From Bacteroidales bacterium (GTDB lineage Bacteria; Bacteroidota; Bacteroidia; Bacteroidales; WCHB1-69): a stretch of DNA of 56,943 nt. The stretch spans positions 1 through 56,943 of the forward strand of contig JAILCI010000038.1 in NCBI GenBank assembly GCA_024686335.1, written 5' to 3'. Under the pieces are notes generated by a model. It made no database searches. It was given only the letters and a program-made list of their open reading frames with translations, and had not been told where the DNA came from. Below are positions 1 through 56,943 of this stretch, piece by piece (the first letter of the stretch is position 1; each line of letters starts with the position of its first letter). Made by a program: the position numbers and the translations under genes.

Positions 1-1
1 G

Positions 2-460
2 GCCAACACAGCTACGGAATGGCAGATTAATTATCGTCAGTCTACAGAGAGCGACTGGAGCACCGTGACAGCAACCACTACCACCTACACCCTGACCGAC
101 CTGGTAGCCAACGTTACCTACGAGGCCAACGTGGTGGCACACTGCAGCAACGGCTTGAACAGTGATCCTTCCAACACGGTCACCTTCGAGACCAACAACA
201 ACGGCGTACAGACCTACCTGGAGAAGAGCGTAAATCTCTATCCTAACCCGGCAACTGAGATGGTAAGCGTGGCAGTCAGCGACGCCAACATCCAGATCAG
301 TAGCGTTGAGGTCTACAACGTATACGGTCAGTTGATCAACGTGATCGAGTCCAACGACAATCCTCTCCGCATCAACGTCAGCGGCATGGCCGACGGCATG
401 TATTATGTGCGCGTGACGACCGACAACGGCGTTGTAACGAAGAATTTCGTTAAACGGTAA
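2..460 (+). CDS. Type IX secretion cargo protein, C-terminal part (type A sorting domain)
   Basis: Only the end of this gene is in the window; the frame is open from base 2 and the true start lies to the left. The first ~60 residues look like the end of a fibronectin type III domain (a Trp-Gln-Ile-Asn-Tyr strand, then TYTLTDLVANVTYEANV). The last ~75 residues form a typical type A sorting domain: LYPNPATEMVSV, then VEVYNVYGQLI, then GMADGMYYVRV, ending KNFVKR. In this family the domain directs export through the type IX system and is then cleaved, leaving the cargo at the cell surface or outside. The substrate cannot be told from the fragment. Two hairpins follow the stop. Confidence 0.85.
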   Translation, partial: ANTATEWQINYRQSTESDWSTVTATTTTYTLTDLVANVTYEANVVAHCSNGLNSDPSNTVTFETNNNGVQTYLEKSVNLYPNPATEMVSVAVSDANIQISSVEVYNVYGQLINVIESNDNPLRINVSGMADGMYYVRVTTDNGVVTKNFVKR

Positions 461-487
461 CCCCCGTAGGGGCGAATCGCATTCGTC

Positions 488-535
488 CTCGTAGGGGCGA
501 ATCGCATTCGCCCCTACGAGTCCCCGTTTTTTCAT
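488..535 (+). terminator. Hairpin with T-tract, also part of a tandem palindrome repeat
   Basis: A perfect 15-bp stem (488-502 with 506-520, loop CGC) contains the word GTAGGGGCGAAT. It is followed by TCCCCG and six T. A second, incomplete copy of the same word (about 465-487) lies directly upstream, so this is both a plausible terminator for the cargo gene and a member of a repeat family. Confidence 0.6.
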
Positions 536-545
536 AATCATTCGT

Positions 546-590
546 TCGGTATGGGCGAATAATTATTCGACCCATACCGATTTTTTTTTT
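546..590 (+). terminator. Strong rho-independent terminator
   Basis: The arms TCGGTATGGG and CCCATACCGA enclose a second palindrome (CGAATAATTATTCG) and are followed by ten T. It ends where the -7 element of the next gene begins, so it insulates the two type IX cargo genes. Confidence 0.8.
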
Positions 591-597
591 AAATTTG
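590..597 (+). promoter_or_regulatory. -7 element TAAATTTG for the type B cargo gene
   Basis: It matches the Bacteroidota TAnnTTTG consensus and is followed by C. It lies 38 bp upstream of the ATG at 636 and directly follows the terminator T-run. Confidence 0.55.
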
Positions 598-635
598 CAT
601 CGTCATTTTCATAGTATAAAAAATCAAACATCCTA

Positions 636-3083
636 ATGAATAGATTTTCTACAATTCATAACCAACATCTCCATGATTTGTCTGCCTTTCGTGGACTGCT
701 ACTGTTATGGTTAGTGGTATTGTTTTTGGGGTGTTTTAAGGACATACAAGCAGCTGACAACAAATCATTTTCAATATCCGATATTGATCGTACATTAGGT
801 GACACTACCTATATCCAGATGGGTATTTGTACCAGCCAACTGCCCTACACGTGGAACGGGGTTGTCTTCAACCAGCCGGGCACTCAGTCTGTGACCCTTA
901 CGGCATCCGATGGTAGCGATAGCCTCGTTGTGATGACCTTGACGGTGGGAGATCCAAGTTATCTGACTGTCTATGGAACTGCTTGTCAAGGTGAGTACTA
1001 TACTGAATATGGTTTCAACTTGCCTCCTGACAGTTTAGCCGGAGGCACGGACCTCACCTTCATTCGAACCGAACCTAATGCCGCTGGGTGTGACAGTATC
1101 ATTACCCTCCATCTGAGCGTTACCCCGGTCCCCAATATGACCTGCTCTGGAGATACTATCCTCGATCCTGGTCAGTCAGTACAACTATTTGCCTCGGGTG
1201 CTGATTATTACGTGTGGTCCCCAGCATACAGTCTCTCTAATACTATCACAGATCAAACTGTTTGTTCACCGACTCAGTCGATGTATGTGTTCGTTACTGG
1301 CTATCAACAAGGTATCAACCTTATCGGTAATGGTGATTTTGAACTTGGTAATGCAGTTTTTACTAGCAGTTATACTCTCAATACAAACCTTTGGGGAGAG
1401 GGAACCTATTATGTGGGTAGCAATGCTAACACATATCACTCCAGTTTTCAAGGTATGACGGATCACACTACGGGTAGTGGCAACTATATGATTGTCAATG
1501 GTGCTACCTCACCAGGTACGGTGGTCTGGTCGCAAACGATTACGGTCACTCCGAATACTGACTATGCTTTCACGACATGGGTTACTACGGTAGCTAATAG
1601 TCCGTGGGCACAGCTCCAGTTCAGTATCAATGGACAGCAGATCGGGAACGTCTTCTCCGCTCCTTCTACATACGGACAGACCAATACATGGGAGAATTTC
1701 TACATTATATGGAACAGCGGAACTAATACCCAGGCAACCATCTCCATTATCAACCAAAACACCGTTGCTGGTGGTAACGATTTCGGTTTGGACGATATCT
1801 CTTTCTTTAAACTGACCAACTGTGGCATTACGGACACTATCCAAGTCCTCGTGCGCCACTTTGAAGATACAGCCATCTGTTCATACGATCTCCCATTCAA
1901 CTGGTATGGCGTAAACTTCACCACTTCTGATTCCTTGGAGCATATTGTCATCAACCCTAACGGCGTGGACGATGCTGTTGTGATGAATGTGGAGATAGTG
2001 GAGAGTATGAATCCAGATCTGGGTGAGGATATCTACCTCTGCTATGGTGATATGGCGGAACTTTCCCTGGATAGCGTGCCTTCCGATGTCTCTATCCTCT
2101 GGAACACAGGCGACACGACCAGCAGTATTTTTGTGCTGGCCAACGGTTCCTACGATGTGAGTGTTATCGGAAACTCTTCGGATGGCAGGTATCAGTGTTA
2201 CGGTCGCGATACCGTCCAGGTCATTTCTGTTGAGGAGCCTCAGATCGATTTTGAGGCGGACCAGACACAGGGCTGCATACCTTTCTCCATGCATATCACT
2301 AACCATTCTACTCCGGACTCATGTTCTCACGAGTGGTATCTCTATGATGCCAATGGACAGATTGCTTATGCCTCCATTGAAGAGAATCCGGATTTTGACT
2401 TTATCGAACCAGGAGTATTCACGCTACATTATTTTATTACAACGCCTTACGGATGTGCTGATTCTGTTTTCATGACAGATTACATAAAGGCCAATTTCCA
2501 GCCGACTGCTGAGTTCTCGGCCTCACCGGAAATTTCTTTGATGGCGGAGAGTAATGGTGAAGTCCATTTTACCAATTATGTGGATTCTCTTTTCTCCAAC
2601 GGAGCTACTTTGATTTGGAATTTTGGCGACGGGACTGTTGACAGTGCTGAGTTTTCACCGGTGCATACCTATTCGCAATGGGGTGATTATATTGTAACGC
2701 TAACCGTTGAGACTGATGCGGGTTGTAACAGCGAGATTGCCCATATGGTCATTGTTGAGCAGGATCTTATCTTTCCCAACGTCATCACTCCCAACGGTGA
2801 CGGCATCAACGATGTCTTTGCTATCCAGAATCTGAATACGAATATCAATCCTGAGGATCCCGATGAGTACCGCCATAACGATCTGTACATATACGACCGT
2901 TGGGGCAGAAAGGTGTATGAAGCGCATAATTACGACACCTTTGCCCGCGAAGGCGAGATTACTTTAGGAGATCAGATTTTTGACGGCAGTAATCTTTCCG
3001 ACGGAGTCTATTACTTCAGCTTTTATTACAAGGGAAAGGTTAAGACGGTTAACTACCACGGGTCACTGACCATTGTCAGATAA
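636..3083 (+). CDS. Large secreted protein with PKD domain and type B (CHU_C) sorting domain
   Basis: An 815-residue exported protein. Residues ~17-40 are a hydrophobic signal segment. The middle is rich in Thr, Ser, Asn and Asp, as in Bacteroidota surface adhesins, and a region around residues 230-395 resembles a carbohydrate-binding-like beta sandwich. A PKD domain follows at about 620-710 (LIWNFGDGTVDSAEF, then HTYSQWGDYIVTLTV). The C-terminus is a gliding-motility-type CHU_C domain: FPNVITPNGDGINDVF, YIYDRWGRKVYE, then NLSDGVYYFSFYY. In this family that domain marks type IX export without the type A tail. No catalytic motif was recognised, so the role may be adhesive or structural. Its last 21 bp overlap the convergent O-antigen ligase gene. 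Confidence 0.88.
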   Translation: MNRFSTIHNQHLHDLSAFRGLLLLWLVVLFLGCFKDIQAADNKSFSISDIDRTLGDTTYIQMGICTSQLPYTWNGVVFNQPGTQSVTLTASDGSDSLVVMTLTVGDPSYLTVYGTACQGEYYTEYGFNLPPDSLAGGTDLTFIRTEPNAAGCDSIITLHLSVTPVPNMTCSGDTILDPGQSVQLFASGADYYVWSPAYSLSNTITDQTVCSPTQSMYVFVTGYQQGINLIGNGDFELGNAVFTSSYTLNTNLWGEGTYYVGSNANTYHSSFQGMTDHTTGSGNYMIVNGATSPGTVVWSQTITVTPNTDYAFTTWVTTVANSPWAQLQFSINGQQIGNVFSAPSTYGQTNTWENFYIIWNSGTNTQATISIINQNTVAGGNDFGLDDISFFKLTNCGITDTIQVLVRHFEDTAICSYDLPFNWYGVNFTTSDSLEHIVINPNGVDDAVVMNVEIVESMNPDLGEDIYLCYGDMAELSLDSVPSDVSILWNTGDTTSSIFVLANGSYDVSVIGNSSDGRYQCYGRDTVQVISVEEPQIDFEADQTQGCIPFSMHITNHSTPDSCSHEWYLYDANGQIAYASIEENPDFDFIEPGVFTLHYFITTPYGCADSVFMTDYIKANFQPTAEFSASPEISLMAESNGEVHFTNYVDSLFSNGATLIWNFGDGTVDSAEFSPVHTYSQWGDYIVTLTVETDAGCNSEIAHMVIVEQDLIFPNVITPNGDGINDVFAIQNLNTNINPEDPDEYRHNDLYIYDRWGRKVYEAHNYDTFAREGEITLGDQIFDGSNLSDGVYYFSFYYKGKVKTVNYHGSLTIVR

Positions 3084-4562
3084 TTCTTCCTCTTTATTTT
3101 CTTCCAAAGAGACATTCTTCATCTTCAGATTTGTCATCACGATGACTGCATATGCGCCCCAGAAGGGTAGCGACAGTTTGTCAGTGTCGAGGAAATTATT
3201 CATTCCACCGTGTACGTAATAGGTGATGAGGGCCAGAGTCATCATTAGGGCTAGCAGACGGTCGGTCGGGTCCTTGGTGTGGTTGTATGTGCGCAGTCCG
3301 GTATAGAGCGTGATGCCAAACAGGATGATGACGGTCAGCATACCAGGGATGCCCGTCTCAGCGCATGGACCAATATACTCGCTGTGCGCATTTCCTCCAT
3401 CGCCGAAATTTGTGGAGATAATGGTCTTATATTTGCTTTTTTGGAAAGGTGCGTATTCAAATTGATAGGTGCCCGGGCCCCAGCCAACAATCGGGCGCTC
3501 TTTAATCATCGAGAAGGCTGAATTCCACCGGTTTAAACGTTCTACATTGGAGGCGTCGGTGGAGATGTTGGAGATAGATTGCAAGTGCTCCACGAAGCTG
3601 GTGGAGGAGTCCTGACTGTTACGGCTCATCTTGTAGAGGATGTCGTCGGCGTAAAAGTAGAAGAGCCCGCCGACAATAAGGGTGCCGACCACGAACCAGG
3701 AGAACTTGATTCGGAGTTTTAAAACAATCCAGATGCCGATGGCGATGACCAGGCTAATCCAAGCAGCACGGCTGAAGGAGAGGTAGAGCGCCAAGGTGAA
3801 GAGAACTGTCAGAGAGGCGTAGAAGATCTTCTGGAAGATGTTGTTGTTGGGCAGGAAGAAGCAGCACGCTGTGATGGGCAGGAAGAAAGCCAACACCGCA
3901 CCATAAGCCGTGTGGTCGTTGTAGAACGGACTCATTACCCAGTGTGCATAGTGCTTGTCAAAACCACTTAGTCCGTGTTTGACGGTGGTGATGAGTACCA
4001 CGATGGCCAGTGCAGTCGCATAGCAGTTGAAGAAGCGGATAGCTTTAGCGTGATCGCCTTTGATGAGCACTGTTAGCATCCAGTAGCAGGAGGTGGTGAA
4101 CCATAGCTTGGAAGCCCAGAACTTGAATGATACTACTGGCAATTCAGAGGTGAGACAGGTCAGCAACATCCAGAGCAGGTAGACATACAGTGCTATTGAG
4201 ATAGGGTGGGTGAGCAACTTGCGGTCTAGCCGTAGATCGTAAAGAATCCGGAAAAGGAACATCACGGAGATGGCTATCATGAATGCCTCTGCTGGCAGTG
4301 AGAGACCTAATTGGACGTCTTTGACGCTGATAATGATGGAGAAAGGGGTGCTGAACGCCATCAAGTACATGGCCAAGTCCATACGGAAGATGACAATGTA
4401 GACAAGAAAAGCGGCTGCCGTAATCAACGGGATGATTGGCAGCTCTTTGAGGACGGCGACACCGTTCAGCAGGAGTAGTAATAAGCCGATGGCGATGAGC
4501 ACATAGTGCTGCTTCGTCAGCTTACTGGTCCACTGTTTCAACCTTTCTGTCAGTTGGCTCAT
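3063..4562 (-). CDS. O-antigen ligase / Wzy-type polysaccharide polymerase
   Basis: A 499-residue membrane protein with about ten or more hydrophobic segments and a large loop near residues 300-400, as in the Wzy_C family. The loop includes ERPIVGWGPGTYQFEY and a nearby NAHSEY; a conserved His of this kind is typical of O-antigen ligases. In this family the enzyme transfers or polymerises undecaprenyl-linked glycans at the periplasmic face. It is last in the operon aspS-wzz-ligase and its start overlaps the wzz end by 41 bp, so the two are probably translationally coupled. Ligase and polymerase cannot be separated by sequence alone. Confidence 0.82.
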   Translation of the reverse strand: MSQLTERLKQWTSKLTKQHYVLIAIGLLLLLLNGVAVLKELPIIPLITAAAFLVYIVIFRMDLAMYLMAFSTPFSIIISVKDVQLGLSLPAEAFMIAISVMFLFRILYDLRLDRKLLTHPISIALYVYLLWMLLTCLTSELPVVSFKFWASKLWFTTSCYWMLTVLIKGDHAKAIRFFNCYATALAIVVLITTVKHGLSGFDKHYAHWVMSPFYNDHTAYGAVLAFFLPITACCFFLPNNNIFQKIFYASLTVLFTLALYLSFSRAAWISLVIAIGIWIVLKLRIKFSWFVVGTLIVGGLFYFYADDILYKMSRNSQDSSTSFVEHLQSISNISTDASNVERLNRWNSAFSMIKERPIVGWGPGTYQFEYAPFQKSKYKTIISTNFGDGGNAHSEYIGPCAETGIPGMLTVIILFGITLYTGLRTYNHTKDPTDRLLALMMTLALITYYVHGGMNNFLDTDKLSLPFWGAYAVIVMTNLKMKNVSLEENKEEELSDNGQ

Positions 4563-5550
4563 TAATCTTTTCGAATATTAATAATGCTAGGACGGATAAC
4601 ATGAAGACACAGAAGGTGGAGACGATCATGATGATCGATTTCTTCGGGTAGTACTTCTTGTCTGCCGGGGTGGGTCTGTCCACTACGAACTTGCCAGGAA
4701 TCTGGTTGGACATATCCAGCTTGGCATCCATCATCTTTTGTTTGCAGAGAGACTGATATTGGATGAAATAGTATTGCAGATTCTGGGCAGCATCGAGTTT
4801 CGGACCCCATTCTGCCATGTTCTTCATCTCCTCTTTTAAGCGGCTGATGGCACCGGCATTACCGCCAGCGACAGCGATGGCGTACTGTTGCATCATGCGC
4901 TCAGACTGTTTCTCAACGTCATAGACGCCATGGTCCATGCAGAGCTTGATGGTGTCGTCAATGCGCGCTATCTCGCGATTGATGGAATCCAACTGTTCCA
5001 CAAGAGCGTAGTAAGCAGCAGCAGTACGCTCACCCTCAGCGCGGTTCTTGACAGTGTCTAAGAGACGAAGAATGTCTTGCGTCATATTGCAAGCCATCTG
5101 TGGGTCTTCGTCAGAAACGGAGATGGAGATAGCACCATATTCGGTACGCTTGATGGTGATGTTGTTGGTCACCGTCTTGTATAGCTTCGTCTTCCAGCCC
5201 TTGCTCTCAGTGTCGATATCGTAGTACTGAGCCAATTTGTATTTGGCGATTAAAGAATCCTTGATCTCCTGAGCGTTTAGCAGCTGCATCATCTGCTCGG
5301 TTTCCTCTTCAATAGCGTAGGCTTTCATGTCCAAGCGCTCGTTGTAGTTCTCCTCGTTGAGGAGTATTTTAGCAGTCGAGTTGGTACGCGGGGCGTAAAT
5401 CACGGCTGTAGACTTGAAGCGGGGCTTAATTAGCATGGAGCATCCAAGGGAGATGATCATCGTGGCGACACAGATGGCCAGCAGCCACCATTTCCAGCGC
5501 CACAGAAACTGTATCAGGCTGAATGCGTTGTATTGGTTTTTATTTTCCAT
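4522..5550 (-). CDS. Wzz-type chain-length determinant protein
   Basis: A 342-residue inner-membrane protein with the Wzz layout: a transmembrane segment at ~17-37 ([19 protein letters not shown]), a long periplasmic part with coiled-coil character (~165-270), and a second transmembrane segment at ~308-328 preceded by the Pro-rich [14 protein letters not shown]. In this family it sets the length of exported polysaccharide chains. There is no C-terminal tyrosine-kinase domain. It overlaps the end of aspS by 11 bp and the downstream ligase by 41 bp, so all three are probably one transcript. Pairing with a Wzy-like gene supports an exopolysaccharide or O-antigen role. Confidence 0.85.
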
Positions 5551-7300
5551 TCGGGATAGGTTTTATATCGATGTAAAGTTCTTCCAACTGCTTGGGGTCG
5601 ATGGGCGTAGGAGCGGGCAGCATCGTGTCGCGGCCAGCATTGTTCTTGGGGAATGCAATGAAGTCGCGGATTGAGTCACAGTCGGAAAGGACAGCACAAA
5701 GACGGTCGAAACCGAAGGCGATACCACCATGAGGAGGAGCACCGTATTGGAAAGCATTCATCAGGAAGCCGAACTGTGCCTGAGCCTGCTCTTCGGTGAA
5801 GTTGAGGGCCTTGAACATACGTTTCTGCAACTCTTGGTCGTGGATACGGATAGAGCCACCGCCGATCTCAGAACCGTTGATGACGAGGTCATAAGCGTTG
5901 GCGTTGACAGCGCCAGGATCACTCTCCAGCATAGCCTCATGCTCTGGTTTTGGAGCGGTGAACGGGTGGTGCATAGCATAATAGCGTTGTGTCTCCTCAT
6001 CCCACTCTAACAACGGGAAGTCGATGACCCAGAGAATCTTGTACTCACCAGCTTTGCGCAGACCCAGACGGTCGCCCATCTCGAGACGCAAAGCACCTAA
6101 CTGTTTGCGGGTTTTCATAGCCTTACCAGACATGATGAGGATGAGGTCGCCAGCCTTTGCTTCGCAACGCTCAGCCACTGCCTTCAAGTCGTTTTGATCG
6201 TAGAATTTGTCCACGGAGGACTTAAAGGTGCCGTCGGCATTGCAGAGGATGTAGACTAGTCCACCAGCGCCAACATGAGGACTCTTGACGAACTCTACCA
6301 GTCCGTCGAGCTGCTTGCGGGAGTAGTTGCCACAACCGTCAACTTTGATACCGGCCACGAGTTCAGCCTCGTTGAAGACCTTGAACTCTTTGTGTTGCAA
6401 CAGGTCGTTGAGTTCCACAAAACGCATGCCGAAACGTGCATCCGGCTTGTCGGAACCGTAGTATTTCATAGCGTCAGCCCAGGTGATACGCTCAATGGGC
6501 TCGATGTCTATATTCTTGAATTTCTTGAAGATATCTTTAACAAGACCTTCGAAGAGTTGTAGGATGTCCTCTTGTTCGATGAATGACATTTCACAGTCTA
6601 TCTGGGTAAACTCCGGCTGACGATCAGCGCGGAGGTCCTCATCGCGGAAACAGCGCACAATCTGGAAATAACGATCCATGCCGGAAATCATGAGAAGCTG
6701 TTTCAAGGTCTGAGGCGACTGTGGAAGGGCGTAGAACTCGCCCGGGTTCATACGGGAAGGAACGAGGAAGTCGCGGGCACCCTCAGGGGTGCTGTTGACG
6801 AGGAACGGAGTCTCAATCTCCAAGAAACCTTGCTCGCTCAGATATTTGCGGATTTCCAAGCCTAATTTGTGACGGAAGATGAGGTTTTCCTTCACCGGAC
6901 GACGACGGATGTCCAAGTAACGGTATTTCATACGCAATTCATCGCCACCGTCGGAGACATCCTCAATGGTGAATGGCGGAACCAGTGACTTGTTGAGGAC
7001 ATTTAAAGACTCTACGTCAATCTCGATGTCACCAGTGGGGATGTTCTTGTTTTTGCTGTATCTTTCAATAACCTTGCCGGTCACCTGGATAACCCACTCA
7101 CGTCCCATCTCCTCGGCCTGACTGCACAATTCGGGACGGGTCTCGTGGTTAAATGCTAACTGGGTGATGCCGTAACGGTCTCTTAAATCTATGAAAATCA
7201 TGCCGCCAAGATGGCGAACTTTCTGAATCCAACCGCACAAAGTGACGGTCTGCTGGATATTAGCGGCGTTCAATTCACCGCAAGTATGAGTTCTATACAT
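5540..7300 (-). CDS. aspS: Aspartate--tRNA ligase
   Basis: A 586-residue class II synthetase of normal bacterial length. The N-terminal OB fold that binds the anticodon is at ~15-105 ([23 protein letters not shown]). The catalytic core includes [40 protein letters not shown] and GIAFGFDRL near the C-terminus. The bacterial GAD insertion domain lies at roughly 290-410. It charges tRNA-Asp in the cytosol. It is first of three overlapping minus-strand genes, so envelope glycan genes are co-transcribed with a housekeeping synthetase. A -7 element lies 32-39 bp upstream of the start. Confidence 0.97.
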
Positions 7301-7331
7301 AGCGTAGTTTAAATATTTTTAAAACAAGGTG

Positions 7332-7339
7332 CAAAAATA
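7332..7339 (-). promoter_or_regulatory. -7 element TATTTTTG for aspS
   Basis: On the minus strand TATTTTTG is followed by C, 32 bp upstream of the aspS ATG. It is divergent from the MBOAT promoter about 50 bp away. Confidence 0.6.
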
Positions 7340-7384
7340 CAAAAAATCATAATGAGCTATAAATGGTCCACTATATAAAAAGTG

Positions 7385-7392
7385 TATTTTTG
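7385..7392 (+). promoter_or_regulatory. -7 element TATTTTTG for the MBOAT operon
   Basis: TATTTTTGC lies 17 bp upstream of the ATG at 7409, which implies a 5' leader of only about ten bases. Confidence 0.6.
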
Positions 7393-7408
7393 CGAAAATT
7401 TTTAGACA

Positions 7409-8824
7409 ATGGTATTCAGCAGTATAGAATTTCTCTTCTACTTCCTTCCGGTAGTGCTGTTGATATACTATTTGGTGCCCAAGGTGGCAAAGAATCTTGT
7501 TCTTCTGGTCGCCTCCTTGATCTTCTATGCCTGGGGCGCTCCCGACTTTTTCCTTATCTTTATCGTTTCTATGTTATGTAATTTTCTGATTACAAAGAAA
7601 ATGCATAATGCTGAAGAGGCTAAACCAAGGAAACGATGGCTAGCTTTGTCTCTGGTTTTGAACATAGGTCTTTTGGCCTATTTCAAATACATGAACTTCT
7701 TTGTAGATAATCTCAACGCTCTCCTGAGTCTTTCGCACCATGCCACACTCCATTTTGCCCGGGTGGCATTGCCGATAGGCATCTCCTTTTTCACATTCCA
7801 GTCGATCAGTTATACCGTTGACGTCTATCGGAAGGTTTCCGAACCCCTGCGCCGTTGGTACGACTATATGCTCTACATCTCTCTCTTCCCGCAACTGATT
7901 GCCGGTCCTATCATTCGTTACAATACCATTGCGGAGCAGTTAGTCGATAGAACCTCTACAATGGAGGATCGGGTGGCGGGTTTCAGACGTTTTGTTATAG
8001 GACTGAGTAAGAAGGTGTTGATTGCCAATACGCTGGCGATTCTCGCTGATGAAGTCTTCGCTATGGATTATCATACCATGTCGACGGGAACTGCTTGGAT
8101 GGGTATCATCGCCTACACTTTCCAAATTTATTTCGACTTTTCAGGCTACTCCGATATGGCTATCGGTATCGGTCGCATGTTGGGATTTCGCTTTAGTGAA
8201 AACTTTAATGTTCCCTATATCAGTCAGAGTATCAGTGAGTTTTGGAGACGTTGGCACATGACATTGGGAGGATTTATGAAGGAGTATCTCTATATTCCGC
8301 TAGGTGGCAATAGAGTCTCTAAAGGCCGTACTTACTTCAACCTTTGGATTGTCTTCCTGATTTCCGGTCTTTGGCATGGCGCCTCCTGGACTTTTGTCCT
8401 TTGGGGTGTCTTTCATGGAACATTTTTGATTTTGGACAGACTGTTCATGCTTGATTTCTTGAAAAAGATAGGACGTTTCCCAGCTATCATACTTACCTTT
8501 TTCATCGTAGTTTTGGGTTGGGTGCTCTTCCGTGCGGAGACCGTTAGTGGGGCTATCGACTTCTATCAGGCTCTGTTTACCTTCCGCTCTGGTGCGACGG
8601 CGGCCATATCGTTACAGTGCTACCTATTCCTTGCCCTTGCGTTCCTCTTCGCCTTCATCCCTGTGCTGAAATTTGGCGACAAATGGATGAACCTCTTTTA
8701 TAACGACACTCATTCGAAAACTGTCACTATTGTGCTCTTTATTGTCACAATGGTCCTCTTTTTCTTGTCTGTCGGTTCGTTGGCTGTCACAGATTTTAAC
8801 CCATTTATCTATTTCCGATTCTGA
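7409..8824 (+). CDS. MBOAT-family O-acyltransferase (AlgI/DltB-like)
   Basis: A 471-residue polytopic membrane protein. The MBOAT signature is clear: FWRRWHMTLGGFMKEYLYIPLGG, then a conserved His at about residue 322 in GLWHGASWTFVLWG, the family's catalytic His. An early PIGISFFTFQSISYTVDVYR block also matches AlgI. In AlgI-like systems the membrane enzyme passes acetyl groups to a periplasmic transferase that modifies a polysaccharide. The next gene is such a partner and overlaps it by one base (TGATG), supporting a two-gene polymer O-acetylation operon. The polymer is unknown; the wzz/ligase operon next door is a candidate source. Confidence 0.93.
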   Translation: MVFSSIEFLFYFLPVVLLIYYLVPKVAKNLVLLVASLIFYAWGAPDFFLIFIVSMLCNFLITKKMHNAEEAKPRKRWLALSLVLNIGLLAYFKYMNFFVDNLNALLSLSHHATLHFARVALPIGISFFTFQSISYTVDVYRKVSEPLRRWYDYMLYISLFPQLIAGPIIRYNTIAEQLVDRTSTMEDRVAGFRRFVIGLSKKVLIANTLAILADEVFAMDYHTMSTGTAWMGIIAYTFQIYFDFSGYSDMAIGIGRMLGFRFSENFNVPYISQSISEFWRRWHMTLGGFMKEYLYIPLGGNRVSKGRTYFNLWIVFLISGLWHGASWTFVLWGVFHGTFLILDRLFMLDFLKKIGRFPAIILTFFIVVLGWVLFRAETVSGAIDFYQALFTFRSGATAAISLQCYLFLALAFLFAFIPVLKFGDKWMNLFYNDTHSKTVTIVLFIVTMVLFFLSVGSLAVTDFNPFIYFRF

Positions 8825-10152
8825 TGAAAAAGCCGACTCTGCATATTATCCTCTTCGTCATTATCATGGTGGTGCTGTGCCTCCCAATGGTTCAGCATGT
8901 GACCGGCATTTTCAAAGTTAAGAAACTGGACGGTTTTACTGCCCCTGTAGAACCGGTTACGTTGAGTTTAGATACCTACCGCGATCAGACATATCAAGGG
9001 TATATGCAGAAGTATCTTCAGAATAATTTTGGGTTTAGAGATAGTTATATCAGAACATACAACCAGTTTGTATACAGTTGTTTCCACGAGACGACGAATC
9101 ATAATATGGTTATAGGAAAAGATGGACACCTCTATCTGAAACAATATACGGATGTCTACACAGGTAAGACGCTCCGAGAGCACTATGGCACCGAAGACAG
9201 TGCTCGCAAGGCGATGCGACATAATGTGGAGGAGACTTGCCGAATCATTGATACGTTGAAGCATTTTGGCACCGACATCATCGTCGTTCTTGCGCCTTCA
9301 AAGCCGTTAATCTATCCTGAATATTTGCCTGATGATATTCAAAGGGAACATTCTGATTTTTCTATTCAGGAGGAGTATGCCAAACTATACGAGCAAGCAG
9401 GCATTGAGCATATCAACTTTGCTCCGGTTTTCCGTCAGTTGAAAAAGGATTCTCCTTATCCAGTTTATACGAAATTTGGCACCCACTGGGCCTTTTCCAC
9501 GATTCCTTTTGTGGCTGATACAATCTTGCAAAAAATCGCCTCTGTGAAGCGGTATCCGATGCCTCATGTCGTCTATGCCGATAGCAACATCACGACTCGT
9601 TATGCGAATAGCGACAAGGAGTTGGAGCAGCAGCTGAATCTGCTTTTCCCATTGCATCATGACAAGATGCCGAATCCGCATTTTACGCTACAAAAGGATA
9701 GTAAATACAATAAACCCAATCTGTTAGTAGTCGGAGACAGCTATTTCACACAGTTGGAAAGTAACGACTTTGTGAAGGCTTTTAACCAGGTAGACTATTG
9801 GAAATACAATGAAACGGCCTATTCGTCTGACTCGAAGAGGAGTGGTAAGATATCGCTCCTTCCTAGATATGAGATTATTACTGAGGCTGACGTCATTTTG
9901 GTTGTCTTTACCGACATGCATGCTTTCGACTACTTCTTTGATTTCATCACAACTGTAGATCAGGCTTTAAAAGATGGTCCTGGGTTCAGTGATATTGACA
10001 TGGAGGAGGTGATTCAGGATATTATTCTCCGAATCAAGAGCACGCCCGAGTGGTACGACAAGGTTAAGAAGCAGGCCAAGGAAAATGGCATCAGTGTTGA
10101 GCAATGTCTCCGCGATAATGCGCAGTGGGTTTACGACCAAGAGCATAAGTAA
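8824..10152 (+). CDS. AlgJ/AlgX-like SGNH acetyltransferase partner
   Basis: A 442-residue protein with one N-terminal membrane anchor (~8-25). The soluble part resembles AlgJ/AlgX. A GDS block (LLVVGDSYFTQLE, ~302-314) holds the nucleophile Ser. GTHWA at ~219 is the His-Trp motif; the usual Asp two residues before His is Gly here, as in some other Bacteroidota relatives as I recall them. In this family the protein O-acetylates polysaccharides in the periplasm using acetyl supplied by an MBOAT partner, here encoded immediately upstream with a one-base overlap. The substrate is not shown by sequence. Confidence 0.8.
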   Translation: MKKPTLHIILFVIIMVVLCLPMVQHVTGIFKVKKLDGFTAPVEPVTLSLDTYRDQTYQGYMQKYLQNNFGFRDSYIRTYNQFVYSCFHETTNHNMVIGKDGHLYLKQYTDVYTGKTLREHYGTEDSARKAMRHNVEETCRIIDTLKHFGTDIIVVLAPSKPLIYPEYLPDDIQREHSDFSIQEEYAKLYEQAGIEHINFAPVFRQLKKDSPYPVYTKFGTHWAFSTIPFVADTILQKIASVKRYPMPHVVYADSNITTRYANSDKELEQQLNLLFPLHHDKMPNPHFTLQKDSKYNKPNLLVVGDSYFTQLESNDFVKAFNQVDYWKYNETAYSSDSKRSGKISLLPRYEIITEADVILVVFTDMHAFDYFFDFITTVDQALKDGPGFSDIDMEEVIQDIILRIKSTPEWYDKVKKQAKENGISVEQCLRDNAQWVYDQEHK

Positions 10153-10198
10153 TCGGCCATCTCTCGTTTTTTTCCGTCAACTTCCACATTTTTTGTTG

Positions 10199-10206
10199 TA
10201 TCTTTG
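10199..10206 (+). promoter_or_regulatory. -7 element TATCTTTG for radA
   Basis: TATCTTTGCC lies 20 bp upstream of the ATG at 10226. Confidence 0.6.
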
Positions 10207-10225
10207 CCGTCCATAAATATTCGTG

Positions 10226-11596
10226 ATGGCAAAAAACAAGACCTTATATTATTGCAGAAATTGTGGGGCGCAGTCGGCACAATGGTTGGGTCGTTGTCCC
10301 TCTTGTGGCGAATGGAACACCTTTGAAGAGGAGGTGGTGGTCAGAGACACACCTGCTCCTAAGGGGCGTTCTACGGCGGAGGTTTTTCAGAGTACGCCTA
10401 AGCCCATTGATGAGATTTCTCTCACGCAATTGCCGCGCATCTCGACAGGTTTCACCGAGTTTGACAATGTCTTGGGCGCAGGCATCGTGCCGGGCTCTAT
10501 TATCCTGTTGGGCGGCGAGCCGGGCATTGGCAAGTCGACACTTTTGCTCCAGATGGCCCTTCGTCTGCGGGACCGTAAGGTGCTCTACGTTTCCGGTGAG
10601 GAGAGCGAGATGCAGCTCAAGATGCGCGCCGCCAGACTCTCTTCAGAGAAAGCTCCTCACTGCTATGTGCTCACGGAGACTAACACCCAGCAGATCTTCA
10701 AGCATGTGGAAAACGTCAAGCCAGACATCGTTATCGTGGACTCTATCCAGACGCTTCAAAGTTCTCTCATAGATTCCGCCGCTGCTTCCATCTCCCAACT
10801 GAAAGAGTGTGCCGCCGAGTTTCAGCATTTGGCTAAAACGACTGGTATTCCTGTTTTTCTGATCGGTCACATTACCAAGGAGGGCAGCCTTGCCGGCCCT
10901 AAGATATTAGAGCATATTGTAGACACGGTCTTGCAGTTTGAGGGAGACCAGCACTACGGTTACCGTATAGTGCGCTGTATCAAGAACCGTTTTGGATCTA
11001 CCTCTGAAATGGGTATTTTTGAGATGACTCAGAACGGTTTGAATGAGATTCACAATCCTTCGGAAATATTGTTGTCCCAGCATGATGAGGATTACAGCGG
11101 TGTCGCTGTTGCTACGATTTTGGAAGGCAATCGCCCGATGCTCATCGAGGTGCAGGCGCTGGTCAGCACGGCCGTTTATGGCATGCCGCAGCGCTCCGCC
11201 ACAGGCTACGACATCCGACGGATGAACATGCTGCTGGCTGTACTGGAGAAACGGTGTAACTTTAAGTTGGGTGCCAAGGATGTCTTCCTGAATATCGCTG
11301 GCGGCCTGCGTGTCGAGGACCCTGCCATCAATCTCTCCGTGGTGGCCGCTATTCTTTCCTCGGCTACAGATATCGCCATCGATTCCAAGACCTGTTTCTC
11401 TGGCGAGATGGGTCTCAATGGCGAGGTGCGTCCCGTGTCGCGCATCATCCAACGCATCGCTGAAGCCGACAAACTCGGATTCACCCGCATGTTTGTCTCC
11501 AAATATAATATGAAGGGCGTTAACCCCCAAGACTATAAAATCCGCATCATCCCCATCGCTAGGGTGGAGGAGATGTTTAGAAACCTGTTTGAATAG
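10226..11596 (+). CDS. radA: DNA repair protein RadA
   Basis: A 456-residue protein of the usual RadA size. A four-Cys zinc finger lies at ~8-27 (CRNCG, CPSCGEW), a RecA-like Walker A at ~97 (GGEPGIGKSTLL), and the RadA-specific KNRFG motif at ~254. A Lon-protease-like C-terminal domain begins near 290 (GLRVEDPAINLSVVAAIL). In the family it is a DNA-dependent ATPase that drives branch migration in recombination and helps process stalled forks. A GTG two codons earlier is in frame, but the ATG at 10226 (MAKNKTLYYC) gives the standard N-terminus. The rseC-like gene follows after 3 bp and is probably co-transcribed. Confidence 0.95.
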   Translation: MAKNKTLYYCRNCGAQSAQWLGRCPSCGEWNTFEEEVVVRDTPAPKGRSTAEVFQSTPKPIDEISLTQLPRISTGFTEFDNVLGAGIVPGSIILLGGEPGIGKSTLLLQMALRLRDRKVLYVSGEESEMQLKMRAARLSSEKAPHCYVLTETNTQQIFKHVENVKPDIVIVDSIQTLQSSLIDSAAASISQLKECAAEFQHLAKTTGIPVFLIGHITKEGSLAGPKILEHIVDTVLQFEGDQHYGYRIVRCIKNRFGSTSEMGIFEMTQNGLNEIHNPSEILLSQHDEDYSGVAVATILEGNRPMLIEVQALVSTAVYGMPQRSATGYDIRRMNMLLAVLEKRCNFKLGAKDVFLNIAGGLRVEDPAINLSVVAAILSSATDIAIDSKTCFSGEMGLNGEVRPVSRIIQRIAEADKLGFTRMFVSKYNMKGVNPQDYKIRIIPIARVEEMFRNLFE

Positions 11597-11599
11597 ATT

Positions 11600-12022
11600 A
11601 TGGAAGCACAACCCATCTGCCGTGACGGCGTAGTTAGAAAAATTGAAGACGGACGTTTGCTGGTGGAGATTACCATCAGTTCCGCTTGCAGCCAGTGCCG
11701 TGCCAAGAGCATCTGTATGCCTTCAGAAAAAAAACAGGAGCTGGTAGAGGCGCAAAATCCATTTAATCAAGAGTTTACAGTTGGAGAAGTCGTCACGCTG
11801 AATTTGCAGTCTGCTGCAGGACGGAAAGCGGTGGTCTTAGGCTACCTGATGCCTTTCGTGGTGCTCCTTGCCTCGTTCTTGCTGACCTATCTGCTGACAG
11901 ATAAAGAGTGGATTCCTGTCTTGGTGAGCCTCGTCTGCACCTTCCTCTATTTCGTGGTGCTCTATCGCTTCAAAAAGCGGATGGACGACCAATTCACCTT
12001 TTACGTAACAAAGAAATCGTAA
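11600..12022 (+). CDS. RseC/MucC-family membrane protein
   Basis: A 140-residue protein. The N-terminal half carries the Cys cluster typical of RseC (SACSQCRAKSICMPS, ~30-44) and the C-terminal half has two transmembrane helices (~76-96 and ~101-120). In enterobacteria RseC tunes the sigma-E response and the SoxR-reducing system; in Bacteroidota relatives often sit beside rnf genes. Here no rnf gene follows. It starts 3 bp after radA and ends in a convergent gap filled by hairpins. Family membership is fairly sure; the role here is unknown. Confidence 0.8.
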   Translation: MEAQPICRDGVVRKIEDGRLLVEITISSACSQCRAKSICMPSEKKQELVEAQNPFNQEFTVGEVVTLNLQSAAGRKAVVLGYLMPFVVLLASFLLTYLLTDKEWIPVLVSLVCTFLYFVVLYRFKKRMDDQFTFYVTKKS

Positions 12023-12085
12023 GGCCGTATTGCATACGGCCTTGGTCGTATGCGATACGACCGCACCATCGGTCGTATCGCATAT
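12023..12085. repeat. Tandem palindromes in a convergent gap
   Basis: A perfect hairpin GGCCGTAT-TGC-ATACGGCC (12023-12041) is followed by GGTCGTAT-GCG-ATACGACC (12044-12062) and a third partial copy (12071-12085). The stems differ at matched positions (GGCC/GGCC versus GGTC/GACC), so pairing is preserved. The group fills the gap between the convergent rseC-like and kinase genes. It may act as a bidirectional terminator, although no T-run follows. Confidence 0.65.
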
Positions 12086-12095
12086 ATCCCCACCG

Positions 12096-12650
12096 TTACA
12101 ATTGGTTCCCGAAATATTCCTCGACTTGTTGGTATAAATCTTCAAAACTGCCGTCGTTGTAAAAAACCTTGTCGGCCATCTCCATGCAACGCCCTACGTT
12201 CTGATGGTTCGGGTCGGTGGAGCTCATCTCGCGTTGTTCGTTTTCGATGAAGGTCTCGAAGGAGACGTGGTCGGTTTCGGAGCCGCGAAGGACGATACGC
12301 TCATAGCGAATCTTCGGGTCGGCATCGACGGCGAAGAGGAGGAAGTGTTCGTTCTTGCGGAGGGAGAGTACCTCGCCTGGAGTGCGCACGCTCTCGATTA
12401 TAGCGTCAGTGCCTGCAGCCTCAGCTTGTTTATAGAGTTCGTCCGTGATGTAGGATGGACAATGGGTGGCGCGCAGATCGTTGGCCACTACCACAAAGGT
12501 GTCACGGTTGATGGGCAATCCCCGACGCTCAGCCTCCTCAATGAGATATCCGCGCACAGAGTAGTGCTTGTACCCATAATGTTCACGTAAATATTCTACC
12601 AAAGTGCCTTTTCCTGCACCCAAAGTGCCTGTGATTCCGATGATTTTCAT
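12096..12650 (-). CDS. Small P-loop kinase, dephospho-CoA/nucleotide-kinase-like
   Basis: A 184-residue P-loop protein. Walker A is at ~7-14 (GTLGAGKGT) and a lid-like Arg-rich stretch includes KIRYERIVLRGSE. The pattern resembles dephospho-CoA kinase and adenylate kinase-like (UPF0200) proteins and probably phosphorylates a small nucleotide-like substrate, but the substrate cannot be read from the sequence. It is monocistronic, convergent with the rseC-like gene, and has its own -7 element. Confidence 0.7.
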   Translation of the reverse strand: MKIIGITGTLGAGKGTLVEYLREHYGYKHYSVRGYLIEEAERRGLPINRDTFVVVANDLRATHCPSYITDELYKQAEAAGTDAIIESVRTPGEVLSLRKNEHFLLFAVDADPKIRYERIVLRGSETDHVSFETFIENEQREMSSTDPNHQNVGRCMEMADKVFYNDGSFEDLYQQVEEYFGNQL

Positions 12651-12670
12651 TAGCTCGAGTTTTTTCGGGG

Positions 12671-12678
12671 CAAAAATA
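12671..12678 (-). promoter_or_regulatory. -7 element TATTTTTG for the kinase gene
   Basis: On the minus strand TATTTTTG is followed by CC, 21 bp upstream of the kinase ATG. Confidence 0.55.
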
Positions 12679-12704
12679 TGATTTTTTGTTGAATTGTTGA
12701 AAGT

Positions 12705-12750
12705 AGGGCAAACTGCGTCTTGTCGGGGCGAACTGCGTCCTCGCAGTTTA
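12705..12750 (+). repeat. Palindrome family A copy (arms AACTGCG/CGCAGTT)
   Basis: The hairpin AACTGCG-TCCT-CGCAGTT (12731-12748) is preceded by a half copy (GGGCAAACTGCGTCT, about 12706-12720). The same element recurs at 26715, 30590, 30620, 34793 and, with compensated stem changes, at 40024. Here it lies between the divergent kinase and C69 peptidase genes. Confidence 0.75.
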
Positions 12751-12930
12751 CAATATTAAATTATTAAACTATTAAGATATTAAACTATGAAGAGGGTCTA
12801 GTATAAGCTATCCATATTTTATATTTATAATTTCATAGTTTTATAATTTCATAGTTTCATAATTTCATAGTTTCATAATTTCATAGTTTCATAGTTTCAT
12901 AACTTAATAACTTCATAGTTTCATAACTTC
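12751..12930. repeat. AT-rich degenerate repeat array
   Basis: This fills most of the 349-bp gap between the kinase and the C69 gene. First come ATTAAACTATT-like units (12751-12790), then from about 12827 an array of TTTCATAGTTTCATAA-like units with a period of 8 to 16 bp, often perfect. There are no unique spacers and no reading frame. Confidence 0.7.
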
Positions 12931-12949
12931 CAACTATGCCAAAAATTTT

Positions 12950-12957
12950 TATCTTTG
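12950..12957 (+). promoter_or_regulatory. -7 element TATCTTTG for the C69 peptidase
   Basis: TATCTTTGCG lies 43 bp upstream of the ATG at 13000, just after the AT-rich array. Confidence 0.6.
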
Positions 12958-12999
12958 CGCTCTCATTCTGAAATTATTCAATAATTAAAAATCATCTAT

Positions 13000-14742
13000 A
13001 TGAAAAAAGCATTTCTTTTGACGTGGCTATGTGGTTTGCTCTTTATGGGTACCACGATGGCCTGCACCAACTTTATTATTACGAAGGGTGCCAGCAAGGA
13101 TGGCTCTTGTATGCTGACCTATTCTGCTGACTCTCACCAGCTCTATGGTGAACTCTATTATCGTCCTGCTGCCGACTATCCTGTCGGTACCATGATGGAT
13201 GTTATCGAATGGGACACAGGCAAACTGCTTGGTCAGATTCCGCAGGCTGCGCACACTTATTCTGTCGTCGGCAATATGAACGAACATCAGCTGGCCATTG
13301 GTGAGACTACCTACGGTGGCATCGAACCTCTGATGCATGGTAAAGGTTTACTCGACTATGGTTCTTTGATATATATTACCCTTCAACGTGCCCGCAATGC
13401 ACGTGAGGCCATCAAAGTGATGACTGAGTTGATTGCTCAATATGGTTATGCTAGCGAGGGCGAATCTTTCTCTTTTGTAGATCCTAACGAGGCTTGGGTC
13501 ATGGACCTCATCGGCAAGGGCGAGACCCTTTATGATGCTAAAGGCAAGGTCTCCAAAGTGTGGAGCACTGGTGCTGTTTGGGTAGCTCGTCGCGTTCCCG
13601 ATGGCTATATCTGTGGTCATGCTAACCAGGCTCGTATTACTACCTTCCCGCAGCGCGATGGTAAGACCTCCATCACCAGCAAGGAGATGAGCAAGATCTT
13701 CTTGCCGACCGTGGAGACTGTCTATTCTGCTGAGATCGTGGATTTTGCCAAAGCTGCCGGTCTCTTCCCGAAAGATGGCAAACCCGCTGACTTCAGCTTC
13801 TGCGATGCTTTTAACCCCATCACTTTTGATGGTGCCCGCTTCTGCGACGCTCGTGTTTGGATGAGCTTCTATCGTTGCAACCCTGGTCTAATGGCTCAGT
13901 ATGAGGACTATGCACGTGGCGACAATCTCAGTCACCGTATGCCTCTCTGGATTAAACCCGCTAACAAGGAGAAAATAGATGCTCGTTTCGTTATGAACCT
14001 GATGCGTGACCACTATGAGGGTTCTTCTATGGATATGACGAAAGACCTCGGGGCTGGCCCTTACGCTTGTCCTTACCGTTGGAGACCGATGACCTGGACC
14101 TATAACGGTAAAAACTACATCCACGAACGTGCTACCGCTACTCAGCAGACTGGCTTCACCTTCTTAGCTCAATGCCGTAGCTGGCTCCCCGACATGGTGG
14201 GCGGTATCTTCTGGTTTGGCGTTGATGACTGTGGAAGCACCTGCTTTGTTCCGATGTTCTGCGGTATCAACAAGATACCGATGCAGTATGCTGAAGGTAA
14301 CGGCTCCATGGTTGAGTACTCTTCCACAGCTGCTTTCTGGACCTTTACTAAGGTTAGCAACTATGTCTATACTCGCTACAACGATATGATTAAGCATGTA
14401 AACGCTAAACAAGACTACTGGGAGAATCACTTCATTCAGGAGACGAACCAATTGTCAACCAAACTCGCTGACCTCTGCAAGTCCGATCCTGAGAAGGCTC
14501 GCGCTCAGTTGAACCAATATTCTGCTAAGGCTGCTACGGATGTGGTCAACGAGTGGAACAACCTCTTTGAATATCTGTTGGTTAAATACCACGACGGTAA
14601 TGTCAAGAAAGAGGAGAACGGCAAGTTCATCACGAATGGAAACACTAAGCCGCAAGTGGTGTTCCCTGATCAGCCTGCATATCCAGAGAAATGGTACAAG
14701 ATGATTGTAGACGATTGCGGAAACAATATCCAAGCTAAATAA
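13000..14742 (+). CDS. Secreted C69-family dipeptidase
   Basis: A 580-residue exported peptidase. A signal peptide (residues 1-21, ending TTMA) is followed directly by Cys22 in CTNFIITKGASKDGS. In C69/U34 enzymes this Cys becomes the N-terminal nucleophile after processing, so the cleavage site and active site coincide. Conserved blocks follow (ETTYGGIEPL, the SFSFVDPNEAWVMDLIGKGE block, WVARRVPDGYICGHANQARI). The length is normal for periplasmic C69 members. It probably hydrolyses dipeptides taken up or released in the periplasm. It is monocistronic, with a promoter upstream and a strong terminator downstream. Confidence 0.92.
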   Translation: MKKAFLLTWLCGLLFMGTTMACTNFIITKGASKDGSCMLTYSADSHQLYGELYYRPAADYPVGTMMDVIEWDTGKLLGQIPQAAHTYSVVGNMNEHQLAIGETTYGGIEPLMHGKGLLDYGSLIYITLQRARNAREAIKVMTELIAQYGYASEGESFSFVDPNEAWVMDLIGKGETLYDAKGKVSKVWSTGAVWVARRVPDGYICGHANQARITTFPQRDGKTSITSKEMSKIFLPTVETVYSAEIVDFAKAAGLFPKDGKPADFSFCDAFNPITFDGARFCDARVWMSFYRCNPGLMAQYEDYARGDNLSHRMPLWIKPANKEKIDARFVMNLMRDHYEGSSMDMTKDLGAGPYACPYRWRPMTWTYNGKNYIHERATATQQTGFTFLAQCRSWLPDMVGGIFWFGVDDCGSTCFVPMFCGINKIPMQYAEGNGSMVEYSSTAAFWTFTKVSNYVYTRYNDMIKHVNAKQDYWENHFIQETNQLSTKLADLCKSDPEKARAQLNQYSAKAATDVVNEWNNLFEYLLVKYHDGNVKKEENGKFITNGNTKPQVVFPDQPAYPEKWYKMIVDDCGNNIQAK

Positions 14743-14761
14743 AGCAAACAATCACATATGA

Positions 14762-14792
14762 CAAAGGCGTGCCAATTGGCACGCCTTTTTTT
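14762..14792. terminator. Bidirectional rho-independent terminator
   Basis: The stem AAAGGCGTGCC-AATT-GGCACGCCTTT is followed by further T. It sits between the convergent C69 and META genes. A weaker 8-bp hairpin (TAAGTGCC/GGCACTTA, 14792-14824) lies beside it on the META side. Confidence 0.85.
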
Positions 14793-14840
14793 AAGTGCCT
14801 TACTATTCTCTTGGATGGCACTTACTTATCAAGATAACCC

Positions 14841-15272
14841 CTACTCGTCTTTCGGGGTAGTACCTTCAAAACGCATAATCTCTTCGGAACCGTTGCTCAA
14901 AACCAAAACGTTGCCAACGATGTTGAAGTTGTTGATATCTGATTTCAAAGCCTTCATAAAAGCTTTTTCAACTTCCATCTTTTGGCACAATTTCTTGGTG
15001 GCGCCGGTATATTCCATTTTCATCTTCTGTTTGCGCTGATAATAGGTTCCTTGAAATTCGTTACAGCCCAAGTTGCCATAGAAATGACCGTCAGCATCGA
15101 ACATGATGTAGGGTTGGGCGGGACTCTCTTCAGTGAGAGCTTCTTGCTCGATAGCGACTAAATTCCATTGGGTTTGACATAGAGGCATGTCGGTAGAGGC
15201 GGCTTTTTTACTGGTTTTGCAACAAGTGAAACACATAAGGCATACAAACATTAAAGGGATGATTTTTTTCAT
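14841..15272 (-). CDS. META-domain lipoprotein (HslJ-like)
   Basis: A 143-residue protein with a lipoprotein-type signal (residues 1-18, Cys-rich end near Cys17/Cys18) and a META/HslJ-like domain at ~30-138: TQWNLVAIE, FDADGHFYGNLGCNEFQGTY, then LSNGSEEIMRFE. The GCNxFxGxY motif is diagnostic. META proteins are envelope-located, and some enterobacterial members affect novobiocin or heat tolerance. It is last in the minus-strand run envC-engB-LytM lipoprotein-META, 30 bp after its neighbour. Confidence 0.82.
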   Translation of the reverse strand: MKKIIPLMFVCLMCFTCCKTSKKAASTDMPLCQTQWNLVAIEQEALTEESPAQPYIMFDADGHFYGNLGCNEFQGTYYQRKQKMKMEYTGATKKLCQKMEVEKAFMKALKSDINNFNIVGNVLVLSNGSEEIMRFEGTTPKDE

Positions 15273-15302
15273 TGTTCAGAGAGATTTTTTAGAACTTATT
15301 AA

Positions 15303-15863
15303 TTATTTGATTTTCTTCGATAACCATTCTTCAGGATTAATGTTTTCTGTGGTTTTCCATAGCTCGAAGTGCATCGAAGGGAGATTATCCATTTCATTGT
15401 TGTCGGAGGTTCTATTGTTGGCTACCGTACCGATGGTCTGTTTGGTAGACACTACATCTCCTTTCTTGACACAAATATCGGTAAGATTCTTGTAGACAGA
15501 TATATATTCGCCATGGCGGATCATGACTACCTCCTCACCCATGATGTTAACTAAACTTGAAACTTCGCCTTTAAAGATGGCGCGTACGGGTGCTTCGACA
15601 TTTGTCTTGATGTCGATACCATGGTTTTCTATTGTTACAGAAGGAGCGTCAGGATGTGGTTGGTTACCATATCCGCAAATTACTCTGCCTCTGGTAACTG
15701 GCCACGATAGTTTTCCTTTTTTTCTTTCAAAGGAGTTGCTGATTGCTTTTTCTGTAGGAGAAAGAACAATAGTGGACTCTCCTGTGGTTGTCACTGTCTT
15801 TGTCGTGCTGCAGCCTACAACTAGCATTAGGCACGCAACCACTAATGGAATAATTCTTTTCAT
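15303..15863 (-). CDS. Degenerate LytM (M23-like) lipoprotein, paralog of the EnvC domain
   Basis: A 186-residue lipoprotein (lipobox LVVGC, Cys18) that is essentially a lone LytM domain. It closely matches the C-terminal domain of the EnvC-like protein two genes upstream; shared words include PHPDxPSVTxENHGIDI, VVMIRHGEYISVY and TKQTIGTVA. Key M23 zinc ligands are missing: the HxxxD motif reads NHGID (~79) and the HxH motif reads SMH (~163). By analogy with EnvC it is probably a non-catalytic activator of an amidase rather than an enzyme. An insertion of about ten residues (SDNNEMDNLP) precedes the second motif. Its ATG overlaps the engB stop (ATGA). Confidence 0.82.
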   Translation of the reverse strand: MKRIIPLVVACLMLVVGCSTTKTVTTTGESTIVLSPTEKAISNSFERKKGKLSWPVTRGRVICGYGNQPHPDAPSVTIENHGIDIKTNVEAPVRAIFKGEVSSLVNIMGEEVVMIRHGEYISVYKNLTDICVKKGDVVSTKQTIGTVANNRTSDNNEMDNLPSMHFELWKTTENINPEEWLSKKIK

Positions 15864-16477
15864 TGTTCAGATGGTTGTGTTGAATATTGTTGATTAATTT
15901 GTTCTATCAAGTCAAGGACTTTATCTTTGCCATAGCCAGATTCGGCAGAAGTGGCAATCATCAGAGGCATCTCCTCCCACTGCTCAGACAGAGCATTCTT
16001 CATTCTTTGGATGTTGCCTTGCACTTTGCCACTCGAGATTTTATCGGCTTTGGTGAAGATTAGTGCGAAGGGAATACCTTGTTCACCAAGATTGTTGATG
16101 AATTCCACATCAATCTTCTGCGGTTCCAGTCTCGAATCGATCAACACGAATACAATCTGCAGATTTTCACGCAGTTGAAGATAGTCGTTGATCATCTTTC
16201 TCCACTTCTCGCGCATGGTCTTGGAGATGGAAGCGTAACCATAACCAGGTAAATCTACCAAATACCAACTTTTATTGATGAGAAAGTGGTTGATAGTCTG
16301 TGTTTTGCCTGGTTTTGAGGAAGTTTTGGCCAGTTTTTTATTGTTGACAAGCATATTGATGAGCGACGATTTGCCCACGTTGGAGCGGCCGATGAAGGCG
16401 TACTCGGGCATCGTTGCAGGCGGACATTTGCGCCAGTCTGTATTGCTCTGTATGAATTCTGCTTGTTTTATTATCAT
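15860..16477 (-). CDS. engB: Ribosome biogenesis GTPase EngB (YihA/YsxC)
   Basis: A 205-residue GTPase. It has G1 GRSNVGKS, switch region SSKPGKTQTINHF, G3 DLPGYGYA, G4 TKAD and a G5-like TSAESG. In the family it assists assembly of the large ribosomal subunit and is often essential. An upstream in-frame ATG would add 18 residues overlapping envC; the ATG at 16477, 2 bp after the envC stop, gives the usual N-terminus (MIIKQAEFIQSNTDW). It sits between two genes with related LytM domains, so a cytosolic ribosome factor lies inside a cell-wall operon. Confidence 0.95.
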   Translation of the reverse strand: MIIKQAEFIQSNTDWRKCPPATMPEYAFIGRSNVGKSSLINMLVNNKKLAKTSSKPGKTQTINHFLINKSWYLVDLPGYGYASISKTMREKWRKMINDYLQLRENLQIVFVLIDSRLEPQKIDVEFINNLGEQGIPFALIFTKADKISSGKVQGNIQRMKNALSEQWEEMPLMIATSAESGYGKDKVLDLIEQINQQYSTQPSEQ

Positions 16478-16479
16478 AA

Positions 16480-17799
16480 TTATCTTCTTGCTAACCAGCT
16501 GCTCGGGTTGACCGTAGCGGTATTTTTCCACAACTCAAAGTGAAGTTCGTATGTGTTGGTGGAAGCGTTCTTGGCCACAGTGCCGATGGTCTGTTTTGTG
16601 GTTACTTTGTCGCCTTTCTTGACTTTGACACCCGTAACGTTTTGATAGACGGAGATATACTCTCCGTGGCGGATCATGACCACCTTGGCGCCCATGATGT
16701 CCAGGACAGCAGTCACCTCGCCATTGTAGATTGCGCGTACTGGCGTTCCGGCTTCTGTCATGATGTCGATACCGTGATTTTCGACTGTCACGGACGGCAC
16801 GTCAGGATGCGGATAGTTGCCGTATTCGCCGACCTTGGCACCTTTGGCGACAGGCCATGGCAGGCTGCCTTTGTTACTCACGAAGGAGTTGTTGAGAGTC
16901 TTTTCCTCAGGAGTCAAGGTGATGGTGGCATTGCTTCTTGTGGATGTGCTGGAGGATGAAGAGGATGAAGAGGATGAAGAGGTAGAGGAGCTCTTCCCAC
17001 TGGATGAGCTGCTCGAGCTCTTCTTGGCTGCTTTGGCGTTGGCGGCAGCAATCTCTGCTTTGATGGCCGCCTGAATAGCCGCATCTATCTTCTTGCGCTC
17101 CTGCTGTTTTTTCTTTAATTCGCTACTCAACTGCTGCGATTTTTTCTTCAAGGCCTCCGCATTCTTCGTCTTCTGGTTGCGGTCTTTCTCTAACTGCTTG
17201 ATTTCTTTCTCTTTACCAGAGAGGACATTTAGCTTCTCTCCCTTGAGTTGAATAATCTCTTCATTCTTTGTCTGCAACTCCTCCTTAACACTGTTGATCT
17301 GCTCCACTTGATCTTTCATACTTTTGGAAATCATAGTGTAGTATCGTAGTCGGTGGAACATCTGTTGGAAATCTTCCGCCGCCAAGATAAAGGTGATCTT
17401 CTCCATCAGGCGACGATGACGATATGCCATATAGACCATCTGTGCATAGTCGGTCTTCATATATTCCAACTTTTTCTGCAATGTATTGATTGTCTGTTGA
17501 TTATCCTCTTGCTGAACTTCGATTTGCAAGATTTCGTTGTTCAGTGTGGTAATATATCTCTCACGATTGTTAATCTGTTGGCGCAAGACAGCTGCCTGTT
17601 GCAGGGAGGCCTTCTGGTTTTTCTCGGTCTTCTTCAACAGGTTCTGCGTGTTGGCAATCTCCGTCTCCAGTTTTTGTTTATCCTTTTTAAGTTGCGAACT
17701 GCTCTTCTTCTGTCCATAAAGAGGAGAGTAGGAGCACAATCCAATCAAAAAGGCCCAAATGAAAAGCCATTTCGCTATATTTCGATGGTTACATTGCAT
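16480..17799 (-). CDS. EnvC-like murein hydrolase activator
   Basis: A 439-residue exported protein. A signal peptide (1-~29) is followed by a long coiled coil (~30-260), a low-complexity Ser/Thr linker (~263-300) and a C-terminal LytM domain (~320-437). This is the EnvC/NlpD-type plan. The zinc ligands are degenerate: NHGID replaces HxxxD (~341) and ELH replaces HxH (~417). It should therefore not cut peptidoglycan itself; EnvC-type proteins activate amidases during septum splitting. The Ser linker is encoded partly by an in-frame 9-bp repeat (GGATGAAGA on the plus strand, ~16958-16982). It is first gene of the operon, with a -7 element about 22 bp upstream. Confidence 0.88.
   Translation of the reverse strand: MQCNHRNIAKWLFIWAFLIGLCSYSPLYGQKKSSSQLKKDKQKLETEIANTQNLLKKTEKNQKASLQQAAVLRQQINNRERYITTLNNEILQIEVQQEDNQQTINTLQKKLEYMKTDYAQMVYMAYRHRRLMEKITFILAAEDFQQMFHRLRYYTMISKSMKDQVEQINSVKEELQTKNEEIIQLKGEKLNVLSGKEKEIKQLEKDRNQKTKNAEALKKKSQQLSSELKKKQQERKKIDAAIQAAIKAEIAAANAKAAKKSSSSSSSGKSSSTSSSSSSSSSSSTSTRSNATITLTPEEKTLNNSFVSNKGSLPWPVAKGAKVGEYGNYPHPDVPSVTVENHGIDIMTEAGTPVRAIYNGEVTAVLDIMGAKVVMIRHGEYISVYQNVTGVKVKKGDKVTTKQTIGTVAKNASTNTYELHFELWKNTATVNPSSWLARR
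16955..16985 (-). repeat. In-frame 9-bp repeat in the EnvC Ser linker
   Basis: Three to four tandem copies of GAGGATGAA (plus strand) read as Ser codons on the minus strand. Changes in copy number would lengthen or shorten the linker without shifting the frame. Confidence 0.7.
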
Positions 17800-17820
17800 A
17801 TTATGGGAATGTTAAGGTTG

Positions 17821-17828
17821 CAAAGATA
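17821..17828 (-). promoter_or_regulatory. -7 element TATCTTTG for the envC operon
   Basis: On the minus strand TATCTTTGC lies 21 bp upstream of the envC ATG. Confidence 0.6.
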
Positions 17829-17908
17829 CGTTATTGCTTTCTTTCTTTTTTTATTTTATGATTATTTTATAAACATTAAAACGTTAATTCATACCCGATA
17901 TTTTTTAT

Positions 17909-17916
17909 TATTTTTG
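17909..17916 (+). promoter_or_regulatory. -7 element TATTTTTG for purL
   Basis: TATTTTTGCC lies 25 bp upstream of the purL ATG. No purine riboswitch-like fold was noticed in the short leader. Confidence 0.6.
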
Positions 17917-17941
17917 CCACTTCAAAAATAATTATCGTGTT

Positions 17942-20900
17942 ATGCGCAATGCTCGAATCTTTGTAGAAAAAAAACCGGGTTTCAATGTGGAAGCCGAGAG
18001 TCTTAAAAACACACTGAATCACAACTTTAATCTTAATATCCGCGATCTTCGACTGCTGAAGATCTACGATGTCTTCAATATTGAGGACTCCTTGCTTGAG
18101 CAGGCAAAGTCGGTCATTTTTTCTGAACCGGTGACGGATAATGTCTCTGAGAAGGTGGACTATGCCGGTCATCCCTATGTGGCGGTGGAGTTTTTGCCTG
18201 GACAATTCGACCAACGTGCCGACAGTGCCATGCAGTGCCTTGCCCTGCTGGATCCCAAAACAGAGGCTGTCATCAAGAGCGCTTCGCTCTATATCCTCGA
18301 TGCTGACCTGACAGACCATGAGTATCAGCAGATTAAGAAATACTGTATCAACGAGGTGGAGGCCCGAGAGAAGAATATGGAAGTTTTGGAACTGACAGAG
18401 AATCCGGATGTGCAGGATGTGCCTATCTATGAAGATTTCACCAACTGGGATCGCGAGCGTCTACAAGATTTCCGCCAGAAGATGGGCCTGGCTATGTCAT
18501 TGGAGGATCTCCTTTTCATCCAAACTTACTTCCGTGACGAAGAGCATCGTAATCCTACTGATACTGAGATTCGTTTGCTTGATACCTACTGGAGCGACCA
18601 CTGCCGTCACACGACTTTTGAAACAGAACTTACAAAGATCACCTTTAAGCCTTCAACATTCCAACAGCAGCTGCAAGAGGCTTATAATCAATATTTAGCT
18701 TTGCGAAAAGATGTCTATGGTGACCGTGAGAAGCCTCAAACATTGATGGACATGGCTTCTATCAACGGCAAGTATGAGCGCAAAGCAGGCAACCTTCCAG
18801 ACATGGAAGTTTCGGAGGAAAACAACGCTTGTAGCATCTACATCACCGTGGAGGTGGATGGCCGCAAAGAGCCGTGGTTGTTGATGTACAAGAATGAGAC
18901 TCACAACCATCCTACCGAAATTGAACCTTTTGGTGGTGCTGCCACTTGTGTGGGCGGTGCTATCCGTGACCCGCTGAGCGGTCGTAGTTATGTCTATCAG
19001 GCTTTGCGTGTGACAGGTGCTGGCGATATCAATGCGCCCATCAGCGAGACCATTGAGGGTAAACTGCCACAGTCAGTCATCTCCAAGAGCGCAGCGGCTG
19101 GTTATTCTTCTTATGGAAACCAAATTGGTCTGGCCACCACGCATGTGCGTGAGCTCTATCATCAGGACTATCGCGCTAAACGTTTGGAAATTGGTGCTGT
19201 GGTGGGTGCTGCTCCGCGTGACCACGTTCGTCGTGAGCGTCCTCAGCCCGGTGATGTCATCATTATGTTTGGCGGTCGCACGGGCCGTGACGGTATCGGA
19301 GGTGCTACTGGATCTTCAAAAGAGCATAATGAGAAGTCTCTCGACACCTGCGCCGCAGAGGTGCAAAAGGGTAATGCCCCCGAGGAGCGCAAAATTCAGC
19401 ATCTTTTCCGTCGTCCTGAGGTGACTCGCCTCATCAAAAAATCCAATGACTTCGGCGCCGGCGGTGTAAGCGTCGCTATCGGTGAGCTTGCCGATGGTTT
19501 GACTATCAACCTTGATTCCGTAAGAACAAAATACAAAGGTCTCAATGGCACTGAGGTGGCTATCAGCGAATCTCAGGAGCGTATGAGCGTTGTGGTGGAC
19601 AAAAACGATGTGGATCAGTTTTTTGAGTACTGCCGTCAGGAGAACATAGAGGCTAACATCATCGCCTATGTTACTGATGATAACCGTCTTACGATGACAT
19701 GGCGCGGCAAGACTATTGTGGATCTGAGTCGCGACTTCATCAACACTAATGGTGTGCGTCAGAAGACTGAAGCTGTGGTCAATGAGATCCCAGAAGATGT
19801 ACTGGCTGCTGAACCCGTGAAGGGCAACAACATGCAAGAGCGCGTTATCAATTGCCTTACCAACCCCAATGTGGCTTCTCAGAAAGGTCTTATAGAGATG
19901 TTTGATGCCACAATCGGTGCCACTACCGTGCTGATGCCTTTTGGTGGTAAAAACCAACTGACAGAGGCTCAAGCTTCTGTTCAGAAATTGCCTGTGCTGC
20001 ACGGACACACCAACACTTGCTCTGTGATGGCTTTCGGTTATAACCCCTTTATCGCTTGCAAGTCACCGTTCCACGCTGCTGTGATGGCTATTTTGGAATC
20101 TATGTCTAAGGTCGTCGCTACCGGTGCTGATTACAAGACTATCCGTTTCACCTTCCAAGAGTATTTTGAGAAGATGGCCGGTGTGCCGGAGCGCTGGGGC
20201 AAGCCCGTTGCTGCAATGCTCGGCTCCGTTTGGATGCTTAAATCTTTCGACTTGGCATCTCTCGGTGGTAAAGACTCTATGAGTGGTACTTTCAAGGATA
20301 TGCACGTGCCGCCTACATTCGTTTCATTTGCCATCACTCCTGCCGATGCCCGCCAGATCATCACTCCGGAATTCAAGCAGAAAGGTAATCATATTTATTT
20401 GATTCAAAATAAGATAGAGAATGCTTTGCCCAATATCCAGCGTACCAAGAATATCTTTGAGTTTATGCATCAGGAGATTGGCAATGGTCACATCGTGTCT
20501 GCTTTCACGCTCCAATTTGGCGGCATCATGGAGGCTTTGGCTAAGATGAGTTTTGGCAATGACCTCGGCTTTAATGTCAATACGAACCTCAACATCTTCG
20601 ACTATGGTTATGGTAGCTTCGTGGTGGAGAGTACGACTCCGCTGGATTCTGAATATGCTGTCCTGCTCGGTACAGTGGACAACGCCTTCGTCATCAATGG
20701 AGAAAAGATAGATAAGGCTGCCTGCCTGTCTGCATGGCGTGGTGTTTACGATAAACTCTATCCTGAGATGTGTGCCAACGAAACGCAGTCTGTTGGCGCA
20801 GAGTTTTCTAAAGAGTTGGCTTCCCAGAAGGTTTCTACTAATGGAAGTCACATTGCAAAACCGAAGGTTATTCTGCCAGTCTTCCCAGGTACCAACTGCG

Positions 20901-21655
20901 ATTATGATACGGCTAAGGCTTTCGAGGATGCAGGTGCAGAACCGCGTATCTTCGTCTTCCGCAATCTCAACGAGCAGGAGATCAACAACTCTATCGATGA
21001 GTTGGCGGCTGCCATCGAGGAGTCTCAAATTCTGGCGCTTAGCGGTGGTTTCAGTTTGGGTGACGAGCCTGATGGCAGTGGTAAGTTTATCGCCAATGTG
21101 CTGAACCAGGCGAAGGTCAAGGCTGCTGTAGAGCATCTGTTGCAACGCAAAGGACTCATTCTTGGTATCTGCAACGGCTTCCAGGCATTGGTGAAATCAG
21201 GACTTCTGCCCGACGGCAAGATCGGTGAGGTTAATGCCCAGTCCCCGACACTGTATCGTAATAACATCAACCGCCATATTTCTCGTCTCGTGCGCACCCG
21301 CGTGGCGACGGTTCACTCTCCGTGGCTCTCCTCTTTCCAGGTTGGCGACGTGCATACTATCGCTGTCAGCCATGGTGAGGGTAAGTTCATCGTTACTACC
21401 GAAATGGCCAAGCGTCTCTTTGAAAATGGTCAGGTTGCCTTCCAATATTGCGACGAGCAAGGTAATCCTACGATGAATCCCGCCGACAATCCCAATGGTT
21501 CCTTCTATGCTATCGAGGGCATCGTCTCTCCCGACGGTCTTATCCTCGGTAAGATGGGTCATAGTGAGCGTAAAGGCGAGAACCTTTATAAGAATGTGGA
21601 CGGTAACAAATACCAGGACATCTTCCGCAATGCGGTTGAATATTTTACAAAATAA
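17942..21655 (+). CDS. purL: Phosphoribosylformylglycinamidine synthase (large, single-chain)
   Basis: A 1237-residue single-chain enzyme like proteobacterial PurL rather than the split PurL/Q/S form. It has an N-terminal PurS-like part, FGAM-synthase domains with TYWSDHCRHTTFET (~217-230) and NETHNHPTEIEPFGGAATCVGG (split as NETHNHPTE and PFGGAATCVGG), and a C-terminal glutaminase domain from ~975. The glutaminase Cys is in LGICNGFQAL (~1075) and its His in SHGEGKF. It makes FGAM from FGAR, glutamine and ATP in purine synthesis. It overlaps the next gene by one base (TAATG). Confidence 0.97.
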   Translation: MRNARIFVEKKPGFNVEAESLKNTLNHNFNLNIRDLRLLKIYDVFNIEDSLLEQAKSVIFSEPVTDNVSEKVDYAGHPYVAVEFLPGQFDQRADSAMQCLALLDPKTEAVIKSASLYILDADLTDHEYQQIKKYCINEVEAREKNMEVLELTENPDVQDVPIYEDFTNWDRERLQDFRQKMGLAMSLEDLLFIQTYFRDEEHRNPTDTEIRLLDTYWSDHCRHTTFETELTKITFKPSTFQQQLQEAYNQYLALRKDVYGDREKPQTLMDMASINGKYERKAGNLPDMEVSEENNACSIYITVEVDGRKEPWLLMYKNETHNHPTEIEPFGGAATCVGGAIRDPLSGRSYVYQALRVTGAGDINAPISETIEGKLPQSVISKSAAAGYSSYGNQIGLATTHVRELYHQDYRAKRLEIGAVVGAAPRDHVRRERPQPGDVIIMFGGRTGRDGIGGATGSSKEHNEKSLDTCAAEVQKGNAPEERKIQHLFRRPEVTRLIKKSNDFGAGGVSVAIGELADGLTINLDSVRTKYKGLNGTEVAISESQERMSVVVDKNDVDQFFEYCRQENIEANIIAYVTDDNRLTMTWRGKTIVDLSRDFINTNGVRQKTEAVVNEIPEDVLAAEPVKGNNMQERVINCLTNPNVASQKGLIEMFDATIGATTVLMPFGGKNQLTEAQASVQKLPVLHGHTNTCSVMAFGYNPFIACKSPFHAAVMAILESMSKVVATGADYKTIRFTFQEYFEKMAGVPERWGKPVAAMLGSVWMLKSFDLASLGGKDSMSGTFKDMHVPPTFVSFAITPADARQIITPEFKQKGNHIYLIQNKIENALPNIQRTKNIFEFMHQEIGNGHIVSAFTLQFGGIMEALAKMSFGNDLGFNVNTNLNIFDYGYGSFVVESTTPLDSEYAVLLGTVDNAFVINGEKIDKAACLSAWRGVYDKLYPEMCANETQSVGAEFSKELASQKVSTNGSHIAKPKVILPVFPGTNCDYDTAKAFEDAGAEPRIFVFRNLNEQEINNSIDELAAAIEESQILALSGGFSLGDEPDGSGKFIANVLNQAKVKAAVEHLLQRKGLILGICNGFQALVKSGLLPDGKIGEVNAQSPTLYRNNINRHISRLVRTRVATVHSPWLSSFQVGDVHTIAVSHGEGKFIVTTEMAKRLFENGQVAFQYCDEQGNPTMNPADNPNGSFYAIEGIVSPDGLILGKMGHSERKGENLYKNVDGNKYQDIFRNAVEYFTK

Positions 21656-22365
21656 TGGATACACCTAACGACACCCCTGAAATGGCCGGTTTGATAGAAC
21701 TGAGAGTAGAAGATGTTCTGCCGTCTCCCCAGACCACTGATGCTTTTTCCCTTATATTGAGGGAGTTGAGAGTGGAAGAGGACGAGCAGGGCACTCATAA
21801 TGTGCCAACTAGTCGCTATATCTCCATCATCATCGGTCAGAGTGAGGCACGTGCCATCTTGGTAGAACTCAACAAATTGCCCACCCACAGGCCATTGACC
21901 CACGAACTGTTCCATACACTCTCACTCCATGTCCAATGCGACCTGCTGATGGTCAACATTATCCATTTTGAAAACGGTGTCTATTATGCCGACATGGTGA
22001 TGCTCAACCATCAGAATGGCAAAACCATCCATATTGATGCACGTCCTTCCGATGCCATTGCTCTTGCTCTGAAACTCGGAGTCATGATTCATATCCGTTC
22101 CGAGATTTTTGAAGAAAATTATCAGGAGGATAGTAAGGATACTGATGTTTCAGGCTCTATTTTTGGTTCACCAAGCTACGATTATGAGGAGGACTATGAA
22201 AAATTGGGAACGATGGAAGAGCACCTCTTGAATGAAGCAGAGTTTGGTATTGAATTGTCGGAGATGTCTCTCGAAGAGTTGCAAGAGTTGTTGGAGGCTG
22301 CTGTAGACAGCGAGGACTATGAACTTGCCGAAAAAATCCAGCAAGAGATTGACAAGCGAGGTTAA
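21655..22365 (+). CDS. Bifunctional-nuclease-family (DUF151) protein with UVR motif
   Basis: A 236-residue protein. Residues ~15-155 form the DUF151/BFN domain (LPTHRPLTHELFHTL, HIDARPSDAIALALKLG). A short acidic linker follows, and the C-terminus carries a UVR motif (~200-234, LQELLEAAVDSEDYELAEKI), as found in UvrB and UvrC. Members of this family have been reported as nucleases in plants and related eukaryotes; in bacteria the role is largely unknown. The coupling to purL by a one-base overlap suggests co-expression. Confidence 0.82.
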   Translation: MDTPNDTPEMAGLIELRVEDVLPSPQTTDAFSLILRELRVEEDEQGTHNVPTSRYISIIIGQSEARAILVELNKLPTHRPLTHELFHTLSLHVQCDLLMVNIIHFENGVYYADMVMLNHQNGKTIHIDARPSDAIALALKLGVMIHIRSEIFEENYQEDSKDTDVSGSIFGSPSYDYEEDYEKLGTMEEHLLNEAEFGIELSEMSLEELQELLEAAVDSEDYELAEKIQQEIDKRG

Positions 22366-22377
22366 TAGTCGCTATTC

Positions 22378-23490
22378 TTATTTTTTTATGATATTTCCAG
22401 CCACGATGATGGCGCTTGCGAACGCGAAGAAGAGATTGTAGCCGCCGCAAATGCCGTCCATGTCTAGCATTTCACCTATTGCGAAAAGATGAGGGTGCTT
22501 TTTAAGTACCAGGTTTTCAGCCACTTCGTTCACGTCAATGCCGCCATGACAAACCTGGGCGAAAGCCAAGTCGTAAGGCTCATCAATAATCAAATCGAAA
22601 TTTTTTATGTCGAAAGGCTTGCGCTCGTAAAGTGCATTGAGTTTCGGATGAAGTACACCCTGAAGCGAACCATGTTGCCGAAGATGTTCTTTTGTGTCCA
22701 ATATCTCGTTGTGATATAAGAAATTAAGCGAGATGTGGCAATCGGTTTTTTCTTCTAAACGGTTATAATAGGCTGACAAGTTGAGAATGACGATGCCAGA
22801 TATGCCGTCATCTTTGAATGTAATCTCACCAAACTCTTTGTGTATAAGTCTGTTGCCTTGATATAAGGAGGCAATAGCCTTCACTCTGCATCCCGATAGA
22901 AGTGTGGGGTAGTCTTTGATTTTGAATCCTACCAAAGAGGGAACACACGGATGAATTTTAATACCTAAAGACGTGAGATACTCGTTATATTGTCTTCTAT
23001 TTTTAGGAATCATATTGGCAGGAGAACCGGAGGCGAGAACTACGTCGTTGAAAACTATGGGATAGTCATTGATGCGCCAGTAATCGCCATCGCGTGTCAA
23101 CTTTTTGACCTCATAATCCATATTGGAATGGATGTTGGGTGCTTCGGGTTCCCAAAGGACATCAACTGCGGTCTGGGAGAACTGTGAGAGAGGGTAGACG
23201 CGTCCCTCTTCGTCTGTGCTCATCAGCAGTCCGAAAGATTCGAAGACTTGTCGAAGCCGCTCAGGGGTAACCTTTTGAAGAATCTGTGCGGCAAACTCTG
23301 GGTGGTTGTAGCAATCCGGAGTAATCTGTTCATTGAAGAGATTGGCCTTGCCGCCACCGGATGCGCGCAGTTTGGTACCTACCTGCTTGCAACGGTCAAA
23401 AATATGAATCTCCACATCGGGATGTTCTCGCAGCAATCTGGAGAGAAACAATCCGGAAGCTCCGGCCCCAATGATGGCAATCTGTCGCAT
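22378..23490 (-). CDS. HI0933-like FAD-dependent flavoprotein
   Basis: A 370-residue flavoprotein with an N-terminal dinucleotide fold (AIIGAGASGLFLSRLL, residues 4-20), a KLRASGGGKANL block (~41-52) typical of HI0933/BaiN-like proteins, VLASGSPANMIPK, and a C-terminal ICGGYNLFFAFASAI. These proteins bind FAD; substrates are mostly unknown. It is slightly shorter than many members (~400). It follows gmk by 5 bp and is convergent with the DUF151 gene (12-bp gap). Confidence 0.85.
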   Translation of the reverse strand: MRQIAIIGAGASGLFLSRLLREHPDVEIHIFDRCKQVGTKLRASGGGKANLFNEQITPDCYNHPEFAAQILQKVTPERLRQVFESFGLLMSTDEEGRVYPLSQFSQTAVDVLWEPEAPNIHSNMDYEVKKLTRDGDYWRINDYPIVFNDVVLASGSPANMIPKNRRQYNEYLTSLGIKIHPCVPSLVGFKIKDYPTLLSGCRVKAIASLYQGNRLIHKEFGEITFKDDGISGIVILNLSAYYNRLEEKTDCHISLNFLYHNEILDTKEHLRQHGSLQGVLHPKLNALYERKPFDIKNFDLIIDEPYDLAFAQVCHGGIDVNEVAENLVLKKHPHLFAIGEMLDMDGICGGYNLFFAFASAIIVAGNIIKK

Positions 23491-23495
23491 AGTGA

Positions 23496-24062
23496 TTATT
23501 TTTCGAGGAAGTCTTTGACCAACTGATAGATCTCCTGTTGGGCAATAGCGAGGTCGTCGTTTAGCACGGTGACGTCAAACTGCGGGGCGAAAGAGATTTC
23601 GTATTCGGCTTTGTCGAGACGTTTTTTGAGAGTCTCTTCGGTCTCGCTGCAGCGATTGAGGAGTCTTCTTCTCAGCTCTTCCATTGAAGGTGCCTTGATG
23701 AAGATGGCCAGTGCATCGTCGCCATAGAAATGCTTGATGTTCAGGCCTCCCAAGACGTCCACATCAAAAATGACGGTGTTTCCCTCTTCCCAAATCCGTT
23801 CCACTTCACTCTTCAGCGAGCCGTAGAACTGGTGTGCATATACCTCTTGCCATTCCAGAAAAGCATCGTTGGATCGGTGCTCGTGGAACTCTTCCTCAGT
23901 GATGAAATAGTAGTCTTTTCCATCCACCTCATAGTCGCGTTTGGGGCGGGTGGTGGCGGAGATGGAAAACTTGAGTTCAGGGATTTCTTGCAGCAGATAG
24001 CGGACCAGAGAGGTCTTGCCAGTGCCTGAGGGAGCGGATACGATGATGACTTTGCCTTGCAT
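23496..24062 (-). CDS. gmk: Guanylate kinase
   Basis: A 188-residue kinase with P-loop SAPSGTGKTSLV at the N-terminus, then TTRPKRDYEVDGKDYYF and FDVDVLGGLNIK. It phosphorylates GMP to GDP. An in-frame ATG 25 codons upstream lies before the -7 element (24082-24089), so the start at 24062 (MQGKVIIVSAPSG) is preferred. It is first in a two-gene unit with the HI0933-like gene. Confidence 0.95.
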   Translation of the reverse strand: MQGKVIIVSAPSGTGKTSLVRYLLQEIPELKFSISATTRPKRDYEVDGKDYYFITEEEFHEHRSNDAFLEWQEVYAHQFYGSLKSEVERIWEEGNTVIFDVDVLGGLNIKHFYGDDALAIFIKAPSMEELRRRLLNRCSETEETLKKRLDKAEYEISFAPQFDVTVLNDDLAIAQQEIYQLVKDFLEK

Positions 24063-24081
24063 ACTGTCGGTTTTGAAGGCG

Positions 24082-24089
24082 CAAAGATA
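24082..24089 (-). promoter_or_regulatory. -7 element TATCTTTG for gmk
   Basis: On the minus strand TATCTTTGCG lies 19 bp upstream of the chosen gmk ATG. It helps decide the start codon. Confidence 0.6.
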
Positions 24090-24128
24090 CATAAAATCGG
24101 AATATGTATTTCTCTGAAAATGGGTGTG

Positions 24129-24150
24129 GAGACGCAATGCATTACGTCTC
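24129..24150. repeat. Palindrome family C copy (GAGACG...CGTCTC)
   Basis: A 22-bp near-perfect palindrome with arms GAGACGCAATGC and GCATTACGTCTC, one mismatch. Related copies lie at 34666 (perfect), 43454 (decayed) and 45798 (decayed). It sits between tadA and the gmk promoter. Confidence 0.7.
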
Positions 24151-24160
24151 TATCGGGATG

Positions 24161-24601
24161 TTACCGTTTTTGGGCAAAGAACTCCTTCAGCAACCGGCTG
24201 CATTCGTCTGCGAGGAGGCCTTGCTCCACGATGACTTTCTTATGCAGAATTTGTGCGTTCTCGTGGCGCATGAAGCCACGTTTCGGGTCGGCCACCCCAA
24301 AAACAACGCGACTAATCTGCGACAGACCGATGGCTCCGGCGCACATATCACAGGGTTCTAGCGTCACATATAGCGTGCACCCGGGCAGGTATTTGCTCCC
24401 AAGGTGGTTGGCGGCGGCGGTTAATGCAATCATCTCCGCGTGCGCCGTCACGTCCCGCAAGGTCTCCGTCTGGTTATGACCGCGACCCAGGACCTGTCCC
24501 TCCATGACGACTACCGCGCCCACGGGCACCTCGTCCTCTTCAGCTGCTAATTCAGCCTCTTCTAAAGCTAATCGCATGAAATGTTCGTCTTGTGCTGTCA
24601 T
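24161..24601 (-). CDS. tadA: tRNA-specific adenosine deaminase (nucleoside deaminase family)
   Basis: A 146-residue zinc deaminase. The zinc/proton-shuttle motif HAEMIAL lies at ~53-59 and the second zinc site PCDMCAGAI at ~84-92. The HAE and PCxxC combination with this length fits TadA, which converts A34 to inosine in tRNA-Arg. A related free-base deaminase is possible but less likely. It starts 14 bp after mutY, in the run OmpA lipoprotein-mutY-tadA. Confidence 0.88.
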   Translation of the reverse strand: MTAQDEHFMRLALEEAELAAEEDEVPVGAVVVMEGQVLGRGHNQTETLRDVTAHAEMIALTAAANHLGSKYLPGCTLYVTLEPCDMCAGAIGLSQISRVVFGVADPKRGFMRHENAQILHKKVIVEQGLLADECSRLLKEFFAQKR

Positions 24602-24615
24602 CGTTTTACAATTAA

Positions 24616-25608
24616 TTATAATGTGGGAAAATGGTTTTTCAAAAATTGAGTCATGATTTTGGGCATTGGATATTGAGAAAGTTTGTCTATTGCTACAATT
24701 TCTTGATTTTCAATTGTTTTTGGAAGTTTCTTGCACGGTATCACATACAAATCTGCCTGCAGTTGCTGGTGTGTCAGTGTCTCGTGAATGGTTATCACAA
24801 AATGCTCTCCTTGCGGTTGTGGTGTGTCAAATTCTTTTAGAGGAAATTGGTACATGTTGCGCCAGATATCATTGCCAACGCGCTTTTCTAAGATGGTCTT
24901 TTCGTTGGCAATGAACATGGTGAGCTGAAAATAGCGGTTTTTCTTTGTGATCTTCTGAATTTTGACAGGTAAAACGGCTGTCAGTTCGTTTTGAAAGGCG
25001 TAGCACTGCCTGCGCATCGGGCACTCTTCACAGTTGGGAGCGGGGGTGCACTGCGTGGAACCGAAGTCCATCATGGCTTGGTTGAACTTGGCAGGATCAT
25101 GGTCCGCCAGTTCTTGGGTTGCGATGTTGGTGATCTCCTTGCGCGTCTTTGGTAGAGCAATATTCTCGCGTATGCCGAAATAGCGGCTGATGACACGCAT
25201 CATGTTGCCGTCTACGGCAGGGTAGGGCAGTCCGAAGGCAAAAGCAGCAATGGCGGCGGCCGTGTAGTCGCCTACACCTTTCAAAGAACGGATATCTTCG
25301 TAGCGATTCGGGAACTGGCCACCAAAGTCGTTCATGATTTGTTTTGCCGCAAAATGGATATTTCTGGCACGAGAGTAGTAACCCAAACCTTGCCACACGC
25401 GCAGAACAACCTGCTCGTCAGCCTCTGCTAGCGCTTGAACATTGGGGAATGTCTCTATAAAACGATGGTAATAGTCCCAGCCCTGCTGCACACGAGTCTG
25501 CTGCAGGATTATCTCGGAGACCCACACTTTGTAGGGATCTTGTTCGCCCCGCCATGGCAGGTCACGCTGGTGGTCGTCATACCACGAGAATAGCGTTTGA
25601 GCGAACAT
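24616..25608 (-). CDS. mutY: A/G-specific adenine glycosylase
   Basis: A 330-residue MutY. It has WVSEIILQQTRVQQ with the catalytic Glu, the helix-hairpin-helix LKGVGDYTAAAIAAFAFG, VDGNMMRV with the catalytic Asp, and a 4Fe-4S cluster motif (C-x6-C-x2-C-x5-C: CTPAPNCEECPMRRQC). The C-terminal NUDIX-like domain (~230-325) recognises 8-oxoG. It removes adenine mispaired with 8-oxoG. It starts 9 bp after the OmpA lipoprotein gene. Confidence 0.95.
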   Translation of the reverse strand: MFAQTLFSWYDDHQRDLPWRGEQDPYKVWVSEIILQQTRVQQGWDYYHRFIETFPNVQALAEADEQVVLRVWQGLGYYSRARNIHFAAKQIMNDFGGQFPNRYEDIRSLKGVGDYTAAAIAAFAFGLPYPAVDGNMMRVISRYFGIRENIALPKTRKEITNIATQELADHDPAKFNQAMMDFGSTQCTPAPNCEECPMRRQCYAFQNELTAVLPVKIQKITKKNRYFQLTMFIANEKTILEKRVGNDIWRNMYQFPLKEFDTPQPQGEHFVITIHETLTHQQLQADLYVIPCKKLPKTIENQEIVAIDKLSQYPMPKIMTQFLKNHFPTL

Positions 25609-25617
25609 GATGGATTA

Positions 25618-26598
25618 TTAGTTGCCCTGGATAAGTTGGAAGAGTTGATCCAAGTTAGGAGTCAGGATGATCTCTGTACGACGGTTTTTAGCACGTGCCT
25701 CTGATGTGTTGCTGTCATCAATAGGCAAGTATTCGCTGCGACCGGAAGCAGACAATCTCACCGGGTCGATGTTACCATTTTGTAACAAAGCCTTGACAAC
25801 AGAGGTGGCGCGCATAACGCTCAGATCCCAGTTGTCTTTCACCTGTCCGTTGCCATTGTAAGGCACGTTGTCGGTATGACCTTCGATAAGGACAGATATC
25901 TCTTTTTCCGTTTCCAGAACGCTAGCCAGGTTGCGGATAGCATTCAAGCCCTGCTCGTTCAGACTCCAACTTGCGGAGGCGAAGAGCAACTTGTCTTGCA
26001 TGGAAACATAAACCTTGCCGTTTTTCTCATATACGTCCAAGCCGCTGCCTTCAAAACCCTTGAGGGCGGCAGAGACCTTGTCTTTCAATGCTTTAACCTC
26101 GGCATCCTTCTGGTTGAGGATATTCTCCATCTCGTTGATGCGGGCCTCTTTCTCAGCCAAGATGGCTTTCGCGGCCTCGAGAGAGTCACGCTGTGCGTTG
26201 AGAACTTTTTCCTTGGCATTCAGCTCATCTTTGTATTTGTCGAGGTCGCCGAGCAGAGTGTTCATCGTGTTTTGATTGCTGACATTCAAATCTGAGAAAT
26301 CTTTTAGCAAGTCGTCATAGTCTTGCGTAGCCTTGGCAAGATCACGTTCCGACATGCGCAAACGACGGGAAAGTCTCAAGGTGTCATCAATCAGTGATTT
26401 TACCTGATCATTCATCGCATCTAACTGAGACTGAAGATCTTTCATCGTATTGTTGGCGTCGATGTTTTCTGCATTGACATATGTCAGTTCGTCCTGACAT
26501 TTTTTATAACGATCTTGCAGTTCGTTGTATTTCTGTTTTGTTACACAGCCTGAGAGGCATACAATCAAGATAGTAGTGATAATTAAGATCTTTTTCAT
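25618..26598 (-). CDS. OmpA-family lipoprotein with coiled coil
   Basis: A 326-residue lipoprotein (lipobox LSGC, Cys18). Residues ~25-180 are a long predicted coiled coil, and ~195-315 form an OmpA/MotB-type peptidoglycan-binding domain (VLIEGHTDNVPY, SVMRATSVVKALL, ASGRSEYLPIDDSN, KNRRTEIIL). It probably links the outer membrane to the wall. It is first gene of the run with mutY and tadA. Confidence 0.92.
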   Translation of the reverse strand: MKKILIITTILIVCLSGCVTKQKYNELQDRYKKCQDELTYVNAENIDANNTMKDLQSQLDAMNDQVKSLIDDTLRLSRRLRMSERDLAKATQDYDDLLKDFSDLNVSNQNTMNTLLGDLDKYKDELNAKEKVLNAQRDSLEAAKAILAEKEARINEMENILNQKDAEVKALKDKVSAALKGFEGSGLDVYEKNGKVYVSMQDKLLFASASWSLNEQGLNAIRNLASVLETEKEISVLIEGHTDNVPYNGNGQVKDNWDLSVMRATSVVKALLQNGNIDPVRLSASGRSEYLPIDDSNTSEARAKNRRTEIILTPNLDQLFQLIQGN

Positions 26599-26621
26599 TA
26601 TTGCTTATTTGACATATTGGG

Positions 26622-26629
26622 CAAAAATA
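26622..26629 (-). promoter_or_regulatory. -7 element TATTTTTG for the OmpA lipoprotein operon
   Basis: On the minus strand TATTTTTGCC lies 23 bp upstream of the ATG. Confidence 0.6.
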
Positions 26630-26714
26630 CAGCGTTTTGCGATATCATTAAGCTAAAAAAGAAAAAATTATAAACAACGATTTATGAATAAAGAAGATGT
26701 TGAATTATTCGGAG

Positions 26715-26736
26715 CAAACTGCGTCCTCGCAGTTTG
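26715..26736 (+). repeat. Palindrome family A copy, perfect 9-bp stem
   Basis: The arms CAAACTGCG and CGCAGTTTG surround a TCCT loop. It begins a few bases after the stop of the minus-strand sugar transferase gene. No T-run follows on either strand. Confidence 0.75.
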
Positions 26737-26741
26737 GACTG

Positions 26742-27353
26742 CTAAATCTCCTCTCCAGCGTACAGGATTTTCTTTCCCGTAACCGTTGCCAGGATTATCT
26801 TAATATCCATCCAGAAGGAATAGTGGTGGAGATAATATCTGTTGATGCGCACCTTGTCGGGATATATAACCTCGTCATTGTATTTCTGAGGATCTTCAAC
26901 ACTGCTTAGTAGTTCCTCCTCATTTCGATATTTGAGGGAGGCAGGGCCAGTGATGCCCGGGCGGAGTTTCAAGACCTCCATATCATCACCAGTGAGGGCA
27001 TCTGCATAGCCAGGCACGTCGGGGCGAGGACCTACAAAGCTCATGTCGCCGATAAGGACATTCCAGAGCTCTGGCAACTCGTCGATTTTATATTTGCGCA
27101 ATTTTGCACCTAGAGGGGTGATTCGCGACTCACCTGCTACGGAGACGGAAGAACCGCTATGGTCTACAATCATGGTCCGGAACTTGTATATGGTAAATAA
27201 CTTGCCATCTTTTCCGACCCGTTTCTGTTTGAAAAACACAGGCCCTCCCGGCATCTTTACCCGTATCAGAATGGCGACAACAAGGAGTAAAGGACTGATA
27301 AGAATAAGTCCTAACAATGCCATAATCCGGTCAAAGATAAATTTCAGAACCAT
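26742..27353 (-). CDS. Bacterial sugar transferase (undecaprenyl-phosphate glycosyl-1-phosphate transferase type)
   Basis: A 203-residue protein with one N-terminal membrane helix (~7-30) and the PF02397-type catalytic domain: FFKQKRVGKDGKLFTIYKFR (~40-59), KIDELPELWNVLIGDMSFVG and PRPDVP. It probably starts lipid-linked glycan assembly at the inner membrane. A longer in-frame reading is possible, but its extra 169 residues overlap the glycosyltransferase and have no family resemblance; the ATG at 27353 overlaps that gene's stop (TAATG). Confidence 0.92.
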   Translation of the reverse strand: MVLKFIFDRIMALLGLILISPLLLVVAILIRVKMPGGPVFFKQKRVGKDGKLFTIYKFRTMIVDHSGSSVSVAGESRITPLGAKLRKYKIDELPELWNVLIGDMSFVGPRPDVPGYADALTGDDMEVLKLRPGITGPASLKYRNEEELLSSVEDPQKYNDEVIYPDKVRINRYYLHHYSFWMDIKIILATVTGKKILYAGEEI

Positions 27354-28351
27354 TATTTCGATTTTTGTTTGACAAAGGGAAGTGTGAGAATTCCTACCAA
27401 TGATCCCAGTCCGTATGAGAAATGGAGTACGAAGAAACTCTCCACCAGGCGGAAGAAGCTGAGCCCTTTGCTGCGGGCAAGTCGAGCACTGACGAATCCG
27501 ACTAGACCTAGATAGGCTATCAGGCTGACAGCGCAAATCAGCCATAACGGATGCCAGAAAAAGCCGGCAATTAAGGGCAGAATCAGTGATAGAATGAAAA
27601 TCAAAGGTATGAAATGGCGTAGCGAGAGGGAACTCATCTCCCGGGTATAGTAGACCGTCAGGATATTCCATTTGCCGTTGCCATAGTTGTTTTTGAAGAG
27701 TTTGTCGAAGGTCTCGCGGGCATAGTAGGTGCAGTAGGTGTCGGGAACCAGGTATATCTTGCCGCCACCGCGTAAGATGCGCTTGTTCAGTTCGATGTCC
27801 TGATTGCGGGTCAGACGAGTATCGTAGAGCCCGTATTTGTCGAAGACATCCCGTCGCCAACAGCCGAATGGCACGGTGTCAACCTCTTGCACCTCGGTGA
27901 TGCCAGTGCGGAAAAGCGCGTTGCCGACGCCTAGCTTGTGGCTCAGCACCTCGCGGATGGCAAGAGCCTTGGGTGTCTTGTTCAGCACTTCGGTGCGGCA
28001 AACGACACCTACATTGTCGGCTCCGAGCTCGTGCAGACGTCTCACGAGGGTGGAGAAGTAGTTGGTCGGATAGCTTGCATGGGCGTCGATGCGCAAGATG
28101 ACATCCCCGTGTGCCGCTGCAATGCCATGGTTCATGGCCCAGGGCGGTGTCCGTTCAGGGTTGTCCAGCAGACGCATGTATGGGCACTGCGGCAAAAGTT
28201 CTTGGAGCATCTCCCGCGTCCGGTCATTGCTCATCCCGTCCATCATCAAGACCTCCAGGTCATCCTTGGGGTAGTCCTGCGCCATGATGGACTCAACACA
28301 CTTTACAATGTATTTTTCTTCATTATATATAGGACAAATGACGGAAAGCAT
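27353..28351 (-). CDS. Family 2 glycosyltransferase with C-terminal membrane segments
   Basis: A 332-residue enzyme. The GT-A core includes MLSVICPIYNEEKYI at the start, DGMSNDRT, and a DxD-like RIDAH; RNQDIELNKRI follows. About three transmembrane segments lie near residues 240-325. It transfers a sugar from a nucleotide-sugar donor to a growing lipid-linked glycan. An ATG 13 codons upstream is in frame, but the -7 element at 28388-28395 would place transcription start downstream of it, so 28351 is chosen. It is coupled to the downstream sugar transferase. Confidence 0.9.
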   Translation of the reverse strand: MLSVICPIYNEEKYIVKCVESIMAQDYPKDDLEVLMMDGMSNDRTREMLQELLPQCPYMRLLDNPERTPPWAMNHGIAAAHGDVILRIDAHASYPTNYFSTLVRRLHELGADNVGVVCRTEVLNKTPKALAIREVLSHKLGVGNALFRTGITEVQEVDTVPFGCWRRDVFDKYGLYDTRLTRNQDIELNKRILRGGGKIYLVPDTYCTYYARETFDKLFKNNYGNGKWNILTVYYTREMSSLSLRHFIPLIFILSLILPLIAGFFWHPLWLICAVSLIAYLGLVGFVSARLARSKGLSFFRLVESFFVLHFSYGLGSLVGILTLPFVKQKSK

Positions 28352-28387
28352 ATCTTCAAAAATGTTACTTTTCAAAAATTGAAAGTG

Positions 28388-28395
28388 CAAAGATA
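28388..28395 (-). promoter_or_regulatory. -7 element TATCTTTG for the glycosyltransferase operon
   Basis: On the minus strand TATCTTTGC lies 36 bp upstream of the chosen ATG and is back to back with the ABC promoter. Confidence 0.6.
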
Positions 28396-28430
28396 AACTT
28401 TTTTTTCAGCGATTATAAATGCCTTTTTTC

Positions 28431-28438
28431 TATTTTTG
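28431..28438 (+). promoter_or_regulatory. -7 element TATTTTTG for the ABC ATPase gene
   Basis: TATTTTTGCA ends only 9 bp before the ATG at 28448, so the transcript would have almost no 5' leader. Confidence 0.6.
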
Positions 28439-28447
28439 CACTTCTTT

Positions 28448-30166
28448 ATGGACGCGATTTTAAAAATAGATGACCTCTCTCTGGATTTAAAGCAGGATGC
28501 CGAATGGAAATCCATCTTGCGGCACGTCTCCTTCGAGGTGGGCAGGGGCGAGACCATCGGCATCGTGGGCGAGTCCGGCTCCGGCAAGTCAGTGACGGCC
28601 CTCTCCGTCATGCAGCTGCTGAACCGCAATATAGCCCGTTATCCGTCAGGCCGCATCCTCTTTTCCGAAGAGGGTAAAGAGGAGCCAACAGATCTTCTCA
28701 CTTTGTCAGAGAAGGAGATGCGCACGATGCGTGGCCGTCGGGTGGCGATGATCTTCCAAGAGCCGATGACCTCTCTCAACCCGGTCATCCGCTGCGGTGA
28801 ACAGATCACCGAACAACTGCTTCTGCATACCAAATGTTCAAAAGAGGAGGCTTATGCTAAGGTCATAGAGCTCTTCAATGAGGTTATGCTGCCGCGTCCG
28901 GAGCAGATCTTCCGTTCCTACCCCCATGAGCTTTCTGGAGGTCAGAAACAACGCGTCATGATCGCCATGGCCATGAGCTGTCAGCCCGATGTCCTTATCG
29001 CCGACGAGCCTACGACGGCATTGGATGTTACTGTGCAGAAAGGCATTCTAGACCTTATCAAAAGACTGCAGGAGAAACACGGTATGAGCGTCTTCTTCAT
29101 TACGCACGACTTAGGCGTGGTGGCTGAGATTGCCCGTAAGGTGGTGGTCCTTTTCAAAGGAGAAGTTGTGGAACAGGGCGATATTCGTGATATCTTTTTG
29201 CATCCGAAACATCCTTATACTCAAGGACTTTTGGCTTGCCGTCCCTCTATGACGGAGCGCCTTGTCTCCTTGCCTACTGTGGATGATTTTGTAAACCATA
29301 ATGGACAAGTCTCCCGGCAAGAGATTACTCCCGAAGAGAGAAAAAACAAGCACAAACAATTATATTCGCAGGAACCACTCATCACCATTCGAGGACTTAG
29401 CAAGCGATACCCTATTCGCAAGGAGAAGCTCTTTGAAAAACGACGCTATGTGGAAGCGTTGCAGGATATCAACTTGGAGATTTACGAAGGGGAAACATTG
29501 GGACTTGTCGGTGAGTCTGGCTGTGGTAAGACCACCCTCGGGCGCTCGATGATACGGCTGATTGAGCCAACCACTGGTTCGGTTACGTATCACGGACAAG
29601 ACCTGATGCGCCTTTCCTCCCGTGAGTTGCGTTCTGTGCGTAAAGATTTGCAGATTATTTTACAAGACCCATATTCGTCTTTGAACCAAAGACTTACCAT
29701 AGGTGATATGCTCACTGAGCCGATGCGAGTGCACGGCATCGGCCAGAATGAAAAGGAGCGTCGCAGCAAGGCCATCGCCTTGCTGGAGCGAGTGAGCCTT
29801 AACGAGTCGCACTTCTATCGTTATCCTCACGAGTTCTCTGGCGGTCAGAGGCAGCGCATCTCCATTGCTCGTGCCCTGGCCGTCAACCCGCGCTTCATCA
29901 TCTGCGACGAGTCAGTATCCGCTCTCGATGTCTCCGTGCAGGCACAGGTTCTCAACCTGTTGAATGAGCTCAAAAACGAGTATCAGTTCACCTATATCTT
30001 CATCTCTCATGATCTCTCCGTGGTGCGCTTTATGTCAGACCGTATCGCCGTGATGCAACAGGGTCATATTGTGGAACTTGGCGAGGCCGACGAGCTCTGT
30101 AACAACCCACAGACAGACTATACCCGGACACTGTTAAATGCCATTCCCAAAGGTATCCAAGAATAA
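28448..30166 (+). CDS. Fused DppD-DppF-like peptide ABC transporter ATPases
   Basis: A 572-residue protein with two complete ABC ATPase modules. Module 1: Walker A GESGSGKS (~41), signature LSGGQKQR (~161), Walker [13 protein letters not shown]. Module 2: Walker A GESGCGKT (~355), signature FSGGQRQR (~463), Walker [13 protein letters not shown]. Each module ends in the OppD/F-type region with the [11 protein letters not shown] block. The fusion would power a dipeptide, oligopeptide or nickel importer. No permease or binding protein is in the window, so the partners lie elsewhere. Divergent from the glycosyltransferase. Confidence 0.94.
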
Positions 30167-30233
30167 ACTTTTCCTGTTGATTTTTTTTCATAATTTTTTT
30201 TTTCGGCAGAGGGATAAATAATATAAAAATGTG

Positions 30234-30241
30234 TATCTTTG
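30234..30241 (+). promoter_or_regulatory. -7 element TATCTTTG for the small lipoprotein
   Basis: TATCTTTGCTG lies 38 bp upstream of the ATG at 30280. Confidence 0.6.
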
Positions 30242-30279
30242 CTGCCATAATTATTAACCTATTAAATTTTCAAAACATC

Positions 30280-30486
30280 ATGAAGAAAATCTTATGTGCC
30301 AGCGCTTTCGCTCTGTTGTTCATCATCGGCGGAACATCCTGCAGCAAAACTTGTACTTGCAAAACTTATCTCGACGGAGAAGTAGTTGGCGAAACCTCTT
30401 TCGACAATGAAGGCGGTAAAAAATGCTCCGACTACAATACGGTTATTACCGTTGATGGTAACAAGACAGGTATGGAGTGCCACTAA
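30280..30486 (+). CDS. Tiny Cys-rich lipoprotein, unknown function
   Basis: A 68-residue protein with its own promoter and terminator, which supports it being a real gene. The signal peptide (1-20) ends in GGTSC, with Cys21 a likely lipidation site. The 47-residue mature part has a CSKTCTCKTYLDG start, one more Cys in GGKKCSDY and a final Met-Glu-Cys-His; this could bind metal or form disulfides. An upstream in-frame ATG adds 17 residues that spoil the signal peptide. No family was recognised. Confidence 0.75.
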   Translation: MKKILCASAFALLFIIGGTSCSKTCTCKTYLDGEVVGETSFDNEGGKKCSDYNTVITVDGNKTGMECH

Positions 30487-30506
30487 AAAGCTATTTTTAG
30501 AGCTCT

Positions 30507-30538
30507 AAGAGGATATCCTTTCGGGTATCCTCTTTTTT
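30507..30538 (+). terminator. Rho-independent terminator after the small lipoprotein
   Basis: The arms AAGAGGATA and TATCCTCTT enclose a GC-containing loop region and are followed by a T-run. Confidence 0.8.
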
Positions 30539-30541
30539 ATT

Positions 30542-30549
30542 TATCTTTG
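30542..30549 (+). promoter_or_regulatory. Distal -7-like element TATCTTTG upstream of the DoxX gene
   Basis: TATCTTTGCC follows the terminator directly. If used, it would place the family A hairpins in a transcribed leader of ~145 bases. Confidence 0.4.
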
Positions 30550-30564
30550 CCGCGCGATAATGGA

Positions 30565-30660
30565 GGAAACTGCATCCTCGCTGAAGGAGAAAACTGCGTC
30601 CTCGCAGTTTTGAATGGAGAAAACTGCGTCCTCGCAGTTTTTAAAAGAAGCAAACTATCT
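30565..30660 (+). repeat. Tandem family A palindromes (two perfect, two decayed)
   Basis: Two perfect copies (30590-30611 and 30620-30641) repeat at an exact 30-bp period. Each has arms AAAACTGCG/CGCAGTTTT around TCCT. A decayed copy precedes them (30565-30583) and another follows (~30650-30670). The array lies between two candidate promoters of the DoxX gene. Confidence 0.8.
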
Positions 30661-30676
30661 CCCTGCAACTTTTTAT

Positions 30677-30684
30677 TATTTTTG
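30677..30684 (+). promoter_or_regulatory. Proximal -7 element TATTTTTG for the DoxX operon
   Basis: TATTTTTGCA lies 16 bp upstream of the ATG at 30700. Confidence 0.6.
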
Positions 30685-30699
30685 CATCTTTAATACATT

Positions 30700-31653
30700 A
30701 TGAATAATACAGACAATAAATTCCTGCCAATTCTCAAGATAGTGATCCGTGTCCTGCTTGGCGCCTTCTTCATCGCCACAGCTGTCATGAAACTGATGTC
30801 GCTGGACCATTTTGAACTTTACATCTTCAGTTTTCAGATTTTCAACTTTGTCTTGAGCACTATCATCGCCCGTCTTGTCATTGCAGCGGAGATGATATTG
30901 GGCTTCTTCCTCATTTTCAAGATTTTCTATAAGCCAACTTGGTGGGCCACCATGCTGATGATGTGCGGTTTCACGCTATTTTTAGTATATGTGGCAATTT
31001 TCCGTGATGACAGCAGCTGTCACTGTATGGGAGACCTTGTAGAACTGAATCCGGCTTGGTCAATAGTCAAAAACCTCGTCACTATCGTGCTACTTCTGCT
31101 AGTCAGAAAAGAGTCGACAGCTCACTTCCGTGGATGGAAGCTTGTGGGGATTTTTGGCGTTGTCGCCGCTTTCGTGGCTACTTTTGTCCTTTTCCCGTTG
31201 GATGGTGTCTATAATCTTTTCAAGAAAGATCAGACAACCTATAATGAGAAATCTTTCCAAGCATTGATGGAAGATTCCGTGATGACAGTTCAGCAACTTG
31301 ACACGGGCAACTATATTATCGGTGTTGTAGCTTCCGGTTGTAAATATTGTAAGGTTAGTATGGAGAAATTGCACTCCATATGCGAGCGTCATGAGCTTGA
31401 CAATAACAGAGTTCTGATAACTATATGGGGTGAAGACGAGTCAATAGCCGAATTTCAGGAAGAGACAGGTAGCAAGCAGTTCCGTTATGTGAAGATAAAT
31501 CCTATCCAAGCTGTGGAACTCGTTAACGGCCGTTTCCCCACGTATCTCTATGTTCATAATCAACAGATTGTTAAGGCGGCAGACCTTCGCCAGCTAACTG
31601 AACGCGATGTTACAGAGTTTATTCCTAACCCAAAAGAAGACTCTAATGACTGA
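30700..31653 (+). CDS. DoxX/MauE-like membrane protein fused to a thioredoxin-like domain
   Basis: A 317-residue protein. Residues 1-~165 hold about four or five transmembrane helices in the DoxX/MauE pattern, with a Cys-His-Cys at 107-109 (DDSSCHCMGD). The C-terminal ~130 residues look like a periplasmic thioredoxin-like domain with CxxC at 214-217 (ASGCKYCKVS) and a FPTYLYV strand at the cis-Pro position. The two pairs of Cys suggest electrons pass between membrane and periplasmic thiols. The substrate is unknown. The TetR-like gene overlaps its end by 8 bp. Confidence 0.82.
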   Translation: MNNTDNKFLPILKIVIRVLLGAFFIATAVMKLMSLDHFELYIFSFQIFNFVLSTIIARLVIAAEMILGFFLIFKIFYKPTWWATMLMMCGFTLFLVYVAIFRDDSSCHCMGDLVELNPAWSIVKNLVTIVLLLLVRKESTAHFRGWKLVGIFGVVAAFVATFVLFPLDGVYNLFKKDQTTYNEKSFQALMEDSVMTVQQLDTGNYIIGVVASGCKYCKVSMEKLHSICERHELDNNRVLITIWGEDESIAEFQEETGSKQFRYVKINPIQAVELVNGRFPTYLYVHNQQIVKAADLRQLTERDVTEFIPNPKEDSND

Positions 31654-32227
31654 GAAAAAAGATAGGAGGACACATTATCAGCATAAAATAGAAGATATCT
31701 ACCACTTCTATATGACCCACGGATTTGATCATTCCGTGGAGGATATTGCTATGCTGATGGGTATTTCCAAAAAGACATTTTTCAATCGATATGTCTCAAA
31801 ATTGAATTCGATCAAACTCTCCTTCGATATGTGGATGCGAAACCTCTCGGAACATATCAATGAGAGACTGGCTTTGTGCAATAACGTAGCTGAATCATTG
31901 ATTATCTTAGTGGTTGAGTTTAAAAAGTTGGCAGAAGAGAAAAGCTTCTTTTATCAACATGCGATGAAACTTAACATAATGATGGATGTGAAGGTGCCGT
32001 TTCCCAGAATCATTATTGAGGTTCTTCAAGAAGGGAAACGTCACTACCAAGTGCGAGAAGATTTGAATATTACGGCTTATACCGATTTTTTTCTATTTAA
32101 TTTGATTCACTATATTTCATATCGCGAAATAGACGGGGATTTGATTCGTCATTTGCTAATGCCTGCCTTGAATGAGCGGGGATTGGAGCAAATGGAGTTT
32201 GCCATCAACAGCTTGGAAAACAGATAA
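31646..32227 (+). CDS. TetR/AcrR-like transcriptional regulator
   Basis: A 193-residue protein with an N-terminal helix-turn-helix (SVEDIAMLMGISKKTFFNRYV, split here as SVEDIAMLMGIS and KKTFFNRYV, ~27-48) and an all-helical C-terminal part with no recognisable ligand motif. The ATG at 31646 gives a normal TetR N-terminus and overlaps the upstream stop by 8 bp. The overlap suggests it controls, or is controlled with, the DoxX/thioredoxin gene. Its operator cannot be picked out. Confidence 0.75.
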   Translation: MTEKKDRRTHYQHKIEDIYHFYMTHGFDHSVEDIAMLMGISKKTFFNRYVSKLNSIKLSFDMWMRNLSEHINERLALCNNVAESLIILVVEFKKLAEEKSFFYQHAMKLNIMMDVKVPFPRIIIEVLQEGKRHYQVREDLNITAYTDFFLFNLIHYISYREIDGDLIRHLLMPALNERGLEQMEFAINSLENR

Positions 32228-32232
32228 GAGGC

Positions 32233-32263
32233 TTTGAAACTTTGTCGAAAAATGATATTTTTG
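32233..32263 (+). promoter_or_regulatory. Full Bacteroidota promoter for the NfnAB-like gene
   Basis: A -33 TTTG (32233-32236), a 19-bp spacer and -7 TATTTTTG (32256-32263) match the published consensus for the Bacteroidota housekeeping sigma factor. Confidence 0.75.
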
Positions 32264-32310
32264 CGACTTGTTTTTAAAAGAAGAGATATAAATAATCACA
32301 TTACCACATT

Positions 32311-34596
32311 ATGTATAGGATCACTAAGAAAGAGGAACTAGGACAAGACACGCATCTGATTATCGTGGAGGCCCCGCATATCGCCCGTGCTGCACTGCCA
32401 GGGCAGTTTGTCATCGTTAAATCTGATGCTACAGCTGAAAGAATTCCTCTGACTATCAGTGACTCCAATCTGATGAGAGGTACTATATCACTGGTCATCA
32501 AAACGATCGGATATTCCACTCGAAAGATGGTTAACCAGTTTGCGGTTGGAGATTCTTTTCTGGATGTTGCAGGTCCTCTGGGGCAGCCTTCCGCTTTTGT
32601 GAATCGCCCGATGGAGGTGCTTCGTAAACAACGCTATTGCTTCATTGCCGGTGGCGTAGGCATTGCTCCAATATTGCCCTTAGTGCGCTGGATGTATGCC
32701 CATGGCCTGGATAGTGATGTCATCATTGGTGCCCGTAACGAATCCCTGCTTTTCTATCTGGAGAAACTGCGTCCCGTTTCCAAAAACCTTTACATCGCAA
32801 CCGATGATGGTTCAATTGGTTACAAAGGAACCGTGACGGATGTTTTGCAGCATTTGGTGAAAGACGAAGGCAAGCACTATGACGAGGTGACAGCCATTGG
32901 CCCTATGATAATGATGAAGTTCACTGCCAAGAAATGCGCTGAGTTGGGCATTCCTTGTGTTGTCAGTCTCAACGCCCTGATGGTGGATGGCACTGGTATG
33001 TGTGGTGCTTGTCGTGTCTCTGTCGGTGGTGAGACAAAGTTCACCTGTGTGGATGGTCCCGAGTTTGATGCTTCTAAGATTGACTTTGACGAATGTATGC
33101 GCCGTCAGGTGATGTACGACCATATAGAAACCCGTAAACAATTGGAGCAACAGGAAATAGATGAAGGTCATCAGTGCCATGTCGGTGGCATCACGAATGA
33201 GGCTCCGATGCCGAAGCGTCGTGTACCTGTGCGCGAGCAGCCTGCGGAGGTCCGCAGACGCAATTTCGACGAGGTTTGCTACGGCTATAATGCTGAAGAG
33301 GCCGTTGAGGAGGCCCGTCGCTGTCTCAACTGTAAGAAACCGCAATGTGTTACGGGTTGTCCTGTCTCCATTCATATTCCTGACTTCATCAAGAAGGTTG
33401 CAGAGGGTGATTTTGAGGGCGCCGCTCGTATTATTAGCGCAGATACAGCGCTACCGGCTGTCTGTGGTCGTGTCTGTCCGCAGGAGACACAGTGCGAGGG
33501 TAAGTGTATCCTTGGCAAGAAAGGAGAACCCGTTGCTATTGGTAAACTTGAGCGCTTCGTGGGCGACTATATGCGTGAGCACAATCTCTCCTTTGATAAT
33601 GAAATTGTTGAGAATGGTTTTAATGTGGCGGTCATCGGTAGTGGTCCTGCCGGTTTGACCTGCGCCAAAGAACTTCGCACTCGCGGCTATGGTGTTACTA
33701 TTTTTGAGGTGCTCCATGAGTTCGGTGGAGTGCTTGTCTATGGTATCCCGTCGTTCCGTCTTCCTAAAGATACTGTTGTAAAACATGAGGTTGAGAATCT
33801 TCGCCGCATGGGTGTACAGTTTGAAAGCGACATCGTCGTTGGACGCACTGTCACTGTGGATGACATTCTCAACAAGTGGGGCTTTGATGCTATCTTCTTA
33901 GGCACTGGCGCCGGTTTTCCCAACTTCCTCAATATTGATGGCGAGAACCTCTGTGGCGTCGTCTCCGCCAACGAGTTCCTGACGCGAAACAACTTGCTTT
34001 TCTCCTACAAGAAAGAGCATGAGACGCCCAACTATGTTGGCAAGCGTGTCGCAGTTGTCGGTGGTGGCAATGTGGCCATGGATGCGGCTCGTACGGCCAT
34101 CCGTCTGGGTGCTGACGTGCACATTGTCTATCGTCGTTCCGAAGAGGAGCTGCCTGCCCGCGCCGAGGAGGTGCACCATGCCAAAGAGGAGGGTGTAGTC
34201 ATGAACCTGCTCTGCAATCCCAAAGAAATTCTCAGCGATGATAAAGGATGGGTCAAGGGCATTATCTGCACTCGCATGGAGTTGGGCGAGCCCGATGCTT
34301 CGGGACGTCGCAGACCTATTCCCATACCCGACTCTGATTTTACCATTGATGTTGACATGGTCATTATTGCGGTAGGCACGTCGCCCAACCCGCTAATCGT
34401 CTCTACCACAGATGGACTTGAGACGCATCATCACGGCTGTGTGAGTGCTGATGAGAATGGTCAGACCTCCCGTCGAGGCATCTTCGCTGGCGGCGACATC
34501 GTCACGGGCGCTGCCACCGTCATCCTCGCCATGGGCGCTGGCAAGCGCGCCGCCCACAGCATCGATGAGTACCTCCAAAAGATAGAGCCACACTGA
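32311..34596 (+). CDS. Fused NfnA-NfnB-like flavoprotein (FAD/NAD-binding subunit + glutamate synthase small-subunit domain)
   Basis: A 761-residue fusion. Residues ~1-280 are a ferredoxin-NAD reductase-like module with a 2Fe-2S Cys cluster (GMCGACRVSVGGETKFTC, ~230-248). Residues ~290-761 are a GltD-like module with two 4Fe-4S motifs (CLNCKKPQCVTGC, ~337; CGRVCPQETQCEGKC, ~384), an FAD fold (VIGSGPAGLTCAKELR, ~439) and an NADPH fold (VVGGGNVAMDAARTA, ~582). Separate NfnA and NfnB subunits bifurcate electrons between NADH, NADPH and ferredoxin. The fusion could do the same, or serve as a glutamate synthase small chain. No gltB is nearby. Confidence 0.9.
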   Translation: MYRITKKEELGQDTHLIIVEAPHIARAALPGQFVIVKSDATAERIPLTISDSNLMRGTISLVIKTIGYSTRKMVNQFAVGDSFLDVAGPLGQPSAFVNRPMEVLRKQRYCFIAGGVGIAPILPLVRWMYAHGLDSDVIIGARNESLLFYLEKLRPVSKNLYIATDDGSIGYKGTVTDVLQHLVKDEGKHYDEVTAIGPMIMMKFTAKKCAELGIPCVVSLNALMVDGTGMCGACRVSVGGETKFTCVDGPEFDASKIDFDECMRRQVMYDHIETRKQLEQQEIDEGHQCHVGGITNEAPMPKRRVPVREQPAEVRRRNFDEVCYGYNAEEAVEEARRCLNCKKPQCVTGCPVSIHIPDFIKKVAEGDFEGAARIISADTALPAVCGRVCPQETQCEGKCILGKKGEPVAIGKLERFVGDYMREHNLSFDNEIVENGFNVAVIGSGPAGLTCAKELRTRGYGVTIFEVLHEFGGVLVYGIPSFRLPKDTVVKHEVENLRRMGVQFESDIVVGRTVTVDDILNKWGFDAIFLGTGAGFPNFLNIDGENLCGVVSANEFLTRNNLLFSYKKEHETPNYVGKRVAVVGGGNVAMDAARTAIRLGADVHIVYRRSEEELPARAEEVHHAKEEGVVMNLLCNPKEILSDDKGWVKGIICTRMELGEPDASGRRRPIPIPDSDFTIDVDMVIIAVGTSPNPLIVSTTDGLETHHHGCVSADENGQTSRRGIFAGGDIVTGAATVILAMGAGKRAAHSIDEYLQKIEPH

Positions 34597-34665
34597 CAAG
34601 TTGATAGTTATCAGTTGATAGTTGACAGTTTTTTAGTTTCACTTGAAGTGCGGAGTCACTATGTA

Positions 34666-34687
34666 GAGACGTTCCATGGAACGTCTC
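34666..34687. repeat. Palindrome family C copy, perfect 22-bp
   Basis: GAGACGTTCCA is followed directly by its exact reverse complement TGGAACGTCTC, with no loop. Confidence 0.75.
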
Positions 34688-34792
34688 AGTTTATGAAATT
34701 ATGAAGTTATGAAACTATGAATTTATGGAGTCCACAGCAATTCATCTTCCATATCTTCATAATTTAATAGTTTAATAATTTAATAAGATCCA

Positions 34793-34814
34793 CAAACTGC
34801 GAGGACGCAGTTTG
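34793..34814 (-). repeat. Palindrome family A copy, reverse orientation
   Basis: Perfect arms CAAACTGCG/CGCAGTTTG with the loop read as AGGA, the reverse complement of the TCCT found elsewhere; the flanking GGAG word is also reversed. Confidence 0.75.
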
Positions 34815-34891
34815 CTCCTTTGCCCAATCCCCTACAATTTAACAATTCAACAAATAAACAATTCAACATATTTTCGTTGCAAAAAGTTTTT

Positions 34892-34899
34892 TATCTTTG
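34892..34899 (+). promoter_or_regulatory. -7 element TATCTTTG for pyrH
   Basis: TATCTTTGCG lies 20 bp upstream of the ATG at 34919. Confidence 0.6.
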
Positions 34900-34918
34900 C
34901 GCTTTAATTTATTGAAGT

Positions 34919-35623
34919 ATGAAATACAAGCGCATATTACTGAAATTAAGTGGTGAATCCCTTATGGGGAATGATAGTTATGGTATCGGATACGAGCATG
35001 TGTTGCACTATGCACAGGAGATTCAGTCTGCCGTGAATGAGGGCGTCCAGGTGGGTGTCGTCATCGGAGGCGGTAATATCTTCCGTGGTGTCCAAGGAGC
35101 TGGTAAGGGTTTTGAGCGTCGTCAGGGTGATCAGATGGGTATGCTCGCGACTATCATCAACTCTTTGGCTCTGCAAGGTGTGCTTGCCGAAGTTGGTGTT
35201 AAGTCCAAAGTCCTCACTGCTGCTGCCGTTGAGGGCGTGAGCGAGAAGATCTCCTGGCGCAAGGCTATAGAATTGCTTGACGCAGGGTACGTCGTCATCC
35301 TCGGTGGCGGTACTGGAAACCCGTTCTTTACCACTGATTCCGCTGCCGCTCTTCGCGCCGTGGAGATCAAGGCTGACATCCTTCTCAAAGGTACCCGCGT
35401 GGATGGTGTCTACACAGCCGACCCGGAGAAAGATCCTACCGCTACAAAATATACCTCCGTCACCTTCGACGAGGCCTACTCCAAAAATCTTCATATCATG
35501 GACCTCACTGCCTTCACTCTGTGCAAGGAGAATCAGATGCCCATCTATGTCTATAATGCAAATATTCCTGGCAACCTGCTGAAGGTCATACACCAGGAAC
35601 CAATAGGTACTTTAATCAAATAA
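34919..35623 (+). CDS. pyrH: UMP kinase
   Basis: A 234-residue amino-acid-kinase-fold enzyme. It begins YKRILLKLSGESLMG, then has VGVVIGGGNIFRG, a VILGGGTGNPFFTTDSAAAL block and DGVYTADPEKDP, all typical of bacterial PyrH. It phosphorylates UMP to UDP and is normally GTP-activated and UTP-inhibited. The length is standard. The 2-TM protein gene follows after 4 bp. Confidence 0.97.
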   Translation: MKYKRILLKLSGESLMGNDSYGIGYEHVLHYAQEIQSAVNEGVQVGVVIGGGNIFRGVQGAGKGFERRQGDQMGMLATIINSLALQGVLAEVGVKSKVLTAAAVEGVSEKISWRKAIELLDAGYVVILGGGTGNPFFTTDSAAALRAVEIKADILLKGTRVDGVYTADPEKDPTATKYTSVTFDEAYSKNLHIMDLTAFTLCKENQMPIYVYNANIPGNLLKVIHQEPIGTLIK

Positions 35624-35627
35624 TATT

Positions 35628-36023
35628 ATGGAAGAGAATACTGATATTAAAAAAGAACCCGTATCTACCGAAGAAGAGGTGCAAATTGCCAAAACTGCTA
35701 ATACCCGGCGTGTCTTCTTCATCCATCTGAGCATCTTCATTCTAGTCATTGCCTTAGTTTGGGTGCTCTGGTATTTTCTCAGTAGCATTATCAAAGAAGA
35801 ATTTTCCAGTGGTCTGTTCAAGATCTGCATCTGCGTCTCTTTGATATGGCTCATTATCGTCATCTTCCATTATCTGATCTCTTTCCGATGGACCCGTACT
35901 CGTGCTGAGAAAGAGGTCTCAAAATTGCGTAAAAAACGCGATAAGCAGATTGAAGAGATCAATGCTTTGAAGGAGGAGATTAAGCAGAAGGCTGACGAGC
36001 TGAAGGATAATCAGAAGAACTAG
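35628..36023 (+). CDS. Two-TM membrane protein with C-terminal coiled coil
   Basis: A 131-residue protein with an acidic N-terminus (1-25), two transmembrane helices (~29-51 and ~62-84), then a charged helix (~90-128) of coiled-coil character (RKKRDKQIEEINALKEEIKQ). It resembles the 2TM-domain proteins common in Bacteroidota, whose function is unknown. Four bases after pyrH, so co-transcription is likely. Confidence 0.7.
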   Translation: MEENTDIKKEPVSTEEEVQIAKTANTRRVFFIHLSIFILVIALVWVLWYFLSSIIKEEFSSGLFKICICVSLIWLIIVIFHYLISFRWTRTRAEKEVSKLRKKRDKQIEEINALKEEIKQKADELKDNQKN

Positions 36024-36054
36024 AATCCGTCAGATAAGATAGGCATCTTTTTGC

Positions 36055-36106
36055 TATTTTTGCAACTGCTAATTCCAGCTGTCGTTGAACAGCGCGTGTA
36101 TTTTTG
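36055..36106 (+). promoter_or_regulatory. Two tandem -7 elements upstream of purA
   Basis: TATTTTTGCA occurs at 36055-36062 and again at 36099-36106 (44 bp apart). The nearer one ends 37 bp before the purA ATG. Two start sites are possible. Confidence 0.55.
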
Positions 36107-36143
36107 CAAGTTTTTAATTTAGATATTCAATAATTTTTTGATA

Positions 36144-37415
36144 ATGAAAATAGATATTTTGCTCGGTTTGCAATGGGGTGATGAAGGAAAAGGAAAGATT
36201 GTAGACGTCGTCACTCCGGATTATGATGTGGTAGCTCGTTTCCAAGGCGGTCCTAATGCGGGTCACTCTTTGGAGTTCAACGGCATTCGTCACGTCTTGC
36301 ATATTATCCCGTCGGGCATTTTCCATAAGGAGAAGACTAACATTATCGGCAATGGTGTAGTCATTGACCCGATTACCTTTGAAGAGGAGATCAATGCATT
36401 GGTCAAGATGGGACTTACTCCTACCGACAACCTGCTCATCTCCAAGAAGGCTCATCTCATAATGCCGACTCACAAACTGTTAGACGCTGCTCAAGAGGCT
36501 AAGAAGGGCGCTGGCAAGATCGGTTCCACCCTTAAGGGTATAGGACCGACCTATACCGACAAGACTGCCCGTTCAGGCCTGCGTGTCTGCGACCTCTATT
36601 CCGACAATTTTGAAGAGAAATACCAGCACCTCCTCGAACTTCATAAGGAGACGCTGCGCCAATATCAATACGACTACAGCGAGACCCTGCCAGAACTGGA
36701 GACTCGTTGGAAACAGTCGCTGGTGACCCTGCGCAAGTTCAAAGCCATAGACAGCGAATATGTGCTGTACGAGTACCTGCAAGAGGGTCGTCGTATCTTG
36801 GCTGAAGGTGCACAAGGAACCCTGCTCGACCTCGAGTTCGGCGCCTATCCGTTCGTCACCTCCTCCAACACCATCGCTGCCGGCGCTTTTACTGGACTTG
36901 GTCTTGACCCGCACTTCGCCGGCAAGGTCATCGGCATTGTGAAGGCCTACTGCACCCGCGTAGGTAGCGGTCCCTTCCCGACAGAGCTCTTCGACGAGAC
37001 CGGCGAGCGTCTGCGCACCATCGGCAATGAGTTCGGCGCCACCACCGGCCGCCCGCGCCGCTGCGGATGGCTCGACCTCGTAGCCCTCAAGTACGCCCTT
37101 ATGATCGACGGCGTCACCGATATCGCCCTCACCAAGGCCGATGTCATGTCCGACTTCGAAACTATCAAGGTCTGCACCGCCTATAAAGTCAACGGCGAAC
37201 TTACCAACCGTATGCCTACCGAGAACGATGTCAAGATAGAGCCAGTCTTTACTGAACTTCCTGGCTGGAAAGAGGATATCAGCAAATGCCAGTCCTATGC
37301 GGAGCTGCCGCAAGTCTTCAAAGACTATATCCGCTATATCGAAGAGTTCACTGGTACTAAAATCTCTATCGTCTCCGTCGGCCCCGACCGTACCGCTACC
37401 ATCTTCAGAGACTAA
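36144..37415 (+). CDS. purA: Adenylosuccinate synthase
   Basis: A 423-residue enzyme. The N-terminal LLGLQWGDEGKGKIVD holds the GTP-binding and catalytic residues. Further blocks include GGPNAGHS, GIGPTYTDKTARSGLR, LEGAQGTLLD-like AEGAQGTLLDLEFGAYPFVT and TTGRPRRCGWLDLVAL. It makes adenylosuccinate from IMP and aspartate. The start at 36144 is chosen because the two preceding in-frame codons (TTG, ATA) are unlikely starts. The TldE-like gene follows after 5 bp. Confidence 0.97.
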   Translation: MKIDILLGLQWGDEGKGKIVDVVTPDYDVVARFQGGPNAGHSLEFNGIRHVLHIIPSGIFHKEKTNIIGNGVVIDPITFEEEINALVKMGLTPTDNLLISKKAHLIMPTHKLLDAAQEAKKGAGKIGSTLKGIGPTYTDKTARSGLRVCDLYSDNFEEKYQHLLELHKETLRQYQYDYSETLPELETRWKQSLVTLRKFKAIDSEYVLYEYLQEGRRILAEGAQGTLLDLEFGAYPFVTSSNTIAAGAFTGLGLDPHFAGKVIGIVKAYCTRVGSGPFPTELFDETGERLRTIGNEFGATTGRPRRCGWLDLVALKYALMIDGVTDIALTKADVMSDFETIKVCTAYKVNGELTNRMPTENDVKIEPVFTELPGWKEDISKCQSYAELPQVFKDYIRYIEEFTGTKISIVSVGPDRTATIFRD

Positions 37416-37420
37416 AGGCC

Positions 37421-39859
37421 ATGAAACCGCTGCGCCTTGTCATCCTGCTTCTGATAGCCTGTCTGTTCTCCTTTCCTGTCGGACAGGCACAACCTGAGAT
37501 GCAGCATGACGAGCTCCTCCGTATTCTTCAGAAGGAGGTCAGCATCTCTATGGATAGTCTCTCCACGCGCGCTTTTCCCATCCGGGAGGTCTCTTACAAT
37601 ATTGCAGATGACGAGTTTTATTACATAAGCGTTGTGGATGGGAGTCTGGAAAAAAATATCCACTCCCGTCAGCGCTCTGCCGAAACCCGTATGACAGTAG
37701 GGCAATCCGAATGGACGGGAGACTGTCTTCTTAGCAGCTCAATTCCTTTGTCTAACGATGCAACTTCGATTCATCGCATTTTGAGTGCCCAGTCTCGGGA
37801 TGCCTATGACAGGGCGGTATATAAATCTCGAGTAAACACCACTCTGAAAAAAAATAACGGCAAATCTTTCGATGAATTTCAGGAAAGCTCCTATGAACCT
37901 CCGCTTACCAATACTGCCTTCAGTCAGCAGCAGTTGATTGACAAACTGAAAAAATGCACTCGTCTGATGGAGGAGGTGCCGCAGGTCCTGAATTGCAGAG
38001 CTGTTGTTTACTATAAGGTGAACAGAAACCATTGGGTCAGCAATCTGGTATATCGTGTGAATAACTATGTGAATACCAACTTCTCCCTCACAATTACGAT
38101 GGTTTCCGATGATGGGGAAGTCCTTATGAAAGAAAAGGATTTCCATTTTGAGAATCCGGATGACATTCTCGAAGAGGAACAACTGAAAAAAGAACTGTGG
38201 GATCTCTATAGTGAGGAGAAATCTTACTTCGAAAAGATGAATGCCGTAGATTCCCTTGTCTATAATGATTGGTGGAGAGAGGCGCTTACTGATACTGTTG
38301 ATGAGCATTTCTCAATGACCGAGGTGATGCGGGAGATGATCCGATTAGCGCAAGATTCTTTGAAGATAGGAGACGAGGCAACCCCATACGATGTGATTTA
38401 TGAGATTACGGATGCCCATAAGGCCTCTATTAAGGCCAGCATGGGATTGTCTATTTCCGAGAACGAAAATGATTATCGCTTCCTCGTGACCGATGTGGGT
38501 GTCGGCAGCGATGTTCGCAATCAGCACAACTTTGTAGGAGCGATGTCCTCGGATGATCGCTCTCACTTTGTTCCATTGGACAATCATCGAGGCAATCTTT
38601 ACAAGCTTTTGTGGCGTAGCGCCGCAAGTTCATATTCGGATGCCGTTAGGACTTTTCAGTTGAAAGAAGATAAGGTCGTAACTTTGAAGGAGAAGGGAGT
38701 GACGGTACTTCCCGACCGTTCGATGGCGATTACGAAGAGTGTTGACAATACACGGCCCCTTCAGCAGGAGTGCCTCCCGCAGATGCAAAATTTTGCCTGC
38801 GAGTTTTCCCAGATTTTGGGTGAGAAACATCCATTGACGAGTGTCGATATCGAATATTATCAAGCTAACTTCCACTATGCCGACGCTCAAGGATTGCAAT
38901 ATGTGCAGCCGATAACCTTTTTAGAGATTATGGTTATCGATAATGATGCAGTTGTTAAGAAGTTGTATTTCAAAGATATAAATGAGTTGGAGCAACATCA
39001 TGACAGTCTGGTGACGGTGATGAAGCAATTATGTGTGTTTTTGGATGAACGTGCTCAGGCTCCTTCGATGGATGAGATTTATTATGGTCCTGTCCTGTTC
39101 GTGGAAGATGCTGCAGCACAGTTGTTTGCAAATACATTCTTTACAGGTCGCGAGAGTCTCATAGCTTATAGAAAACCACTGGATGATTACTATAATGAAA
39201 AGCTGATAGGACAGGGGACGCCCCTTTCTCGTTTGATAGAGCAGCGCATTGTGCATCCGGGTATCTCCATTACGGCTACCGACCGTGTGCAAGAGTATAA
39301 TGGGCTACCTCTTGTCGGCAGCTATGAGGTGGATGCTGAAGGTGTGGAGGTGGAGAAGAAAGTAGAACTGGTGAACCGTGGTGAGTTAGTGACCCTACTT
39401 TCCAATCGCACCCCAACAGAGAAGATAGCCTACAGCAATGGTCATCAACGTTTTGCCGTTTTCCAGAACCGTATTGAACCATGTTGCGGTCCGGGTGTTG
39501 TGGAGATGAGTTGCAAGACCAAGATGAACCGCACAAAGCTGATGAAGCGTTTACGCGATGCTGCCCGTGCAGCCGGCTATGATCACGCCTATATCATCAC
39601 CACACTTGCTAACAATAAGGATGTTCAGACAGCCTATCGTGTTGATGTTCATAACGGCAAGATGACGCTAGTCCGTGATGTCCGAATCAAGCCTGTTACC
39701 TATCGCGACTTTCGCCAGATGACAGCCGCCGATGATACGAAGAAAGCTTTCAATCTTATGGTCAATCCGCCTGAAGAGGACCTTTTCGAGATGCCTTGCA
39801 GTGTCATCGTGCCTAGTGGATTGTTGCTGGAATCTATCGAACTTGATGTCCAGTACTGA
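37421..39859 (+). CDS. Secreted TldE/PmbA-like protein without the HExxxH metal site
   Basis: An 812-residue exported protein (signal peptide 1-~23, ending GQA). The region ~545-685 resembles the TldD/PmbA C-terminal domain: YYGPVLFVEDAAAQLFANTF, a conserved GSYEVDAEGVEVEKKVELV block and a NGHQR motif (~671). In TldD the HExxxH metal motif lies where this protein has LFANTFFTGRE, so metal binding appears lost, as in the partner subunit TldE/PmbA. TldD/TldE normally pair in the cytosol to trim peptides. A long secreted single copy with no TldD partner nearby is unusual. It may be non-catalytic or have a distinct role. Confidence 0.65.
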   Translation: MKPLRLVILLLIACLFSFPVGQAQPEMQHDELLRILQKEVSISMDSLSTRAFPIREVSYNIADDEFYYISVVDGSLEKNIHSRQRSAETRMTVGQSEWTGDCLLSSSIPLSNDATSIHRILSAQSRDAYDRAVYKSRVNTTLKKNNGKSFDEFQESSYEPPLTNTAFSQQQLIDKLKKCTRLMEEVPQVLNCRAVVYYKVNRNHWVSNLVYRVNNYVNTNFSLTITMVSDDGEVLMKEKDFHFENPDDILEEEQLKKELWDLYSEEKSYFEKMNAVDSLVYNDWWREALTDTVDEHFSMTEVMREMIRLAQDSLKIGDEATPYDVIYEITDAHKASIKASMGLSISENENDYRFLVTDVGVGSDVRNQHNFVGAMSSDDRSHFVPLDNHRGNLYKLLWRSAASSYSDAVRTFQLKEDKVVTLKEKGVTVLPDRSMAITKSVDNTRPLQQECLPQMQNFACEFSQILGEKHPLTSVDIEYYQANFHYADAQGLQYVQPITFLEIMVIDNDAVVKKLYFKDINELEQHHDSLVTVMKQLCVFLDERAQAPSMDEIYYGPVLFVEDAAAQLFANTFFTGRESLIAYRKPLDDYYNEKLIGQGTPLSRLIEQRIVHPGISITATDRVQEYNGLPLVGSYEVDAEGVEVEKKVELVNRGELVTLLSNRTPTEKIAYSNGHQRFAVFQNRIEPCCGPGVVEMSCKTKMNRTKLMKRLRDAARAAGYDHAYIITTLANNKDVQTAYRVDVHNGKMTLVRDVRIKPVTYRDFRQMTAADDTKKAFNLMVNPPEEDLFEMPCSVIVPSGLLLESIELDVQY

Positions 39860-39996
39860 TAATCTTCAATCCGAATAATTATCAACAGTACACATGCCAG
39901 ACTCGTTCATAACCCGTTCACAATGTGTTAATTTCTTGTTATTAAGTCTTCATGAAGCATGACGTAAACCCCTAATTTCCGTGTTGATTTTTTGTG

Positions 39997-40004
39997 TATT
40001 TTTG
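39997..40004 (+). promoter_or_regulatory. -7 element TATTTTTG for ileS
   Basis: TATTTTTGCGG lies 75 bp upstream of the ileS ATG, so the family A hairpin at 40024 would be transcribed in the leader. Confidence 0.6.
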
Positions 40005-40023
40005 CGGCTGCATTTTTTTGGAG

Positions 40024-40045
40024 TAATCTGCGTCCTCGCAGATTA
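40024..40045 (+). repeat. Palindrome family A copy with compensated stem changes
   Basis: The arms TAATCTGCG and CGCAGATTA surround TCCT. Relative to the other copies (CAAACTGCG/CGCAGTTTG) each changed base in the left arm is matched in the right arm, so the 9-bp stem is kept. Confidence 0.8.
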
Positions 40046-40078
40046 TAACTATATTGAACATTTTATAACCTCTAAATT

Positions 40079-43000
40079 ATGAAATATACTGAATACAAAA
40101 GGCTTAATCTTCCGGAAATTGGTGATGAGATTCGACAATATTGGGAAGAGCATGATGTTTTTGCAAAGAGTTTGACCACCAGAGAAGGCAATCCTCGTTT
40201 TATATTCTTTGAAGGACCTCCTTCTGCTAACGGACAGCCTGGTATTCATCACGTTATGGCCCGTACCATTAAGGACCTCATCTGCCGTTATCAGACTTTG
40301 AAAGGCAAGTATGTGGGTCGTAAAGGTGGTTGGGACACGCACGGCCTTCCCGTAGAGCTCGGTGTGGAGAAGACGCTCGGTATCACGAAAGAGGATATCG
40401 GCAAAAAGATCTCCATCGAGGATTATAACAAAGCATGTCGCCGCGAGGTGATGAAGTTCAAAGATCTTTGGGACGACCTGACCCGCCAGATGGGTTATTG
40501 GGTCGACCTGGAGCACCCGTATATCACCTTCGACAACAAATATATCGAGACAGTATGGTATCTGCTCTCTGAGCTGTACAAGAAGGGCCTGCTCTACAAA
40601 GGCTATTCCATCCAACCCTACTCACCAGCTGCCGGTACAGGCCTTAGCTCCCACGAGCTCAACTTGCCAGGCTGCTACCGCGATGTGAAAGACTTAACTT
40701 GTGTGGCTCTCTTCAAGTTGAAAGTGAGCAGCAAAGAGTTGGGCGTTGACGAGGAGTTGCCAAACTACGCTATAGCATGGACGACCACACCGTGGACCTT
40801 GCCGAGCAACACCGCTTTGTGCGTGGGTCCGAATATCGACTATGTCCTCTTGAAGACTGTACATCCTTACAACGAGCAGCCTTGCTATATCTTGATGGCC
40901 AAGGCTCTTGTGGGCACTATGTTCAAAGAGGCTCCGGAAATCGTGAAAGAGTACAAGGGCAAAGACCTCGTGGGCATTTCTTACGAGCAGCTCATCCCTT
41001 GGGTGAACCCCGGTGAGGGCGCATTCCGCATCATCCCTGGCGACTATGTGACTACCGAAGACGGTACGGGCATCGTCCACATCGCCCCGACTTTCGGTGC
41101 TGATGATAAACGCGTGGCCGCTGCCGCTGGCATCCCACCACTTGCCATGATGGACAAGGACGGTATCATGCAGCCTATGGTTGACAGAACTGGTAAGTTC
41201 TATCGCATCGAAGACCTCGATCCGGAATTTGTTAAAAACAATATGGATGTGGAGGCTTATCGCCCATACGCAGGTCAGTTTGTGAAAAATGCATACGATC
41301 CTACCAAAACCGAGAAGGACAAATCATTGGATGTTGACATCGTCGTTATGCTGAAGGAACAGGCTAAGCTCTTCAAGAGCGAAAAGCATACCCACAACTA
41401 TCCGCACTGCTGGCGTACCGACAAGCCGGTGCTCTATTATCCGCTTGACTCCTGGTTCATCAAGACGACCGCTTACAAGGAGCGCATGATGGAGTTGAAT
41501 AATACCATCTATTGGAAACCTGCAGCCACTGGTTCCGGCCGTTTCGGCAACTGGCTCGAAAACCTCGTCGACTGGAACCTCTCTCGTTCTCGTTACTGGG
41601 GTGTTCCGTTGCCAATCTGGACAACCGAAGACAAGAAAGAGCAGATCTGCATCGGTTCCATCGAACAATTGATGGTTGAAATCGACAAGTCTATCAAGGC
41701 TGGTTTCATGACCGAGAACCCGTACAAGAACTTCAAAGTCAATGATATGTCGCAGGAGAACTACGACAACAACATCGATCTCCATAAGCCCTACGTCGAC
41801 ACTATCGTCTTGGTTTCCCCGACAGGTCAGAAGATGTACCGCGAAAGTGATCTTATTGACGTTTGGTTTGATTCCGGTTCCATGCCGTACAGTCAGCTCC
41901 ACTACCCGTTTGAGAACAAAGAGTTCCTCAAACAGAACTTCCCGGCTGACTTCATCGCCGAGGGCGTGGATCAGACACGTGGTTGGTTCTTCACCTTGCA
42001 CGCCATCGCTACGATGCTCTTCGACAGCGTGGCCTTCAAGTCTGTCATCTCTAATGGTTTGGTTCTTGACAAGAATGGTAATAAGATGTCCAAGCGTCTG
42101 GGCAATGCCGTTAACCCGTTTGATACTTTGAAGAAATATGGTCCTGACGCTACCCGTTGGTATATGATTACCAATGCTTCCCCGTGGGACAACCTCAAAT
42201 TCGATGAGGCTGGTATCGGTGAGGTACAACGCAAGTTCTTCGGCACGTTATATAACACTTACAACTTCTTCGCACTCTATGCTAACCTCGACGGTTTCAC
42301 TTACAAAGAGGCTGACATTCCGATGGAGCGCAGACCCGAGATCGACCGCTGGATTCTCTCTGAACTCAACACATTGGTACAACATTGCGACGAGAACTAT
42401 GCCGACTACGAGCCTACCAAGGCCGGCCGTGAGATCCAAGACTTTGTGGATGCCTACCTCAGCAACTGGTACGTGCGTCTTTGCCGCCGCCGTTTCTGGA
42501 AAGGCGACTATTCAGAAGACAAGATCTCAGCTTATCAGACCCTCTATACCTGTATGGTCACCATCGCCAAGCTGGCATCTCCTATTGCGCCGTTCTTCAT
42601 GGACAAGCTCTATCTTGACCTGAACGGAATTACCGGTAAGGAGCCGTACGAGTCTATCCATCTCTCTGAATTCCCGAAAGTTGACGAGTCAGCTATCGAT
42701 AAGAAACTGGAAGAGAGAATGCAGCTCGCACAACAGTTCTCATCCATGGTGCTCTCTTTGAGAAAGAAGACGAACATCAAGGTGCGTCAGCCGTTGGCTA
42801 AGATTATGATTCCGGTGCTCAACCCTGAGTTCCAGAACCAGCTTGACATGGTCAAGGATCTCATCTTGCACGAGGTCAATGTGAAAGAGCTGGTTTATGT
42901 AAGCAACGAGGATGGCGTCTTCGTGAAGCGTATTAAACCCGATTTCAAGAAATTGGGTCCGAAATACGGCAAGATCATGAAGCTGGTGGCTGCCAAGATT

Positions 43001-43444
43001 ACCGGATTTTCACAGGCAGAGATTGCGCAGCTCGAAAAAGAGGGCATGATGAAGTTCGAAATTGAGGGTCAACCCGTGGAGATTACCACTGATGACGTGG
43101 AGATCCAAGCTCAGGACATCCCGGGTTGGGTTGTCGCCAACTTCGACGCTTTGACCGTTGCCCTTGACATTGAGGTGAGCGAGGAGCTCAAAAACGAAGG
43201 TGTCGCCCGCGAATTTGTTAAGCAAGTGCAGACCTACCGTAAGGAGAATAACTTCGATATGCTTGACCATATCGGCATCTCCGTGGAGGATAATGCTGCC
43301 GTGACTCCTGCGCTGAAAGCTTTTGAGTCATATATTTGTAACGAAACCCTCTGTTCCGCATTGACCATTGCCGATAAGGTAGAAAATGCTACCGAGTTGG
43401 ATTTGGACGATGTGAAGGTCAACGTTCGGATAGAGAAACAATAA
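40079..43444 (+). CDS. ileS: Isoleucine--tRNA ligase (long, eukaryote-like type)
   Basis: An 1121-residue class I synthetase. The HIGH-type motif reads PGIHHVMA (~54-61) and the KMSKS motif reads KMSKRLGN (~669). KMSKR instead of KMSKS, and the length, fit the eukaryote-like IleS2 branch common in Bacteroidota, members of which are often mupirocin-insensitive. The editing domain lies at ~200-410 (WTTTPWTLPSNTALCVG). The C-terminal anticodon-binding part includes RRRFWKGD. It has its own promoter with a hairpin in the leader. Confidence 0.96.
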   Translation: MKYTEYKRLNLPEIGDEIRQYWEEHDVFAKSLTTREGNPRFIFFEGPPSANGQPGIHHVMARTIKDLICRYQTLKGKYVGRKGGWDTHGLPVELGVEKTLGITKEDIGKKISIEDYNKACRREVMKFKDLWDDLTRQMGYWVDLEHPYITFDNKYIETVWYLLSELYKKGLLYKGYSIQPYSPAAGTGLSSHELNLPGCYRDVKDLTCVALFKLKVSSKELGVDEELPNYAIAWTTTPWTLPSNTALCVGPNIDYVLLKTVHPYNEQPCYILMAKALVGTMFKEAPEIVKEYKGKDLVGISYEQLIPWVNPGEGAFRIIPGDYVTTEDGTGIVHIAPTFGADDKRVAAAAGIPPLAMMDKDGIMQPMVDRTGKFYRIEDLDPEFVKNNMDVEAYRPYAGQFVKNAYDPTKTEKDKSLDVDIVVMLKEQAKLFKSEKHTHNYPHCWRTDKPVLYYPLDSWFIKTTAYKERMMELNNTIYWKPAATGSGRFGNWLENLVDWNLSRSRYWGVPLPIWTTEDKKEQICIGSIEQLMVEIDKSIKAGFMTENPYKNFKVNDMSQENYDNNIDLHKPYVDTIVLVSPTGQKMYRESDLIDVWFDSGSMPYSQLHYPFENKEFLKQNFPADFIAEGVDQTRGWFFTLHAIATMLFDSVAFKSVISNGLVLDKNGNKMSKRLGNAVNPFDTLKKYGPDATRWYMITNASPWDNLKFDEAGIGEVQRKFFGTLYNTYNFFALYANLDGFTYKEADIPMERRPEIDRWILSELNTLVQHCDENYADYEPTKAGREIQDFVDAYLSNWYVRLCRRRFWKGDYSEDKISAYQTLYTCMVTIAKLASPIAPFFMDKLYLDLNGITGKEPYESIHLSEFPKVDESAIDKKLEERMQLAQQFSSMVLSLRKKTNIKVRQPLAKIMIPVLNPEFQNQLDMVKDLILHEVNVKELVYVSNEDGVFVKRIKPDFKKLGPKYGKIMKLVAAKITGFSQAEIAQLEKEGMMKFEIEGQPVEITTDDVEIQAQDIPGWVVANFDALTVALDIEVSEELKNEGVAREFVKQVQTYRKENNFDMLDHIGISVEDNAAVTPALKAFESYICNETLCSALTIADKVENATELDLDDVKVNVRIEKQ

Positions 43445-43453
43445 CGGGATATT

Positions 43454-43480
43454 GTAGAGACGCACGGCCGTGTGTTGGAG
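43454..43480. repeat. Decayed palindrome family C copy
   Basis: GTAGAGACGCACGGCC is followed by GGCCGTG-like sequence that no longer pairs fully. It lies just after the ileS stop. Confidence 0.45.
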
Positions 43481-43527
43481 CATGTTCGTAAAGTCATTCT
43501 ATCAGCTTAAATATTGGCCTCTTGACA

Positions 43528-43775
43528 TTACTGAACCCTGAATCCTATTGGGTTGATTGGTTCCTCTTTTATCTCGCGTAGCTGATCCAGCACGTCGTTA
43601 ATCACCTCAATTTGTAGGGCAAGCTCGTTGTTGAATTGCGACTGCAATTGGTTGATGTTGTCCTGAACGCTCTCGTAACCATCACGCTCATCTGTACGGC
43701 ACTCGGACTGCGAAGCTCAGAAGCGAGCATTACCGCCCCGTGTTCCGTAAAAGCGTATGGTGGACTGGTCTGAGG
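43528..43775 (-). pseudogene. ORF6N-domain protein remnant
   Basis: Read on the minus strand, one frame gives PPYAFTEHGAVMLASELRSP then SAVQMSVMVTRAF, which is the hallmark of ORF6N (phage/plasmid antirepressor-like) domains. A second frame, shifted within the shared word GGTTACGAGAGCGTTC, gives GYESVQDNINQLQSQFNNEL and ends IKEEPINPIGFRVQ-stop, the usual end of these proteins. The upstream part is missing. A deletion or frameshift near 43680 has broken the gene. It fills most of the 456-bp ileS to ATPase gap. Confidence 0.75.
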
Positions 43776-43830
43776 GAAGACAGTCGTGTTCGTAACCGTA
43801 CTGCAGCGCGGAGGGTATTATATTTTTTTA

Positions 43831-43838
43831 TATTTTTG
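43831..43838 (+). promoter_or_regulatory. -7 element TATTTTTG for the DUF4143 ATPase
   Basis: TATTTTTGCG lies 63 bp upstream of the ATG at 43901. Confidence 0.6.
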
Positions 43839-43847
43839 CGCTGTAAT

Positions 43848-43883
43848 TTGAACATTTTGTAGAATAGTTTTGAACATTTTGTA
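43848..43883 (+). repeat. Two direct repeats in the ATPase leader
   Basis: TTGAACATTTTGTA occurs at 43848-43861 and 43870-43883, exactly 22 bp apart (about two helical turns), just downstream of the likely transcription start. This is the layout of a repressor operator. Confidence 0.6.
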
Positions 43884-43900
43884 ACGAAGAATTGAGTATT

Positions 43901-45088
43901 ATGGAATACCGAAGACCGCAATTTTCAGAGGTTTACGATAGGCTAAACGAATCAAGAAAGTTCATCCAAGTGATTGCTGGGCCACGACAAGTGGGCAAGT
44001 CAACGTTAATGGACCAGGTGCTGTCAGAATGTCATTTTTCCTGGTACTTATTCAATGCGGATGGTGTGGATGAAGACGATTCAGATTGGATACGCAGGGT
44101 ATGGGAAAGCGTCCGTTCACAGATGGACATCAAAAATCAAACAGATGCAGTGCTCGTCATTGATGAAATTCAGAAAATAAAACGATGGAGCGAAACAGTG
44201 AAACGCGAGTGGGATGCAGACACCCGAGCTCATCGGAATCTGAAGGTCTTTCTGCTCGGCTCATCAAGGTTGATGTTACGCAAAGGACTGAAAGAGTCGC
44301 TTGCTGGTCGTTTCGAAATGATTCGACTGGGGCATTGGAGTTTTCAGGAAATGCATGATGCTTTTGGATGGACGTTGGACGAATGGATCTATTTCGGAGG
44401 ATATCCCGGCACAGCAGAACTCATCAAAGACATGCGCCGTTGGAAAAAGTATGTGAAAGAATCTCTAGTGGCACCCGCCATCGAGAAAGATGTCATCATG
44501 ACATCCAACATATACAAACCGGCATTGATGAAGCAACTGTTCGAAATTGGATGTTCTTATTCTGCTGAATTGCTTTCCCTTACTAAAGTATTAGGCCAGT
44601 TACAGGATGTAGGCAACGTGACTACTCTTTCCTCTTATCTTAACATCTTGAACGAATGTAACTTGCTGACTGGTTTGCAGAAACATGCTGCAGACAAAGC
44701 GCGTCGTTATAAGTCAGTGCCCAAATTCCAGGTTTACAATAATGCTTTATTGACTGCATACCAAGGAACTGCATATGATAAAGATCGGATTGACCCGAAA
44801 CTATGGGGACGTTGGGTGGAGTCGGCGGTGGGTGCACACCTACTGAGTGGTGCTGATGAAGGGGAATATCAGATTTATTATTGGCGTGAGCGTTCTGACG
44901 AAGTGGATTATGTTGTTGTTAGGCAAGGAGAATCAATCGCTTTGGAGGTGAAGAGCGGTCGTCGTGGCATGAATAGCGGAATTCCTAAGTTCTGTGAACA
45001 ATTTCACCCTAAACGGGCTCTTGTTGTTGGCACCGATGGCATCCCTTTTGAGGAGTTTTTCCAAATCCAAGTGGAGAATTTGTTTTAG
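43901..45088 (+). CDS. AAA ATPase with DUF4143 domain
   Basis: A 395-residue protein. The N-terminal AAA core has Walker A GPRQVGKSTL (~28-37) and Walker B VLVIDEIQKI (~86). The C-terminal DUF4143 region has YYWRERSDEVDYVV and ALEVKSG, which resembles a PD-(D/E)xK nuclease-like fold. Such ATPases are abundant in Bacteroidota and often act singly; their function is unsettled. The ATG at 43901 follows a weaker in-frame TTG. Mobile-gene remnants and direct repeats lie just upstream. Confidence 0.88.
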   Translation: MEYRRPQFSEVYDRLNESRKFIQVIAGPRQVGKSTLMDQVLSECHFSWYLFNADGVDEDDSDWIRRVWESVRSQMDIKNQTDAVLVIDEIQKIKRWSETVKREWDADTRAHRNLKVFLLGSSRLMLRKGLKESLAGRFEMIRLGHWSFQEMHDAFGWTLDEWIYFGGYPGTAELIKDMRRWKKYVKESLVAPAIEKDVIMTSNIYKPALMKQLFEIGCSYSAELLSLTKVLGQLQDVGNVTTLSSYLNILNECNLLTGLQKHAADKARRYKSVPKFQVYNNALLTAYQGTAYDKDRIDPKLWGRWVESAVGAHLLSGADEGEYQIYYWRERSDEVDYVVVRQGESIALEVKSGRRGMNSGIPKFCEQFHPKRALVVGTDGIPFEEFFQIQVENLF

Positions 45089-45141
45089 ATAGAAATCCCC
45101 GCAACTCATACAAATCGGTGCAAAAGCACTATTTTTTCACG

Positions 45142-45170
45142 AATTATCGGCTCATGTTGAGCTGATAATT
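45142..45170. terminator. Hairpin after the DUF4143 gene
   Basis: The arms AATTATCGGCTCA and TGAGCTGATAATT pair fully except for one G-T, around TGT. The T-run after it is poor (TTTGCCCTT), so terminator activity is uncertain. Confidence 0.4.
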
Positions 45171-45201
45171 TGCCCTTACATTTATCCAAGATTTCTCCCC
45201 A

Positions 45202-45244
45202 ATCTTACGTTTTTATAATAGCACCATCCTTAAAAATGTAAGAT
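45202..45244 (+). promoter_or_regulatory. Inverted repeat abutting the start codon
   Basis: ATCTTACGTTTTTA (45202-45215) pairs with TAAAAATGTAAGAT (45231-45244) except for one G-T. The second arm ends one base before the ATG at 45246. It could be an operator or a hairpin that hides the ribosome-binding region. Confidence 0.45.
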
Positions 45245-45245
45245 T

Positions 45246-45797
45246 ATGAAATACCGACTTTTATTCGTTATTTTTTGTTTTTGCGCGACCAGCATGACCG
45301 CGCAACATATCACTCTTAAGAATTATCAGAAGAAAGTACATCCAGGCCTGACTGCAATCACGACTGAGCTCTATAGCGACAAAGATCAGATTGCCAATGT
45401 CGATTGGTTGGAGTATCTCGATTGGTTGGAGCAAATATACGGGAAGGAATCGGACGAGTACCGTTCCGCGCTGCCCGACAAACAGGCACTCCGGCAACTG
45501 CTCCCCGACAGTCTCGCCGAAGTCTATGCGAATCACCCTGCATATAGATATTCACCCGTGTTGGGCGTTTCTCCGACTCAGGCTCGCGCATACTGTGAGT
45601 GGCGCACCGACCGAGTGGCTGAGCAAATGCTCGTTAGTCTGGGAAGGCTGGAATATGACTCCAACCAAACGCCTGAGAACTACTTCAGTGTTAAGAAGGG
45701 AATGATGCCGGCGGATTTGAAAACACTCTACTTTTTTCTACCCGATGGCAATATCGAGACATGGTACGGCTTCTCCTGCTTTGCGGAGTGGCGGTAA
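45246..45797 (+). CDS. Secreted protein resembling a SUMF1/GldK-type domain fragment
   Basis: A 183-residue protein with signal peptide MKYRLLFVIFCFCATSMTAQ. The mature part has a VDWLEYLDWLEQIYG block and YRYSPVLGVSPTQARAYCEW, which resemble the start of formylglycine-generating-enzyme-like domains as found in GldK/PorK-type gliding proteins (hPVvGVsxxQAxxYCxWR). The rest of that domain is absent, so it may be a truncated or minimal relative. No catalytic Cys pair of true FGE is seen. Function unknown. Confidence 0.6.
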   Translation: MKYRLLFVIFCFCATSMTAQHITLKNYQKKVHPGLTAITTELYSDKDQIANVDWLEYLDWLEQIYGKESDEYRSALPDKQALRQLLPDSLAEVYANHPAYRYSPVLGVSPTQARAYCEWRTDRVAEQMLVSLGRLEYDSNQTPENYFSVKKGMMPADLKTLYFFLPDGNIETWYGFSCFAEWR

Positions 45798-45825
45798 TTT
45801 AGAGATGCAATCATTGCGACTCTAA
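45798..45825. repeat. Decayed palindrome family C copy
   Basis: TTTAGAGATGCAAT and ATTGCGACTCTAAA pair with two mismatches. It begins directly after the stop codon. Confidence 0.5.
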
Positions 45826-45906
45826 ACTTCCTCAAGCTGTGTTCACAGCATATTTAAAATGTACAGAGTGATAGCAATGCTGTGCCGCATTTTCCCGATT
45901 TTTTTG

Positions 45907-45914
45907 TATTTTTG
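45907..45914 (+). promoter_or_regulatory. -7 element TATTTTTG for parE
   Basis: TATTTTTGCGC lies 30 bp upstream of the ATG at 45944. Confidence 0.6.
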
Positions 45915-45943
45915 CGCACCATTGTAAAAACTATTAACCTACT

Positions 45944-47779
45944 ATGTCTGAATACAAAGACGACAACATTATAACCCTGAACTGGTACGAGCATATCCGC
46001 ACGAGACCAGGTATGTACATCGGTAAGAAAGGCGACGGTTCATCTCATGATGACGGTATCTATGTGCTCCTCAAGGAGGTGATGGATAACGCTATCGATG
46101 AGTTCATGAATGGCTATGGCAAGTCTATAGATGTCACCATCCGCGAGGGACGTGTGACCATTCGCGATTATGGTCGCGGTATCCCATTGAATAAGGTGGT
46201 GGATTGCTACTCCAAGATGAATACGGGCCGTAACTTTAAAGGCGACTTTGCCTCTATCGGTATGAATGGCGTGGGTGTAAAGGCCGTCAACGCTCTTTCC
46301 AAACATCTTTTGGTCCAAAGCGTTCGCGATGGTCAAGTCAAGAAGGCTGAGTTCTCCGCAGGTCTACTTATCAAAGACTACCCTATAGAACCAACCGAGG
46401 AGAAAAATGGCACTATGGCCTCGTTCTTGCCCGATGACACCATTTTCGAGAACTTTGAGTGGTACACCGAATATATCGAGAATCTGCTCTGGAACTATGT
46501 TTACCTTAACCGTGGACTGACGATCAACTTTAACGGCAAACGTATATATTCCAAAAACGGTTTGCTGGATCTCCTGAATAAAAAGGTGGGTGATAGTAAG
46601 TTATATGAACCCATTTATTTGAAAGATGATAACTTTGAATTCACCATGGTTCACACCGACCGTAAATATGGCGAGGAGTATTACACTTTCGTCAACAGTC
46701 AATATACCGAGCATGGTGGCACGCATCAGCAGGCTATGCGCGAGGCTATCGTCAAAACTTTCAGAGACTTTTTTAAGAAGAACTTTGAGCCTTCCGATGT
46801 CCGTAACTCTATTGCAGCTAATATGTCCATCAAGGTCAAGGATCCTATCTTTGACTCCCAAACCAAGACAAAGCTGGGCTCTGAGCACATGGAACCAGGC
46901 GGCCAGACCATCCGTAACTATGTGAACGATATGATTGGTCGTCTACTCGACAACTATCTACACAAGAATTTGGAAGTTGCTGATGTGATTCTTAAGAAAA
47001 TCCAGGAGGCTGAGAAGGAGCGTACGGCCATCGCTAATCTCAAGAAGCAGTCTAAGGAGATTCAGAAGAAGGTCAGTTTACACAACAGCAAACTGCGTGA
47101 CTGCCGTTATCACTTCAATACGAATGACCCTCGAGGTCTGGAGACAATGATTTTCATCACGGAGGGTGACTCCGCATCCGGTTCCATCACCCAATCACGT
47201 GATGCCAACACCCAGGCCGTCTTTAGTTTGATGGGTAAACCTGCCAATGTCATCAAGACCAAGAATGCCATGTATAACAACGAGGAGTTGGGTTTGTTGC
47301 AGGCTGCTCTAAACTTGGAAGACGGAATCGACGGTTTGCGCTATAACAATATCGTTATCGCAACGGATGCCGATGTAGACGGCATGCATATTCGTTTGCT
47401 GCTGCTTGCGTTCTTCCTTAAACATTTTCCGGATGTGGTTCGTTCAGGTCACGTCTATGTGCTGCAGACACCGCTTTTCCGAGTTCGCAACAAGAAAGAT
47501 ACCATCTATTGCTATTCTGAGCAGGAGAAGGTAAACGCTATTCGAAAATTGGGCAGCAAACCTGAGATTACACGATTCAAAGGTCTTGGCGAGATCGACC
47601 CCAAGGAGTTCAAAGGATTTATCGGCAAGTCAATCCGCCTCGAACCTGTAGTGCTGAATCCCAACTGCAACATTGATAAAATCATGGAATTCTATATGGG
47701 CCTGAACACTCAGGAGCGCCAGAACTTCATTATGGAAAATCTTCGCGAGGAGGTGGATAATTTTTCTGAAGAATCATAA
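45944..47779 (+). CDS. parE: DNA topoisomerase IV subunit B
   Basis: A 611-residue type IIA topoisomerase ATPase subunit. The GHKL fold has EVMDNAIDEFMNG (catalytic Glu) and DYGRGIP; the TOPRIM domain has EGDSASG (~406) and DADVDGMHIR (~474), then ITRFKGLGEI. It lacks the insertions of GyrB and is of ParE length. It relaxes or unlinks daughter chromosomes with ParC. parC is not adjacent. GyrB-like paralogs are possible, but the length and N-terminus favour ParE. A lipoprotein gene follows after 21 bp. Confidence 0.9.
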   Translation: MSEYKDDNIITLNWYEHIRTRPGMYIGKKGDGSSHDDGIYVLLKEVMDNAIDEFMNGYGKSIDVTIREGRVTIRDYGRGIPLNKVVDCYSKMNTGRNFKGDFASIGMNGVGVKAVNALSKHLLVQSVRDGQVKKAEFSAGLLIKDYPIEPTEEKNGTMASFLPDDTIFENFEWYTEYIENLLWNYVYLNRGLTINFNGKRIYSKNGLLDLLNKKVGDSKLYEPIYLKDDNFEFTMVHTDRKYGEEYYTFVNSQYTEHGGTHQQAMREAIVKTFRDFFKKNFEPSDVRNSIAANMSIKVKDPIFDSQTKTKLGSEHMEPGGQTIRNYVNDMIGRLLDNYLHKNLEVADVILKKIQEAEKERTAIANLKKQSKEIQKKVSLHNSKLRDCRYHFNTNDPRGLETMIFITEGDSASGSITQSRDANTQAVFSLMGKPANVIKTKNAMYNNEELGLLQAALNLEDGIDGLRYNNIVIATDADVDGMHIRLLLLAFFLKHFPDVVRSGHVYVLQTPLFRVRNKKDTIYCYSEQEKVNAIRKLGSKPEITRFKGLGEIDPKEFKGFIGKSIRLEPVVLNPNCNIDKIMEFYMGLNTQERQNFIMENLREEVDNFSEES

Positions 47780-47800
47780 AAAATCTACAAAACCAAACCT

Positions 47801-48778
47801 ATGATGATAAAAAGAAATGGATTTTTGCTGCTTTGCTCTCTTTGTCTGCTTCTGACAGCCTGTCATAGCAAGAAGACTGAGCCGGTGATAGAGGAGATAG
47901 ATTACGAATATCCCGTTGCCATCATTTCTGATACTATCAAGACGAGCATCACGGACGAAACAAAACTCTATCCCATCGAGGAGACTCTTTTTGAAAACTT
48001 CCTGCGCCAGAGTAATAGTTATCAGGGACAGAAGTTGACGATGAAGACTACTTTTCCAGAAGAGTGGGGCGTTTTGTGTGTAGAACGTCTTCCTGAGGGG
48101 CGTGAGCTGATGTTGGTACAGTCTGCCAACCGCGAGTGGAAATACCTTCTGATAACCTCAGGTTTTGGGACCCAACGTATCCTTGACTTGATGCCCGTGG
48201 CCGTCAATTTGGCTAAACAAGAAGAAGATATCCTGGAAACGGAGAAATGGGCCACTTATCGTCAGCCAGATGGCGCGTTCCGTATTATCAAAACTTATGA
48301 CTGGACGCGTTCGGTCACAGGAGCCACTAAACATCAGGTTCTTGAGAATCCGGAGAAGTATCACCGTCTTCACACCTATACCGAGCAATATATCATCAAT
48401 GATATGGGTCATTTTGAGGCCGTTGAGGTTGATACTCTCCCAGACTACAAGGCTGTGGTCTTTTTCTATAATCACAATGACAAGCCCGAGTTTTGGGATG
48501 AGTATGTTGAGATGCTTCAGTCCTATTGCGAAGAAAACGGTATCCTTTATGAAGAAGTTTATCAGGACTATAATCGTGTGATACTCCACAACTACGATAT
48601 GAGTTTCTCATTAGAGACTGATATTTCTCCATATACTGAGTCTTTGGAAACCGGTCTGGTGCTTTTATGCAAAGGGCAGGAACCTAAGATGATCCCATTC
48701 GGCAGCTTTGAATATATGCAGATGGTGATAAACCGTTACTTTCAATTAGACTCTCACGGAAGTACTCCGGCGATATGA
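47801..48778 (+). CDS. Lipoprotein of unknown function
   Basis: A 325-residue lipoprotein (lipobox LLTAC, Cys21, if translation starts at the first of two adjacent ATGs). The mature part has no clear motif. The segment ~220-255 (YKAVVFFYNHNDKPEFWDEYVEML) has a thioredoxin-like strand-helix look but no CxxC. It lies between parE and tilS; its last four bases overlap tilS (ATGA), so it is probably co-translated with it. Confidence 0.7.
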   Translation: MMIKRNGFLLLCSLCLLLTACHSKKTEPVIEEIDYEYPVAIISDTIKTSITDETKLYPIEETLFENFLRQSNSYQGQKLTMKTTFPEEWGVLCVERLPEGRELMLVQSANREWKYLLITSGFGTQRILDLMPVAVNLAKQEEDILETEKWATYRQPDGAFRIIKTYDWTRSVTGATKHQVLENPEKYHRLHTYTEQYIINDMGHFEAVEVDTLPDYKAVVFFYNHNDKPEFWDEYVEMLQSYCEENGILYEEVYQDYNRVILHNYDMSFSLETDISPYTESLETGLVLLCKGQEPKMIPFGSFEYMQMVINRYFQLDSHGSTPAI

Positions 48779-50106
48779 AATCCCGTTTTCAGCAGCAGAT
48801 GATCCGCTTGACAGGCACTCCAACAGAGTATCGCTACCTGCTTGCCGTCAGCGGAGGTGCAGACTCTATGGTAATGGCCGACCTGTTTGTGGAGTCTGGC
48901 TACCACTTTGCCATTGCACACTGTAACTTTCATCTGCGTGGTGAAGACTCTGATCGAGATATGAGATTTGTACAACAATGGTCTGAAAAACAGAATGTTG
49001 TATGCTTCGTCAAGGAGTTCGATACCCTTGCCGAAACCGAGGCATCTGGAGAATCTGTTGAAATGACAGCCCGCCGCCTTCGCTATCAGTGGTTTGAAGA
49101 GGTTGGTAAAGACTACGACTACGTAGTCACGGCACATCAGGCTGATGATCAGGCAGAGACCATGTTCCTAAACTTGACTCGTGGTACTGGTCTCAAAGGA
49201 TTAACAGGCATCACTGAGAAGTCGGACAAGTTGTTGCGCCCACTACTCTCATTTACAGCAGATGAGATTAGACAATATGCGAAGGATCAAAATATTGAAT
49301 ATGTGATTGATGTGACCAATGCTGATGAACAGATTCGTCGCAACAAAATCCGCCATACTGTGATTCCAGCCCTTGAATCCATGAATCCGCAGTTAGTTCC
49401 GACCATGTGTCATACTAGTAGAATTCTTCAGCAGCAATATGGCATTTATCAGGATGCCGTCAAGAAATTTATGGACGAATGCACAACTCGCAAAGGTGAT
49501 ACATTGCACATTCGTAGAGCGTTTCTTGATAATCATCCCTATAAAGAGACGTTGCTTTTCGAGATCCTAAAGACTTATCACTTTACAGAAGCTGCCGTGC
49601 AATGTATCTTGAAAGCAGAACAACCAGGTCGTATGTTCTACGCACCGCAATATGTCTTGCTGGTTGATCGTGAAGAGTATCTTGTTTATCCCATTGAAAA
49701 GCCAGAAGAAGTTGAAATTGTTTGTCATGATCTTGATGAGTTGCGACAATTTTTTGATGTGGAAAGACTTGTGATAGATGGGACGAGTAGTTTCCCAAAA
49801 GATAGAGATACTCTTGTTGTTGCTCCCTCTAAACTTCAGTTTCCTATAACTTTACGCCATTGGAAAGAGGGCGATTTTTTCTATCCTTTCGGAGCTGCAG
49901 GGCGGAAGAAACTCAGTGATTTTTTTACAGATCAAAAATTCAATAGGAGAGAAAAGGATGAGGTGATTTTGTTCTGTATTCACAATCATATTGCATGGGT
50001 GATAGGTTATCGTAGTGACGAGCGTTTTAAACTCATTCCGACAGATATAGAATTCTATACCATTTCAATCAAAGATTTGTCTTTTTTTCATCTTCAAAAA
50101 TCATAA
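48775..50106 (+). CDS. tilS: tRNA(Ile)-lysidine synthase
   Basis: A 443-residue N-type PPi synthetase. The ATP loop reads AVSGGADSMVM (~22-32), then HCNFHLRGEDSDRDM and TAHQADDQAETM. The C-terminal TilS substrate-binding domain is present (LRHWKEGDFFYPFGAAGRKK). It converts the wobble C of tRNA-Ile(CAU) to lysidine so that AUA is read as Ile. It works upstream of IleS, encoded earlier in this window. A membrane-protein gene follows after 6 bp. Confidence 0.94.
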   Translation: MKSRFQQQMIRLTGTPTEYRYLLAVSGGADSMVMADLFVESGYHFAIAHCNFHLRGEDSDRDMRFVQQWSEKQNVVCFVKEFDTLAETEASGESVEMTARRLRYQWFEEVGKDYDYVVTAHQADDQAETMFLNLTRGTGLKGLTGITEKSDKLLRPLLSFTADEIRQYAKDQNIEYVIDVTNADEQIRRNKIRHTVIPALESMNPQLVPTMCHTSRILQQQYGIYQDAVKKFMDECTTRKGDTLHIRRAFLDNHPYKETLLFEILKTYHFTEAAVQCILKAEQPGRMFYAPQYVLLVDREEYLVYPIEKPEEVEIVCHDLDELRQFFDVERLVIDGTSSFPKDRDTLVVAPSKLQFPITLRHWKEGDFFYPFGAAGRKKLSDFFTDQKFNRREKDEVILFCIHNHIAWVIGYRSDERFKLIPTDIEFYTISIKDLSFFHLQKS

Positions 50107-50112
50107 AAGATT

Positions 50113-50628
50113 ATGGAAATACCTAAAATGCCTGAGATTCAACCTGTACAACCTCAGAGAACCTTTATTTTGTGGTTTATGAGTATCTGCTCTATGGTAG
50201 ATGCGGTCAGCAATATTTTCTCATACCTGTTTTTCATTTTTATGCCGGATCGAATTGCTGAAGTGATGCCCAAAATGGGTGCTACGATGGGCATGAGTAA
50301 GGAGAGTGTCGATCTGCTGATGGAGTCTATTGCTGCCGTCACGACACCCCAGTGGATTATGCTGATAGCCGTGGAAGTGTTGATGTTCGTCGGTGTGCTG
50401 CTGATGATCTGGAAACTCAACCAGATTGGTTTCCACCTCTATGCTGTAGGACAAATCCTCAACATTGTCATCACGAACTTTGTCATCGGCGGCAAGATGG
50501 CTTTGGATTTCACGGCTATCATAACTGTAGTCTTCCTGATAGCCATATATGCAATGCACTTGCGTTTTATGAAACCATTAAAAGAGTCGGATGAATCCCA
50601 GCAAGATGATGTAGAAACACCTCAATAA
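50113..50628 (+). CDS. Four-TM membrane protein, unknown function
   Basis: A 171-residue protein with a Pro-rich N-terminus and about four transmembrane helices (~18-42, ~78-100, ~102-125, ~132-152). The C-terminal tail is acidic (ESDESQQDDVE). No family was recognised. Six bases after tilS, so probably co-transcribed. Confidence 0.65.
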   Translation: MEIPKMPEIQPVQPQRTFILWFMSICSMVDAVSNIFSYLFFIFMPDRIAEVMPKMGATMGMSKESVDLLMESIAAVTTPQWIMLIAVEVLMFVGVLLMIWKLNQIGFHLYAVGQILNIVITNFVIGGKMALDFTAIITVVFLIAIYAMHLRFMKPLKESDESQQDDVETPQ

Positions 50629-50669
50629 GAAGAGAATGAGGTTTAGTAGATAGTTAGAGATAAAAAAAT

Positions 50670-50677
50670 TATTTTTG
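50670..50677 (+). promoter_or_regulatory. -7 element TATTTTTG for sufS
   Basis: TATTTTTGC lies 35 bp upstream of the ATG at 50712; an in-frame start at 50679 would precede the expected transcript end. Confidence 0.6.
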
Positions 50678-50711
50678 CTTGGCGTTAATTGAAGCCAATA
50701 TCTGCAGAAAA

Positions 50712-51914
50712 ATGAATAGAGAAGACTTTCCGATATTGAAACAACAGGTCTATAATAGACCGATGGTATATTTGGACAATGCGGCTACCACCCAAAAGCC
50801 GCAGGTGGTCATCGATGCCCTTAGTGGCTATTACGAGACTATTAACAGCAATATTCACCGTGGTGTGCACTATCTCAGTCAAATAGCCACCAATGAGTTT
50901 GAGGTTGCCCGGCGTTGTGTGCAACAGTTTATCAATGCTGCTCATGATTATGAGATTATCTTTACGCGAGGTGCAACTGAAGCTATCAATCTCGTGGCGG
51001 CCTCTTTTGGCAGGACCTACATCCAAGCGGGTGATGAGATTATCGTTTCGGAGATGGAGCACCACTCCAACATCGTTCCTTGGCAGTTTCTATGCGAAGA
51101 TCGCGGAGCTGTGTTGAAGGTTATTCCGATGAATGATGATGGTGTGTTAGATATGGAAGCCTACGAGAAGTTGTTCACTGCCAAAACTAAGATAGTAGCT
51201 GTGGCACATATCTCCAATGCTTTAGGAACCATCAATGAAGTGGGTAAACTTACTGAGATTGCTCATGCTCATCAGGTCCCAGTCATGCTCGACGGTGCTC
51301 AGGCGGTGGCCCACGAGCCCGTGGATGTGCAAGCCCTCGATTGCGACTTTTACTGTTTCTCTGGCCATAAGATGTACGCCCCTATGGGCGTGGGCGTGAT
51401 GTATGGCAAAGAACGCTGGCTTAATGAGATGAAACCCTATCAGGGCGGTGGCGAGATGATTAGTAATGTCACCTTTGCAAAGACTACCTACAATGAGTTG
51501 CCTTTCAAATTTGAGGCCGGTACTCCTTCTGTCGGAGACGTTATTGGTCTGCGCAAAGCAATCGAATATATGCAGGGCATCGGCATTGAGAAGATTCGAG
51601 CTCACGAGGAAGAACTCCTTCATTACACCACCGAGGCATTGGCAGCAGTTCCGGGTATGCGCTTTATCGGCACTGCCCCGCGCAAAGCAGCAGTCATCTC
51701 TTTCTTGATTGGCAATAGCCATCCTTACGATGTGGGCGTATTGCTTGACCATCAGGGAGTTGCTGTGCGCACAGGACACCACTGTGCCCAGCCTGTCATG
51801 GACCACTACGGAATTCCCGGCACTGTGCGTGCCTCTTTTGCCCTCTACAACACCAAAGAGGATGCCGACCTGCTCGTGAAGGCCGTTATCAAAGCACAAA
51901 CAATGCTATCGTAA
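50712..51914 (+). CDS. sufS: SufS-type cysteine desulfurase
   Basis: A 400-residue PLP enzyme. It opens with MVYLDNAATTQKP, has ANMEHHSN-like SEMEHHSNIVPWQ, the PLP Lys in CFSGHKMYAPMG (~221), and the catalytic Cys in RTGHHCAQP (~358). It removes sulfur from cysteine for Fe-S cluster assembly. In Bacteroidota sufS usually follows sufB-C-D; here it stands alone before an SDR gene. The ATG at 50712 is supported by the promoter position. Confidence 0.93.
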   Translation: MNREDFPILKQQVYNRPMVYLDNAATTQKPQVVIDALSGYYETINSNIHRGVHYLSQIATNEFEVARRCVQQFINAAHDYEIIFTRGATEAINLVAASFGRTYIQAGDEIIVSEMEHHSNIVPWQFLCEDRGAVLKVIPMNDDGVLDMEAYEKLFTAKTKIVAVAHISNALGTINEVGKLTEIAHAHQVPVMLDGAQAVAHEPVDVQALDCDFYCFSGHKMYAPMGVGVMYGKERWLNEMKPYQGGGEMISNVTFAKTTYNELPFKFEAGTPSVGDVIGLRKAIEYMQGIGIEKIRAHEEELLHYTTEALAAVPGMRFIGTAPRKAAVISFLIGNSHPYDVGVLLDHQGVAVRTGHHCAQPVMDHYGIPGTVRASFALYNTKEDADLLVKAVIKAQTMLS

Positions 51915-51925
51915 AAATCAGAACT

Positions 51926-52696
51926 ATGAACTACGCAATTGTCACCGGCGGAAGCTCCGGAATTGGACTTGCCTACGCGGAGGAACTGGCCGCTCGAAAT
52001 TACAATATATTGATTGTCAGTAATCGTGAAGATCTCAACCTCACCGCCCAGCAACATCTGCAATCTCTTTATCCCAATCTTGAAATTAAGACTTTGATGA
52101 TGGATTTGGCCGTTCAAGAGGCAGCTCAACAACTCTTCGACTATTGTAAGGAGCAGCAACTTGATGTGGAGGTTCTCGTTAACAATGCTGGCATGTTCTA
52201 TTTTGGTGCAGCTGTTGAGAAACCTGTCACCCTGTCTGAGAAGATGTTGAACCTGCATGTGCACACGCCCATGGCACTTTCTATCCTTTTTGGTAAGGCG
52301 ATGAAAGACCGCGGACATGGCTATATTCTCAACGCCAGCTCTATAACTGCTTTTATGAAATTCCCTACCATTGCGGTCTACGAGAGTACCAAAACGGCTC
52401 TGATGTCTTTCAGCTATGCACTCTCGATGGAATTGAAACATCATGGCGTGAACGTCTGCTGTGTCTGTCCCGGCGCTGTGGACACCGACCTCTATAACCT
52501 GCCCGTAAATACCCGCAAATGGCTCTGCCGTTTTGGGCTGATGCTGAAACCGAACCAGGTGGCCAAGAAGGGTGTCCGTGCTCTGTTCCGCGGGTGGAAA
52601 CGGCGCATTCCAGGGGCATGGAGTCGCGTATTTGTAGCCCTGAGCATCATCGCCCCGGACTTTATAGTGAACATAATCAAGAAGAAATTCGTGTGA
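51926..52696 (+). CDS. Short-chain dehydrogenase/reductase
   Basis: A 256-residue Rossmann enzyme. NAD(P) motif TGGSSGIG (~7-14), NNAG (~90), catalytic Ser in NASSITAF and the YxxxK pair in YESTKTAL. The substrate is unknown. The C-terminus ends in a hydrophobic, basic tail that could sit on the membrane. Eleven bases after sufS, so likely co-transcribed, although a joint role is not evident. Confidence 0.9.
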   Translation: MNYAIVTGGSSGIGLAYAEELAARNYNILIVSNREDLNLTAQQHLQSLYPNLEIKTLMMDLAVQEAAQQLFDYCKEQQLDVEVLVNNAGMFYFGAAVEKPVTLSEKMLNLHVHTPMALSILFGKAMKDRGHGYILNASSITAFMKFPTIAVYESTKTALMSFSYALSMELKHHGVNVCCVCPGAVDTDLYNLPVNTRKWLCRFGLMLKPNQVAKKGVRALFRGWKRRIPGAWSRVFVALSIIAPDFIVNIIKKKFV

Positions 52697-52845
52697 TGTT
52701 TTTCTCCCGCAGATTACGCAGATCTCGCAGATGAACGCAGATTGTTTTTTTTAGATCCTGGCGGATCTTATTCGCTTTGCTCATAGATGTTTTAACGCAA
52801 AGGTTCAAAGAGCGCAAAGACAGACAATCAAATTGAACCGGGTGC
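52697..52845. repeat. CGCAGAT periodic repeat and degenerate repeats
   Basis: CGCAGAT occurs four times at about 10-bp spacing (52707-52742). A hairpin AGATCC-TGGC-GGATCT follows (52752-52767), then AACGCAAAG/GCGCAAAGA words (~52793-52820). No gene is seen in this stretch, which leads into the MITE-like element. Confidence 0.55.
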
Positions 52846-52848
52846 AAA

Positions 52849-53303
52849 AAAATAAGGGAGTTATATACATGATGGCACAACAAATATGAGTGCAAAGTCA
52901 AAAAAATGCATTTCAACTTCAACATGATTTACTGAGGCACCTGCCCATAGAGCACGCGGGCGGGCAGGCCGACATGCGGTGCGGACGCGGTGTGAATGGC
53001 CGGCCTCCAACAGCGGCGTGCAAAGGCGCTTGCGTTTACAAAAATGCATGCTTTCCGTGTATATTCCCATTTGCTACATGCTGCATTTTTGTTCCCGTTT
53101 GCCGCCGATGTCAGAGGGCGGACAGAGCGGGCGGGATTCATGTCGGCTTGATCTTTTGGCAACTTTTCCATCAAGGGAAAAGTTGAAGAATTATATTTAT
53201 GGAAGTTGTTTGCCATAAAGCCCTTGCCTACCTCAAGAAAACATCTATTAGCAACATACTTGGGCATACAAGGTGCCATCAGGTATATAGTCCCCCAAAA
53301 TAA
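52849..53303. mobile_element. MITE-like element with terminal inverted repeats and flanking 7-bp direct repeat (copy A)
   Basis: The element itself spans 52856-53296 (441 bp). Its left end GGGAGTTATATACATGATGG is repeated inverted at the right end, where the reverse complement reads GGGGGACTATATACCTGATG followed by GC. AAAATAA occurs immediately outside both ends (52849-52855 and 53297-53303), as a target duplication would. The interior has a GC-rich block (~52930-53030). A ~240-bp part (53056-53296) recurs inverted at 56705-56943 with roughly 85-90% identity by eye. There is no transposase, so it would be non-autonomous. Reading frames inside it are not conserved between copies. Confidence 0.7.
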
Positions 53304-53349
53304 TCCCTTGTCCTATAATTTTCAACTTTCAATTTTCAATTAAAACACC

Positions 53350-53357
53350 TATCTTTG
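53350..53357 (+). promoter_or_regulatory. -7 element TATCTTTG for the small membrane protein
   Basis: TATCTTTGCA lies 23 bp upstream of the ATG at 53380 and just outside the MITE-like element. Confidence 0.6.
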
Positions 53358-53379
53358 CACCACACAAACTCCAATCATC

Positions 53380-53697
53380 ATGGCATTTTTTGTAGTTGGC
53401 ATTGTAATTATTCTAGTCTCTTTTCTGGGAATTGTTTATTTCATGTACCGATATATGTTTGCAAAGCGTAAAGGTGTAAAAGAACGCTCTTATGATTTGA
53501 CAGGTATGATCTTCTTAATCTTTCCCTTCTTGGGTGGAGTGAGTGGCTTTGTCGGTAAATTTCTGGAAAAATCACTTCCTAATCCAGATTATCGGATCTT
53601 GTGTTCTGTTATTATCACTGTAGCCTTGTTGGGCATCACTTCGCTGATTGTCCGCCATTTTGTGAATAAGAAAGTCGAAAAGGAGAAAATGGATTAG
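53380..53697 (+). CDS. Small three-TM membrane protein, unknown function
   Basis: A 105-residue protein with three transmembrane helices (~3-24, ~41-60, ~72-95) and a Lys-rich C-terminus (RHFVNKKVEKEKMD). No family was recognised. It has its own promoter and lies between the MITE-like element and the convergent restriction enzyme gene (95-bp gap). Whether it belongs to the restriction locus is unknown. Confidence 0.65.
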   Translation: MAFFVVGIVIILVSFLGIVYFMYRYMFAKRKGVKERSYDLTGMIFLIFPFLGGVSGFVGKFLEKSLPNPDYRILCSVIITVALLGITSLIVRHFVNKKVEKEKMD

Positions 53698-53780
53698 TCA
53701 CTTTTCATTTTTCAGAATAAAAAAAACAGCAGCAAATCAATATTATTTTACGTGCAAGTCAACAATAAGATACTAAAGTT

Positions 53781-53808
53781 ATTTATTGTTGGTTATTTAT
53801 TGTTGGTT
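53781..53808. repeat. 14-bp tandem duplication at the restriction gene stop
   Basis: ATTTATTGTTGGTT occurs twice in a row. The minus-strand stop codon (53793-53795) lies at the junction, so the protein ends in KLTNNK. Extra copies would change the C-terminal residues. Confidence 0.75.
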
Positions 53809-56570
53809 AATTTCTGATACATCTTCATTAGTTCTGCCACGCATTCACTTTCTGACATGTGGATTGAAAAACCATAAGCTGCCATTACAGCCTTATCGTT
53901 TTCTTGATGGGCTTTTCTTAATTCAGGAGGCATTAGCACCTCATCATACAAATCAGCCAAACTGCTGTTGGGGTAAAGATTCCGAGCGTCTAATATGGCT
54001 TGAGCTGTTTCTTCAATTTTATTTTTCTGTGTTTCTGTGGGCTCTGGCCAAGGGAAGTTGTTGTAAACAATGGTGTTGCTGTAACTGTAGTCAGACTTCA
54101 ATCTTCCACATACGGCACGCATCCAACACATGTGAACATTTGACGTGAGTACACCAAAATGATATTGGGTTATCTGTTGCATTACAAACAACTTATCTCC
54201 TGGGATAATTTCCTTTGAAAGATAATCTATAGGAATATAGCGCCGATTTTCAGAAGACACCTTTGGAATTGCAACATAATCACTAGTACATTCAAATGGA
54301 GCCCCAAAAAGAGTAGGATTGTCTGCAGCTCGAAGTGTGCTTGTCCTTTTACTTGCAAGGCGAAACTCACGAACTCTTTCAATCCTTCTGATTATCTCAG
54401 GACATTTTTTAATTTCAGAAGGAGCTGCACCTTGAAGCCACAAACAATAACGAGGTTTCCTCTCTATAAAATCTTTTCCCATCATGTAATGGCGGATAAA
54501 TTGTACGGCAATGGGCTCTTTTTCAAGAAGTTCATTTTTTTCTTCTTCCGTGAGTATAAGATTTCCGTCATCAATAGGTTGTCCCCCCAAGCATATTTGC
54601 GGAACATTACTTAAGGGAAGCATTCTTTTTTCTATAAAAACATTGGGAGCGTCAAACAGATAACCGTTGATGTTACTAGCTTCTATAATTTGTTTGTCAT
54701 TCAAGAATATAACTTTAGCCTTATTATTTTTCGTTGTGCTAAAACCGACAATCACACAATGAACATGAGCCTTTCCCGAACTCTCCGAATTCCAACGGAA
54801 TGTCCGCCAGGCGAAATTTATTAGAATGTTATTCTCAAATAAAGGTTTCCATAAATTCGCAACAGATCCTCCCTGAGTGATGGAATTAGTTGAAACAAAT
54901 GCACATTTCACATCTGTATTAATTATATAATCAGTTGCTTTTTTGAACCAGCAACAAACATAATCCAAATCACCCACACCTTGCCAATTCTTACCGAAGG
55001 TATCAATGACGTCTTCTTTCTGTTCTCCGTCCATCCAGCGTGCTCCAATAAAGGGAGGGTTTCCAACTATGTAATTCAACTTTTCTTTTGGAATAATCTC
55101 TTCCCAGTTCATTCTTAGGGCATTTCCACGGAGTATGTTACGATACGTTTTTAATGGTAACATATCCAATTCTCTCTTGATAATCCCCTGTGTCTCTTTG
55201 AGCATCTGGCTTTCGGCTATCCATAAGGCAGTTGTAGCCACATCCACGGCAAAATCATTGATTTCGATACCGTAAAATTGGTGAATGCCAACTTTTACAG
55301 GTGTGTGCTCGTCGTCAAAGCCCAATGTGATTTGACCTTTATGTAACTCTGCAATGGCCTTGTTCTCCAATCTGCGTAACGAAAGATATGATTCCGTTAA
55401 AAAGTTACCGCTCCCACAGGCAGGATCAAGAAATGTCAAAGAGGCCAGTTTGTCTTGATATTTGGTCAGAGCCGACATACGTTGTTTCTCTATGGGAATA
55501 TCTCGTATTTGGTCCAGCTCCTGTTTCAAATCATCCAAGAATAAAGGGTCTATGACTTTATGGATGTTTTCTATAGAGGTATAGTGCATACCTCCTTTTC
55601 TACGTGTTTCCTGGTTCAATGTGCTTTCAAACACACTTCCGAAGATGGTCGGTGATATCTCACTCCAATCAAAGTCACTGCTTGCATTGTCAAGGAGCAA
55701 CTGAGCTATTCTATCGTTAAAAAAGGGAATCTCAATATCTTTTTCACTGAAAAGGCCTCCATTGCAATAAGGAAATGCTTTCAGTTCTGGACGCATATAC
55801 TTGTCCCGTTTGTCCAATGGCGTATCCAACACCTCAAACAACTTGATTAGCGCCTCCCGCATGTCACCGTGCCCAGGCTCGAAACGAGAGAGGTAATCAT
55901 GAAAGATATTATGGCTACTGAAAATGCCAGCGTCCTCAGCATATAGACAGAACACCAGACGGACACACAAAATGTTCAAACTTCTGAGAGAGTGCTCGTC
56001 TTTGTCAATATACTGCTTGAGTAATTCATCATAAATCTTACCGATGATTTCTCCTGCTTTTAATGAAACCTCCATCTCTTTCTTGATATGGATGTTTTCA
56101 CTATCCACTAAAAAAGACAATCTATAGTATTCCTTTTCTAGATTTTCCAACAGAACTTCTTCGGGCTCGCTGTTGGGTTGCTCCATATCATAAATCAGGA
56201 ATGACTTGAAATTACAGGTGACAATCCATCGGGGTCTTTCACTATAGGGAAGGTCTGCCGAATAGCGCTTGGCTTGTTGAAATGGATTTAGCAGGGTGCC
56301 GTCACTTTGCTTGATTGGTGCTCGTAAATCTTTATCGATGCTCTTTTGCTCGATTAACACATGTGTTGCCCGAATATAGCCATCTATGAAGCTTGTATGA
56401 TCTAACTTGACTTGGCTTTCGAACCGAATATACAATTCAGGCTTATCGATAGCAAAAACATCCCTAAGAAGACCTAACCAGAAGGGTTGGCTTTCACCTT
56501 TCTCGTAACCTCTGTCTTTCCATAATTGTGAGAAATCTTTGGCGGCTTTTTGTTGTATTCTACTATCCAT
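53793..56570 (-). CDS. MmeI-like single-chain restriction-modification enzyme (type IIG/IIL)
   Basis: A 925-residue protein with the MmeI plan. An N-terminal nuclease has Asp63, Glu74 and Lys76 (DGYIRATHVLIEQKS), a PD-(D/E)xK-type site. A helical connector follows, then an N6-adenine methyltransferase with SAM motif LDPACGSGNF (~381-390) and catalytic NPPF (~504-507). The last ~250 residues should hold target recognition. In this family one chain both methylates and cuts. All key residues are present, so it is probably active. The ATG at 56570 is preferred because the ATG at 56600 lies upstream of the -7 element. No separate specificity gene is nearby. Confidence 0.85.
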   Translation of the reverse strand: MDSRIQQKAAKDFSQLWKDRGYEKGESQPFWLGLLRDVFAIDKPELYIRFESQVKLDHTSFIDGYIRATHVLIEQKSIDKDLRAPIKQSDGTLLNPFQQAKRYSADLPYSERPRWIVTCNFKSFLIYDMEQPNSEPEEVLLENLEKEYYRLSFLVDSENIHIKKEMEVSLKAGEIIGKIYDELLKQYIDKDEHSLRSLNILCVRLVFCLYAEDAGIFSSHNIFHDYLSRFEPGHGDMREALIKLFEVLDTPLDKRDKYMRPELKAFPYCNGGLFSEKDIEIPFFNDRIAQLLLDNASSDFDWSEISPTIFGSVFESTLNQETRRKGGMHYTSIENIHKVIDPLFLDDLKQELDQIRDIPIEKQRMSALTKYQDKLASLTFLDPACGSGNFLTESYLSLRRLENKAIAELHKGQITLGFDDEHTPVKVGIHQFYGIEINDFAVDVATTALWIAESQMLKETQGIIKRELDMLPLKTYRNILRGNALRMNWEEIIPKEKLNYIVGNPPFIGARWMDGEQKEDVIDTFGKNWQGVGDLDYVCCWFKKATDYIINTDVKCAFVSTNSITQGGSVANLWKPLFENNILINFAWRTFRWNSESSGKAHVHCVIVGFSTTKNNKAKVIFLNDKQIIEASNINGYLFDAPNVFIEKRMLPLSNVPQICLGGQPIDDGNLILTEEEKNELLEKEPIAVQFIRHYMMGKDFIERKPRYCLWLQGAAPSEIKKCPEIIRRIERVREFRLASKRTSTLRAADNPTLFGAPFECTSDYVAIPKVSSENRRYIPIDYLSKEIIPGDKLFVMQQITQYHFGVLTSNVHMCWMRAVCGRLKSDYSYSNTIVYNNFPWPEPTETQKNKIEETAQAILDARNLYPNSSLADLYDEVLMPPELRKAHQENDKAVMAAYGFSIHMSESECVAELMKMYQKLTNNK

Positions 56571-56589
56571 AAAGTATATTTTGTCGTGG

Positions 56590-56597
56590 CAAAAATA
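56590..56597 (-). promoter_or_regulatory. -7 element TATTTTTG for the restriction gene
   Basis: On the minus strand TATTTTTGCC lies 19 bp upstream of the chosen ATG and overlaps the rejected upstream ATG. Confidence 0.6.
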
Positions 56598-56704
56598 CAA
56601 AATTAAGCAAAGTGTAGTGATTCTCGTTAAGCATTATCTATCTTTGTAGCCAAAATAATTAGTCTGAAAGAAAGAAAAAGATAATAAATGCGGAAAGAAA
56701 AAAA

Positions 56705-56943
56705 GGGGGCTATATCCCTGATGGCACCTCGTGTGCCCAATTATGTTGCTAATAGACGTTTTTTGAGGGAGATAAGGGCTTAGTGGCATGCAACTCCCAT
56801 AAATATAATTCTTCAACTTTTCTCTTGATAGAAAAGTTGCCAAAAGATCAAGCCGACATGAATGCCGCCCGCTCTGTCCGCCCTCTGACATCGGCGGCAA
56901 ACGGGAACAAAAATGCAGCATGTAGCAAAAGGGAAAATACACG
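56705..56943. mobile_element. MITE-like element, copy B (inverted, runs off the window)
   Basis: It begins GGGGGCTATATCCCTGATGG, matching the terminal repeat of copy A, and continues as the reverse complement of 53056-53296 with scattered substitutions. The far end is outside the window. The stretch 56601-56704 between the restriction promoter and this copy holds nothing else recognisable. Confidence 0.7.

Follow-up and report, generated by a model that had tools for sequence, protein, structure and literature searches.

IS1595-family elements usually make 8-bp duplications, according to the consulted parts of two reports (PMC8101967, PMC12561309). Much smaller elements have been assigned to the same family, and the portion of PMC3852290 available to us lists ISHwa6 as such a case (165 bp, 7 copies, IR 25, DR 8). 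That miniature elements can also pick up internal sequence is indicated by the BrickBuilt MITE, which trapped an internal 23-nt repeat (PMC4596501, in the consulted sections). Here we describe a short element that probably belongs with the IS1595-type miniature elements and that carries a structured core. It lies in an uncultured member of Bacteroidales, within a contig (C38) of 56,943 bp. The whole of this stretch is referred to below as the window.

The initial annotation had proposed a non-autonomous miniature element of 441 bp. A miniature element it is, with a size that we read as 440 bp (52856-53295, + strand, as set by the outermost end bases). The ends, read from the window sequence, are GGGAGT-TATATACATGATGGCAC from 52856 and, after reverse complementation, GGGGAC-TATATACCTGATGGCACC from 53295. 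The left terminal inverted repeat, GGGAGTTATATACATGATGGCAC, occupies 52856-52878 (+), and the right one, GGGGACTATATACCTGATGGCAC as its reverse complement, occupies 53273-53295 (-). Within them the arms 52862-52878 and 53273-53289 are 17 nt long and 94% complementary, and these ends are shared across copies, so the inverted ends noticed initially were borne out. The element is flanked by the target-site duplications AAAAATAA (52848-52855) and CAAAATAA (53296-53303), identical at 7 of 8 bases; the AAAATAA seen just outside both ends corresponds to these seven identical bases. Open reading frames overlapping the 440 bp reach at most 116 aa, and inspection by eye revealed no transposase among them, in agreement with the non-autonomous nature suggested at first. 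The GC-rich core module (52945-53188, + strand; positions 97-340 of the element used as a query) has a G+C content of 0.557. It had been called unlike its surroundings, which holds against the intergenic DNA on the two sides (0.403 and 0.310) but less so against the gene to the left of the element (0.489).

A second copy, in the opposite orientation (56705-56943, - strand), is interrupted by the end of the contig. Between the two inverted copies sits a gene for an MmeI-type restriction-modification protein of 935 aa (53793-56600, - strand) with five MmeI Pfam domains. A composite transposon around this gene is disfavoured, as a separate duplication already brackets the first copy; this was judged from the first copy, because the second runs off the contig at its outer end. 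Another 17-nt inverted repeat (94%) pairs 52777-52793, outside the element, with 53238-53254, inside it, and may reflect chance or an older rearrangement.

We searched for further copies in the host genome (G000), a 99.85% complete draft of 2.74 Mb in 64 contigs. At least 44 matches to the element were found (the best 40 of 72 candidates were scored), and searches with each end separately gave further places (40 candidates scored). Altogether 56 places were collected, comprising 54 fetched loci and the two copies in the window. Several contigs, that of the window included, start or finish inside a copy, and the copy number is therefore a lower bound. By the thresholds set, both ends were recognised in 36 of the 56 places, while the other 20 look truncated, diverged at one end or interrupted by contig ends. 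Allowing two mismatches at most, we counted 98 sites of the end pattern TATATACNTGATGGCA in the genome, as opposed to 4 for the reversed control. The 36 complete copies range from 187 to 456 bp, with 24 of them exceeding 400 bp. Among these 24 the median pairwise identity is 0.894 and the highest 0.969. Shorter copies look like internal deletions: three of them (L048, L052 and L057) share a junction joining query positions 116 and 279, and L056 comes close to it. The many copies with common end points asked for initially were thus found.

Because insertion sites are A/T rich, flanking duplications were evaluated by comparing true left-right pairs of flanks with mismatched pairs. At a fixed offset, the 8-bp flanks of the 36 complete copies are identical at a fraction of 0.781, compared with 0.520 for mismatched pairings, and among lengths from 5 to 12 the contrast is sharpest at 8. 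Perfect 8-bp duplications at this offset are present in 9 of the 36 copies (fraction among mismatched pairs, 0.018). If an offset of one base is allowed on each side, 18 are perfect (mismatched fraction, 0.083), 26 retain at least seven of the eight bases, and none of 2000 permutations reaches the observed sum. The duplications vary from copy to copy, as the initial check required. The 7-bp duplication proposed for the window copy is real, but the length typical of the family is 8 bp, of which this copy keeps seven. In 10 of the 36 complete copies no more than six of the eight duplicated bases remain. Such eroded duplications, together with the median identity of 0.894, indicate that many copies are old and that the family is not all recent.

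Empty sites were sought by joining the flanks of ten copies and searching the joints in 40 genomes of the genus (seven candidates scored per genome). Among the matches listed, at least five of the ten joints are spanned by a continuous match in an element-free relative. The match is gap-free for about 30 bases on each side of the junction for L013 (G017, 78% identity) and L021 (G021, 67%). Indels of about 2 to 22 bases occur nearer the junction for L058 (five genomes, 70-76%), L024 (G017 and G021, 71-74%) and L036 (G021, 67%). Conservation in the element-free relatives does not extend to the target octamers. The joint of L054 was not counted as spanned, as a few short matches in a repetitive stretch pass it by at most eight bases. 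For L022, L030, L046 and the window's own joint, no spanning relative was present among the matches listed from the 40 genomes. The element-free locus that the initial annotation had asked for was thus obtained at five of the ten sites, as collinear relatives, but not at the window's own site. Of 104 genomes searched across the family, 25 contain a match to at least part of the element; in three members of the genus (G003, G018 and G022) it is mainly the ends that match, and the sequence they enclose is different. The matching kin include four Bacteroidales MAGs obtained from water buffalo, sheep and yak (RGIG7251, RGIG7025, RGIG9758 and RGIG9735), and the host itself is probably a ruminant-gut organism. 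Distant blastn searches of plasmid and GenBank phage collections returned no match to the MITE.

The family members are thus short, free of a transposase by eye and bounded by shared inverted ends, with differing duplications in the host and empty sites in relatives. The initial reading of the window element as a MITE is supported by these observations. We consider it probable (about 0.87), judging by sequence, that the element is a non-autonomous mini-transposon of the IS1595 kind, moved in trans by a DDE transposase. The MITE part of this reading is firmly supported and the assignment to IS1595 is well supported. A DDE transposase supplied in trans would recognise the 22-23-bp ends, GGG-N3-TATATAC-N-TGATGGCA, excise or copy the element and insert it, with an 8-bp stagger, into an A/T-rich site. 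The 8-bp duplication would remain after repair, and the core would travel along as a structured repeat.

A strong candidate for the mover comes from viral contigs. A scan of these for GGNNNTATATACNTGATGGCA revealed 21 stretches with the end pattern; these IMG/VR contigs probably come from rumen samples. One contig contains a complete element of 1,485 bp (L148:304-1788) with the ends GGGAACTATGTACATGATGGCA and GGGAACTATATACCTGATGGCA, in which 19 of 22 and 21 of 22 terminal bases, counted by eye, are identical to those of the MITE. It is flanked on both sides by AAAAATTT, an 8-bp duplication, and has the ends alone in common with the MITE. Its intact transposase of 311 aa matches nearly the whole of profile NF033547 (202.8 bits, cut-off 75) and both IS1595 Pfam domains (Zn-ribbon and DDE_Tnp_IS1595). 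The family that the initial annotation did not recognise can therefore be named as IS1595-type, and its guess of a transposase residing elsewhere gains support from this IS1595-family element, whose ends are almost those of the MITE.

Related transposases occur in several other places. The one of L142 is very similar to that of L148, with flanking octamers at the nearest opposite end that do not match. A genome of the same family as the host (G062, locus L153) encodes a transposase 54% identical to that of L148, between GGGAACTATATAC / GGGAACTATATACCAGTTGGCA-type ends that are each flanked by eight A; these ends (TATATACCAGTTGGCA) are further from the MITE ends than those of L148. In G026, of the same genus, an IS1595 transposase is split over two frames between related ends. 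A tblastn search of GenBank phages with the L148 transposase gave five records, the best with 40% identity. In the host draft (99.85% complete) our searches found no IS1595 transposase of full length, which means that the mover may be lost or external. We infer that an IS1595-type transposase moved the copies and that it is or was provided by another replicon, either since lost or carried by a phage. Supply by phages is plausible. The contigs are classed as viral by the collection they come from, and two of them (L134 and L135, the latter being the contig that holds L148) encode a protein that by eye looks like a tail-sheath protein.

Further elements on viral contigs have MITE-type ends, and the 8-bp A/T-rich sequences on their two sides match (L134:9247-11291, L145:577-1862, L133:81-435 and L143:9205-9698). 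Unrelated reading frames lie inside some of them, one of 321 aa in L145 and three of 108-240 aa in L134. In L139 (8624-10485) a pair of MITE-type ends, whose flanking octamers do not match, encloses a GHKL-ATPase-like gene of 520 aa (HATPase_c_3; PADLOC MzaB model, E 2.8e-22). Elsewhere on this viral contig (L139:5627-8490) a protein of 764 aa is encoded, in which RuvC-like motifs were recognised by eye and a Cas12f-type domain scored below threshold (E 0.03; 14.9 bits, cut-off 26.3). Its gene adjoins eight repeats at a spacing of 65-66 bases. PADLOC gave no match for this protein, and the stretch may represent a compact phage CRISPR-Cas12 locus.

The main rival concerns the identity of the mover. 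Instead of a full-length IS1595 transposase, short IS1595-like elements resident in the host (about 1 kb, ends CAATAGATAC..GTTGGC) could have mobilised the copies. Such elements belong to a lineage with CAATAGATAC..GTTGGC or GTTGAC ends, found in the host and several of its relatives, whose intact proteins are roughly 280 to 310 aa long. All four loci with IS1595-like genes in the host are of this short, aberrant type. Twelve proteins of the lineage, aligned with the host's own protein from contig C34, are 43-57% identical. The ends of two short elements match the MITE end pattern at 13 of 15 fixed bases. The elements are also present in five of the seven genus genomes with MITE matches of at least 250 bases and in three of the 33 others (Fisher p 0.0015), although the compared genomes are related and the test is not independent of descent. 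Nevertheless, no 8-bp duplication was seen at the ends of the short elements, and they do not have GGG termini. Moreover, the four proteins of this type that were aligned with full-length relatives are without the segment holding DETYxGG. The corresponding DESYFG is part of the catalytic site in an IS1595-family transposase, as stated in the consulted part of PMC12561309. We therefore regard this explanation as unlikely and prefer movement by a full-length IS1595-type transposase. Members of the short lineage with CAATA-type ends were seen at L082, L083, L109, L114-L116, L118, L123-L126, L128 and L129.

In addition to what was noted initially, the GC-rich core is a structured repeat that is also found apart from the MITE ends. 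In g10 genomes, blocks of it (query positions about 97-181 and 243-343) occur with unrelated flanks, which places them outside the host's genus. The predicted fold consists of a long hairpin, H1 (52968-53147, + strand; basal stem GCCGACATG...CATGTCGGC, variable tip), and a second hairpin, H2 (53147-53185, + strand; stem 53160-53169 / 53176-53185, loop 53170-53175). RNA energy z-scores of the core are -3.3 and -3.2 on the two strands. Outside the host, 29 loci were compared for the basal stem of H1: in 19 it is an inverted repeat that pairs perfectly over 8 bp or more, and the other 10 have no 8-bp stem. These stems differ in sequence, for example GAACAAACG/CGTTTGTTC and GAACGACAA/TTGTCGTTC.

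H2 is a 40-nt hairpin of the form NNNN-CTTTT-NN-ATCAAG-NN-AAAAG-NNNN. A search with N free and with TTGAT and ATCAAG fixed found matches in 8 of 295 genomes of the order, with 42 copies in the host genome and the seven other genomes belonging to five other families; the reversed control gave none among the matches listed from the 295 genomes. In 23 distinct H2 sequences, five of them from the host, 98.5% of cells pair compared with a shuffled mean of 83.2 (none of 500 shuffles as high), with five of the 11 stem pairs invariant by design since the pattern required CTTTT and AAAAG. Eight pairs changed on both sides, a number reached by one of 500 shuffles. Covariation scores 0.395, compared with 0.095 (0 of 500). 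When the partner is slid by one to three columns, pairing falls to 41-53%. The pattern also required a 6-base loop and four bases before CTTTT, which left out L070 (7-base loop) and L038, L065, L067 and L068 (three bases); the stems of these five pair as well. On these comparisons, H2 retains its pairing through compensatory changes.

The sequence CTTGAT (53147-53152) is complementary to the H2 loop ATCAAG, and a pseudoknot is possible. Limited evidence for it comes from two g10 rows (AAAGAT or GAAGAT, loop ATCTGT) that retain five of six loop pairs and from one further G-U row, because TTGAT and ATCAAG were fixed in the search. Rfam contains no credible match to the core; the hits were STnc630 at 19.2 bits (cut-off 55) and mir-562 at 16.5 bits (cut-off 100). 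The core may act as a structured RNA or as a recognition element in single-stranded DNA.

The dispersal of the core raises the question of whether the hairpins themselves are the mobile unit and the terminal repeats merely incidental flanks. In agreement with this, core blocks lie outside MITE ends in the g10 genomes and H2 is spread over five other families. In addition, homology between copies outside the host stops within 4 bases of the H2 end in 21 of 37 pairs and within 16 bases in 33 of 37, the pairs sharing sequences and not being independent. It runs past H2 in L268/L275 (74 bases), L266/L274 (297), L071/L100 (299) and L072/L075 (28), and at the other end of the core its extent varies widely. 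In the host, however, it is the inverted ends that the 8-bp duplications border directly, and both ends persist even where much of the core is gone (as in L060, 187 bp). As an account of the host family, this possibility is very improbable. In two genomes of one other family (L266, about 1500-2056, and L274, about 977-1535) a solo H2 sits just upstream of the same gene, whose protein starts MEQxYSNYTNRILNLRQAKIHGEV.

That the ends are a chance inverted repeat beside an A/T-rich coincidence, a caution attached to AAAATAA at the outset and suggested by the A/T-rich flank and the seven of eight bases retained by the window copy, is hardly credible given 56 places of shared sequence, 36 of them with both ends, and is refuted at the family level by the mismatched-pairing control.

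The preferred reading of the element as an IS1595-type MITE can be joined with the data on the core into a broader one, which we offer tentatively and rate somewhat below even odds. The core would be an unrecognised Bacteroidales structured family (the 40-nt, perhaps pseudoknotted hairpin preceded by a hairpin domain of some 110-250 nt), dispersing by itself with a nearly fixed 3' end at the last hairpin and captured as cargo by IS1595-type MITEs, whose transposases would be supplied by phages. In that case a single transposition system would serve phages and host genomes alike. The presence of matching ends on viral contigs points to phages as possible carriers of both the transposase and the cargo versions of the same element. 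For uncultured gut Bacteroidales, the MITE adds a family for which a strong candidate mover is available, and one of those repeats that break assemblies, as seen from the contigs that finish inside copies. The core matters more. Compensatory changes preserve its pairing in several families of one order, with no credible Rfam counterpart; it is mobile by at least one route and can be put to the test as a new element of structured RNA or single-stranded DNA.

A literature search, judged by titles and the openings of abstracts, found no description of this element, and one using its DNA words returned papers that, by title, are apparently unrelated. The main text of a 2024 review of prokaryotic MITEs (PMC10969869) contains neither 'IS1595' nor 'Bacteroid'. 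Compared with IS1595-family elements such as ISApl4 of the IS1016 group, as portrayed in the consulted part of PMC12561309, the window element has the same mostly A/T-rich 8-bp direct repeats and GGG-starting ends but is without a transposase. The IS1595-type MITE of Haloquadratum walsbyi, ISHwa6, is likewise short, non-autonomous, flanked by 8-bp repeats and attributed to IS1595; it differs in being archaeal and shorter, and a structured core is not mentioned in the section of PMC3852290 that we used. MITE239, MITE464/PgRS and BrickBuilt of Porphyromonas gingivalis are also MITEs of Bacteroidota, but their ends, as given in the excerpts of PMC4596501, are by eye IS5-family-like (GAGACC..., ACGTCAG...) and not TATATAC-N-TGATGGCA. 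REP/BIME palindromic repeats, as outlined in the sources consulted, resemble the core module in being dispersed hairpin repeats, yet they are 20-40 bp long, whereas the module described here spans about 170-220 bp and has two hairpins. Set against these systems, the MITE is of a kind already known, and the structured core is the more novel part and the one that would surprise a specialist.
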